From the NCBI GenBank assembly GCA_017481945.1, contig JAFUOJ010000026.1, positions 1 through 44,962 of the forward strand: a stretch of DNA of 44,962 nt, read 5' to 3'. Position numbers and translations under genes: made by a program. Origin of the DNA: Parabacteroides sp. GTDB lineage: Bacteria > Bacteroidota > Bacteroidia > Bacteroidales > Tannerellaceae. Numbering within the stretch: position 1 is the first letter of the stretch; each line of letters begins with the position of its first letter. Below are positions 1-44,962 of the stretch, piece after piece. A model generated the notes under the pieces. That model was not told the origin of the DNA. It did not search any database and worked only from the letters and a program-made list of their open reading frames with translations.

Positions 1-35
1 TTTTTTGTTTGCGAAATTATTACTTGTAGAGTTGA

Positions 36-206
36 GTGACGGTAAGCAAAACACAGCGTATCGATGCAAAAGAATCAGCCGAAGCGAAACAGGAACGAAG
101 ATATGAGAAACTTCGCTATATTTGCAATCACAATAGCTTAACATGTATTACTATTCAGCCTGTTACAGCAACCAGAACAACCGTTCAAAGTCAAAAATCA
201 AAGTAA
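36..206 (+). other. Doubtful small open frame at the left edge
   Basis: A 57-codon frame starts at GTG 36 and ends at TAA 204-206. The middle is rich in Lys, Glu, Arg and Ala, as in a helix, followed by a Thr/Val-rich tail. An in-frame TGA sits just before the GTG, so it is not simply the visible end of a longer upstream gene unless that gene is broken. I recognise no family. A TATATTTG box lies inside it at 117-124 without a clear -33 element. The remaining bases to 344 hold nothing I can identify. Confidence 0.15.
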
Positions 207-344
207 CGGGATAGTAACGAAACTTTGTCATTTCTTGGCTTTTCATTGACATTTGATGGCACTGCAACATCTTGGCAGACACTGTTAAATCGCTAACAGA
301 CAACATTCTTTCCCCGTTTCGCACTCACTTTCGTTTCTTTGTTG

Positions 345-352
345 TATCTTTG
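345..352 (+). promoter_or_regulatory. Promoter -7 box for the PHP phosphoesterase gene
   Basis: TATCTTTG fits the Bacteroidetes TAnnTTTG box and lies 28 bases before the ATG at 381. No convincing TTTG -33 element is seen at 19-21 bases. Confidence 0.45.
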
Positions 353-380
353 CTAAAGTTCTAACTAAAAACACATCATC

Positions 381-1568
381 ATGAAAAAACTTTTATTTTT
401 GACAGTCGCTTTATCAAGCGCAATGGGTGTATCTGCACAATATCATTATCAAGATTCACACAATCCAGATCTGGCTCGACACACATTGAGAGAGGTGTCT
501 CAACGAACGGAATTTATCCTTCCTCAAGTTAATGGCTACAATGTTTACAAAGCCGATCTACATACACACACGATTTACTCAGATGGAAGTTGTACGCCTG
601 AATTCCGCGTGCGTGAAGCTTGGCACGATGGATTAGACGTCATCGCTGTTACAGAACATTTGGAATATCGTCCTTATGAAGAAAAATTAGTAACCTACCT
701 GAAAGGATATGTACCTGAAGGGACAAAGGCTCACAACCATAAAATTGCAACCAGACCGGCAGATAAAGAGGGTATTCAGGTGGACCTGAATTATCCTGTT
801 GAATTAGCTAAACAGGCGGCAAAAGGGTATGGTCTTACAGTTGTTCCGGGGGTAGAAATCACACGTGACCAAAAAGAATATGGCCACTATAACGCGCTTT
901 TCACTAAAGACAACAACACGATTTACGATCCGGATCCTCTGCAAGCATTCCGCAATGCAAGAGCACAGGGAGCTTTAGTTATGCACAATCATCCCGGTTG
1001 GAGTCGTAAGAGTGTTGACCACCCTGAATTTGAATTAAAAGCTTATGGAGAAGGATTAATTGACGGTGTTGAAGTAATGAATGGTCCTGAGTTCTATCCT
1101 AAAATCATCACTCGTGCTCATCAGAAGAATCTATTTGTATCTTCCAATACCGATATGCACGATTCATCAGCTGAGACTTTCCGTGTGAATGGTCACCGTC
1201 GTAACATGACCTTCATCTTGGCAAAGGATAACACATTGGAATCTTTGCGTGAAGCAATCGACGCTCGCCGTACTTTAGCATATGCTTACGGAACATTGGC
1301 AGGCGAAGAACAGCTACTAAAAGATTTCTTCTTAGCGACTATTCAAACAACCATTGTCAATACAAATGACAATGGGACTCGGACAGTACGATTGACCAAC
1401 AACAGCTCTATGGAATACATCATTCGTTTCCCAAACCAGAATCCAATCCGAATCAAGCCGTTCACCTCTTTCCACAAAGGAGTTAAAAAGGACGCTACAC
1501 TTTCATTCACAGTTGAAAGTATGTATTCTTCAGAAGACAAACATCCGGTGATAGAAATTAAGTTGTAA
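381..1568 (+). CDS. Secreted PHP-domain metal-dependent phosphoesterase
   Basis: The 395-residue protein begins with a cleavable signal peptide of about 20 residues ending Val-Ser-Ala-Gln, so it should act in the periplasm or outside the cell. The PHP signature follows near residue 60, with His-Thr-His-Thr and Tyr-Ser-Asp-Gly, then TEHLE, an HNHPGW motif near residue 208 and a DMHD motif near 260; these are the usual metal ligands of the PHP fold. About 80 C-terminal residues look like a small beta domain. PHP enzymes hydrolyse phosphoesters, but the substrate cannot be read from the sequence. The gene stands alone, with a terminator directly after it shared with birA. Confidence 0.8.
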   Translation: MKKLLFLTVALSSAMGVSAQYHYQDSHNPDLARHTLREVSQRTEFILPQVNGYNVYKADLHTHTIYSDGSCTPEFRVREAWHDGLDVIAVTEHLEYRPYEEKLVTYLKGYVPEGTKAHNHKIATRPADKEGIQVDLNYPVELAKQAAKGYGLTVVPGVEITRDQKEYGHYNALFTKDNNTIYDPDPLQAFRNARAQGALVMHNHPGWSRKSVDHPEFELKAYGEGLIDGVEVMNGPEFYPKIITRAHQKNLFVSSNTDMHDSSAETFRVNGHRRNMTFILAKDNTLESLREAIDARRTLAYAYGTLAGEEQLLKDFFLATIQTTIVNTNDNGTRTVRLTNNSSMEYIIRFPNQNPIRIKPFTSFHKGVKKDATLSFTVESMYSSEDKHPVIEIKL

Positions 1569-1588
1569 AATTGATCTAAACATTAAAG

Positions 1589-1625
1589 AAGGCTACCTCT
1601 ATAAATTTTAGGTAGCCTTTTTATT
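1589..1625 (+). terminator. Bidirectional intrinsic terminator between the PHP gene and birA
   Basis: A perfect 10-bp stem (AAGGCTACCT paired with AGGTAGCCTT, 1589-1598 and 1610-1619) is followed by a T run. It can also stop transcription arriving from birA on the minus strand. Confidence 0.85.
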
Positions 1626-1637
1626 AATCAGAAACCC

Positions 1638-2390
1638 CTAATCAACGAGTGTAGTTACCTCTTTAAAGGCATAACGACGTTGTTCACCATCGCGTAGTTG
1701 CAAAATCAAATGGCCGGTGGGTTCAATCGCTTGTATGCGGGCTTCAAATTGGCCTTGCCCATCTCTATATCGGTGATAGCCTTTACCATGATAGAGAGCT
1801 TGCATATAGGCAGTACGGACCTCCTCCTCTTTCTCCTGAAGCAGGAGGCAATAATATTGAAAGAATATACGTAGGAAACGGTTTAGGACCTCTTCGCGAT
1901 CATACTTTTTGCCGGTAATCTGAGTTAAAGAGATAGGATTGGGGGCATTACTTCGGAAGAGAGATTGATTTAGATTCAAACCGATTCCGATGATGGAACA
2001 ATAAAGGAGCTGTCCGGAAAGGTCATTCTCAATCAGCATACCACATATTTTACGGTCCTTCCAATAAATGTCGTTAGGCCATTTCACTTGGATGAAATCG
2101 GTATAAGCGTCCAATGTTTCTTTAACACTCAATGAAGCTATCTGAGAGATGAGAAACTGACGATTAGCAGGAATGAAGTCGGGATATAACAAAAGACTAA
2201 ACATTAAGTTCTTGCCCGCTTCTGACTCCCAAGAGTTACCGACTTGTCCTTTGCCGGCTGTCTGAAAGTCTGTGACAACCAAAGAGCCTTCGGGTAATTG
2301 TTCCTTATCTAAAAGGCTTCGTAGGTGGTTATTAGTGGAATCAGTCTCCTTTAACCAAAGGATTTGCGGTGTTTCGTTCTCTTTATTCAT
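1638..2390 (-). CDS. birA: Biotin--[acetyl-CoA-carboxylase] ligase
   Basis: This enzyme activates biotin with ATP and attaches it to the biotin carrier lysine of carboxylases in the cytoplasm. The 250-residue protein has the BirA/LplA catalytic fold: TDSTN near residue 17, the biotinyl-AMP loop with TAGKGQVGNSW near residues 43-53, KWPNDIYW near 103, and KICGMLIEN near 112. It lacks the N-terminal helix-turn-helix of E. coli BirA, so it is the short enzyme-only form and probably not a repressor. Its start overlaps the upstream YjbR gene by 8 bases, suggesting translational coupling. Confidence 0.93.
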   Translation of the reverse strand: MNKENETPQILWLKETDSTNNHLRSLLDKEQLPEGSLVVTDFQTAGKGQVGNSWESEAGKNLMFSLLLYPDFIPANRQFLISQIASLSVKETLDAYTDFIQVKWPNDIYWKDRKICGMLIENDLSGQLLYCSIIGIGLNLNQSLFRSNAPNPISLTQITGKKYDREEVLNRFLRIFFQYYCLLLQEKEEEVRTAYMQALYHGKGYHRYRDGQGQFEARIQAIEPTGHLILQLRDGEQRRYAFKEVTTLVD

Positions 2391-2739
2391 TGATGTATGT
2401 CTCTCTTATTTTCTTGGGTAACTTAGCAATAACTTCCCGAAAGGAATGATGAATCCAGTGTTTAATCTCTTCGTCTGGCATATCACGTTCCAAATAGATG
2501 GTATTCCAGTATTTCTTATTGAAGTGATAGGCTCCTTCAACAGCGTTGTATCGGTCCCGTAGTTCATCGGTGTAATCGGGACTACATTTCAATGAGATCC
2601 GGGGTTCATTCCCGTCCAACGGGATCACTAAAAACATCTTCCCCTCTACTTTAAATACCAAATTAATATCATCAAAAGGGAAACTCTCGGTCGCATTTTT
2701 TAATGATAAGCAATATGCTCGAACCTCTTCTATATTCAT
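2383..2739 (-). CDS. MmcQ/YjbR family protein
   Basis: The 118-residue protein matches the small YjbR/MmcQ (CyaY-like fold) family: an N-terminal helix around AYCLSLKNATESFPFDD, a beta sheet containing VFKVEGKMFLV, the segment ISLKCSPDYTDELRDRY, and HFNKKYWNTIYL followed by a C-terminal helix. Family members are described as DNA-binding-like proteins, but no activity is established. It lies between yraN and birA and overlaps birA by 8 bases. Confidence 0.8.
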   Translation of the reverse strand: MNIEEVRAYCLSLKNATESFPFDDINLVFKVEGKMFLVIPLDGNEPRISLKCSPDYTDELRDRYNAVEGAYHFNKKYWNTIYLERDMPDEEIKHWIHHSFREVIAKLPKKIRETYINE

Positions 2740-2762
2740 ATACTTCTATCTTAAATATTATA

Positions 2763-3128
2763 TCAACGACAAGGAGCATAAAAGGCGTCCTCTATATGTT
2801 CCACCTGATAGTCCTCTCCTCTTTCTATAACTGTGATAATATCAAAACGGACAGAAATGTTAAGATTAAAACGGCGAACATAAGCGTCAGCTGCTGCCAC
2901 TATACGACGAACTTTGGCCCTATCCACCGCCTCATCGGGAGCCAATAGATAATTTGCAGAACGGGTCTTTACCTCAACAACAACCAATTCATTCTCTTTC
3001 ACCGCGACAATATCCAGTTCGTAGTGGTGCCAATGCCAATTGGTGTGTAAGACTTGATATCCCTGTTTCTCTAAAAAAGTACGGGCTGCTAATTCTCCAT
3101 TCTTTCCTGTGTCGTTACTCTTTGCCAT
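2763..3128 (-). CDS. YraN family (UPF0102) endonuclease-like protein
   Basis: The product has the restriction-endonuclease-like UPF0102 fold: GKNGELAARTFLEKQGY at the N-terminus, the catalytic-type YELDIVAV, then VVVEVKTR, which is the D...ExK arrangement of PD-(D/E)XK nucleases. I chose ATG 3128 (121 residues); a GTG at 3137 would add three residues. A TACATTTG box on the minus strand at 3149-3156 lies about 20 bases before this start. The family is linked to DNA or cell-separation functions in some bacteria, but its role is not settled. Confidence 0.85.
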   Translation of the reverse strand: MAKSNDTGKNGELAARTFLEKQGYQVLHTNWHWHHYELDIVAVKENELVVVEVKTRSANYLLAPDEAVDRAKVRRIVAAADAYVRRFNLNISVRFDIITVIERGEDYQVEHIEDAFYAPCR

Positions 3129-3148
3129 TTGATTCACTCAAGTTTGCA

Positions 3149-3156
3149 CAAATGTA
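3149..3156 (-). promoter_or_regulatory. Promoter -7 box for yraN
   Basis: TACATTTG on the minus strand, 20 bases upstream of the ATG at 3128. No clear -33 TTTG is visible. Confidence 0.4.
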
Positions 3157-3188
3157 GTATTTTTCTTTTTTATTTGCACTTTCCCCCT

Positions 3189-3196
3189 TACATTTG
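3189..3196 (+). promoter_or_regulatory. Promoter -7 box for the small protein gene and tadA
   Basis: TACATTTG ends only 6 bases before the ATG at 3203, which would give a leaderless or nearly leaderless message. No good -33 box is seen. Confidence 0.35.
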
Positions 3197-3202
3197 CAAT
3201 CT

Positions 3203-3430
3203 ATGAGGCTAAATCGTAAATATTCATCATCCCATCCCAATCATCCCCGTGTGCATAAAATCACTTTTATGCTTAACGATGATGAATACAAAGCTGTGGA
3301 ACGATATTTAGCGAAGTATAAAATTATCAATAAGTCTCGGTGGTATCGTGAAACAATTCTATCACATATACTTAAAACTTTGGAAGAGGATTATCCAACC
3401 CTCTTTAATGAAAATGAAATGAGAAGATGA
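3203..3430 (+). CDS. Small basic protein, ribbon-helix-helix-like
   Basis: A 75-residue protein read from ATG 3203; a TTG at 3194 in the same frame would add three residues but lies inside the likely promoter. A basic N-terminal tail is followed by VHKITFMLNDDEY, which resembles the beta strand and start of the first helix of ribbon-helix-helix DNA-binding proteins, then helices to the end. I do not recognise a named family. Its stop overlaps the tadA start (ATGA), so the two are almost certainly translated together. Confidence 0.6.
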   Translation: MRLNRKYSSSHPNHPRVHKITFMLNDDEYKAVERYLAKYKIINKSRWYRETILSHILKTLEEDYPTLFNENEMRR

Positions 3431-3870
3431 TCAATCCTTTCAATGACGAATATTTCATGAAGCAAGCGCTTATTGAAGCGCGTGCGGCAGCAGATGAAGG
3501 TGAAGTTCCGGTGGGAGCTGTTATTGTATGCAATAACCGAATCATAGCACGGGCACATAATCAGACAGAGAGGTTACAAGACCCGACAGCTCATGCGGAG
3601 ATGTTGGCTATCACAACCGCAGTAAACATTTTAGGAGCCAAATATTTAACGGGATGTACTCTTTATGTCACTGTAGAGCCCTGTATTATGTGTGCCGGGG
3701 CCATTGGTTGGGCTCAAATCAGTACAATTGTCTATGGAGCTTCTGATGAAAAGAGAGGATTTCAACAATATGCACCTAAAGCGTTCCATCCTAAAGCGAT
3801 TGTAAAGAGAGGGATTTTAGAGCAAGCGTGTGCCGAAGAGATGAAACGGTTCTTTCAAAAAAGAAGGTAA
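3427..3870 (+). CDS. tadA: tRNA-specific adenosine deaminase (or guanine-deaminase-like paralogue)
   Basis: TadA converts A34 to inosine in the tRNA-Arg(ACG) anticodon. The 147-residue protein shows the zinc deaminase site: His-Ala-Glu at residues 56-58 (TAHAEML) and PCIMCAGA at 85-91. VPVGAVIV near residue 27 and the length agree with TadA. It follows the small basic protein with a 4-base overlap. The convergent DUF4834 gene abuts its stop with no space, so no terminator separates them. Confidence 0.88.
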   Translation: MINPFNDEYFMKQALIEARAAADEGEVPVGAVIVCNNRIIARAHNQTERLQDPTAHAEMLAITTAVNILGAKYLTGCTLYVTVEPCIMCAGAIGWAQISTIVYGASDEKRGFQQYAPKAFHPKAIVKRGILEQACAEEMKRFFQKRR

Positions 3871-4137
3871 TTACTTCACCTCCTCATAATCTACATACTC
3901 GCCTTCGTCTTTAGAAAATATTTTCTTACGTGAAGTAGAGGTATATTCCTGACGAGTGGATCGATTGTCCTGTTGCTTTGAGTGGGAATTATTTGTCTGG
4001 CGACGTTGTTGTCCATTCTTCTTTCCATTATTACCGCTACCAAACAGTATATTTTTAAAAGTGCGTATAATAGAGAATCCCATTAAAAATAGTAACAGGA
4101 GAAAAAAGAAAAACATGACAAACAAAAACTTAAACAT
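3871..4137 (-). CDS. DUF4834 family membrane-anchored protein
   Basis: An 88-residue protein with one N-terminal membrane segment made almost entirely of Phe and Leu (residues 2-25), then a polar, low-complexity Asn/Gln/Lys/Arg stretch, and an acidic end (DEGEYVDYEEV). This layout matches the DUF4834 family of Bacteroidetes, whose function is unknown. It is the last gene of the psd-pssA group, 55 bases downstream of pssA, and its stop touches the stop of tadA. Confidence 0.7.
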   Translation of the reverse strand: MFKFLFVMFFFFLLLLFLMGFSIIRTFKNILFGSGNNGKKNGQQRRQTNNSHSKQQDNRSTRQEYTSTSRKKIFSKDEGEYVDYEEVK

Positions 4138-4192
4138 ATCTGCAATCTATGATAATAGTTTATAAAACAAACATATAGAATAAATTACCGGT

Positions 4193-4897
4193 TTATCTTC
4201 TCTTGTTAAAAAAAGACAAGGCTATATAGAGTATAATCGTTCCTGCAATCCCTAAAACACCCCATAAAACGATAAAAAGAATTGCTCCACTTACTAATAT
4301 GTAACGTAGTTCATTTCCTTTCCATTTCAACGATTTAACCTTCAAAGAGAACATCGGTATCTCTGATACCAACAACCAAGAGAGTAGAACCGCGGCGACA
4401 ATAATCCCCGTCACAAAACTAATACTATTTACAGGCACAGAGTTCTGAAATGTATATCCAATTGAGGCCCAAAACAGAGCATGGGCGGGTACTGGCATAC
4501 CGATAAACGAAGTAGTCTGCCTTTCATCTATATTGAACTTCGCTAAGCGTAAACCAGAGAAAACGGGGATCACCAAAGCGAAATAAGGGATATAATTCGC
4601 AAGATTTCCTACAGTTGAAATTGTCTGGCAAGCTTGCTCTAACAAATGATAAACAATCATTCCTGGTGCCACCCCAAAGCTTACCATATCAGAAAGAGAA
4701 TCCAATTCTTTACCCATTGGAGAATAGGCATGCAAAGAACGAGCGGCAAAACCATCTCCAAAATCAAATATAGCAGCAATTATAATCCACCAAGTAGCCA
4801 CGGGCAAATCTCCCTTCAATGCCATAATAGCAGCCATACAACCAGATATCAGGCTGCAACAAGTAACTAAATTGGGTATGCTTTTTTTGATATTCAT
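4193..4897 (-). CDS. pssA: CDP-diacylglycerol--serine O-phosphatidyltransferase
   Basis: This membrane enzyme makes phosphatidylserine from CDP-diacylglycerol and serine. The 234-residue sequence carries the CDP-alcohol phosphotransferase signature at residues 48-70: D48-G49, A52-R53, G62, D66 and D70, all with correct spacing. Several hydrophobic membrane segments follow. It starts 8 bases after psd ends, so substrate maker and user are encoded together, giving phosphatidylethanolamine. Confidence 0.93.
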   Translation of the reverse strand: MNIKKSIPNLVTCCSLISGCMAAIMALKGDLPVATWWIIIAAIFDFGDGFAARSLHAYSPMGKELDSLSDMVSFGVAPGMIVYHLLEQACQTISTVGNLANYIPYFALVIPVFSGLRLAKFNIDERQTTSFIGMPVPAHALFWASIGYTFQNSVPVNSISFVTGIIVAAVLLSWLLVSEIPMFSLKVKSLKWKGNELRYILVSGAILFIVLWGVLGIAGTIILYIALSFFNKRR

Positions 4898-4905
4898 TCT
4901 TTCGA

Positions 4906-5568
4906 TTATTTTCCCAAACGCGCTATGGGAGTCTGGTTTCCTGTAACCTTTTGATCCATCTCAACTAATACTTCTGTTCCTATCGGTAAATAAACATCTA
5001 CACGTGAACCAAATTTGATAAATCCCATTTGTTCATCAACATGACATTTCTCTCCTTCCTTGGCATAGGTTACAATTCGACGAGCCATCGCACCTGCAAT
5101 CTGACGAGCCAATATATCCACTCCATTACGAGTAGTAATTACAACTGCCGAACGTTCATTTTCCGTACTACTTTTAGGTAAATAGGCGGCCATAAAACGT
5201 CCTTTCTGATGAGAAACATGTTTCACTGTTCCATTAACCGGGAACCAATTAGCATGTACATTAAAAACAGACATAAAGATCGATATCTGCAAACATTCCT
5301 TATGCAGGATTTCATTCTCCTTAACCTCTTCTATTGCCACAATTGTTCCATCAGCCGGCGCGATTACTAATCCTTCTGAATCATACGGGAAACGACGAGC
5401 AGGGCTTCGGAAGAAATTTAATACCAGAAGAAAGAATACAGAAGTGAGGAATGTTGTAAGATAAAATACCCACCCCGTACCGATAGTATGATACAACGTG
5501 ACATCTACAATAAAAAATATTGTAAATAACATTAGCAACAATCCTGTTCCTTCTTTATGTACTTTCAT
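4906..5568 (-). CDS. psd: Phosphatidylserine decarboxylase (short, archaeal-type)
   Basis: Psd removes CO2 from phosphatidylserine to give phosphatidylethanolamine. The 220-residue protein has two N-terminal membrane segments (residues about 8-50), the segment VIAPADGTIVAIEE, FMSVFNVHANWFPV with the family His, and Phe-Gly-Ser at residues 186-188. Cleavage before Ser188 would create the pyruvoyl prosthetic group. Length and the single FGS site fit the short bacterial/archaeal class rather than the longer E. coli type. It leads the psd-pssA pair. Confidence 0.93.
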   Translation of the reverse strand: MKVHKEGTGLLLMLFTIFFIVDVTLYHTIGTGWVFYLTTFLTSVFFLLVLNFFRSPARRFPYDSEGLVIAPADGTIVAIEEVKENEILHKECLQISIFMSVFNVHANWFPVNGTVKHVSHQKGRFMAAYLPKSSTENERSAVVITTRNGVDILARQIAGAMARRIVTYAKEGEKCHVDEQMGFIKFGSRVDVYLPIGTEVLVEMDQKVTGNQTPIARLGK

Positions 5569-5604
5569 TTCTGAATTAATTGCGCATTAATCTGTAATAA
5601 TTTG

Positions 5605-5634
5605 CAAAAATATTCATTTTTACCGAATAACAAA
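5605..5634 (-). promoter_or_regulatory. Promoter for psd-pssA
   Basis: On the minus strand TTTG (5634-5631) is followed after 18 bases by TATTTTTG (5612-5605), a near-ideal Bacteroidetes promoter 36 bases upstream of the psd ATG. Confidence 0.6.
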
Positions 5635-5641
5635 AAATATA

Positions 5642-8600
5642 TTACTCTTTCACAGATTCTATTTTATTTAATTCTACATACCAAAGGAATCCTTCCACCT
5701 GATTATAACCCATCTGACGGATCAATTTCAAGTAGTTTCTCACTTGATTTTGATAGCGGGGATTTATGTGTTCCCCAAACTTATAATCAACCACAATTAC
5801 TTTATCATCAGTAATTATCACTCGGTCCGGACGTTTAGATAGTCCTTTTCCGAATAAGATATCAACCTCATTCAATACACGAACCTTCTCATCATACCAT
5901 AAAGAGACCTCCGGTAAATTCAACAGTTCCTCCAGACGTGCTATAAGAGTCGTAGCTTCTGCTTTATCAATGATTCCTTCTTGACGATAACGTTCAACAG
6001 CACCTACAATATCTTTGGGTGTGTGAATACGACTTAATAACTCATGCATTAAAGTTCCATGTTTCCGACGAGTATCATCAAAGAAATATCCTTTCCCGTG
6101 TAATCGTAATTGTAAACGCTCGTCAGGAGAAATAGAGCTTAGATAAGTCATCTCTATTTCTTGTATGTCATTCCTTTCTTTTTTCACAACCGGTTTCCAC
6201 CAATCTCCCAATTCAAAGACTCCAGTAGCTGTATCAAACGAATTTGGTAAGGAGATTAAAGATTCTCCTTCTCGTGTTTCTTTCATCTCTGTACATAACC
6301 CCGACCATAAAGCTGCAGATAGAGTTGAAACATTTTCAACTTCACCTGTCTTTTCATTTATCTTTTTAGGTCGAGGAGCAAAGACTATTAGTTCCTCTTT
6401 TGAACGAGTAAAAGCGACATATAATGTATTTAGATTATCAATAAAAGCATGTAGACGCTCCTTAAAATAATCATATGCGAAAATTGTTTTACCTAAAGCC
6501 TGACTATAACGCACTGGGACCAAATGTAATTGATTAAATAGCTTTTCTTCTGGATGACACCAAAGAATTACAGGTTTTGTAGGTTTATGATCAATCTCCC
6601 AATCTCCAAAAGGAATCACAACGGCTTTAAAACCCAATCCCTTTGATTTATGGATAGTCAATATACGAATGGCATTTTGTCCGTCTGGGGTAGAAATTGT
6701 TTTTCGATAACCTGTTTCATCCCACCATTTCAAAAATAGTCCTAAATCTGCACTCTCTTTTTGAGTATATTCAGAGACTATATCCAAAAAGGCTTGTACA
6801 AAGACCTGTTCATTCTCAGAGAAATCGTCAGAGAATAATCGATATAAACCTTCCGTAATTTCATACAAAGACTGACAAGAAAGAGACTTCAACGATATAG
6901 TGATCTCTTCAGGAAACATTGGTCGTTCTTTCCCTAATTGTCCTTTTAAAACTTGATAAGAATATAAAACAATATGTTCGATTGTCTGGTCTTCCGGATT
7001 TTTCAAATAACGCAACAGAGAGATTAGAAAACGAACAGCAACTGAACTACAAATAAATAATGCATCATCTGATATAATATCATAACCATATTTATCAGAT
7101 GGATGTTGTTCCTTATATGTCAATAATGTATCTGCGACTTGTGCCCCTTCCTGATTAGTACGAACTAATATAGCAATATCATTCAATTGATATCCATTAT
7201 CCTGTAATTGCTCCAATATGCCAGGTAATCGCTCTAATGATAAATCCTTCCAATCTTTGTCCTCATCAACAGGAAGAAACTCAACTCGAACATGACCTTC
7301 TTTCTGCATAAAAGGAGTGGATACTCTTTGAAAACATTTATCATAAGCAGACATTATTTTTGTAAAGAAATAGTTACGTTGTTGTTCCGTTAAAGTAGAG
7401 GTTTCCAAAGTCTCATTATATAGTATTTGCAGAATACTCGGTAGTACCGTAAAAAGAGCATTATTAAACTCAACGATATTTCGACAACTGCGCCAATTAT
7501 CCATCAATGTTTCTTCTCGGAGCTCATTCAAAGAAAAGTCATTCCGAATCTGTTCATCCAATAACTTCCAATCAGAGTTACGAAAACGATAAATACTTTG
7601 TTTAACATCTCCGACAATCAAATTCTCCCGATTTTGGGCTAAACTTTCTTCTATTAATGGACGAAAATTATCCCACTGCATGTTACTTGTATCCTGAAAC
7701 TCATCAATCATATAATGATCAATACGTGTACCCGTTTTTTCATAAATAAAAGGGATATCGCTACCTCCAATTACTTTATTTAATAACTCCGTTGTATCTG
7801 CAATCAACATTACATTTTTATCCTCTCGATAATTTGCTATTTGATGAGATATATCAGCTAAGATTCCTAATGTATAATAATAACGGACTATTTCGGTTGC
7901 TGTATTATAAGCTTTTAGATTCTCAAACAGATAAACTACGCCACGTACACAATCATTCAAACCATCCATAACAGTTGCCGTAATAAGTTGTTGCATACCG
8001 GCCGGTGTTGTCTTCGTATAATAATTGTTTATATTATCAATTAATCCTCTAAAAGTGGCAGAAGGTTCTTTCATTTCTCCTTGGGCTAACCGTTCAAAGA
8101 GACAAAGAGGAGAACGACTTCCTCCTTTAAAATCTGTAGGCTTTACCGCATGTCGCTCCATAACAGAAAGAGCCTCCTGCCCCAAAGCCTTAACTTCAGT
8201 CTCTACAGTCCGAATGATATGATACAAGCTATTTTTATATTTCTCTAAAGCTTCTTTATTGCCTATATCTTGGTTAACCTTCTCACTAAATGCTTTATAA
8301 CTTTCTTTGAAAATCTCTCGGCCCAATGCGACGATATCTTTACGTAAATTCCATTCTCCTCCATTCTCTATTTTATCTTCAGAAAAACGAAGTAACCAAT
8401 TCAATAAATCTTCACTTTCCGGTTTCTCTAAATCTGTCAGTAAATTATCAATTGCTGTAGTTAATACTAACTCTTGGTCCATTTCTATGCCATAACCACC
8501 TTGTAAACCTATCTCACGAGTAAAAGCACGCATTGTCTGTTGAAAGAAGCGATCAATCGTACTAATATTAAAAGCTGAATAATCGTGAAGTATATCTATT

Positions 8601-8869
8601 AAGATTTGGGAAGCCTGTTTTCGTACTTGGTTCTCAGTTAATTCATAGGTAGACTTTAATAATTCTATATAATCAGATTTCTCCCCGGAAGCTAAATTAT
8701 ATAATTCACATATAATCCGAGTTTTCATCTCATCTGTTGCCTTATTTGTAAAGGTTACAGCGAGAATACGACGAAAAGCTCCTGGCCCCGTAAATAATAA
8801 GGTTAAATATTCACCTGTTAATCTATGTGTTTTCCCTGCTCCAGCCGAAGCTCTGTAGACAGTCAGCAT
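5642..8869 (-). CDS. AddA-like UvrD/RecB-family helicase with C-terminal nuclease
   Basis: A 1075-residue protein of double-strand-break repair, expected to unwind and resect DNA ends before RecA loading. Visible motifs in order: Walker A ASAGAGKT (Lys13), motif Ia TFTNKATDEMK, Walker B IDEFQDT, GDVKQSIYRFR, NWRS, the motif V-like ILTIHKSKGLGF, and VAFTRSKEEL of motif VI. The C-terminus has HGTLMHELLSRI and RPDRVII...VVDYKFGE, the iron-sulphur-free PD-(D/E)XK nuclease of the RecB/AddA type. The AddB partner is not adjacent on either side. The gene follows the SUI1 factor after 8 bases. Confidence 0.85.
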   Translation of the reverse strand: MLTVYRASAGAGKTHRLTGEYLTLLFTGPGAFRRILAVTFTNKATDEMKTRIICELYNLASGEKSDYIELLKSTYELTENQVRKQASQILIDILHDYSAFNISTIDRFFQQTMRAFTREIGLQGGYGIEMDQELVLTTAIDNLLTDLEKPESEDLLNWLLRFSEDKIENGGEWNLRKDIVALGREIFKESYKAFSEKVNQDIGNKEALEKYKNSLYHIIRTVETEVKALGQEALSVMERHAVKPTDFKGGSRSPLCLFERLAQGEMKEPSATFRGLIDNINNYYTKTTPAGMQQLITATVMDGLNDCVRGVVYLFENLKAYNTATEIVRYYYTLGILADISHQIANYREDKNVMLIADTTELLNKVIGGSDIPFIYEKTGTRIDHYMIDEFQDTSNMQWDNFRPLIEESLAQNRENLIVGDVKQSIYRFRNSDWKLLDEQIRNDFSLNELREETLMDNWRSCRNIVEFNNALFTVLPSILQILYNETLETSTLTEQQRNYFFTKIMSAYDKCFQRVSTPFMQKEGHVRVEFLPVDEDKDWKDLSLERLPGILEQLQDNGYQLNDIAILVRTNQEGAQVADTLLTYKEQHPSDKYGYDIISDDALFICSSVAVRFLISLLRYLKNPEDQTIEHIVLYSYQVLKGQLGKERPMFPEEITISLKSLSCQSLYEITEGLYRLFSDDFSENEQVFVQAFLDIVSEYTQKESADLGLFLKWWDETGYRKTISTPDGQNAIRILTIHKSKGLGFKAVVIPFGDWEIDHKPTKPVILWCHPEEKLFNQLHLVPVRYSQALGKTIFAYDYFKERLHAFIDNLNTLYVAFTRSKEELIVFAPRPKKINEKTGEVENVSTLSAALWSGLCTEMKETREGESLISLPNSFDTATGVFELGDWWKPVVKKERNDIQEIEMTYLSSISPDERLQLRLHGKGYFFDDTRRKHGTLMHELLSRIHTPKDIVGAVERYRQEGIIDKAEATTLIARLEELLNLPEVSLWYDEKVRVLNEVDILFGKGLSKRPDRVIITDDKVIVVDYKFGEHINPRYQNQVRNYLKLIRQMGYNQVEGFLWYVELNKIESVKE

Positions 8870-8877
8870 ATATCTTA

Positions 8878-9231
8878 TTAAATTATACGACTTTTGGTAT
8901 AACCTTCCTTCTGCAATATTTCCAATATTTTAGAGCGAAAATCCCCCTGTACGATAATCTCTCCCTCTTTAGCAGAACCACCAACACCACATTTTACTTT
9001 CAGGAGCTTTCCCAAAGCTTCCAAGTCAACAGTTTTACCAACAAATCCTGTTACCAATGTAACCATTTTCCCTCCTCGGTTCCGTTTATCTAAAGAAATA
9101 CGTAATTGTTGTTTTTCCTTAGGAAGAGTTTCTTCTTCCTCTTCTTCTCCAGTATCATATTGAAAATTAGGATTAGTAGAATACATAACTCCTAAACGGT
9201 CTTTCCAATCGTTATTCTTCATAAATGTCAT
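8878..9231 (-). CDS. SUI1/YciH family translation factor
   Basis: The 117-residue protein ends in a complete SUI1 domain: RGGKMVTLVTGFVG, then KVKCGVGGSAKEGEIIVQGD and a final helix ILEILQKEGY. This domain is shared with eukaryotic eIF1 and E. coli YciH, which influences start-site fidelity on the 30S subunit. The first 45 residues are acidic and low in complexity. Its start overlaps the end of ispF by 4 bases. Confidence 0.88.
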   Translation of the reverse strand: MTFMKNNDWKDRLGVMYSTNPNFQYDTGEEEEEETLPKEKQQLRISLDKRNRGGKMVTLVTGFVGKTVDLEALGKLLKVKCGVGGSAKEGEIIVQGDFRSKILEILQKEGYTKSRII

Positions 9232-9704
9232 TTTTGAATTAATACAGTTGCATAAGCTGCTATCCCTTCTTGACGGCCTGTAAACCCAAGTTTTTCTGTC
9301 GTTGTAGCTTTAATAGAGATATCATCAATATCCACTTGTAAAACTTCTGCCATAACTTGTTTCATTTCTGGAATATAAGGATTTAATTTCGGTCGTTCTG
9401 CAGCAACGGTCACATCTATATTACCTAAAGAATATCCTGCTTCTTGAAGTAACTTCATTGTTTTACCCAATAAAATCTTACTATCGATACCCTTATATTC
9501 TCCAGCAGTATCAGGGAAATGATAACCTATATCCCGCATATTGGCAGCTCCTAACAATGCATCACAAACTGCATGAATAAGAACATCCGCATCACTATGT
9601 CCCTGTAATCCTTTTGTATGTTCAATTTTTATTCCTCCTAACCATAACTCACGATTCGGAACAAGAGCATGAACATCAAATCCAAAACCTACTCGTATCT
9701 TCAT
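9228..9704 (-). CDS. ispF: 2-C-methyl-D-erythritol 2,4-cyclodiphosphate synthase
   Basis: IspF cyclises CDP-methylerythritol phosphate in the MEP isoprenoid pathway. The 158-residue protein has the zinc ligands Asp10 and His12 in GFGFDVHAL, the GHSDADVLIHAVCDALLGA segment, DIGYHFPDT and the C-terminal TTTEKLGFTGRQEGIAAYA. It sits 6 bases after porV; the order porU-porV-ispF matches what I recall from Porphyromonas, although the functions are unrelated. Confidence 0.96.
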   Translation of the reverse strand: MKIRVGFGFDVHALVPNRELWLGGIKIEHTKGLQGHSDADVLIHAVCDALLGAANMRDIGYHFPDTAGEYKGIDSKILLGKTMKLLQEAGYSLGNIDVTVAAERPKLNPYIPEMKQVMAEVLQVDIDDISIKATTTEKLGFTGRQEGIAAYATVLIQK

Positions 9705-9710
9705 ATCTTT

Positions 9711-10874
9711 TTATCTGAATAGATTCTTAATACCATCCATATCAAAGGATAAAGAGAAACGCAATGTCTGATCCAATGGGTTTTGCTGAACCGTACTAAT
9801 CAAATAAGCTGCGTCTAACTGGAACACGCTCATACGAAAACCAGCTCCTACAGAAAAATATTTACGATTACCGACACTTGCACTTTCATAGAAATAACCA
9901 CCACGCACAAAGAATTGTTGATTATAACTATACTCAGCACCCGCAGATACCATAATCTCTTTTAATAAACCATTTGGTGAATCACTAAAAGATTTAAATA
10001 TACCAGAAATACTAGACCAAGACTTATAATCATCTATACGCTGTTGATAATCATCTTCACTTTCTCCATCTTCTTTTTGAGGAGCGTAAGGCACTAAATA
10101 TTTACTCAGGTCTAAATAAACTCCTATCTGATTATAATCATCAATTGGGTAAAGAAGACCTGTTCCTAAAGTTAGTTTTGCAGGAAGATAACTATTGGTT
10201 TCTCCTCCATCATACGATATTTTACTACCAATATTAGACAAATTAAAACCAAAGCTCCATAATGCTTCTGCATTTCCCATTATAACATATCTCTCCAAAT
10301 AACCAGAAATATCGGCAGCAAAAGCTGTACCTGCATATTTTTCTTCATTTGCATCGGTACCCATATCAGAACGAATATAACGCAAAGTTACTCCCATAGA
10401 ATAGGATTCTGATAACTTACGGCTATAACTTACATCAAATGCCATTTCATAAGGATTAGTATAATAAGGAATATCTCCAATATTTTCCCACATACCTACT
10501 TCTCCTAAAGAGAAATAACGCAAAGAGGCCCCAATAGCTTGCAAGTCATTACTTCCTATTTTATAATAACCTGACATATTTACCAAAGCGACATCATTAA
10601 CCAATTTACGTAACCAAGGTGTATAAGATAAACTTACCCCACCTTTACTATACATAAATGGATACTTTGCTGCATTCCAATACTGAGAACTAATATCTGG
10701 TAATGAAGCAACCCCCAAGTCTCCCATACCACCCCCACGAGCATCAGGAGCAATATTTAAAGAAGGAACAGCCATCTGAAGCAATGAGTAATCATCCTGT
10801 CCCCAAACTGTCGTAAGAGAGGTTAATAATACCAATAATATAGTAAGTGTACTGATTTTTAAAACTCTTATCAT
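9711..10874 (-). CDS. porV: Type IX secretion system outer membrane protein PorV (LptO)
   Basis: PorV is the outer membrane beta-barrel that collects T9SS cargo from the translocon and hands it to the PorU sortase complex. The 387-residue protein begins with a signal peptide (to about residue 25, VWGQD), then the family hallmark LQMAVPSLNIAPDARGGGMG and SSQYWNAAKYPF. The rest alternates in barrel-strand fashion, and the final FSLSFDMDGIKNLFR ends in aromatic residues. It lies 80 bases downstream of porU. Confidence 0.92.
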   Translation of the reverse strand: MIRVLKISTLTILLVLLTSLTTVWGQDDYSLLQMAVPSLNIAPDARGGGMGDLGVASLPDISSQYWNAAKYPFMYSKGGVSLSYTPWLRKLVNDVALVNMSGYYKIGSNDLQAIGASLRYFSLGEVGMWENIGDIPYYTNPYEMAFDVSYSRKLSESYSMGVTLRYIRSDMGTDANEEKYAGTAFAADISGYLERYVIMGNAEALWSFGFNLSNIGSKISYDGGETNSYLPAKLTLGTGLLYPIDDYNQIGVYLDLSKYLVPYAPQKEDGESEDDYQQRIDDYKSWSSISGIFKSFSDSPNGLLKEIMVSAGAEYSYNQQFFVRGGYFYESASVGNRKYFSVGAGFRMSVFQLDAAYLISTVQQNPLDQTLRFSLSFDMDGIKNLFR

Positions 10875-10954
10875 ATATCTATTATTTAATACAACTCATT
10901 GTATAAACTAATTATTCTAAACTTTATTGTATAAAAATTTATCTTTTAGTAGAA

Positions 10955-13900
10955 TCATTCACCCAAGATTATCAGCTTACTCGCCTTTGTTACCTCTTTT
11001 GAATTATCAGTACTGATAACAGCCCGATAAATATAAACTCCCGGACGAACACGAGCGCCTCCACCAATCGTTAAATTCCAAGAGACAGAGTAAGCTTTAA
11101 ACAAATCAGACATTCCACTTTCTTCATGTTTCCACAAACGACGTCCAGCCAAATCGTAAACCATAATACCCACTTTCATACGGCTTTCAGGTCGATTATG
11201 GGTAATATGAAACGTAACTTGTTCACGAGCTGGACTTGGCGTTGCTATTACATCAAAGATAAAAGGTTTTAACCCTTCTACTACTTCAAATGTAAATGTA
11301 TATACCGTTGAGTTATTCTGAATATCCCATACCCAAAATTCGGCCATGTGTACACCTGGTTCTAATTCAGGAATAGGGAACTTCACAATACCCATTCCTT
11401 CTTCTCCCGGCAACAATTCATAGTAACTATTCAGGTTATAAGATAAAGCCGATGATTCATCTATAACTAACATCATATCATGTCCAATACTACTACCGGT
11501 AATATTCACTCCACTTTTATCCCATACTTTTGCGACAAAGTAAGGAGTTGTATTAACCTGCCCGCCTTCGACAAAAGTAGTATCATTTAAATACAAAGCG
11601 CGTATTTCTGGTCCCACCGTATCCTTTTCAGCTGTAATAGAGGTTCCTCCCACAATAAAATTATTAAAACTACCTTGTGCCTCATTTCCATTTTGAGAAT
11701 CAATAGCATACAAGCTCATCTTTCCTTGTAAACCTGAGTAAGAGATATCTTTAGGGACTGTAAACGTAAAACTAAACTTACCTTCTCGTATAGAATCATT
11801 TCCTATAAATAATGTATTAGGATAATCTGTATAAGCAAATGGAGTCTCCCCTGTATTATTATTATCTAAACAGGTCACTGAAATCTTACTGTCTTTTATT
11901 GTCGGATTTATAACTCCTGTAAAATCAACGGCCAAGTTTCCCAAAGTATTTACGACCTGTCCCTCTACCGTAACTTTCTCCAATGCCTTAAATGCGATTG
12001 GTTCATCATCAACAGATTGTCCATTTACCGAAGTTACTTGAATTCTATATTCAGGTAAAGCAAGCTTTAACGCAGGATCTCCAATCAAGCAGAAACCTAA
12101 TTCCCGCACTGAAGACAAAGCATTTTTTGTTTCCAACATAGCTTCCCCCAATGTACGTACTGAACCACTGTTCTTTTCCAACAAATAGCGAATTAATTTA
12201 TCATTCATCGAAAAATTAGATTCGGGGAACCCTAAACGTACTGTAGTAAACAAGGCTATACCTCCACTATTTTTATTAAGGAAAACACTTTCTCCTGCCG
12301 CTGTACTTACATCATCAAAACGAGTAAACTCACATGTTGCTGTAATCCATACTGGCAAATGAGAATAGGAATATTGTGTAATATCCGTTTGGGTTATGAC
12401 TTGCTCATCACTCAAAGCAATCGTGTTCCCATGTCCAGTATAATTAAACAACAACAAACCATCCTTTAACAACTTCTGCAAATTAGAACGGACATCCGGA
12501 TAACCACCTTGTCCTCCTGATTGCTCCTTCTTATACGCATCAAAATATAACTTATTCACTAAAAAATTAGGATGATTACTTTCTATATAAGTAGCTAATT
12601 GATCCGCCTGTTGCATATGCTTTGTAGTATATGCGTCAGAATTACTACCATCATCAGCCATAAAACAAAGATTATTTTTCCAAGAGCCACAATCTTGATT
12701 ACCCATATAAGAAATAACTTTATCCACCGCTTGGGTAGCCTGTTCTAATGTTCGAACCGGGAAACGCCCTATACCCAAACACAATTTCTTACTATATAGA
12801 TTTTTCTTATTATCCGAATCATCTAAATAACCAAAGTAATCGTCTACAACAAAAGAATTATCATTCAATGAATTTTCAGTCTGATAAGTCAATAGCATAT
12901 TACTCATATCTATTGATTTCCAAGCAGAAGTCAATTGACGATTATCATACGAGCCATCTCCAAATAGTAACAAATACTTTGGCGCATCATCGGTAGAGGT
13001 CTGACGATCATAAAACATTTTCATAAAGCGACGATAGGCTGTCGCGTCAGGAGTACCACTTGAATATTCATTATAAATTGATTCAGGAGTTACAACCCTT
13101 ACACTCAATCCATCTTGTATGCGATGTGCTTCAGCTAAACGTTCTGCTTGTTCACAAAAAACAGGTTGAGCAATAATAATCATATCCTGCTGTTCCAAAG
13201 CATGCAGATTCTGATTGTTTACTTCTCCGACAACTTCCGGACTTTTTATTTGAGCCGGTTTTACTGCGACAAATTCGCGTAAAACAGTAGAAGCAGGCAC
13301 AGAGAAAGATAATTCCGTACCCTCTAAAGTAGTTTCAACTTGCCAAGGATTAACACCATCAGTTACATCAAAAACAAGGGTATTTACATCCGCATTTTGT
13401 ACAATAAAGCGAGAAGTATTTCCTATAGTAGCAATGTTCCGAAAAAAAGTATAACCATCATACATCTTTAATAACCGCTTCATCTGGAGGCGAAAGTAAT
13501 CAAGGCGAACATTTTCATGCCCTGTTGTATTATACTGAATCGTTACCTTTACGGACTCTTCCTTATCAGACTTCCAAGCAGCGACTTGATTTATAGCCTT
13601 CGCTTTCACATAAGACTCTGAGACCGTTGTAATTCTACTTGAAATTAGCTGATTCCCATCTACACTCATTGTCACTTTCCCTGCAGTACCTGTAGGACGT
13701 GCTATAAATGAAAGAGAGACCATTCCCTCTTCATTAGTAATTCCTGGGACAGAAACTGTAAAATCACGTGATAATGTAGTCTCAAAAGATTCTCCATACA
13801 ACTCGCGGCCTGAATTATTTACCGATACTAATTCCTGCTCATGAAGTACATAATCATCAAAAGTCGTTACCTGCAAAGTAGCTCCCTCTACAGAAACAAC

Positions 13901-14335
13901 CTTTTCCATAGTTCTACCTGCTGTTTCTTTCTCTGTCACAAAATAATATCCATAATTGGAATAAGGATTATTTGTATGCTCAAAACAACCGGAAGATAAT
14001 GAATACTCCCATTTACGAGCTCCTTTCCCATAAAACAATAGATAATCAGAGCCTCTCCATACAGCTACTTCTGGCAAATCATCTATATAAGGAGTGGAGA
14101 AATCTTCATCCAAAGGCCAACCACCATACCCATAAACAGCCACATTCTCCAGATTGGAGAACCCCATTTTAGCCAAATCCGTAGTTGTCAATTTGTAAAT
14201 ACCATCTTCTGCCACACGTACCTTTACCCATTTCCCTGAACTTAAGACAGAATTAGAAGCATATTGACTTCCCTCTGCCCAAGCTGAAACGAGTAAACAA
14301 AATACGAACAACAATGTATAAAAGATTCTCCTCAT
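10955..14335 (-). CDS. porU: Type IX secretion system sortase PorU
   Basis: PorU is a gingipain-like cysteine peptidase on the cell surface that removes the C-terminal signal of T9SS cargo and attaches the protein to A-LPS. The 1126-residue sequence has a signal peptide (to about residue 20), a long beta-rich N-terminal half, and the C25 catalytic domain with GDGSYDNR near residue 459, His635 in NYTGHGN and Cys668 in ITATCEFTRF. The end is itself a T9SS-type C-terminal domain (PSPAREQV...YDLAGRRLW...GVYIYRAV), as in the known protein. It starts 15 bases after the hydrolase gene. Confidence 0.93.
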   Translation of the reverse strand: MRRIFYTLLFVFCLLVSAWAEGSQYASNSVLSSGKWVKVRVAEDGIYKLTTTDLAKMGFSNLENVAVYGYGGWPLDEDFSTPYIDDLPEVAVWRGSDYLLFYGKGARKWEYSLSSGCFEHTNNPYSNYGYYFVTEKETAGRTMEKVVSVEGATLQVTTFDDYVLHEQELVSVNNSGRELYGESFETTLSRDFTVSVPGITNEEGMVSLSFIARPTGTAGKVTMSVDGNQLISSRITTVSESYVKAKAINQVAAWKSDKEESVKVTIQYNTTGHENVRLDYFRLQMKRLLKMYDGYTFFRNIATIGNTSRFIVQNADVNTLVFDVTDGVNPWQVETTLEGTELSFSVPASTVLREFVAVKPAQIKSPEVVGEVNNQNLHALEQQDMIIIAQPVFCEQAERLAEAHRIQDGLSVRVVTPESIYNEYSSGTPDATAYRRFMKMFYDRQTSTDDAPKYLLLFGDGSYDNRQLTSAWKSIDMSNMLLTYQTENSLNDNSFVVDDYFGYLDDSDNKKNLYSKKLCLGIGRFPVRTLEQATQAVDKVISYMGNQDCGSWKNNLCFMADDGSNSDAYTTKHMQQADQLATYIESNHPNFLVNKLYFDAYKKEQSGGQGGYPDVRSNLQKLLKDGLLLFNYTGHGNTIALSDEQVITQTDITQYSYSHLPVWITATCEFTRFDDVSTAAGESVFLNKNSGGIALFTTVRLGFPESNFSMNDKLIRYLLEKNSGSVRTLGEAMLETKNALSSVRELGFCLIGDPALKLALPEYRIQVTSVNGQSVDDEPIAFKALEKVTVEGQVVNTLGNLAVDFTGVINPTIKDSKISVTCLDNNNTGETPFAYTDYPNTLFIGNDSIREGKFSFTFTVPKDISYSGLQGKMSLYAIDSQNGNEAQGSFNNFIVGGTSITAEKDTVGPEIRALYLNDTTFVEGGQVNTTPYFVAKVWDKSGVNITGSSIGHDMMLVIDESSALSYNLNSYYELLPGEEGMGIVKFPIPELEPGVHMAEFWVWDIQNNSTVYTFTFEVVEGLKPFIFDVIATPSPAREQVTFHITHNRPESRMKVGIMVYDLAGRRLWKHEESGMSDLFKAYSVSWNLTIGGGARVRPGVYIYRAVISTDNSKEVTKASKLIILGE

Positions 14336-14350
14336 ACGTCCTTTTCAGTG

Positions 14351-14965
14351 TTATTTCACAAAGAAATCCAGCAACTTCTGTTCGCCAATATATCCTTGCA
14401 AATGGTCGTCTATTTGAACTGGACCTACCCCAACCGGAGTTCCAGTATAAATCAAATCGCCTATCTTCAGCGTAAAGAAACGACTTACATAAGCAATAAT
14501 TTTATCGACCGAGAAAAGCATATCCTGCGTATTTCCTTTTTGAACTGTCTTCCCATTAATATCTAAATGGAAAGGAAGATTACTTATACTTCCCACCTGT
14601 TCCACTGGAACAAACGTGCCAACCACTGCCGAATTATCAAAGGCTTTACTAAGTTCCCAAGGCAGTCCTTGTTCACGTAGTTTCCGCTGTAAATCACGAG
14701 CTGTAAAGTCAATCCCTACAGTTACTTCCGTATAATAACGATGAGCGAAACGCTCTGCAATATTCTTTCCCAGCCGATCAATCTTCACAACTAACTCCGT
14801 CTCATAATGAATTTCTGACGAGAAATCAGGTATAAAGAACGGCTTCCCATCTTTTAATAATGAAGAATCAGACTTCATAAAGATGGTAGGCTCTGATAAT
14901 TCTAACGAATGATGCAACTCTTTATTGTGGGCTGCATAGTTCATCCCTACTGCAATTATTTTCAT
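14351..14965 (-). CDS. Fumarylacetoacetate hydrolase-fold family protein
   Basis: A 204-residue single-domain enzyme of the FAH superfamily. It begins KIIAVGMNYAAHNKEL, then FMKSDSSLL, and has the metal-binding Glu-Thr-Glu in HYETELVVKI and the Asp in VGIDFTARDLQ. Near the end, KIGDLIYTGTPVGVGPV is the usual family segment. Such proteins act as acylpyruvate hydrolases or oxaloacetate decarboxylases; the substrate cannot be fixed here. Its ATG overlaps the rex stop by 4 bases. Confidence 0.88.
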   Translation of the reverse strand: MKIIAVGMNYAAHNKELHHSLELSEPTIFMKSDSSLLKDGKPFFIPDFSSEIHYETELVVKIDRLGKNIAERFAHRYYTEVTVGIDFTARDLQRKLREQGLPWELSKAFDNSAVVGTFVPVEQVGSISNLPFHLDINGKTVQKGNTQDMLFSVDKIIAYVSRFFTLKIGDLIYTGTPVGVGPVQIDDHLQGYIGEQKLLDFFVK

Positions 14966-15618
14966 ATATCAGCAATTGAAAAATTCAAACGATTAAACAT
15001 GACTGCCAGATGGGCATACATCGAAGTATTCTGTACTACAATATTTTCTGGAACTCGAATACGGAACGGCGTAAAATTCCACAACGCTTTTATTCCACCC
15101 GCTATAATATGATCTGTAACCTCTTGAGCTTTATCCACCGGAACCGTAATCACCCCAATAGTTGCACCATACTCTTTTTGTTTAAGAGGAAAATCTTCCA
15201 TGTGATAAACGGGGATATGATTTATTTGACTCCCTGCCAACTCCCGACGAACATCAAAACCAGCAACAATCTCCAATCCGTATTGTTTCAATCCGGAGTC
15301 TTGTAACAAAGCAGCTCCCAAACTACCAACGCCAAACAAAAAGGCTTTATGTTGTACGGTAAATCCCAAAAAGTCTTCTAACACCTCTACCAATGTATCA
15401 ATTTCGTAACCGACACGTGTTTTTCCGGCAATATTCACAAAAGAAAGATCCTTTGCAACTTGACTTGGATCTACACTTATTTCTTTAGCAATCTGAGTAG
15501 ACGATACAAAAGCCTCTCCTCTTCCTTTTAAAAGTTTCAAAAAGGCAAGATACCACGGTAACCTTCTAAGTGTCGGCTCTGGCACTTTCCAGATTTGTTT
15601 CATTTCATCGTTAGCCAT
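14962..15618 (-). CDS. rex: Redox-sensing transcriptional repressor Rex
   Basis: Rex represses fermentation and respiration genes and leaves DNA when NADH rises. The 218-residue protein has an N-terminal winged helix (residues about 10-80, with STQIAKEISVDPSQVAKDLSF as recognition region) and a Rossmann NADH domain with GVGSLG at 96-101. The C-terminus contains the domain-swapped helix expected of the dimer. It heads the rex-FAH-porU-porV run; a Rex-like dyad lies in its upstream region (15695-15713). Confidence 0.93.
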   Translation of the reverse strand: MANDEMKQIWKVPEPTLRRLPWYLAFLKLLKGRGEAFVSSTQIAKEISVDPSQVAKDLSFVNIAGKTRVGYEIDTLVEVLEDFLGFTVQHKAFLFGVGSLGAALLQDSGLKQYGLEIVAGFDVRRELAGSQINHIPVYHMEDFPLKQKEYGATIGVITVPVDKAQEVTDHIIAGGIKALWNFTPFRIRVPENIVVQNTSMYAHLAVMFNRLNFSIADI

Positions 15619-15643
15619 CTTCCTAATTCGTTAATGTAGCTTA

Positions 15644-15671
15644 CAAAAATACAACTTTTTTCTTAGGCAAA
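15644..15671 (-). promoter_or_regulatory. Probable rex promoter
   Basis: On the minus strand TATTTTTG lies at 15651-15644, 26 bases before the rex ATG. A TTTG at 15671-15668 is only 16 bases upstream, shorter than the usual 19-21. Confidence 0.4.
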
Positions 15672-15694
15672 AGAAATATCAGTTATCCGCATTG

Positions 15695-15713
15695 TTGCGG
15701 TCTTGTACCACAA
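15695..15713. promoter_or_regulatory. Possible Rex operator (imperfect dyad)
   Basis: TTGCGGT, 5 bases, ACCACAA: the arms match at 6 of 7 positions. The outer TTGyG...CACAA resembles the Rex box TTGTG-N8-CACAA but is one base longer. It sits between rex and the divergent trpB2 gene, where autoregulation would be expected. Confidence 0.3.
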
Positions 15714-15737
15714 AGATATATATTTTCCTGTATTTCA

Positions 15738-15768
15738 TTTGAAGAACGGAATATTATTCGTTACTTTG
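15738..15768 (+). promoter_or_regulatory. Promoter for the TrpB2-type gene
   Basis: TTTG (15738-15741), 19 bases, TTACTTTG (15761-15768), one mismatch from TAnnTTTG. The predicted leader is about 55 bases. Confidence 0.5.
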
Positions 15769-15828
15769 CTTCCAAGTTGTAAGCTTTTAAGGCAAAATTA
15801 GAGAATAATATAAACGACATAAAACGAC

Positions 15829-17190
15829 ATGGAAAGTAAGAAATTTTTACTACAGGAGAAAGATATTCCAACTGCGTGGTACAATATTGTAGCCGACATG
15901 AAGAATAAACCGCTCCCTCCTTTAAATCCTCAGACAAAAAAGCCTCTAACAGCAGAAGATCTTTATCCCCTATTTGCTAAAGGGTTAGTAGAACAGGAAT
16001 TGAATGAGACTGACGCTTGGATCGAAATACCGGAAGAGGTTCGCGATATGTATAAAATTTGGCGTCCGACTCCATTAGTTCGTGCTTACGGATTGGAGAA
16101 AGCTCTTGATACACCGGCACACATTTATTTCAAGAACGAAAGTGTCAGCCCTGTTGGTTCGCATAAATTGAACTCTGCCATCCCACAAGCTTATTTCTGT
16201 AAAAAGGATGGAATTACTAATATCACTACAGAAACAGGAGCCGGACAATGGGGAGCTTCTATGGCAATGGCTGCTAAACATTTTGGGTTAGAGTTAGCTG
16301 TTTACATGGTAAAGGTTAGTTACAACCAAAAGCCCTACCGCCGCTCTATGATGCAAACGTTTGGAGCAGAAGTTATTGCCTCACCAAGTATGAGTACACG
16401 TGCCGGTCGCGACATCATTACTCGTAACCCCAATTATCAAGGTAGCTTAGGTACTGCTATTTCAGAAGCTGTTGAATTGGCTATGCAAACGCCTAACTGT
16501 AAGTATGTATTGGGTAGCGTTTTGAACCATGTAATGCTCCACCAGACAGTTATTGGTTTGGAAGCTGAAAAGCAAATGGAAATGGCCGGAGAATACCCCG
16601 ATGTTGTTGTTGCTTGTTTCGGTGGTGGTTCCAATTTCTCCGGAATCGCATTCCCATTTTTACGCCATAAGTTGACTCAAGGTAAAGAAATTCGTATCGT
16701 AGCTGCAGAGCCAGCGTCTTGTCCTAAACTGACTCGCGGACAATTCCAATATGACTTCGGAGACGAGGCGGGTTACACACCACTTCTTCCTATGTTTACA
16801 TTGGGACATAATTTTGCCCCGGCAAATATTCATGCAGGAGGTTTACGCTACCACGGTGCAGGCTCAATTGTCAGTCAATTGAAGATGGACGGTTTAATGG
16901 ACGCTGTAGACATTCAACAGTTGGAAACATTCAAAGCTGCCACCTTATTTGCACAAACTGAAGGTATTATCCCTGCACCAGAGTCCTCTCACGCCATTGC
17001 AGCAGCAATTCGCGAAGCAGAGCAAGCAAAATTGGAAGGCAAGCAACGTACAATCCTATTCAACCTTTCAGGTCACGGATTAATAGACATGGCTGCTTAT
17101 GACCGTTATTTTGCAGGAGACTTGACGAACTACGAGGTTACAGATGAAGATGTAGCCAAGAACCTCTCTGTAATAGAAAAAATCATCTAA
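15829..17190 (+). CDS. TrpB2-type tryptophan synthase beta-like PLP enzyme
   Basis: A 453-residue fold-type II PLP enzyme of the TrpB2 branch, longer than standard TrpB (about 400). Lys113 in SPVGSHKLNSA should carry the cofactor; ETGAGQWG binds the carboxylate, CFGGGSNFSG binds the phosphate, and PAPESSHAIAAA and the final LSGHG are also typical. TrpB2 makes tryptophan from serine and indole without TrpA. No other trp gene is near, so it may salvage indole; this is inference. Confidence 0.9.
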   Translation: MESKKFLLQEKDIPTAWYNIVADMKNKPLPPLNPQTKKPLTAEDLYPLFAKGLVEQELNETDAWIEIPEEVRDMYKIWRPTPLVRAYGLEKALDTPAHIYFKNESVSPVGSHKLNSAIPQAYFCKKDGITNITTETGAGQWGASMAMAAKHFGLELAVYMVKVSYNQKPYRRSMMQTFGAEVIASPSMSTRAGRDIITRNPNYQGSLGTAISEAVELAMQTPNCKYVLGSVLNHVMLHQTVIGLEAEKQMEMAGEYPDVVVACFGGGSNFSGIAFPFLRHKLTQGKEIRIVAAEPASCPKLTRGQFQYDFGDEAGYTPLLPMFTLGHNFAPANIHAGGLRYHGAGSIVSQLKMDGLMDAVDIQQLETFKAATLFAQTEGIIPAPESSHAIAAAIREAEQAKLEGKQRTILFNLSGHGLIDMAAYDRYFAGDLTNYEVTDEDVAKNLSVIEKII

Positions 17191-17222
17191 AGCAGAAATT
17201 CTTTTTCGAAAGAGAACCGCAT

Positions 17223-17270
17223 AAAAAATGGATGCCGAGGGAGTTTTTATTTCCTCGGCATCCATTTTTT
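17223..17270 (+). terminator. Strong intrinsic terminator after trpB2
   Basis: An 18-bp perfect stem including a 12-bp GC-containing part (TGGATGCCGAGG, with its complement at 17253-17264) and A/T ends, 12-base loop, T run at 17265-17270. Confidence 0.9.
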
Positions 17271-17356
17271 ATTCCCTGCTTAGAGAAGTTTCACTCCATG
17301 CGTATCCCTTTTCCATCAAATCTAAACTTCTATCTCCTACATTACGTATCTTTTCC

Positions 17357-17364
17357 TATATTTG
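17357..17364 (+). promoter_or_regulatory. Promoter -7 box for the sirtuin gene
   Basis: TATATTTG, 25 bases before the ATG at 17390. The -33 element is not clear. Confidence 0.45.
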
Positions 17365-17389
17365 TAATGTGTAATAAAAAGATGGTCTT

Positions 17390-18085
17390 ATGAAAAAGAA
17401 ATTAGTTATACTAACAGGAGCTGGCATGAGTGCTGAAAGTGGAATCTCTACCTTCCGTGATTCTGATGGTCTATGGGAAAAGTATCGAGTAGAAGACGTC
17501 GCCACTCCGGAAGGCTTTGCTGCAAATCCTCAATTAGTATTGGACTTCTATAACCAACGACGCCGAGAACTACTTACCACAAAGCCGAATGCAGGACACA
17601 TCGGATTGGCGGAATTAGAAAAAGAATTCGACGTTCGTATCATTACACAAAATATCGACAATTTACATGAACGTGCAGGAAGTAGTCAAGTAATCCATTT
17701 GCATGGAGAACTAATGAAAGCTTGTTCCGTACGAGATTTAGAAACAACGTATGACCTTTCACCAGAAAACCCAGACATAAAAATCGGAGATAAGGATCCC
17801 CAAGGCGTACAGCTTCGTCCCTTCATTGTTTGGTTTGGAGAGGCAGTCCCTATGATAGAACCGGCCATTCATTGGGTAGAAGATTGCGACATCTTTGTCA
17901 TTATTGGTACCTCCTTGAATGTTTACCCGGCAGCCGGGCTCCTCAACTACGTTCGTCGCGGTCAACCCATCTACTTAATTGACCCTAAAGAGGTGAAGGC
18001 ATACCGTAACGATATCCATTTCATCCAGAAAGGAGCTTCGGAGGGAGTGAAAGAATTAACGCAGCTATTACTGCAAAATCATTAA
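17390..18085 (+). CDS. NAD-dependent protein deacylase, sirtuin family, without zinc cysteines
   Basis: Sirtuins remove acyl groups from lysines using NAD. The 231-residue protein has GAGMSAESGISTFR (NAD loop), TQNIDNLHERAG and catalytic His105 in HLHGE. Tyr54 and Arg57 in FYNQRRR match the Tyr-x-x-Arg pair of SIRT5 and E. coli CobB, which points to succinyl or malonyl removal as well as acetyl. The four cysteines that normally bind structural zinc are absent: only two Cys exist in the protein and they are not paired. It is slightly shorter than CobB. Confidence 0.9.
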   Translation: MKKKLVILTGAGMSAESGISTFRDSDGLWEKYRVEDVATPEGFAANPQLVLDFYNQRRRELLTTKPNAGHIGLAELEKEFDVRIITQNIDNLHERAGSSQVIHLHGELMKACSVRDLETTYDLSPENPDIKIGDKDPQGVQLRPFIVWFGEAVPMIEPAIHWVEDCDIFVIIGTSLNVYPAAGLLNYVRRGQPIYLIDPKEVKAYRNDIHFIQKGASEGVKELTQLLLQNH

Positions 18086-18135
18086 TACATTCTTAAAATC
18101 ACTTACACAATAGCAGTGTTTTACTACATTTCTAT

Positions 18136-18143
18136 TACATTTG
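18136..18143 (+). promoter_or_regulatory. Promoter -7 box for nhaC
   Basis: TACATTTG, about 36 bases before the ATG at 18179. No clear TTTG at the -33 distance. Confidence 0.45.
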
Positions 18144-18178
18144 CACGGTAAACAATTATAAGAAGAGTATTATTCAGA

Positions 18179-19645
18179 ATGGAGCAAAATCCGACAAAAC
18201 GTCCTTCCCCTTTACTATCATTGGTTCCCATAGCAGTATTGGTAGCCTTACTGTTTGTCACTATTCGTACTTTTGGCAGTGACGCGCTAAGCGGCGGTAG
18301 TCAAATTGTACTATTAACAGCGACTGCGATCTGCTGTCTCATCGCAATGGTTCATTGCAAAGTGAGTTGGAAATCTTTGGAGATGGGGATCATAAACAAT
18401 ATCACCGGTGTAGCGACGGCTCTCATCGTCCTGTTGATTATAGGAGCTTTATCCGGAAGTTGGATGATAAGCGGGGTAGTTCCTACCCTTATCTACTATG
18501 GTATGCAGATTATTCATCCCAGCTTCTTCTTGGCTTCCACCTGTATTATTTGTGCCATTGTATCCGTAATGACCGGTAGTTCGTGGACAACTATTGCCAC
18601 GATTGGGATTGCCCTGTTAGGCATCGGACAAGCACAAGGTTTCACTGACGGTTGGATAGCCGGAGCCATTATATCCGGGGCTTACTTCGGAGATAAGATC
18701 TCACCGCTCTCTGACACAACAATCTTAGCATCTACCGTTACAGATACACCGTTGTTCAGACATATCCGTTATATGCTAATCACAACTGTCCCTTCTCTGC
18801 TTATCACACTTCTTATCTTCACGATAGCAGGCTTTTCGCATGAAGCTACAGCGACAGAGCATATCGCCCAATATTCGATTGCATTAAAAGAGACTTTTCA
18901 TATTTCTCCCTGGTTACTGATAGTACCGGTCCTTACCGGAGTAATGATAGCCAAGAAGGTCCCTTCTATTATCACATTATTTATCTCTGCAGCACTGGCA
19001 GGCCTGTTTGCCCTGCTCTTCCAACCTCACTTATTACAAGAGATTTCCGGGTTACAGGTACAAGATCTACAATCGAACTTCAAAGGATTACTGATGACTT
19101 TCTATGGAGAGACCAGCATACAGACGGGGAATACTGAACTAAACGACTTAGTATCTACACGCGGAATGGCAGGAATGCTGGATACCATCTGGTTGATTCT
19201 TTGCGCAATGTGCTTTGGAGGTGCGATGGCAGGCAGCGGTATGTTAGAAAGTATTACATCGGTCTTTGTCCGATTCATCAAGGGGACAGTAGGCTTAGTC
19301 TCTTCCACTGTGGCCTCTGGGCTATTCCTTAATATTTGTACGGCAGACCAATATATTTCCATTATCTTAAGTGGAAATATGTTCAAAGATATTTATGAAA
19401 AGCGAGGGTATGAGAATCGATTGCTGAGCCGTACCGTAGAAGACTCTGTCACAGTCACATCTGTACTGATTCCTTGGAACACCTGCGGTATGACGCAAGC
19501 CACCATCCTTGGGGTTGCCACATTCACCTACCTTCCCTACTGTTTTTTTAACTTAATCAGCCCATTGATGAGTATTATCATTGCCTCTCTTGGGTTTAAA
19601 ATATACAAGAAAAATGAAAAAGCTGAAAGTATCGTTATTAGCTAA
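18179..19645 (+). CDS. nhaC: Na+/H+ antiporter NhaC family protein
   Basis: A 488-residue integral membrane protein with about 11-12 hydrophobic segments. Family hallmarks include TGSSWTTIATIGIAL, SGAYFGDKISPLSDTTILAS and, near the C-terminus, SVLIPWNTCGMTQATILGVATFTYLPY. NhaC exchangers expel sodium, sometimes coupled to malate/lactate, across the inner membrane. Its end overlaps the next transporter by 32 bases if that gene starts at 19614, which implies one transcript and translational coupling. Confidence 0.9.
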   Translation: MEQNPTKRPSPLLSLVPIAVLVALLFVTIRTFGSDALSGGSQIVLLTATAICCLIAMVHCKVSWKSLEMGIINNITGVATALIVLLIIGALSGSWMISGVVPTLIYYGMQIIHPSFFLASTCIICAIVSVMTGSSWTTIATIGIALLGIGQAQGFTDGWIAGAIISGAYFGDKISPLSDTTILASTVTDTPLFRHIRYMLITTVPSLLITLLIFTIAGFSHEATATEHIAQYSIALKETFHISPWLLIVPVLTGVMIAKKVPSIITLFISAALAGLFALLFQPHLLQEISGLQVQDLQSNFKGLLMTFYGETSIQTGNTELNDLVSTRGMAGMLDTIWLILCAMCFGGAMAGSGMLESITSVFVRFIKGTVGLVSSTVASGLFLNICTADQYISIILSGNMFKDIYEKRGYENRLLSRTVEDSVTVTSVLIPWNTCGMTQATILGVATFTYLPYCFFNLISPLMSIIIASLGFKIYKKNEKAESIVIS

Positions 19646-20795
19646 AGTAGCTATCGCCATTGTAGCCGGTGTTGTATTCGGACAATTTCTGCCCGATGGA
19701 ATCACCCGTATCTTTGTTACATTTAATTCATTATTTGGGAACTTCCTCTCCTTTGCTATTCCTCTTATTATTTTAGGATTAGTCGCCCCTGCCATTGGGG
19801 AGTTAGGGAAAGGAGCAGGGAAACTACTGGTAATAACCACGCTGATCGCTTACGGGTCAACTATTTTCTCAGGGTTCTTCACCTACTTCAACTGTGCGGC
19901 CCTCTTCCCGAATATTTTGCCGGTCAATACGGAATTGACAGCGATGGAAAATCCAGGAGATTTCATGCTGCTGCCCTACTTTACGGTAGCCATGCCTCCG
20001 TTAATGGACGTCATGACCGCTCTGCTACTCTCCTTCACAATCGGCTTAGGACTTTCCTATATAGAGGGGACCACTTTACGAGACGCCTTCTCAGACTTTC
20101 AGAAAATCATCACGAAGCTCATCGAAACAGTGATTATCCCTCTACTTCCGCTTCATATCTTTGGTATCTTTTTAAACATGACGGTCAGCGGACAGGTGAT
20201 GAGCGTGATCAGCATGTTCTTAAAGGTCATCTTAGTTATCTTTGTTTTGCATGTCCTATTGCTACTCATTCAGTTTGCAATTGCAGGAAGCGCCAGTGGG
20301 AAGAATCCGCTTAAGTTATTAAAGAACATGCTTCCGGCCTATGCCACCGCTTTAGGAACCCAATCGTCAGCCGCAACAATACCGGTGACTTTAGCACAAA
20401 CCATAAAGAATGGAGTACGCGAAACGATAGCCATTTTTGTAATTCCCCTTTGTGCGACCATCCACTTGGCCGGCAGTACGATGAAGATTACAGCCTGTGC
20501 TATGGCCATCATGTATATGTCCGGAATGCCTGTAACACTTTCCACCTTTGCCGGCTTCATCATGATGTTAGGTATCACGATGGTAGCCGCACCGGGAGTA
20601 CCCGGAGGAGCCATCATGGCCGCTTTAGGAATCTTACAAAGCATGTTAGGATTCAACGAGACATTGCAGGCCCTAATGATTGCCCTCTATATCGCTATGG
20701 ATAGTTTCGGCACAGCTTGTAACGTTACAGGAGATGGTGCCATCGCAGTCCTCGTCGACAAAATCGCCGGAGGGAAACAGGGTAAGAAAGAATAA
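19614..20795 (+). CDS. Dicarboxylate/amino acid:cation symporter (DAACS family)
   Basis: A 393-residue inner membrane carrier of the GltP/DctA family. The conserved reentrant loop appears as SSAATIPVTL near residue 245, then IPLCATIHLAGSTMK, APGVPGGAIMAALGIL and the substrate/sodium site region NVTGDGAIAVLVDKI at the end. I chose ATG 19614 (MKKLKVSLLAK) because it gives the normal first helix; an upstream ATG at 19581 in frame would add 11 unrelated residues. Members import glutamate, aspartate, serine or C4 acids with sodium or protons; the substrate is not evident. The pairing with NhaC suggests sodium-gradient coupling. Confidence 0.88.
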   Translation: MKKLKVSLLAKVAIAIVAGVVFGQFLPDGITRIFVTFNSLFGNFLSFAIPLIILGLVAPAIGELGKGAGKLLVITTLIAYGSTIFSGFFTYFNCAALFPNILPVNTELTAMENPGDFMLLPYFTVAMPPLMDVMTALLLSFTIGLGLSYIEGTTLRDAFSDFQKIITKLIETVIIPLLPLHIFGIFLNMTVSGQVMSVISMFLKVILVIFVLHVLLLLIQFAIAGSASGKNPLKLLKNMLPAYATALGTQSSAATIPVTLAQTIKNGVRETIAIFVIPLCATIHLAGSTMKITACAMAIMYMSGMPVTLSTFAGFIMMLGITMVAAPGVPGGAIMAALGILQSMLGFNETLQALMIALYIAMDSFGTACNVTGDGAIAVLVDKIAGGKQGKKE

Positions 20796-20820
20796 CAATT
20801 TATTTTGTTATTCTTTCTTA
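20783..20820 (+). terminator. Hairpin at the end of the nhaC-symporter operon
   Basis: A perfect 16-bp stem (20783-20798 with 20805-20820) and 6-base loop. The stop codon of the symporter gene (20793-20795) lies within the left arm. The following T run is poor, so it may act more as an RNA-stabilising end. Confidence 0.6.
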
Positions 20821-21358
20821 CAATAACTTTTATCAAAGTATATATTCTCCTCCCCTTATACATATATGTAACCTATGAAAGAAGCAATTAGATTAAACGA
20901 GGTTGTTACTACTTCATAGAAAACATACATTGAGGGGAATATCTCTTCTTCAACCATCTTGCATGTCTTTCAACACTGTATCCTCTGTCATGTCCCTCTT
21001 TATAGAAGAACTCTAATTATTCAAAGATTCTAAAAAAGAGCTCCAAACGTTTTGTCTCTTCAAAAATATTTTTTTTGTAACGTATTAGAAAAAATAACGT
21101 AGAAGCGTTTCGACATTACCTTGCTTTGAAATCTCGACAATTTCATTTATCCAAGATAATAAAAATAGCTCCTACGTAGATGTTTGTTATATATAAATCT
21201 TTGACAGGGATAATTATATACTAGCATAAAGCGTAGGACTATTGTTTCATCATTGGGTAAGGGCAGTCGAGAGCCTCAAAGTAGTGATAAAAGATAGTCT
21301 CTCGCTTCTTTTTTTGTATCAATGTAGACCGGAGGAGACAGGAAAGCTATATATAGTT
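20821..21358. other. Gap with no recognisable gene
   Basis: A 538-base AT-rich stretch between the transporter hairpin and the acetyltransferase relic. Only short frames occur and none resembles a known family. It is probably decayed sequence linked to the relic that follows. Confidence 0.4.
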
Positions 21359-21901
21359 ATGAGGCAAATTATAACATATATTTTATCTAATTATTATAGA
21401 TACTCAGGTAAAATAATACCTTTTGGGAAACCATTTTTAATAGCCTCGGTAAAAATCATTGTTTCTTTTATTGCTTCTGACTCTGTTTATCTATGAAAAA
21501 GAATATTTTATATCCTATAGCAAGAATTATGCATTTTCAATTATCTAGAAAATATGGAATACCAATACCTACTACGACTCAAATTGGATATGGTTTATAT
21601 ATTGGGTAGGGGTATCATTATTAATGGTGGAACCATAATAGGAAATAATTGTAACATAAGTCAGTTTTTAACAATTGGTACAAATAAAAACACACCTGCA
21701 ATAATCGGAGATAATGTATACATTGGTCCCAATGTATGTATTGTAGAAAATGTAAATATTGGAAATAACTCTTCTATTAGCGCAGGATCTGTTGCGGTGA
21801 AAGATGTTCCTGAAAATTCAACAGTTGCGGGTGTTCCAGCAAAGGTTATTTCATATAAGCTTCCAGGACGTTTTGTGAACAGAAGATGGAGAATAGAATA
21901 G
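21359..21901 (+). pseudogene. Broken serine O-acetyltransferase-like hexapeptide transferase
   Basis: Read across frames, this is one roughly 180-codon gene. Frame one starts at ATG 21359 with an N-terminal part containing LSNYYRYSGKIIPFGK. Near the A run at 21451-21455 similarity moves to another frame, where KKNILYPIARIMHFQLSRKYG and IPIPTTTQIGYGLYIG follow; that frame has a TGA at 21478-21480 where Trp is expected and ends at TAG near 21608. The original frame then resumes with INGGTIIGNNCNISQ, IGDNVYIGPN and VAGVPAKVIS. The two shifts cancel. Family members are CysE-like acetyltransferases common in polysaccharide loci. An in-frame ATG at 21554 leaves the hexapeptide part open, but without the correct N-terminus. 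Confidence 0.75.
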
Positions 21902-21916
21902 TATAAGGTCTTTATA

Positions 21917-21965
21917 CTAAGAAGCTTCATCCTTTTATAAAATGAAACTTCTTAGCTATTTTTAT
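21917..21965 (+). terminator. Terminator after the acetyltransferase relic
   Basis: A 14-bp stem with one mismatch (21917-21930 with 21942-21955), followed by CTATTTTTATT. Confidence 0.7.
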
Positions 21966-22030
21966 TAATTTAAAAAACATATATTTAATTGACATAATAA
22001 ATTTTACAACTCCTTATAGTTACAAGATAT

Positions 22031-24355
22031 TTAGAGAGACTTTCCCCAGTTGTAATTCGGTTTATCAGATACTACCAGCTCTAAAGTACCTCCTTTAACT
22101 ATATCTTGATAGTCAATATAACACTTATCATAGGGTTGTCCATTCAAAGTAGCCGATTGGATATAGGTATTCTTTTCAGATTGTCCTTTCGCTGTAATAA
22201 TAAATTGCTTCCCTTCTCCAACTTCTACAACAACACGATCAAATGAAGGGGTAAAAAGTTCCATGCGTGTATCTCCCGGACAAATCGGATGCATACCAAT
22301 AGAAGCTAAGATATACCAAGCAGACATCTGTCCTACATCTTCATTTCCCACCAATCCTTTCACTTCATTCTTATAGGCATGCTGGCAGATGAAACGTGCC
22401 CAATATTGTGTTTTCCAAGGTTGCCCTAACCGATTATAGAGAAATGGGACATGATGTACAGGTTCATTAGCGTGGTTATAATATTTATTCCAAAGGAAAT
22501 GTGTGGGCGTATTCTCAAACATATAGTCCAATTCGGCCAACGTCTTCTCTTTTCCTCCCATCAATTGAATCAGTCCGTCAATATCATGTGGGACAAACCA
22601 ACCTTGTTGGAATGGATTTGACTCTACACTACCATACGATTCTTTGAGTCTTCCCTCTTCCGGCCAGGGCAAAAAGTTTCCTTTTTCATCACGCGGTCGA
22701 AAGCTTTGTTTCTCCTTATCGTAAATATTCTTATAGGATAAAGCTAAATTTCTATATCTCTTTTCATCATCAGTCTTTCCTAACTCTTTTGCCAGTTCCG
22801 CCATACACCATTCAGTATAAGCATATTCCAATGTCTGTGAAATGGAATTTGGAGAATATCCGAATGAGCTGTTCCCAAACAGATGAGAAGTATAATCGGC
22901 ATATTTCCATGCCTTCTCTATATCATATCCTCGAATACCTTTTCTATAAGCGTCTACCAAAACAGATATTGCCGGATTACCAACCATACACCCGGTATAA
23001 GCATTCAGAAATTCCCAACGCTCAAGATAATTCTTACCACTCTCTTCTGCCAAGGATATTAAAGAATTCAACATATCTTGAATAACATCCGGACGAATAA
23101 TCGTAAGCAAAGGCATTTCACTACGGAACACATCCCACCCACTGAAAATAGTACGTTTCTGGAAATCCTTCGTCTCATGAACTTGCTTATCCCCACCGAT
23201 ATATTTACCATCAACATCAGCATACAGACGAGGGTCAATCATAGTACGATACAATGCTGTATAAAAGATCTTTTTCTTTTCCTCATCAGTTGTTTCTACT
23301 TGAATCTTAGATAAAGCCTGTTCCCATCGTTCTTGGTTCTCCCGTAAAGTTTTAGTAAAGTTCCAATGAGAGATTTCCGCCTCCAAATTCTTTTTAGCTC
23401 CTGCTTCACTGACAAAAGAGATACCGGCTTTCATCTGTACCTTTTCATCCTTCCGGGTTTCAAACTCTGTAAAAAATCCGATGTGTTCTCCTTTAAATTC
23501 CCGTACACCTTCATGGATTTGGGCTTTTGCGACTAACTCTTGAAAGGCTTTGCTCTCGACAAACTGACGTTTACGTTCTTGTCCCTCCGGAATTGTAACA
23601 GACCACACTCCGTATTTCTTTAATGGTTTAGAGAACTGAGCATAGAAATAGACAACATAATCTGCCTTACCGACACCATTTCCCCAACCACCTCCATCAG
23701 GAGTACAAACCATCTTTCCCGCAATTGAATGCTCATCTACCACTTTAACCTCTTGCCAAACCGAAGTTCCCCCAACACGTCTTGCCAAATCTATTTGAAT
23801 ACGAGACTGTATATGGGCAGGATAAGTAAATTGCAAAATACCACTATGAGGAGCCACTGTTGCCTCAGCCTTAATCTGATAGTCGGTTAACTCTACAGTA
23901 TAATATCCGGCCTCTGCTCGTTCACTTTCCTTATCATATCGGGAACGATATCCAGCATCCGGATCACTTAACTTACCGGAATTCGTATGTAACTCTCCTA
24001 CAGTCGGCATAACTAAGAAGTTTCCTAAATCTCCATACCAACCTATCCCGCTCATTTGAGTAAAAGCGAACCCCTCTATACTACGGTGTTCGTCACTATA
24101 TCCTGGACCATTATCCCCTCCAGTAATGGTATTAGGACTTAATTGCACCAACCCAAAAGGAGATGTTGCTCCGGGAATTGTCTTTCCCAAACCATGTGAA
24201 GCTCCCGCCTCTTTTATATTTGTACTTGCACCAATAAAAGGATTGACATACTTACATTTTCTCTTTTCGCCTGTTTCACCCATAGATGAACAGCCCGACA
24301 ATACCCCTAAAACAATCAGAGATAAAGCGATGATATCATGAAATGATCTTTTCAT
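22031..24355 (-). CDS. GH92 family glycoside hydrolase (alpha-mannosidase) lipoprotein
   Basis: GH92 enzymes are calcium-dependent exo-alpha-mannosidases that trim N-glycans and yeast mannan. I start the gene at ATG 24355, giving 774 residues beginning with a lipoprotein signal (VLSGC box); an ATG at 24385 would add 10 residues. Family landmarks are FIGASTN, ATSPFGLVQLSPNT, GPGYSDEHRSIEGFAFTQMSG, SGWDVFRSEMPL, and GNEDVGQMSAWYILASIGMHP near the C-terminus. It should sit on the periplasmic or outer face of the envelope. No susC/susD or other glycan genes are adjacent, so it is not in a full utilisation locus here. Confidence 0.93.
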   Translation of the reverse strand: MKRSFHDIIALSLIVLGVLSGCSSMGETGEKRKCKYVNPFIGASTNIKEAGASHGLGKTIPGATSPFGLVQLSPNTITGGDNGPGYSDEHRSIEGFAFTQMSGIGWYGDLGNFLVMPTVGELHTNSGKLSDPDAGYRSRYDKESERAEAGYYTVELTDYQIKAEATVAPHSGILQFTYPAHIQSRIQIDLARRVGGTSVWQEVKVVDEHSIAGKMVCTPDGGGWGNGVGKADYVVYFYAQFSKPLKKYGVWSVTIPEGQERKRQFVESKAFQELVAKAQIHEGVREFKGEHIGFFTEFETRKDEKVQMKAGISFVSEAGAKKNLEAEISHWNFTKTLRENQERWEQALSKIQVETTDEEKKKIFYTALYRTMIDPRLYADVDGKYIGGDKQVHETKDFQKRTIFSGWDVFRSEMPLLTIIRPDVIQDMLNSLISLAEESGKNYLERWEFLNAYTGCMVGNPAISVLVDAYRKGIRGYDIEKAWKYADYTSHLFGNSSFGYSPNSISQTLEYAYTEWCMAELAKELGKTDDEKRYRNLALSYKNIYDKEKQSFRPRDEKGNFLPWPEEGRLKESYGSVESNPFQQGWFVPHDIDGLIQLMGGKEKTLAELDYMFENTPTHFLWNKYYNHANEPVHHVPFLYNRLGQPWKTQYWARFICQHAYKNEVKGLVGNEDVGQMSAWYILASIGMHPICPGDTRMELFTPSFDRVVVEVGEGKQFIITAKGQSEKNTYIQSATLNGQPYDKCYIDYQDIVKGGTLELVVSDKPNYNWGKSL

Positions 24356-24370
24356 ACAAGTTGCTATTAA

Positions 24371-24409
24371 TAAAAAACAGTCCATACATCCTAAAGATAT
24401 ATGGACTGT
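24371..24409 (-). terminator. Terminator after the first tricorn gene
   Basis: A perfect 10-bp stem (24377-24386 with 24400-24409) followed, on the minus strand, by TTTTTTATT. It lies directly upstream of the GH92 start. Confidence 0.8.
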
Positions 24410-24434
24410 AAATATAAAGAGAATTTCTTATATC

Positions 24435-27400
24435 TTACTTATTCCAAACCCTTGGAGTTGGAACACTCGGAAGCGATTTACGACTCTTCAATTCTTTCAT
24501 CACCTCTTCAATAGCTCGATTCAACTGTTCATCTTCCCCATTCCATTCTTTAATTGGATCATTATCAATCAAAATATCTGGGTCAACTCCATGATTCTCG
24601 ATAATCCATTCACCAGTCTTCGGATCATAACTGGTGAAAAAAGGAACACGAATGTCAGTTCCATCCATATAAGGAAGCGAACCACTGATACCAACAATAC
24701 CTCCCCAAGTACGGGTTCCTATCAACTTACCCAATCCCAATGCACGGAATCCCCACGGGAACAGGTCTCCATCGGAAGCAGAATATTTATTAATCAAACA
24801 AACCTTTGGTCCTACCTGTACCGCATCAGGAACGGTTCCAATGCGAGAAGAGCCACGACGCATAGTCAAGCGATAGGGTTCACGAGATAAACGTTCCAAT
24901 ATCATTGGAGAAACATTTCCTCCTCCATTCGCACGGTCATCAATAATCAGCCCCTCCTTATCCAACTGAGGATAGAAATAACGAGAAAATTCATTTAAGC
25001 CTTCCGGTCCCATATCAGGAATATAGATATAGCCAATCTTACCATTAGAGGCTTCATCTACTTTCTTAATATTCTCCTGTATCCAATTATAGTGATACAA
25101 CGAATATTCCTCTTCCAACGGACTAATCACAATCTTACGAGCCCCTGTCAACTGAGGTTTACTATTCAGAGAGATTTCAGTAGGGACATCCGCCTTTCCA
25201 ACTAACAAAGCATACATATCCTTTACACTATTGGTTGGAACCCCATCAATAGCTACAATATATTCACCCGCCTTTGCTTCTATTCCCGGTTCTTGTAAAG
25301 GTGACCTCAATTTTTCATTCCAAGAAGCTCCTTGTAAGATCTTTTCCAAACGGAAGAAACCACTCTTATCTCGAGAAACTTCAGCTCCCAACAATCCCGT
25401 TTTAATGCGTTCCGGACGTTCCATCTCACCCGGATTTACATACGCATGTCCACAATTCAACTCCCCTATCATTTCTCCAATAATATAGTTTAGATCCAGA
25501 CGGGTCTTAACATAAGGAAGCAAAGTAGCATATTTAGCTTTCATCTGTTTCCAGTCTACCCCATGCATATTTTCTACATAGAAACCATCTCGATAAGCAC
25601 GCCATGCCTCATCAAAGATTTGTGCCCATTCCTGCGGATAATCTACTGTAATCTGCATATTTGATAGATTTACCGGATTAGAAAGATTCGCTTTCCCTGT
25701 CGGAATATCTGTTACATAAAGTGTCCTTCCTTTAGAGAAGATAGCCTTTTTGCCTCTTGGTTCTACAGTCATCATAGCTCCATCCGCTACAACCTCTTCC
25801 TTCTGTTTCTTCAAATCATAAACTGTAGTTCCTCCTCGTTTCCAATAATATACACGCTTACCATCTGAATAGAAATTTCTATAATAAGAAGGGGCTATCG
25901 GAAGTTTAACGATTCGTTCCGTAATACCCTCCGGATCAAATTGAACCGTTGATGTTGTTTTATCTCCTTTTGCTGTTTCCTCTTTCTTCACACCCGTTTG
26001 TACTTCTATCTTAACAGTCGCAACCTCTGCGTCCTTCTCTATAAAAGGAGATGGAGTCTCCTTGGATAACAGAGCTAAATACACTCCCTGCATATTATTA
26101 TATACATGATTCCATTCCAAAGAGCCGTAGGTAGGATTAAAGTCACGTGCGGAAGCAAAAATCAAATACTTTCCATCTGTACTAAATACAGGAGAAGAGG
26201 AATCATACCATTTGTCTGTTACAGGATATTCTTTCTTCGCTGCTAAATTATAGACATAAACAATACTATAATCATTCTCAGCAATACGAGTATAAGTCAA
26301 CCATTTACTATCCGGAGAGAAGGTCACTCCACGCGGTTCTCCTTTCGGATCTTGTAACAAAGTTGTTACCTGCTTAGAAGTTAGATCCAATAAATTCAAA
26401 CGGTTCTTACGGTCTACATAAACAATCTTCTTTGCGTCAGGACTCCATTCAAAACCACGGATATAGGTGGTATTTCCCTTTGTCAATTGAACAGGTTCTC
26501 CACCTGTCACCTCCTGTAAATAGAGTTCTGTTTCTCCGGTTTTATCTGAAATATAGACAATAGATTTACCATCGGGTGACCATTGAGCAGCTCGATCATG
26601 TGCACCCGGTGAACGAGTAATATTTTTAGTAACTCCTTTCTCTGCAGGCAAATTAAGAACCTCCCCACGGGCAGTAATCGCTAATCGCTCGCCATCCGGG
26701 GAAAGACTGGTAGCCGTTATATATCCAGCTCCATTCTTTATTTCACTCCGAGCATAAATATTATCAGATGTCAAAGTAATATTCACCTTCTCAGGTTTCT
26801 TTGCGATAGCATCCATCTTATAAATGTAACCTCCATTCTCAAAGACGATTGTATTTCCATTTGCACTTGGAAACTTAATATCGTACTCTGTAAAGTCAGT
26901 CACCTTCTTTGTCTCTTTTGTCTTTGTATTATAAACAAACAGATTCATCGTTCGATCCCGGTCAGAAATAAAGAAAATCTCATCCCCAATCCACATAGGA
27001 ATAATGTCTTGTGCCGGATTATTCGTGATATTTTCTACCGTCTTCTTTGCCGGATTATAAATCCAAACGTCATCTGCCATACCTCCTTTATAGTATTTCC
27101 AAGTACGGAACTCACGCATAACCCGATTATATGCCAACTGTTTTCCATCTGGAGAGTAACTACAAAACCCTCCTTCCGGTAATGGTATTACCTCCGACAA
27201 ACCACCTTCTTTATCTACCGTAAAAAGTTTACCGCTAAAACCATCACCGATACGATTCCGATATACAATCCGATTACCATCCGGAGTCCAATTCATCACA
27301 ATATTATTAGGTCCCATACGATCTCCCAAGTCATCCCGACTATTTGTCGCTGTATAGGTTATACGCAAAGGTTCTCCTCCCGTTGCTGGAACCGTATAGA

Positions 27401-27668
27401 CTTCTGTATTTCCATCATATTGTCCGGTAAAAGCAATCGTTTGTCCATCCGGAGAAAAACGAGGAAACATTTCATACCCAATATGCGAAGTCAAACGCTT
27501 AGCTTCACCTCCCGTCACCGGAACTTTATAAAGATCTCCCGCATAGGAGAAAACGATCTCCTGTCCATTCGTCGCTGGGAAACGCAATAAACGAGCTTCC
27601 TCTTTTGCAATCAAAAGCGAAGGGACACCGATCAAAAGTAATAAAGAAAAAATAAAACTCTTTTTCAT
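24435..27668 (-). CDS. Tricorn-like S41 family protease, paralogue 1
   Basis: A 1077-residue protein exported by a signal peptide (about 21 residues). It has two beta-propeller regions made of PD40/WD40-like repeats (many SPDGK-type turns, residues about 25-600), a tricorn C1 core (FYVENMHGVDWKQMKAKY), GELNCGHAYV with the catalytic His, a PDZ domain (VAIDGVPTNSVKDM), and the S41 part with ANGGGNVS and the nucleophile Ser near 965 in YSASDGD, then KLIGTRTWGG. Archaeal tricorn trims proteasome peptides in the cytoplasm; this one is in the envelope and probably degrades peptides there. A close-length paralogue lies head to head with it. Confidence 0.9.
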   Translation of the reverse strand: MKKSFIFSLLLLIGVPSLLIAKEEARLLRFPATNGQEIVFSYAGDLYKVPVTGGEAKRLTSHIGYEMFPRFSPDGQTIAFTGQYDGNTEVYTVPATGGEPLRITYTATNSRDDLGDRMGPNNIVMNWTPDGNRIVYRNRIGDGFSGKLFTVDKEGGLSEVIPLPEGGFCSYSPDGKQLAYNRVMREFRTWKYYKGGMADDVWIYNPAKKTVENITNNPAQDIIPMWIGDEIFFISDRDRTMNLFVYNTKTKETKKVTDFTEYDIKFPSANGNTIVFENGGYIYKMDAIAKKPEKVNITLTSDNIYARSEIKNGAGYITATSLSPDGERLAITARGEVLNLPAEKGVTKNITRSPGAHDRAAQWSPDGKSIVYISDKTGETELYLQEVTGGEPVQLTKGNTTYIRGFEWSPDAKKIVYVDRKNRLNLLDLTSKQVTTLLQDPKGEPRGVTFSPDSKWLTYTRIAENDYSIVYVYNLAAKKEYPVTDKWYDSSSPVFSTDGKYLIFASARDFNPTYGSLEWNHVYNNMQGVYLALLSKETPSPFIEKDAEVATVKIEVQTGVKKEETAKGDKTTSTVQFDPEGITERIVKLPIAPSYYRNFYSDGKRVYYWKRGGTTVYDLKKQKEEVVADGAMMTVEPRGKKAIFSKGRTLYVTDIPTGKANLSNPVNLSNMQITVDYPQEWAQIFDEAWRAYRDGFYVENMHGVDWKQMKAKYATLLPYVKTRLDLNYIIGEMIGELNCGHAYVNPGEMERPERIKTGLLGAEVSRDKSGFFRLEKILQGASWNEKLRSPLQEPGIEAKAGEYIVAIDGVPTNSVKDMYALLVGKADVPTEISLNSKPQLTGARKIVISPLEEEYSLYHYNWIQENIKKVDEASNGKIGYIYIPDMGPEGLNEFSRYFYPQLDKEGLIIDDRANGGGNVSPMILERLSREPYRLTMRRGSSRIGTVPDAVQVGPKVCLINKYSASDGDLFPWGFRALGLGKLIGTRTWGGIVGISGSLPYMDGTDIRVPFFTSYDPKTGEWIIENHGVDPDILIDNDPIKEWNGEDEQLNRAIEEVMKELKSRKSLPSVPTPRVWNK

Positions 27669-27693
27669 ATCTATTTGTTATTTAGTCCACCAA

Positions 27694-27701
27694 CAAAGAT
27701 A
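27694..27701 (-). promoter_or_regulatory. Promoter -7 box for tricorn paralogue 1
   Basis: TATCTTTG on the minus strand, 25 bases before the ATG at 27668. The -33 region is T-rich, without an exact TTTG. Confidence 0.45.
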
Positions 27702-27730
27702 GAAAAAGAAAGTAGGAAGGGAATAAAAAA

Positions 27731-27817
27731 CGTGGGAATTATGTTTTTACTGAAATGAGGTACCTCGAAAACCTACACAATAAAAATCACAATACCCACG
27801 CCTTAAGTTTTACTTAA
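27731..27817. repeat. Cluster of inverted repeats between the divergent tricorn genes
   Basis: Outer arms CGTGGGAATT (27731-27740) and AATACCCACG (27791-27800) pair at 9 of 10 positions. Inside lies the palindrome GAGGTACCTC (27757-27766), and just right of it TTAAGT-TTT-ACTTAA (27803-27817). It may be a shared operator region or a small structured RNA. No gene fits the 280-base gap. Confidence 0.4.
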
Positions 27818-27926
27818 CACAAAAGTAGTATGAAAAAGCCAATAATCCATTATTTTTTCATCTTTTTTTTCACGAATAAACGGAAGAGAAAAATCTTTTC
27901 TCTCGTTCTTTTCCCAAAGAATACTG

Positions 27927-27934
27927 TATCTTTA
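27927..27934 (+). promoter_or_regulatory. Weak promoter -7 box for tricorn paralogue 2
   Basis: TATCTTTA differs from TAnnTTTG in the last base; it is 15 bases before the ATG at 27949. Confidence 0.3.
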
Positions 27935-27948
27935 CGACTTTAAAAGCT

Positions 27949-30900
27949 ATGTACATGAAACACTTATTTATTCTGACGTCCGTACTACTGTTTACGGCCA
28001 ATGTATTCGCAGAAAATCCGTTATGGCTGCGTTACCCTGCAATTTCTCCCAACGGTGAAACAATTGCTTTCAGCTACAAAGGGGATATTTATACTGTCCC
28101 TGCAAAGGGAGGGAAAGCGACCCAATTGACAACTCATCCCGGTCATGACACTCGGCCTATCTGGTCTCCTGACGGTACTCAGATTGCTTTCGCTTCTGAC
28201 CGAAACGGGAACTTTGATATTTTTGTCATGAGCAGAGAGGGAGGTGTACCGAAACAATTGACTTCTCATTCCGTCAATGAATATCCGGAAACCTTCAGTA
28301 ATAACAAACAGATTCTTTACTCTGCCTCTATTCAGCAGGATGTAAAAGACAGTCAATTCCCTTCCGGACAATTTCCTCAAATCTACCAAGTGGATTTAAC
28401 CGGGGGACGTCCTGTCCTTTATTCTTCATTAGCTATGCAAAGTTTATCTCTGAACAAACAGGGAGACAAGCTTCTGTATCAAGACATGAAAGGATACGAA
28501 GACAACTGGCGTAAACACCATACCTCTTCTATCACTCGTGACATTTGGGTATGTACGCTTGGAGCAGAGCGTTCTTTTAAGAAAATCTCCTCTTTCAAAG
28601 GGGAAGACCGCAATCCGGTCTGGACTCCTGATGGTTCCGGTTTTTATTACCTCAGTGAAGAGAAGGGAAGCTTCAATATCTTCAAGAGTGACCTATCAGG
28701 TAACAACACTCGCCAAATCACTCAACACACAACTCATCCGGTCCGTTTCCTGACTTCTGATCGCGAAGGGAACCTATGTTATAGTTATAACGGAGAGCTT
28801 TACACCGTAAAGGAGGGGAATAAACCCAGTAAGGTAAATATTCAAATCATTGCAGATCAGGTTGAGAACGAACTGATTCACCAGTTAAAAACCAACGGTG
28901 CCAGAGACATTGCAGTGTCTCCTAACGGGAAAGAGGTAGCTTTCATCGTACGAGGGGATGTTTACGTAACCTCTGTTGAATATGCGACTACCAAACAAAT
29001 CACCAATACGCCTCAACAAGAACGCAACTTAGACTTCAGTCCGGACGGCCGTTCATTAGTTTACTCTTCCGAAAGAGGAGAAACTTGGGGTATTTATCAA
29101 AGTAGTTTAGTCCGTAAAGAGGATAAATATTTCACCTACGCTCAGGAAATAAAAGAGGAAGCGTTGGTGAATAATTCTCAGACCTCTTTCCAACCGAAAT
29201 ACTCACCGGATGGCAAAGAGGTGGCATTTCTTGAAAACCGTACTGCCTTACGGGTAATCAATCTAAAGAGCAAAAAGGTACGTACGGTCTTGGATGGAAA
29301 ATATAACTACTCCTATTCGGATGGTGACCAACAGTACCAATGGTCTCCAGACAGCAAGTGGTTCTTAGCAAAATACATCGACATCGGTGGCTGGAACAAT
29401 ACGGATATTGTCTTGGTTAAAGCGGACGGAAGTGGAGAAATGACTAACTTGACAGAAAGTGGTTACTCGGATGGCAATGCCAAATGGGTATTGGACGGTA
29501 AAGCTATGATCTGGTCTTCTGACCGCGCCGGTTACCGTAGTCATGGTAGTTGGGGTGCAGAAGATGACGTTTACATCATGTTCTTTGACGGGGAGGCTTA
29601 TGACAAGTTCCGTCTTTCCAAAGAAGAACAGGCACTTTTAGAGGAGGATAAAAAAGAGGAAAAGAAAGATAAAGAGAAAGACGATGAGAAGAAGGAGGAG
29701 GAAGACAAAGAAAAAGCTGTCGAACCGCTCCAGTTCGATTTGGCGAACCGTAAAGACCGTGTCATTCGTCTGACCGTTAATTCTTCTTTCTTGGGTGACG
29801 CTGTCTTATCTCCTAAAGGGGACAAGCTGTACTATTGTGCTGCTTTTGAGAAAGGTTTCGACCTTTGGGAACAGAACTTCAAAGAAAACACAACTAAACT
29901 TTTGATCAAAGAGGTTGGCGGTGGAAGTATGTTCTCGGACAAGAAAGGAGAGAACTTATTCCTTGTTTCACGCGGTCAACTGAAAAAGATTGAAATCAAA
30001 GATAACAAGACTAAAGCGATTTCATTCAAAGCTGAATTTACATACCGTCCGGCTCAAGAACGCGAATATATTTTCAACCATACTTGGCGACAAGTTTCCG
30101 ACAAGTTCTACGATGCCAAAATTCATGGCATTAACTGGGCAGGCTATAAGGAGGCGTATGAGAAGTTCTTACCACATATCAACAACAACTATGACTTCTC
30201 GGAGATGTTATCAGAGATGTTAGGAGAATTGAACGGTTCCCATACCGGAGCTCGCTACCGTCCGGAATCAACGACTCCGGCAACTGCTTGCTTAGGAGCA
30301 TTCTATGACAACAATTACACCGGAGACGGGTTAAAAATTGCAGAAATCATCGCCAAAGGGCCGTTGACTAAGGCTGATTCTAAAATTCAACCGGGATGTA
30401 TCATCGAAAAGATTGATGGTACTCCGATCAAAGCCGGGCAGGATTATTATCCTTTATTGAGTGGAAAGGCAAATAAGATGGTTCTTCTTTCTGTTTACAA
30501 TCCGGCAACCCAAGAACGTTTTGAGGAATCGGTAAAACCAATCACTTACGGCAGTCAGTCCGGCTTACTATACAAACGTTGGGTCGAAAAGAAACGGCAG
30601 ATGGTTGACATGCTGTCAGGGGGTAAAATCGGTTATGTACACATACAAGCGATGAACAGTGAAAGTTTCCGCGAAGTTTACTCTGAATTGTTAGGTCGTT
30701 GCCGAAATAAAGAGGCTGTAATCGTCGATACTCGTCACAATGGCGGTGGTTGGCTTCACGATGATTTGGCAACTCTTCTCAGCGGAAAGCAATACGCTAA
30801 ATTCACCCCACGAGGTCAATTCATCGGTAATGAACCTTATAATAAATGGATTAAGCCTTCTTGTGTACTGGTTTGTGAGGACAACTATTCCAACGCACAT

Positions 30901-31179
30901 GGTTTCCCTTGGTTATACAAGACATTAAACATCGGAAAACTCATCGGCACTCCGGTTCCGGGAACTATGACCGCTGTTTGGTGGGAAACACAAATCGATC
31001 CGACACTCGTATTCGGTATTCCGCAAGTAGGTATGGAGGATATGCAAGGCCGCTATCTCGAAAATAATGAGTTGCAACCGGATATTGAAGTCTATAATTC
31101 TCCGGAATCTCAACTCAAAGGAGAGGATCACCAATTGGAAGAGGCCGTAAAAGAAATGCTGAAAAGCGTAAAGAAATAA
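27949..31179 (+). CDS. Tricorn-like S41 family protease, paralogue 2
   Basis: A 1076-residue exported protein with the same plan as its divergent neighbour: signal peptide, PD40-type beta-propellers, tricorn core, PDZ (IIEKIDGTPIKAGQD) and S41 domain. GELNGSHTGAR holds the catalytic His, RHNGGGW the conserved Asn/Gly loop, and Ser981 in NYSNAHGF aligns with the nucleophile of paralogue 1. It differs by a highly charged Lys/Glu/Asp linker of about 35 residues near residue 565, probably separating the propellers from the peptidase half. ATG 27949 and ATG 27955 are both possible starts; the second gives a standard signal. Confidence 0.9.
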   Translation: MYMKHLFILTSVLLFTANVFAENPLWLRYPAISPNGETIAFSYKGDIYTVPAKGGKATQLTTHPGHDTRPIWSPDGTQIAFASDRNGNFDIFVMSREGGVPKQLTSHSVNEYPETFSNNKQILYSASIQQDVKDSQFPSGQFPQIYQVDLTGGRPVLYSSLAMQSLSLNKQGDKLLYQDMKGYEDNWRKHHTSSITRDIWVCTLGAERSFKKISSFKGEDRNPVWTPDGSGFYYLSEEKGSFNIFKSDLSGNNTRQITQHTTHPVRFLTSDREGNLCYSYNGELYTVKEGNKPSKVNIQIIADQVENELIHQLKTNGARDIAVSPNGKEVAFIVRGDVYVTSVEYATTKQITNTPQQERNLDFSPDGRSLVYSSERGETWGIYQSSLVRKEDKYFTYAQEIKEEALVNNSQTSFQPKYSPDGKEVAFLENRTALRVINLKSKKVRTVLDGKYNYSYSDGDQQYQWSPDSKWFLAKYIDIGGWNNTDIVLVKADGSGEMTNLTESGYSDGNAKWVLDGKAMIWSSDRAGYRSHGSWGAEDDVYIMFFDGEAYDKFRLSKEEQALLEEDKKEEKKDKEKDDEKKEEEDKEKAVEPLQFDLANRKDRVIRLTVNSSFLGDAVLSPKGDKLYYCAAFEKGFDLWEQNFKENTTKLLIKEVGGGSMFSDKKGENLFLVSRGQLKKIEIKDNKTKAISFKAEFTYRPAQEREYIFNHTWRQVSDKFYDAKIHGINWAGYKEAYEKFLPHINNNYDFSEMLSEMLGELNGSHTGARYRPESTTPATACLGAFYDNNYTGDGLKIAEIIAKGPLTKADSKIQPGCIIEKIDGTPIKAGQDYYPLLSGKANKMVLLSVYNPATQERFEESVKPITYGSQSGLLYKRWVEKKRQMVDMLSGGKIGYVHIQAMNSESFREVYSELLGRCRNKEAVIVDTRHNGGGWLHDDLATLLSGKQYAKFTPRGQFIGNEPYNKWIKPSCVLVCEDNYSNAHGFPWLYKTLNIGKLIGTPVPGTMTAVWWETQIDPTLVFGIPQVGMEDMQGRYLENNELQPDIEVYNSPESQLKGEDHQLEEAVKEMLKSVKK

Positions 31180-31180
31180 A

Positions 31181-31260
31181 GGTCGGCAAAGAACCGTTTC
31201 CCGGTGCCGACCCGTTGCAAAATGGGTCGGCACCGGATTTGAAATGGGTCGGCAGCCATT
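31181..31260 (+). repeat. GGTCGGCA repeat with a 13-bp GC-rich hairpin
   Basis: GGTCGGCA occurs three times just after the tricorn stop (near 31182, 31225 and 31246). Between copies there is a perfect 13-bp stem, CCGGTGCCGACCC (31201-31213) with its complement at 31224-31236 and a 10-base loop. A small AATGG/CCATT stem and T run follow (31243-31265) and may terminate the gene. The GC content is far above the surroundings. Confidence 0.6.
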
Positions 31261-31307
31261 TTTTACGATTATACTATCCATACAGACAGATCACCTAATA
31301 GAAAATA

Positions 31308-31349
31308 AAAAAGCTCACCATCCAATCGATAGTGAGCTTTTTATTTTTT
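31308..31349. terminator. Bidirectional terminator beside the tRNA gene
   Basis: AAAAAGCTCAC (31308-31318) pairs perfectly with 31332-31342. T runs lie on both sides, so it can end the tricorn transcript and, on the minus strand, the tRNA transcript. Confidence 0.8.
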
Positions 31350-31350
31350 G

Positions 31351-31424
31351 TGGTCCCACTTGGGCTTGAACCAAGGACTCCCTGATTATGAGTCAGGTGC
31401 TCTAACCAACTGAGCTATAGGACC
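31351..31424 (-). tRNA. tRNA with CAT anticodon (elongator Met, or Ile2)
   Basis: A complete 74-base cloverleaf on the minus strand. The acceptor arms GGTCCTA and TGGGACC pair with one G-U; the D arm is GCTC-AGTTGGTTA-GAGC; the anticodon stem CCTGA/TCAGG encloses CTCATAA; the T arm carries GGTTCAAGCC. The anticodon is CAT. It lacks initiator features such as an unpaired first base. It is either elongator Met or the Ile tRNA whose C34 is changed to lysidine; sequence alone does not decide. CCA is not encoded. Confidence 0.93.
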
Positions 31425-31426
31425 TG

Positions 31427-31445
31427 TTCAGAGCACGGCTCTGAA
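31427..31445 (-). other. Hairpin in the 5' leader of the tRNA transcript
   Basis: TTCAGAGC-CGT-GCTCTGAA on the minus strand is a perfect 8-bp stem with a 3-base loop, lying just before the tRNA 5' end. It may guide RNase P processing or end the prfB transcript. Confidence 0.5.
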
Positions 31446-31453
31446 ATCGGGTG

Positions 31454-31485
31454 CAATATTACGACTTATTATCGAAATATGCAAA
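31454..31485 (-). promoter_or_regulatory. Promoter for the tRNA
   Basis: On the minus strand TTTG (31485-31482), 20 bases, TAATATTG (31461-31454), one mismatch from the -7 consensus. The implied leader is about 23 bases. Confidence 0.55.
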
Positions 31486-31501
31486 TGTTCACGGGGAAAA
31501 C

Positions 31502-32627
31502 TTACCTTTCGGCAGTATCTTCTCCCCCAAATTCCATTAAATAGGCCTTAATGAAGTCGTCAATCTTACCATCCATGACGCCATTCACGTCCGAAGTCTG
31601 ATAGTTCGTCCGATGGTCTTTCACGCGGCGATCATCAAAGACATAACTACGAATTTGTGAACCCCATTCAATTTTTTTCTTACCCGCTTCAACTCTTGCC
31701 TGTTCTTCCATACGGTGCTGCAACTCTTTATCGTACAAGATAGAGCGTAACTGACGCATTGCATTCTCACGATTCTTCGGCTGGTCACGAGTTTCTGTAT
31801 TTTCAATCAAGATTTCTTCTTCTTCTCCTGTATAAGGATCCTTGAATTGATAACGCAAGCGAACACCTGATTCTACTTTATTGACATTCTGTCCTCCTGC
31901 ACCTCCAGAACGGAATGTATCCCAAGAGATTGCTGCCGGATCAATCTTCACTTCGATAGTATCATCCACCAATGGAGTTACAAAGACGGAAGCAAAAGAG
32001 GTCATTCGTTTTCCTTGTGCGTTATATGGAGAGACACGTACCAAACGATGAACTCCGTTCTCGCCTTTCAAATAACCATACGCATAGTCCCCTTCAATAT
32101 TCAATGTTGCTGTTTTTATTCCGGCTTCATCACCCTCTTGGTAATTGGCCATAGAGATTTTATAGCCGTTTGCTTCTGCCCAACGGGTGTACATACGAAG
32201 CAACATAGAAGACCAGTCTTGGCTTTCTGTACCGCCTGCCCCTGAGTTAATCTTTAAGACGCAACTCATCTGATCAGCCTCTTGGCGCAACATATTACGG
32301 AACTCAAGGCTTTCGACTAACTGAATAGCTTTCGTATAAGCTTCGTCGACCTCTTCTTCACTAACGATTTCCTCTTTTACATAGTCATAAGCCAACTGCA
32401 ATTCTTCTGCAGCTGCATGCACTTCATTATACAACTCAATCCATTTCTTCAGTTCCTTTACTTTCTTCATTTGAACCTCAGCACGTTTGGCGTCTTCCCA
32501 AAAGCCCGGATCTTGTGTACGTAGTTCTTCTTCTTCCAACTGGATGGTCTTACCATCTATGTCAAAGATACCCCCTCAGCGCTTGCTCGCGCTCCAACAC
32601 ATTATTTAGTTGGTCTGATGTAATCAT
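31502..32627 (-). CDS. prfB: Peptide chain release factor 2, with programmed +1 frameshift
   Basis: RF2 ends translation at TGA and TAA. The ORF opens at ATG 32627 and reads 21 codons to an in-frame TGA (32564-32562). The site is the classic CTT-TGA-C preceded by the Shine-Dalgarno-like AGGGGG at 32576-32571; a +1 slip continues with Asp-Ile-Asp-Gly and gives a product of about 374 residues. GGQ in SGGAGGQNVNK is the peptide-releasing motif. The stop-recognising tripeptide reads Ser-Pro-Tyr (LVRVSPYN) rather than Ser-Pro-Phe. Low RF2 makes the ribosome pause at TGA and shift, so the factor controls its own amount. Confidence 0.95.
32561..32576 (-). promoter_or_regulatory. RF2 programmed frameshift site
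   Basis: AGGGGG, three bases (TAT), then CTTTGAC on the minus strand. The stimulatory Shine-Dalgarno spacing and the TGA-C context agree with the known RF2 autoregulation signal. Confidence 0.95.
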
Positions 32628-32655
32628 AAATAGTTTTCTTTTTTAATTTGAGCTA

Positions 32656-32663
32656 CAAAGATA
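32656..32663 (-). promoter_or_regulatory. Promoter -7 box for prfB
   Basis: TATCTTTG on the minus strand, 28 bases before the prfB ATG. Confidence 0.45.
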
Positions 32664-32714
32664 CTTAAATTTTCTAACCTCTATAATATCAAGATACAAG
32701 CCGGGACAAAATTA

Positions 32715-34517
32715 CTACTCCTCATACATCTTCTCAATTTGTTCCGCATATTTCTGAAGAATTACCGAGCGGCGTAATTTAAGAGTATCAGTCAACTCAC
32801 ATCCTAACATAAAAGGTTCTGCCAACAGCGTAAAGCGTTTTATCTTCTCATAAGGAGCCAAGTTCTTCTGATTCTCCTCTATGCGTGTCTCCAGCAAACG
32901 AATAATCTCTTTATGGTTTACTAACTCTTCACGCGTAGTGACATTCAATCCTTTCTCTTCTGCATACTTTTCCAACAAAGGATAAGCCGGGACAACCAAA
33001 GCACTAACGAACTTGCGTTGGTCACCAATCACTGCCACCTGCTCGATATACTTATCTCCATTCATCGCCATCTCAATCGCTTGAGGAGCAATATACTTTC
33101 CGTTTGAAGTTTTATACAGGTCTTTTATACGTTCCAAGAAGAACAAAGTATCCCCTTCCAAACGGCCAGCGTCGCCCGTACGGAAGAACCCATCTTCAGT
33201 AAAAGCTTTTGCGTTTTCAAGCGGTTTATTATAATAACCGGACATGACCGTCTTACCTTTTACCTGAATCTCACTATTTATCGGGTCTATTCGTACCTGT
33301 ACGTTAGGCATTACTTTTCCGATAGAACCAAACTGAAAACCAACTCCCGGAGAACAGCTAACCGTAGCCGTTGTCTCACTTAATCCATATCCGTAAATAA
33401 TAGGAATGTTTACAGACTGCAAGAACTCGTTGATTGTATCAGATAAAGGAGCACCTGCTACCGGGAAGATACGGCCTCGCTCAATCCCCAAGACCCGTTT
33501 CAATAGAGAGAATACTGTTTTATCATACATCTCGAACTTCAACTTCAGTTTAGTTGGAGCCGGGATTCCTTTGTTCTTATATTCCAGATTATACTTGCGC
33601 CCAGTTTCAATCGCACTTAAGAAAACTTTTTTCATCACGGGGGAGGAAGAATTAATCTTATCCTGTACTCCGGCATATACTTTTTCCCAGAAACGAGGGA
33701 CACTACACATGGCTGTCGGACAAACCTCTTTCAAGGTGCTTTGAATCATCTTTGGATCCTGATTGATAGCAACCGTCATTCCTCTATGCAGACAATAGCA
33801 TGTCCAAGCTTTTTCAAAAATATGGGTTAAAGGCAGGAAGCACATGGAGAGATCTTTATCCGTCATAGACAAGCGCATATCATGAATGCGCATTGCTTCC
33901 AGATAGTTATAATGATGAAGCATGACCCCTTTAGATTCTCCCGTAGTTCCCGAAGTATATATAATGGTAGCCAGATCCTCCGGTGTAGCCTCGTTCATGC
34001 GAATCTTAACAACCGATTCTGCGTGTGCATTATCGCCTAAACGTAAGAAGTCATCAAAATAAATAGAAGTTTTATCTTCCGGATTTAATTTCACTTGAGA
34101 ATCAAATATAATCAAGCGTTCCAATACTTTTGACTCCTTCAATACTTTAAAGGCATTATTGTATTGTAGCTGTTCGCCCACAAATAAAGTACGGATTTTT
34201 GCATCATTAATAATGTACTCAATCTGTCCGGGAGAATTGGTCGCATACATCGGAATAGAAACTATTCGATTGGCATAAGCGCCGAAATCGGTGTACAAAC
34301 ATTGTGGCATATTCTGAGAATAAACACCTATATTCTCCTGAACTCCTACCCCAAACTCTGCCAAAGCTTTCGCTGTGAGCATAACCTTGTCTGAAAAATC
34401 TTTCCAAGAGATTTTCAACCATTTTCCAGTTGCATTATCACGATGTTTTAACGCAGTGCGAGATCCATATTTTTCTGCCTGGCGATGAACCAATTCGGCA
34501 AAGTGGTAATAAATCAT
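32715..34517 (-). CDS. Long-chain fatty acid--CoA ligase (AMP-forming)
   Basis: A 600-residue adenylate-forming enzyme that joins fatty acids to CoA through an acyl-AMP. The ATP loop is IIYTSGTTGESKGVML near residue 187; the A5 motif is YGYGLSETTATVS; GFFRTGDAGRLEGD and FFLERIKDLYKTSNGKYIAPQ are the hinge and the lysine-bearing C-terminal motif. The length fits the FadD15-type bacterial long-chain group. It lies 87 bases upstream of prfB on the same strand and diverges from padR. Confidence 0.92.
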   Translation of the reverse strand: MIYYHFAELVHRQAEKYGSRTALKHRDNATGKWLKISWKDFSDKVMLTAKALAEFGVGVQENIGVYSQNMPQCLYTDFGAYANRIVSIPMYATNSPGQIEYIINDAKIRTLFVGEQLQYNNAFKVLKESKVLERLIIFDSQVKLNPEDKTSIYFDDFLRLGDNAHAESVVKIRMNEATPEDLATIIYTSGTTGESKGVMLHHYNYLEAMRIHDMRLSMTDKDLSMCFLPLTHIFEKAWTCYCLHRGMTVAINQDPKMIQSTLKEVCPTAMCSVPRFWEKVYAGVQDKINSSSPVMKKVFLSAIETGRKYNLEYKNKGIPAPTKLKLKFEMYDKTVFSLLKRVLGIERGRIFPVAGAPLSDTINEFLQSVNIPIIYGYGLSETTATVSCSPGVGFQFGSIGKVMPNVQVRIDPINSEIQVKGKTVMSGYYNKPLENAKAFTEDGFFRTGDAGRLEGDTLFFLERIKDLYKTSNGKYIAPQAIEMAMNGDKYIEQVAVIGDQRKFVSALVVPAYPLLEKYAEEKGLNVTTREELVNHKEIIRLLETRIEENQKNLAPYEKIKRFTLLAEPFMLGCELTDTLKLRRSVILQKYAEQIEKMYEE

Positions 34518-34542
34518 AATTCTTTATTTTGAATTGACACTA

Positions 34543-34550
34543 CAAAAGTA
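34543..34550 (-). promoter_or_regulatory. Promoter -7 box for the acyl-CoA ligase gene
   Basis: TACTTTTG on the minus strand, 25 bases before the ATG at 34517. Confidence 0.45.
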
Positions 34551-34589
34551 CGCTTTTCCCTCATATTTAATACTATATCAGTTCTATTT

Positions 34590-34616
34590 TTACACAAAAT
34601 CAGTTTCTTTGTGCAA
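34590..34616. promoter_or_regulatory. Operator-like inverted repeat between ligase and padR genes
   Basis: TTACACAAA, 9 bases, TTTGTGCAA: arms match at 8 of 9 positions. The 9-9-9 layout is typical of a dimeric repressor site, but no protein can be named. Confidence 0.35.
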
Positions 34617-34647
34617 TTTCAATGTTAAAATACAATAAACAAAGTAG

Positions 34648-34678
34648 TATGTATTGCATAGTACACAGGTAATACATA
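34648..34678. promoter_or_regulatory. Candidate PadR autoregulatory operator
   Basis: TATGTATT (34648-34655) and AATACATA (34671-34678) form a perfect 8-bp inverted repeat with a 15-base spacer. It contains the ATGT and ACAT half-sites typical of PadR operators, although more widely spaced, and it covers both promoter elements of padR. Confidence 0.5.
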
Positions 34679-34684
34679 TTTTTG
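34652..34684 (+). promoter_or_regulatory. Promoter for padR-pspC-DUF2807
   Basis: TATTTTTG (34677-34684) preceded by TATTG (34652-34656) at 20 bases. The leader is about 15 bases before the ATG at 34707. Confidence 0.55.
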
Positions 34685-34706
34685 TGGTATAAAAACAGAA
34701 ATAGAT

Positions 34707-35033
34707 ATGAATGCAGAGAACGTAAAATCACAAATGAGAAAAGGGACATTAGAATACTGTATTCTATTGCTCCTGAGAAAAGAGCCGGCTTACACCTCTG
34801 ACATCATCCAAAAGTTACAAGAGGCCAAGCTGATTGTAGTTGAAGGAACGCTATATCCTCTATTAACAAGATTAAAGAACAGTGAATTTCTAAGTTATCA
34901 GTGGATAGAATCTACTCAAGGTCCTCCTAGAAAGTATTATCAACTAACTCCCAAAGGGGAAGAATTTCTCAAAGAGTTAGAAACTGCTTGGCAGGAACTA
35001 AATGACACCATTAATCACATTAGAAACAATTAA
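34707..35033 (+). CDS. PadR family transcriptional regulator
   Basis: A 108-residue winged-helix protein: RKGTLEYCILLLL (first helix), DIIQKLQEAKLIVVEGTLYPLLTRLKNSEFL (recognition helix), then GPPRKYYQLTPKGEEFL (wing) and a short final dimerisation helix typical of the small PadR-s2 class. It should repress its own operon, and the inverted repeat over its promoter fits that. It precedes the PspC-domain gene by 12 bases. The signal sensed is unknown. Confidence 0.92.
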   Translation: MNAENVKSQMRKGTLEYCILLLLRKEPAYTSDIIQKLQEAKLIVVEGTLYPLLTRLKNSEFLSYQWIESTQGPPRKYYQLTPKGEEFLKELETAWQELNDTINHIRNN

Positions 35034-35045
35034 AATCATACAACA

Positions 35046-36140
35046 ATGAAAAAGACGCTTACAGTTAATTTAGGAGGTACCGTTTTTCACATTGATGAAG
35101 ATGCCTACCAATTACTTGATAAATATCTTTCTAATTTGCGTATCCATTTTCAAAAGGAAGAGGGGTCTGAAGAAATTATGGATGATTTTGAAATGCGTAT
35201 TTCTGAATTGTTCAACGAACGTATCCGTTTAGGATATGAGGTCATAACCATTGAACATGTAGAAAAGGTTATTGAACGTATGGGAAAACCGGAAGAACTT
35301 TTTGGAAATGAAGACGAAAATGAGAATAAGCAGGAAGATACAAAAACACACTCTTTCTTAGGAAATGAACCGGTAGAGGGGAAAAAGCGACTCATGCGTG
35401 ATCCAGACAATCGGATATTAGGAGGTGTTGCAAGTGGTATTGCAGCTTATTTGGGTTGGGATACAACAGCGATACGTTTAGCAATGATACTTCTACTTTT
35501 TATCCCATACGCTTCTATGATTATTTTCATCTATCTTATCCTATGGATGATAATGCCATTAGCACGGACAGCTGCAGATAAACTAATCATGCGTGGACAA
35601 AGTGTTACACTTGAAAATATAGGGAAAACCGTAACTAACGGATTTGAGAAGGTTTCTAATAATGTTAATGACTATATAAGCTCAGAGAAGCCAAGGAATT
35701 TCTTACAAAAGTTAGCGGATTTAGTAGTCTATATATTCGGTTTCATTTTAAAATTTACAGCAATACTAATAGGATTGCTTCTACTTCCTCCATTGGGACT
35801 AATCGTATTTATCTTAGTAGTCATAACATTTGCTATCTTAGTTGGAGGAACACAGGTACTTTACCAGTTGTCCCCATTTGGCGCTGATTGGGTAGCAGGA
35901 GCTCCAACCTCGTTGGTAATTATGGGATGTATCGGCATTATACTGTTAATCGGTATTCCTATATTCTCATTGGCCTATGCAATTTGTACACAGCTATTTA
36001 AAGTGAAGCCGTTACCCAATGCAGCCAAATGGACACTTGTTATATTATGGTTAGTATCTATCGCATTAAGTATTGTCTATTTCTATCAGACAGGAATAAA
36101 TGGATGGAGTACATTACCTTGGTTTGAATTAGACATCTAA
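35046..36140 (+). CDS. PspC-domain inner membrane protein
   Basis: A 364-residue protein. Residues 1-90 form a cytoplasmic region with an alpha-helical pattern (HIDEDAYQLLDKYLSNL, DDFEMRISELFNERI). The PspC domain follows near 115-170: LMRDPDNRILGGVASGIAAYLGWD and two membrane helices ending in IYLILWMIMPLA. Four or five more membrane segments come after. PspC domains occur in phage-shock and envelope stress proteins. Placement between padR and a DUF2807 lipoprotein is a recurring Bacteroidetes arrangement. Confidence 0.88.
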   Translation: MKKTLTVNLGGTVFHIDEDAYQLLDKYLSNLRIHFQKEEGSEEIMDDFEMRISELFNERIRLGYEVITIEHVEKVIERMGKPEELFGNEDENENKQEDTKTHSFLGNEPVEGKKRLMRDPDNRILGGVASGIAAYLGWDTTAIRLAMILLLFIPYASMIIFIYLILWMIMPLARTAADKLIMRGQSVTLENIGKTVTNGFEKVSNNVNDYISSEKPRNFLQKLADLVVYIFGFILKFTAILIGLLLLPPLGLIVFILVVITFAILVGGTQVLYQLSPFGADWVAGAPTSLVIMGCIGIILLIGIPIFSLAYAICTQLFKVKPLPNAAKWTLVILWLVSIALSIVYFYQTGINGWSTLPWFELDI

Positions 36141-36155
36141 TAAAATTTTATTGTT

Positions 36156-36905
36156 ATGAGACATCTTTATTCATTATTATTCATTCTTTTAGCTGGAGTT
36201 CTATGCTCTTTCTCTTGCACTATTAATCTAAATTTAAAAAGAGTTCAAGGGGATGGAAACATTATTAGCCAAGAGATTCCAATTAGTGATTACAATCAAT
36301 TGGGAATTAAAGCTCAAAATATAAAGCTTGTTTATACCCAATCAAACGAGGCTCCTTATCTAAAAATAGAGACGGATCAAAATATAATGAACGTTTTAGA
36401 AGTCAAAATAGATGATGAAGATAAAGAACTAATCATTCGTCCTAAAGATAAGCGAACTCAAATCACTCCAACGAAATTTATAATTACAACTAATTCTACC
36501 GCATTAAAAGAATTTCAGGTATCAGGAAGTGGTAATTGTAATTTAGGGAAAGGACTGACAGGAGATAAATTAGAAATTGAATCTGCCGGAGGATGTATCA
36601 TACAGGCTGACTCCATTACGGTCAATCGTCTAAATTATGAAAGTGCTGGGAGTGGAAAGATTAACTTAAGTGGTACTGCAAATCATGTAGAAATTGAAAG
36701 TGCAGGAGCATGTACAGTTAAAGCTTTCGATTTACAGACGAATATTTTCGATTGTGAAATTGCCGGTAGCGGAAATATTGAAATAACAGTAAATAAAGAA
36801 ATTTCCGCTCAAGTAACAGGCTCCGGTACCATTTTATACAAAGGGAATGCTCAACAAATAAAGAAACAGGTTGTCGGAAGTGGTAAAATCTCAAAAGTGG
36901 AATAA
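36156..36905 (+). CDS. DUF2807 (head GIN domain) lipoprotein
   Basis: A 249-residue protein with a hydrophobic signal of about 20 residues ending in Phe-Ser-Cys, a likely lipobox. The rest is a right-handed beta-helix-like head GIN domain with repeated strands: FQVSGSGNC, IESAGGC, YESAGSGKI, IESAGAC, EIAGSGNI, QVTGSGTI, QVVGSGKI. The function of DUF2807 is unknown. It is the last gene of the padR operon, 15 bases after the PspC gene. Confidence 0.87.
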   Translation: MRHLYSLLFILLAGVLCSFSCTINLNLKRVQGDGNIISQEIPISDYNQLGIKAQNIKLVYTQSNEAPYLKIETDQNIMNVLEVKIDDEDKELIIRPKDKRTQITPTKFIITTNSTALKEFQVSGSGNCNLGKGLTGDKLEIESAGGCIIQADSITVNRLNYESAGSGKINLSGTANHVEIESAGACTVKAFDLQTNIFDCEIAGSGNIEITVNKEISAQVTGSGTILYKGNAQQIKKQVVGSGKISKVE

Positions 36906-36938
36906 CTTTAGAATTCTGTTCATAACATTGATGTGTTT

Positions 36939-36977
36939 AAAAGAAAGCTGTCCTTTCACAAGGAGAGCTTTCTTTTT
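36939..36977 (+). terminator. Terminator of the padR operon
   Basis: Arms 36939-36955 and 36960-36976 pair over 17 positions with one G-G mismatch and a 4-base loop, followed by a T run. Confidence 0.85.
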
Positions 36978-37013
36978 AGGTCAACAATTCTATGAGCAAA
37001 AACCACCAATGAA

Positions 37014-37052
37014 TAAAAAATCGCTCCTCTTTTATGCTCAAGAGAAGCGATT
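37014..37052 (-). terminator. Terminator of the greA-HIT operon
   Basis: On the minus strand a 13-bp stem with one mismatch (37040-37052 with 37019-37031) is followed by TTTTTTATTC. Confidence 0.8.
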
Positions 37053-37089
37053 ACAAATATAACAATTTTCTATAAATTCTTCCTTTATT

Positions 37090-37485
37090 TTATTTAAAAG
37101 CTGCTCTAAGTCGCATAGCAAGATCTGCCAATTCTTCTTGCGAAACTTGCATCTTTTCTCCTCCAAAATACATATCGGACTCCTTCTGAATAGGAATCAA
37201 GTGAATATGAGCATGAGGAACTTCTAACCCCATTACAGCTAATCCTACTCGTTTACAAGGAATTACTTTCTCTTGTGCTTGGGCTACTCGTTTTGCGAAA
37301 GCCATCATACGTCCCAATACAGAATCATCAATATCAAAAATATAATCAATTTCTGTTTTAGGAATTACCAATGTATGACCTGCCGAAACCGGATTTATAT
37401 CCAAGAAAGCAAAGAATTCTTCATCCTCTGCCACTTTATGGCAAGGGATTTCACCTGCAACAATTTTACTGAATATTGAAGCCAT
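37090..37485 (-). CDS. HIT family nucleotide-binding hydrolase
   Basis: A 131-residue histidine-triad protein. HAHIHLIPI (His91, His93, His95) is the HxHxH active site that cleaves AMP-linked substrates such as adenosine phosphoramidates. FAFLDINPVSAGHTLVIPK is the usual N-terminal signature, and Cys15-x-x... ahead of it resembles the HINT/Fhit-like branch. It lies 12 bases after greA and is probably co-transcribed. The physiological substrate is not known. Confidence 0.92.
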   Translation of the reverse strand: MASIFSKIVAGEIPCHKVAEDEEFFAFLDINPVSAGHTLVIPKTEIDYIFDIDDSVLGRMMAFAKRVAQAQEKVIPCKRVGLAVMGLEVPHAHIHLIPIQKESDMYFGGEKMQVSQEELADLAMRLRAAFK

Positions 37486-37497
37486 GATCTTATTTCT

Positions 37498-37968
37498 TTA
37501 AATTGATATTTCTAAAATCTCAAAGCTCATCATACCTGAAGGCACTTTGATATCTACAATATCCCCTACCTTCTTTCCCATCAATCCCTGAGCAATAGGA
37601 GTACTTACCGCTATTTTCCCTTCCTTTAAATTTGCCTCTGAATCTGAAACTAAAGTATAAGTCATAACGGCATTATTTTTGGTATTCTTAATCTTTACCT
37701 TATTTAAAATCTGAACCTCATCTGTTTGTACACGAGATTCATCAATCAAACGAGCATTTGCAATCAAGCCTTTCAATTGAGCAAGTTTCGCTTCCATGAT
37801 TCCCTGTGCTTCTTTTGCCGCATCGTATTCTGCATTTTCAGATAAATCACCTTTGTCACGGGCTTCTGCTATCTGGGCAGATATTTCCGGACGTTTCACG
37901 GTTTCCAGATAATTAATTTCAGACAAAATCTTATCATAACCTTCTTTCGTCATATAGCTTACTGCCAT
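37498..37968 (-). CDS. greA: Transcription elongation factor GreA
   Basis: GreA rescues backtracked RNA polymerase by stimulating cleavage of the transcript 3' end. The 156-residue protein has the N-terminal coiled-coil with the acidic tip GDLSENAEYDAAKE near residues 40-54 and a C-terminal FKBP-like domain ending ISTPIAQGLMGKKVGDIVDI. The start at 37968 has an AGGAGG ribosome binding site 8-13 bases upstream, uncommon in this phylum. It is followed by the HIT gene. Confidence 0.95.
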   Translation of the reverse strand: MAVSYMTKEGYDKILSEINYLETVKRPEISAQIAEARDKGDLSENAEYDAAKEAQGIMEAKLAQLKGLIANARLIDESRVQTDEVQILNKVKIKNTKNNAVMTYTLVSDSEANLKEGKIAVSTPIAQGLMGKKVGDIVDIKVPSGMMSFEILEISI

Positions 37969-37973
37969 ATCTA

Positions 37974-37980
37974 ATCCTCC
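37974..37980 (-). promoter_or_regulatory. Strong Shine-Dalgarno site of greA
   Basis: AGGAGG on the minus strand at good spacing before ATG 37968; most genes in the window lack such a site. Confidence 0.6.
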
Positions 37981-38019
37981 TATTTTATTTAAATTGTTAT
38001 TACTAATTACTACATAATA

Positions 38020-38050
38020 AAAAAAGAATCCCGACCAACAACTTGGCCGG
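38020..38050 (-). terminator. Terminator after the thioredoxin-fold lipoprotein gene
   Basis: On the minus strand CCGGCCAA pairs with TTGGTCGG (one mismatch; 38050-38043 and 38038-38031), then GATTC and a seven-base T run. Confidence 0.75.
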
Positions 38051-38161
38051 AACTCCCCTTTCTCTTATTTCTGATGTTGCAAAGATAAGTCTTCTTTTTA
38101 AGATTCGCAACCTTTGCAAAGTGCTTTATAACATATAAATCTGAATGTTAGCTTTAACAAA

Positions 38162-39322
38162 TTAAAGCACTGCCTTTACATCTGTTTCCAATTTATTCAA
38201 ATCATCAACTCGTTTTACCAAATTACCTTTACGATCCAAGATGAAAAGAGCCGGTAACTGTCTTACATTATACAGACCTGCAATCTGTGAATAAACAGAC
38301 TGTGGATCACGCACACAAGTCCAAGGTAAATTAGAAGCTCCATTTTTCCAAAAATGAGAATCGCTATCTAATGATACTTGGTAAACCTCTAATCCCTGTT
38401 TATTATATTTTGTATACAAATCCCCCAATGCCATATTCAAAGCAGGAGACCATTCTGTTTGATAAGCCGTAAAATTGATTAAAACAACCTTACCCGGAGC
38501 AATTGTTGATAATTTCACAATTTCTCCTTTTGTATTAGGTAATTCTATATCTAAAAATGAAATTTCTTTCGCTTCAACATTACTATAATCAAACGGACGT
38601 TGAGCACGCAAAACCTTCATTGACTGTAAAGTCAAATTATGCAAATGTTTAGCCCGAGGACTCTCTGGATAATGATGGTCATAACTGGTAGCCACGGCTC
38701 CATATACCTTTACATCTTTTTTATCATATAAATCAAAGAACAATAAACCATCTATCTGTTGAAACAAAGCATAATAGGCAGCCGTTGACATAGGAGCAGA
38801 GAAAATACATTTCCGAGCAATTTCCTTATAAGCTTCAGCTGCACCCAACACTTTGGAACGATACGTGGTATCAGAAATCATTTTGTCCTCATAATCTTTA
38901 CGCAAACGACTAATTGCCTGGTTTGCGTCCAGTTGAGCCAAAGTAATTTCTTTAATTGCCTCTGAGTTTTTGGAGCCTTCCACTGAATAAGAAGTCGCAA
39001 ACGTTCCTGCATCTGCAACAATAGAGACTGTCTCTGTTGAATCTATAGAAAAGTTGATTAACTGATTATTTAAACGTAAACGATAAAAATCAGGATATTC
39101 CGGACGTTTCTTCGTAAACTCATATTTACCATTAGAAGTCAACTTGACAGAATCAAGGACTGTTACGTCAGTGATACCTACATTTTCTAAATACATAAGT
39201 TGCCCTTCTGCTCCAGAGACAACTCCCTTTACTGTAAATTCAGAAGAGTTATTACAAGCAGAAAATAAGAACAAACATAGTCCCAAAACATTCAACAATC
39301 GCACGGATAATTGTTTCATCAT
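38162..39322 (-). CDS. DUF4369/TlpA-like thioredoxin-fold lipoprotein lacking the CxxC site
   Basis: I choose ATG 39322 (386 residues), or the next ATG at 39319; a far upstream ATG at 39361 would spoil the signal. The product starts with a lipoprotein signal (LFLFSAC box). An N-terminal DUF4369 domain (FTVKGVVSGAEGQLMYLENV) is followed by a helical middle and a C-terminal AhpC/TSA-Redoxin fold: LINFTAYQTEWSPALN, WTCVRDPQ and LPALFILDRKGN with the cis-proline. The CxxC motif expected in FWASWCGPC is replaced by residues without cysteine, so disulphide exchange is unlikely. Confidence 0.82.
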   Translation of the reverse strand: MMKQLSVRLLNVLGLCLFLFSACNNSSEFTVKGVVSGAEGQLMYLENVGITDVTVLDSVKLTSNGKYEFTKKRPEYPDFYRLRLNNQLINFSIDSTETVSIVADAGTFATSYSVEGSKNSEAIKEITLAQLDANQAISRLRKDYEDKMISDTTYRSKVLGAAEAYKEIARKCIFSAPMSTAAYYALFQQIDGLLFFDLYDKKDVKVYGAVATSYDHHYPESPRAKHLHNLTLQSMKVLRAQRPFDYSNVEAKEISFLDIELPNTKGEIVKLSTIAPGKVVLINFTAYQTEWSPALNMALGDLYTKYNKQGLEVYQVSLDSDSHFWKNGASNLPWTCVRDPQSVYSQIAGLYNVRQLPALFILDRKGNLVKRVDDLNKLETDVKAVL

Positions 39323-39473
39323 TTCTTTTACCTTATTTTTTAATTCGCTGCAAATATACATTAATTTACAATTATGACACCATTATTAGGAAAATCTTCC
39401 TTTTATTTTTAGAAAAAAGTCGTTTTCTCCTTTTTTTATTTTCATTTTCACATGATTAGAGCTAAACTTTCAC

Positions 39474-39481
39474 TACCTTTG
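39474..39481 (+). promoter_or_regulatory. Promoter -7 box for pnp
   Basis: TACCTTTG, 38 bases before ATG 39520. TTTC at 39446-39449 could be a poor -33 box at 24 bases. Confidence 0.5.
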
Positions 39482-39519
39482 CGCCAATTTTACAGATAGA
39501 AAAATAAGAAAAAAAGATT

Positions 39520-41736
39520 ATGCTTAATCCAATTACAAAGACGATCGAGTTGGCTGATGGAAGAACCATCACCATCGAAACCGGGAAATTGGCAAAACAG
39601 GCAGACGGTGCAGTTACCGTACGTATGGGTAACACTGTGTTGTTAGCTACTGTTTGTGCCGCTAAAGACGCAAACCCGGGAGTTGATTTTATGCCGTTAC
39701 AAGTAGAGTACAAAGAAAAATTCTCAGCATTTGGACGTTTCCCAGGAGGTTTTACAAAAAGAGAGGGTAAAGCTTCTGATTATGAAATTTTGACAGCACG
39801 TTTAGTAGACCGTGCTCTTCGTCCTCTTTTCCCAGATAATTACCATGCAGAAGTATATGTAAACGTTATCTTATTCTCAGCAGACGGAGTTGATATGCCG
39901 GATGCTTTGGCTGGTTTAGCAGCTTCTGCGGCATTAGCAGTTTCAGATATTCCGTTCAACGGACCGATTTCTGAATGCCGTGTGGCTCGTATTGACGGTC
40001 AATATGTCGTAAACCCGACGTTCTCTGAATTGGAAAAAGCAGATATCGATATAATGGTAGGTGCAACTATCGATAACATCATGATGGTTGAAGGAGAAAT
40101 GAACGAAGTTCAGGAATCTGAGATGTTAGAAGCGATTAAAGTTGCACATGAAGCCATCAAAGTTCAATGCCAGGTGCAGCTTGAATTATCAGAAGCTTGT
40201 GGTAAATTAGTAAAGCGTGAATATTGCCACGAAGTAAACGATGACGAATTACGTAAAGATGTACGTGAAAAATGTTACGACAAAGCTTATGCCGTAGCTA
40301 CCTCTGGTACAGATAAACATCAACGTGCTGAAGCATTTGAAGCAATCGTGGAGGAATACAAAGCACAGTTCTCTGAAGAAGAATTGACTGAAGAGAAGGT
40401 TGAAATGATCGGTCGCTACTATCATGATGTAGAAAAAGAGGCTATGCGTCGTGCTATTTTGGACGAAGGTAAACGTTTAGATGGTCGTAAGACAACTGAA
40501 ATTCGTCCTATCTGGATCGAAACAGATTGCTTACCTGGTCCTCACGGTTCAGCTATTTTCACTCGCGGTGAGACTCAATCACTCTCTACTGTTACTTTAG
40601 GAACAAAAGCGGATGAAAAGATTGTTGACGATGTATTGGTTCATGGAAAAGAACGTTTCTTATTACATTATAATTTCCCTCCGTTCTCAACAGGTGAAGC
40701 AAAAGCTTCTCGTGGTGTAGGTCGTCGTGAAATTGGACATGGTCACTTGGCTTGGCGTGCATTAAAACGTATGGTTCCTGAAAACTATCCGTATGTTGTA
40801 CGTGTAATGTCTGACATTTTAGAATCTAACGGTTCTTCTTCAATGGCAACTGTATGTGCAGGTACTTTGGCGATGAGAGACGCAGGTGTTCCAATGAAGA
40901 AGCCGGTTTCAGGTATTGCTATGGGATTGATCTCTGAAAATAAAGGTCAGAATTATGCAATTCTATCTGATATTTTAGGTGATGAAGACCACTTGGGTGA
41001 TATGGACTTTAAGGTAACAGGTACTAAAGACGGTATCACTGCTACCCAGATGGATATAAAAGTAGATGGTTTATCTTATGAAATTCTTGAAAATGCACTG
41101 GCTCAAGCAAAAGAAGGTCGTATGCATATTTTAGGTAAAATCTTAGATGCTCAACCAGAAACTCGTTCTGATTTGAAACCGCATGCTCCACGTATTGAAA
41201 CAATGACTATCGGTAAAGAATTCATTGGTGCAGTAATTGGCCCGGGTGGTAAGATTATTCAGGGTATTCAAGAGAAAACAGGAGCTGTTATCACAATTGA
41301 AGAAGAAGACGGTGTTGGTAAAATTGAGATTTCAGGTACAAACAAAGCAACAATTGATGCAGCTATTCGCGCAATCAAAGGAATCGTTGCTGTTCCAGAA
41401 ATCGGAGAAGTATATGAAGGAAAAATCTCTTCAATCATGCCTTATGGCGCATTTGTTGAATTCATGCCAGGTAAGGACGGATTATTACACATCTCTGAAA
41501 TCGATTGGAGACGTTTAGAGTCTGTTGAACAAGCCGGTTTGAAAGAAGGCGATACTGTTACTATCAAATTAATGGATATCGATCCTAAAACTGGAAAATT
41601 CAAATTGTCTCGTAAAGTATTACTTCCGAAACCGGAAGGTTATGAAGAACGTCCACAAAGACCGGAAAGAGGTCCAAGACCAGATCGTGGCCCTCGTCAA
41701 GACCGTGGAGACCGTGGTCCTCGTCGTGAACATTAA
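39520..41736 (+). CDS. pnp: Polyribonucleotide nucleotidyltransferase
   Basis: PNPase degrades RNA from the 3' end by phosphorolysis and is part of the RNA-decay machinery. The 738-residue protein has two RNase PH domains (residues about 10-230 and 320-550, with [23 protein letters not shown] in the second), a KH domain with [13 protein letters not shown] near 568, and an S1 domain ([19 protein letters not shown]). The final 30 residues are Arg/Gly/Pro-rich ([15 protein letters not shown]), an RNA-binding-like tail. The gene is monocistronic, with a strong terminator. Confidence 0.97.
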
Positions 41737-41757
41737 TTGGATTAAATTATTTATTAT

Positions 41758-41798
41758 AAAAGAGGGAGAAACTTCACTGTTTCTCCCTCTTTTGTTTT
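41758..41798. terminator. Shared terminator of pnp and the fumarase gene
   Basis: A perfect 15-bp stem (41758-41772 with 41779-41793) and 6-base loop, with T-rich ends on both strands. It separates the convergent genes. Confidence 0.9.
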
Positions 41799-41814
41799 CT
41801 ACCTTAAGATTTAT

Positions 41815-43458
41815 TTACTTTGTACAACCAGCACAGCGCGGTTTGATCTGTTTAAAGAAGTCATTACCTTTGTTGTCAACTAAGATAAACGCTGGGAAAT
41901 CTTCTACTTCAATCTTCCAAATTGCTTCCATACCCAATTCCGGATATTCTACACATTCAATACTCTTAATATTATTCTGTGCTAAGATAGCAGCCGGTCC
42001 ACCGATACTACCTAAATAGAAGCCACCATGTTTCTTACAAGCGTCAGTCACTTGCTGACTGCGATTTCCTTTCGCCAGCATAATCATGCTACCTCCATGA
42101 CTCTGGAATAGATCAACATACGGGTCCATACGACCTGCTGTTGTCGGTCCCATAGAACCACAAGCCATACCTGACGGAGTCTTCGCCGGACCTGCATAGT
42201 AAATCGGATGATCCTTGATGTATTGAGGAAGATCTTCACCACGGTCCAAACGTTCTTTTAATTTTGCATGAGCAATATCGCGACCAACGATGATTGTACC
42301 ATTCAAAGAGAGACGAGTCGCAACCGGATACTTATCCAATACCTTCAAGATCTCTTCCATCGGTTGGTTCAAATCAATCTTCACTGCATTACCTTCGCCC
42401 GCTTGACGTAATTCTTCCGGGATCAATTCTCCTGGATGGCTATCTAATTTCTCAATCCAAATACCCTCTTTGTTAATCTTACATTTGATATTACGGTCTG
42501 CAGAACAACTAACCCCTAAACCTACAGGGCAAGAAGCTCCATGACGTGGCAAGCGAACAATACGAATATCATGAGCTAAATACTTACCGCCAAACTGTGC
42601 ACCCAAACCGATATTATGAACCTCTTCCAATACCTGTTTTTCCAATTCTACATCACGGAAGGCGCGGCCATACTCGTTACCTGTAGTAGGTAAATTATCA
42701 TAAAAACGAGTAGAAGCTAATTTCACAGTTAATAAGTTCTTCTCAGCAGAAGTACCACCGATAACAACTGCAATATGATAAGGAGGACAAGCAGCAGTAC
42801 CTAACGTTTTTATCTTTTCAATAATGAAAGGAACTAATGTAGCAGGATTCAAGATTGCCTTTGTTTCCTGATACAAATAGGTCTTATTAGCAGAACCACC
42901 TCCCTTTGTAACACAAAGGAAATGATACTCCATGCCTTCAGTTGCTTCAATATCAATCTGAGCAGGTAAATTACACTTGGTATTAACCTCATCATACGTA
43001 TTCAACGGTGCATTCTGAGAGTAACGCAAGTTCTCTTCTGTATAGGTCTTGAAAACACCTAAAGACAAAGCCTCTTCATCGCAATAGCCGGTCCAAACCT
43101 GTTGACCTTTCTCACCATGAATAATCGCTGTACCAGTATCTTGACAGAAAGGAAGTACACCTTTCGCTGCAACTTCTGCATTACGCAAAAAAGTCAGTGC
43201 GACATATTTATCGTTATCACTAGCTTCTGGATCGCTCAAGATTTTAGCGACCTGTTCATTGTGTGAACGACGAAGCATAAAAGATACATCACGGAATGCA
43301 GCATTTGCCATTGCCGTAAGTCCTTCCTTTGCCACTTTCAAGATTGGTGTTCCTTCAAATTCAGAGACTGAAACATAATCTTTTGTAAGCAAATAATACT
43401 CAGTTGTATCCGGTCCCAATGGGAACATCGGCTGATAATGAAACGGAGTTGTTGCCAT
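41815..43458 (-). CDS. Fumarate hydratase, class I (iron-sulphur type)
   Basis: The enzyme interconverts fumarate and malate with a [4Fe-4S] cluster and is oxygen sensitive. The 547-residue single-chain protein matches E. coli FumA/FumB: cluster ligands Cys105 (LPFCQDTG), Cys224 (GTAACPPYH) and Cys318 (GLGVSCSAD) fall at the numbers I recall for Fum[10 protein letters not shown] and [12 protein letters not shown] are substrate-site segments. In anaerobic Bacteroidales it serves the fumarate/succinate branch. No good promoter box is seen upstream. Confidence 0.95.
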
Positions 43459-43558
43459 AATACGCTATATTTAATTTAATAAAATCGTTTTTTATCCTTC
43501 ATCCCTACTTTTAAGGGTTGACAAACTTAAGGAAAAACACTCAAAAAAACGAATAAAA

Positions 43559-43778
43559 TTAAAATTTTCCTGGACCACCGCCCATACCTCCAAAAGTTCC
43601 CACAGTGGAAACGTATGACAAAGCATTTTATCGTTATTTTGCTCAATCGTCGCGGTTGAACCATTATAGGTAATTGTCACCCGATTACTGAATCATCATA
43701 TCCAGAAGAACACGAAACACCATTGCCTAATACAATAAGCAACAACACATAATAACAATATCGTTTCATCCTTTTCAT
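43559..43778 (-). pseudogene. Remnant of a carbohydrate-binding-domain (DUF4353-like) lipoprotein
   Basis: From ATG 43778 the frame reads 33 residues with a lipoprotein signal (LGNGVSC) and then GYDDSVIG before a TGA (43677-43679). In the next frame VTITYNGSTATIEQNN follows at once, the usual first strand of these proteins. A third frame gives ALSYVSTVGTFGGMGGGPGKF and a TAA at 43559-43561, the usual Gly-rich C-terminus. The middle few hundred residues are missing, and at least two frame changes exist. A 62-codon frame at 43492-43680 is a by-product of this relic, not a gene. Confidence 0.65.
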
Positions 43779-43794
43779 ATTTATTTTTATTATA

Positions 43795-43881
43795 TCATAA
43801 TTTAAAACTGTATCCTATTCCAATAATATGCCCACCCTCTTCGAAAGCAGAGCAAAAGTTACTTACTAAGTAGAACCTCCT
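43795..43881 (-). pseudogene. Possible C-terminal tail of an outer membrane beta-barrel protein
   Basis: The minus-strand frame ending in TGA at 43795-43797 reads EEGGHIIGIGYSFKL, with alternating strand pattern and an aromatic end like outer membrane barrels. It closes at an in-frame TAG near 43880 inside the repeat array, so only about 28 codons remain. It precedes the lipoprotein remnant in the same direction. The similarity is by pattern only. Confidence 0.3.
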
Positions 43882-44028
43882 CTACTTAGTAAGCAGCTTC
43901 CTCTCTACTTACTAAGCAGAGAAAAGGCTACTTAGTAAGTAACCGACTGTCTACTTACTAAGTAGGTTTTCACCCCTTTACGAGCAGAACATTTTTTACT
44001 AAGAAAACGATAGTTTTTTTACTGAAAA
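43837..44028. repeat. 23-bp tandem array of palindromic TACTTA(C/G)TAAGTA cores
   Basis: Five 13-bp cores begin at 43860, 43883, 43906, 43929 and 43952, exactly 23 bases apart. The centre base is C, G, C, G, C, so successive cores are alternately oriented; two have C for T at position 12. Spacers of 10 bases differ. Weaker copies seem to continue at both ends: one near 43837 and two at 43993 and 44016 (the last two also 23 bases apart). Adjacent cores can pair into long hairpins. It ends just upstream of the HU-HIG promoter. Confidence 0.85.
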
Positions 44029-44031
44029 CGC

Positions 44032-44061
44032 TTTGATATTAAAAAAGAATGTGTACTTTTG
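44032..44061 (+). promoter_or_regulatory. Promoter for the HU-HIG transcript
   Basis: TTTG (44032-44035), 18 bases, TACTTTTG (44054-44061). It matches both consensus boxes, with a start expected near 44068, about 220 bases before the HU-HIG ATG. Confidence 0.65.
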
Positions 44062-44066
44062 CTCTC

Positions 44067-44286
44067 GGTTATTGAGATGACCATTATTTTTTACAAGACG
44101 AATTAATTTTTTTATTTTACAGACTATTTCAACGAAAATTTAAAGACAGATTTTTAAATAACTTTTTAAACACATTTTTAAAATATACTTTATTACATCT
44201 TTTTATTGAACTATATTTTTTATTTTAAGACGAATCTCAATAACCAAAATCATTTTTTTATTTTTTAACTATTAAATACGGTAGAT
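44067..44286 (+). other. Long AT-rich leader (or separate small RNA) bracketed by a 12-bp inverted repeat
   Basis: GGTTATTGAGAT at 44067-44078, beginning at the expected transcript start, pairs perfectly with 44234-44245. Between them lie AAGACGAAT twice as a direct repeat (44095 and 44227), and three TTTTTAAA units starting 12 bases apart (44151, 44163, 44175). After the right arm comes CAAAATC and a run of Ts (44252-44267), which could terminate an RNA of about 200 bases. No ORF is present. It is either a structured 5' leader or a distinct small RNA. Confidence 0.5.
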
Positions 44287-44736
44287 ATGGCATTCAAATT
44301 CCGTCGTATCAAAAAAGTATTCGGTTTCGACAAGAGTAAAACCGAAAAGTACGTGGTAGTTCCAGATAGAGCAACTCCCGTATCATTTAGAAATCTTTGT
44401 GAGCAAATTGCACTGATTTCAGGTATTAACTTAGGAAACGTGCAGGCAACACTGTTCGCCTTAGTCCGATCCATGAAGACTTTCTTCCAGGAGGGACATG
44501 CCGTCCAAGTAGAAGGGTTCGGAACCTTCATGCCTTCGTTTAATGCCAAAAGTTCCCAGATTGAAGAAGAAGCTAATGCTGACTCCATCGTACGAGTCAA
44601 GCTCCGCTTTATTCCCTGTGATGAATTGCGAACCATGTTGAATAATATTACTTTCACATTCAATGAGAAAGATAGTACCAACGACAGCAAAACATCCACA
44701 AGCACAGAAGAGGATGAACAACCGGACGAACTTTAA
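44287..44736 (+). CDS. HU-HIG family histone-like DNA-binding protein
   Basis: A 149-residue basic protein of the Bacteroidetes HU-related family. The N-terminal extension has FKFRRIKKVFGFDKSK; the HU body spans about residues 25-115, with ISFRNLCEQIA-like first helix, QATLFALVRSMKTFFQEGHAVQVEGFGTF and the DNA-binding arm region near KLRFIPCDEL. The C-terminus is a Ser/Thr/Glu/Asp tail (STSTEEDEQPDEL). Such proteins bend and compact DNA. The unusual repeat array and AT-rich leader upstream may be its own binding targets, which is inference. Confidence 0.85.
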   Translation: MAFKFRRIKKVFGFDKSKTEKYVVVPDRATPVSFRNLCEQIALISGINLGNVQATLFALVRSMKTFFQEGHAVQVEGFGTFMPSFNAKSSQIEEEANADSIVRVKLRFIPCDELRTMLNNITFTFNEKDSTNDSKTSTSTEEDEQPDEL

Positions 44737-44760
44737 ATAGTCCACCCCTTCTGTAAATAG

Positions 44761-44799
44761 AAAACTCCCCAGGCCTCCAATAGGGTTTGGGGAGTTTTT
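44761..44799 (+). terminator. Terminator after the HU-HIG gene
   Basis: AAAACTCCCC (44761-44770) pairs perfectly with GGGGAGTTTT (44789-44798) around an 18-base loop, followed by TTTAG. Confidence 0.85.
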
Positions 44800-44829
44800 A
44801 GCAAAAAGTCTGACATATCGAAAAAAACA

Positions 44830-44837
44830 TACCTTTG
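44830..44837 (+). promoter_or_regulatory. Promoter -7 box of the right-edge transcript
   Basis: TACCTTTG directly after the HU-HIG terminator. The -33 element is unclear. Confidence 0.45.
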
Positions 44838-44843
44838 TGTCGT

Positions 44844-44962
44844 TCTCACGCCGATTTGCGGGTGGGAGCAGACATATATATAAAAGGCGTTTATTGAGCG
44901 TCTTGTCTTCTACATTTCCAAACTTCGCAACTTTGAGAATACACAAGAAGGCAGGGCAACGA
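44844..44962 (+). ncRNA. 5' part of an untranslated transcript cut by the window edge
   Basis: From the expected start near 44844 to the window end there is no ATG in any plus frame. The segment is less AT-rich than the intergenic DNA before it, with CTCACGCCG facing GCGGGTGGGAG as an imperfect hairpin and GACAT...GTCTTCTAC further on. It is preceded by its own promoter box and a terminator, so it is either a non-coding RNA or an unusually long leader. A candidate family is the Bacteroidales-1 RNA motif, which I cannot align from memory. Confidence 0.35.

Follow-up and report, generated by a model that had tools for sequence, protein, structure and literature searches.

Several evenly spaced sites upstream of promoters are found in IHF-type complexes, and iterons are likewise evenly spaced repeats that resemble binding sites. 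Pneumococcal BOX elements are dispersed and intergenic, and the number of their central modules varies. Most HU proteins have weak sequence specificity, and HU-HIG was reportedly named in a 2017 survey of the HU superfamily by Burroughs and colleagues. BldC-type direct repeats also provide several evenly spaced sites upstream of promoters, according to the accessible part of the report (PMC5859096), and E. coli HU helps an RNA contact cruciform DNA, according to the accessible part of another (PMC6907758). The term HU-HIG occurs once in the accessible part of PMC11035120. Our literature searches, with most subscription papers outside their reach, found no paper on HU-HIG function and no description of the arrays reported here or of HU-HIG sites; the available parts of the work on P. 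gingivalis repeats (PMC5771137) and on RepRanger (PMC12306157) contain nothing on these arrays.

The locus analyzed here lies in a stretch of 44,962 nucleotides of Parabacteroides sp. DNA (the window), in which a run of palindromes precedes an HU-HIG gene (Table 1). Like IHF- and BldC-type multi-site operators, the arrays of this kind offer several evenly spaced sites upstream of promoters; they differ in that the proposed binder is HU-HIG, the sites are 15-bp palindromes at 23 bp, and the palindrome type differs between paralogs. They share even spacing with iterons but stand beside many genes rather than one origin. REP/BIME sequences are also dispersed intergenic palindromes, and the palindromes that characterize REP/RAYT systems are present here; however, the arrays are regular at 23/24 bp, often lie near promoter boxes and lack a consistent RAYT. 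Pneumococcal BOX elements, set alongside by description, have the dispersed intergenic location and the variable modules in common with the arrays, whereas the arrays are tied to a DNA-binding protein. More loosely, E. coli HU with naRNA4 and REP325 may serve as a parallel, since, as far as the available part of that source goes, it too brings together an HU-family protein, dispersed extragenic palindromes and a structured non-coding RNA; naRNA4 is encoded in REP itself, whereas the candidate RNA here is a separate gene beside some arrays.

Table 1. Array, gene and candidate regulatory features in the window.
Feature	Position	Strand	Remarks
Weak flanking unit	43836..43850	.	2 mismatches; 23 bp ahead of first unit
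Palindrome array, five units CTACTT-N3-AAGTAG	43859..43965	.	23-bp steps
Unit spans	43859-43873, 43882-43896, 43905-43919, 43928-43942, 43951-43965		
Weak flanking unit	43973..43987	.	2 mismatches; 22 bp past last unit
Bacteroidota-type -7 box TACTTTTG of putative HU-HIG promoter	44054..44061	+	motif match; 88 bp from array edge
Predicted HU-HIG 5' leader region	44060..44252	+	inverted repeat arms 44060-44078 and 44234-44252
HU-HIG gene, 149 aa, HU/IHF fold, proposed array reader	44287..44736	+	PF18291, E 6.9e-20
First 134 bases of candidate ~310-nt structured RNA	44829..44962	+	contig ends inside

Each unit of the array is a palindrome of 15 bp, and the 8-bp spacers are all different. The exact sequence TACTTASTAAGTA occurs in three of the five 13-mers (43860, 43929 and 43952), and the remaining two end in AAGCA. 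A two-unit pattern with up to 3 mismatches gave 4 matches in the window and none in 100 dinucleotide-preserving shuffles; in the whole genome it gave 14 forward matches versus 0 for the reversed pattern, and a reversed single 13-mer control gave 1. The original prediction of five palindromes every 23 bp with differing spacers is thus borne out, and the weaker copies that it placed on either side of the run are present as well (Table 1). By eye only, more TTTTTTACT copies lie near 43995 and 44018. The alternation of C and G at the unit centre, also part of that prediction, is found in the window copy (C, G, C, G, C) but not as a trait of the family, in which 220 units from 48 elements had C in 66, G in 66, A in 49 and T in 39.

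The genome of the window (G000; 2.79 Mb, 83% complete) carries five CTACTT-type arrays, each of five units at 23 bp. Besides the window copy, which lies between fumarase and HU-HIG, they are located between aspA and nitroreductase, between ileS and a DUF3810-like gene, downstream of thrC, and between recQ and beta-galactosidase (names of neighbors other than HU-HIG are readings of the translations). A strict three-unit pattern matched 7 of 98 genomes, every one in the genus, and its reversed control matched one other genome (G020). With a three-unit model at E<=1e-4, the family was detected in 15 of the 38 genus genomes; grouping of the matches gave 59 candidate loci, all of which were taken. 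A strict unit chain, with steps mostly of 23 bp, was found in 48 of them, and the counts for 48 elements given here exclude the other 11 loci. At least one 24-bp step occurred in 38 of the 48 elements, the spacer there often being C- or G-rich, and a single element overlapped a called ORF, which was small and doubtful. The search for the core at 23-bp spacing in its own and related genomes, suggested together with the prediction, was therefore positive in both. Iterons, one of the kinds of array then considered, do not fit, because the copies sit at ordinary chromosomal genes; the five arrays of G000 stand at unrelated ones and are not confined to an origin beside a rep gene. A phage or plasmid origin was rejected after blastn with one array per collection: the C13 array had no match in the plasmid collection and the window array none in the phage collection. 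In a Prevotellaceae MAG, near-identical 23-bp repeats were observed, six units (CTACTCAGCGAGTAGATG...) at L058:3756-3885 and nine (CTACTCGATGAGTAGATG...) at L059:189-387, with no HU-HIG in the 8 kb covered at each. The arrays of the genus form a family of dispersed intergenic palindrome arrays, often upstream of promoter boxes.

The -7 motif of Bacteroidota is TAnnTTTG. Of 96 element edges, 30 had this motif in outward orientation at a distance of 50-140 bp, compared with 9 of 96 in the inward control (p=2.6e-4). Outward boxes numbered 8, 10 and 8 in the bins of 60-80, 80-100 and 100-120 bp (control, 1, 2 and 2), and at 11 of the 30 box-bearing edges an ORF start lay 18-37 bases behind the expected start point. 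Five of the six elements neighboring HU-HIG had the box at 88, 98, 96, 108 and 95 bp. Ten proteins encoded behind boxes were scanned and proved to be of mixed kinds: a beta-propeller protein, an M13 peptidase, a permease, a HepT-like protein, an exonuclease, a glycosyl hydrolase 88, a protein with BspA-type repeats, a BrkB-like protein and a radical SAM protein, while the tenth matched no family. The description as a multi-site operator, which had been offered next to iterons, fits the regularly spaced sites and the excess of promoter boxes, the boxes being motif matches present at 50-140 bp in 24 of the 48 elements (control, 9/48). By crude ORF calls, 13 sites were divergent and 9 convergent; the window site was counted as tandem because a false minus-strand ORF took the place of HU-HIG in these calls.

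The HU-HIG protein of the window belongs to PF18291 (71.8 bits; curated cut-off, 26.2), and Foldseek pairs its predicted model (mean pLDDT 78.4, pTM 0.59) with HU/IHF structures (best E 3.5e-4). At E<=1e-30, 18 homologous genes were found in 11 of the 38 genomes. Of the 48 elements, six precede an HU-HIG start by 322-608 bp, and every one of these is on the 5' side of the gene. A periodic array, defined as at least 31/46 matches at a lag of 21-26 bp between -900 and -100, was detected in 13 of 16 HU-HIG upstream regions, two of the 18 loci being excluded for too little upstream DNA, and in 2 of 47 control regions (p=5e-9; 2/47 controls reach 30). As controls we took the DNA preceding fumarase, aspA and ileS in genomes other than that of the window; the three own-genome regions were omitted because arrays had led to them, and with these added, all three of which score, the controls came to 5/50 (p=1.8e-7). 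The palindrome test adds a fourteenth HU-HIG region, L287, with a score matched by 2/47 controls, and L278 and L290 had no periodic array upstream of HU-HIG. Over lags of 14-40, the best was 23 in eight and 24 in four of the 16 regions; in L283 the top score goes to a 13-bp repeat in the leader, and the 23-bp array of that region scores 44/46. The leader in L283 contains several copies of this repeat, TTTTAACGATAGA, within a long AT-rich stretch, and many of these HU-HIG genes have predicted leaders of 230-410 nt.

The palindromes upstream of HU-HIG genes, read by eye, are of several types. The CTACTT type occurs in seven regions, and the second paralog of G000 has TTACTC-N3-GAGTAA. The CTTAGTAAG type is found in G028 and G031, the CATCGTGATG type in G031 and a GTACC...GGTGTAC type in G028; a third type, CTACGATATAG, lies upstream of a G025 paralog and at dispersed G025 loci, and G015 has a AAGATATATATCTT repeat with a degenerate CTACTT-like stretch. 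The TTACTC pattern was present in 3 of the 38 genomes, at three places in G000 (the second paralog and two further loci), and its reversed control matched only G003, 6 times. In the protein tree, all seven CTACTT bearers fall within one group of ten, whose other members are the TTACTC paralog, placed on a long branch, and the proteins of G015 and G022, the latter with no array upstream; array types differ between paralogs, with few events and modest tree support (85/92).

Arrays were present in 9 of 11 genomes with HU-HIG versus 6 of 27 others (p=0.0011), and the loci per genome were 5, 5, 4, 3, 1, 4, 8, 2, 9, 0 and 0 with HU-HIG versus 0 in 21 of 27 without (p=2.6e-4), p values that are optimistic because the genomes and some HU-HIG genes are closely related (two proteins are identical). 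Where an HU-HIG falls into the tree group of the CTACTT bearers, all eight genomes had arrays, versus 7 of 30. G028 and G031, whose HU-HIG genes have other array types, gave no match to the CTACTT model. The link to the neighboring HU-HIG, originally put forward as an inference, is backed by position, co-occurrence and the different array types at paralogs. We therefore lean towards reading the array as a multi-site operator of the neighboring HU-HIG, probably common to its own gene and a small regulon; that HU-HIG reads the arrays is the best-supported inference.

A candidate structured RNA of ~310 nt accompanies some of the arrays. This non-coding sequence lies downstream of an element in seven genomes and starts 86-129 bp behind the last unit in four of them. 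It was found in 21 of the 38 genomes with 1-4 matches each, namely in 11/11 with HU-HIG and 10/27 without (p=3e-4). Double changes occurred in 11 of 53 consensus pairs (alignment of 20 of the 37 matches), and the candidate has a terminator-like end (loci L224:3436-3775 and L244-L273). No Rfam family matched it at gathering, and a relaxed scan gave sub-threshold hits only. The HU-HIG leader was rejected as a relative of this RNA, the local alignment of ten leaders being no better than shuffles (lowest p 0.055).

Several findings speak against an HU-HIG operator: half of the elements (24/48) are without a promoter box at 50-140 bp, nine lie between convergent genes by the crude ORF calls, and arrays occur in genomes without HU-HIG. 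At E<=1e-30, six of the 15 array genomes had no HU-HIG; the clearest exception is G010 (95% complete, nine candidate loci), and the other five are G004, G016, G023, G024 and G026. The array-free upstream regions of L278 and L290, the missing CTACTT-model matches in G028 and G031, the modest tree support and the weak sequence specificity of most HU proteins count on this side as well. These genomes, and the position of arrays beside many ordinary genes, would suit a different regulator that binds the arrays and controls HU-HIG merely as one target among others. Since the array type shifts with the HU-HIG paralog, even within one genome, such a third regulator would need to duplicate and diverge in step; the co-occurrence of arrays and HU-HIG also argues against this explanation, which we consider unlikely.

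Occupation of the array sites varies among genomes. No array was found in 29 other loci at the thrC site or in 29 at the fumarase site, where L106, L116 and L119 are incomplete on the upstream side; at the ileS site, 13 other spacers were array-free by eye, two being visible only in part, and the single comparable genome at the aspA site was array-free. By eye, the region downstream of thrC in other species (L067, L070, L071, L072 and L077) has repeat arrays of different sequence or long hairpins at a step of ~22-24 bp. In G025, there are four near-identical composites (L238-L241), each a CTACTT array beside a CTATATCGTAG array and preceded by an inverted repeat GTTCTTTTGC/GCAAAAGAAC; one flank is shared further between L238 and L239, and L240 and L241 are in different surroundings. 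The composites point to recent dispersal. Whole-unit differences separate the close relatives G016/G017 and G005/G010, which bears on the suggestion that copy number be compared between strains. As a separate observation, G016 keeps an element (L206) but is without the HU-HIG adjoining it in its close relative G017 (L207), and has one locus genome-wide, G017 four.

In gapless pairs from different genomes, changed positions numbered 20/216 in the arms, 10/54 in the centers and 28/116 in the spacers (arms versus spacers, p=0.0005), a comparison covering the four of eight element pairs with equal unit number. Eight pairs at shared or similar sites were compared, and three of them show stronger conservation of the element than of either flank: L193/L220 (element 73/85; flanks 27/49 and 22/48), L197/L229 (64/85; 27/60 and 29/58) and L224/L231 (104/108; 54/60 and 46/60). 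The flanks of the two most diverged pairs retain about half of their bases, and strict orthology of L193/L220 is unproven because some pairs rest on one-sided flank matches. At least one flank equals or beats the element in L192/L221, L192/L227, L201/L213, L206/L207 and L223/L229, which counts against an HU-HIG operator. Selection on the palindrome cores is supported by the slower change of the arms and by the poorly kept flanks of the two most diverged pairs; the original contrast of selection with slippage holds in this part. Slippage may contribute, through the whole-unit indels, but does not explain the arrays entirely.

The empty orthologous sites, the G025 composites with their differing surroundings (L240, L241 and the pair L238/L239), the variable unit number and the intergenic location would be expected of a REP/BIME- or MITE-like dispersed repeat that is copied by a transposase and has no regulatory role. 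This reading is less likely than the operator, and we hold it to be quite improbable: the arms evolve more slowly than the spacers, promoter boxes are in excess at 60-120 bp, and Y1 (RAYT-type) transposases occur in 3 of the 15 array genomes and 5 of the 23 others. A RAYT transposase as the mover was rejected, Y1_Tnp being present in 8 of 38 genomes and unlinked to arrays; none was found in the window's genome at its 83% completeness.

The arrays could also act as RNA, as a long hairpin transcript, a terminator or an HU-bound nucleoid RNA like naRNA4. For the minus strand of the window array, folding gives a single long hairpin (-74.3 kcal/mol, z -7.2, 0/200 shuffles as good), and the plus strand reaches z -4.9 (1/200 as good). 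The strand with G-rich centers folds better in 24 of the 33 elements callable for both (p=0.014), and the better-folding strand runs with tandem neighbor genes in 16 of 22 (p=0.052). At the six HU-HIG neighbors, however, this strand points toward HU-HIG in two, away in three and is unclear in one, and double changes were found in only 2 of 49 pairs across the five elements of the window's genome. The evidence for folding as RNA is suggestive only, because the direction relative to HU-HIG is mixed and the covariation weak. In 14 of 19 elements, base skew was greater on the better-folding strand than in the flanks, a result left unused because the strand was partly selected by its fold. A bidirectional terminator was rejected, since the site orientations, from crude ORF calls, do not favor convergent genes. 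Rfam 15 gave 0 matches at gathering in 18 loci, and in the window every hit stayed below threshold even under relaxed settings (the highest, bglG-cis-reg, 28.7 bits versus 80). A role as RNA is less likely as well, and in our view very improbable. Neutral tandem slippage of the palindromic unit would account for the whole-unit indels between close relatives, but it is scarcely credible given that the arms are kept while the spacers differ and that HU-HIG genes also have arrays built in this way from other palindromes.

For the multi-site operator of HU-HIG, the mechanism that we favor is as follows. HU-HIG dimers, with the HU/IHF fold of a DNA-bending family, would occupy one 15-bp palindrome after another at 23-bp steps, as a rule 60-120 bp ahead of promoters, and the bound array would be bent into a nucleoprotein complex on which promoter activity depends. 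The window copy would control the HU-HIG gene itself by feedback, and the dispersed copies would make up a small regulon, which in some genomes may include the ~310-nt structured RNA. After duplication of HU-HIG, protein and array may diverge together, so that related paralogs would use different palindromes. That HU-HIG itself is what binds, which way the effect runs and what geometry the complex takes are inferred. A further step, which we put forward as speculation and think doubtful, is that HU-HIG proteins act as sequence-addressed chromatin proteins: each paralog would read its own type of palindromic 23-bp array, control itself by this means and gather scattered loci with such arrays and a dedicated structured RNA, so that a single genome would hold several address codes in parallel, each copied and altered along with its protein.

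If each paralog does read its own array, sequence alone would supply the HU-HIG family with a function and, for each genome, with a predicted site and regulon, and would reveal an HU-fold protein whose sequence specificity evolves. The arrays suggest a testable, sequence-addressed system of chromatin or gene control, and culturable Parabacteroides are suited to tests of the arrays and the RNA.
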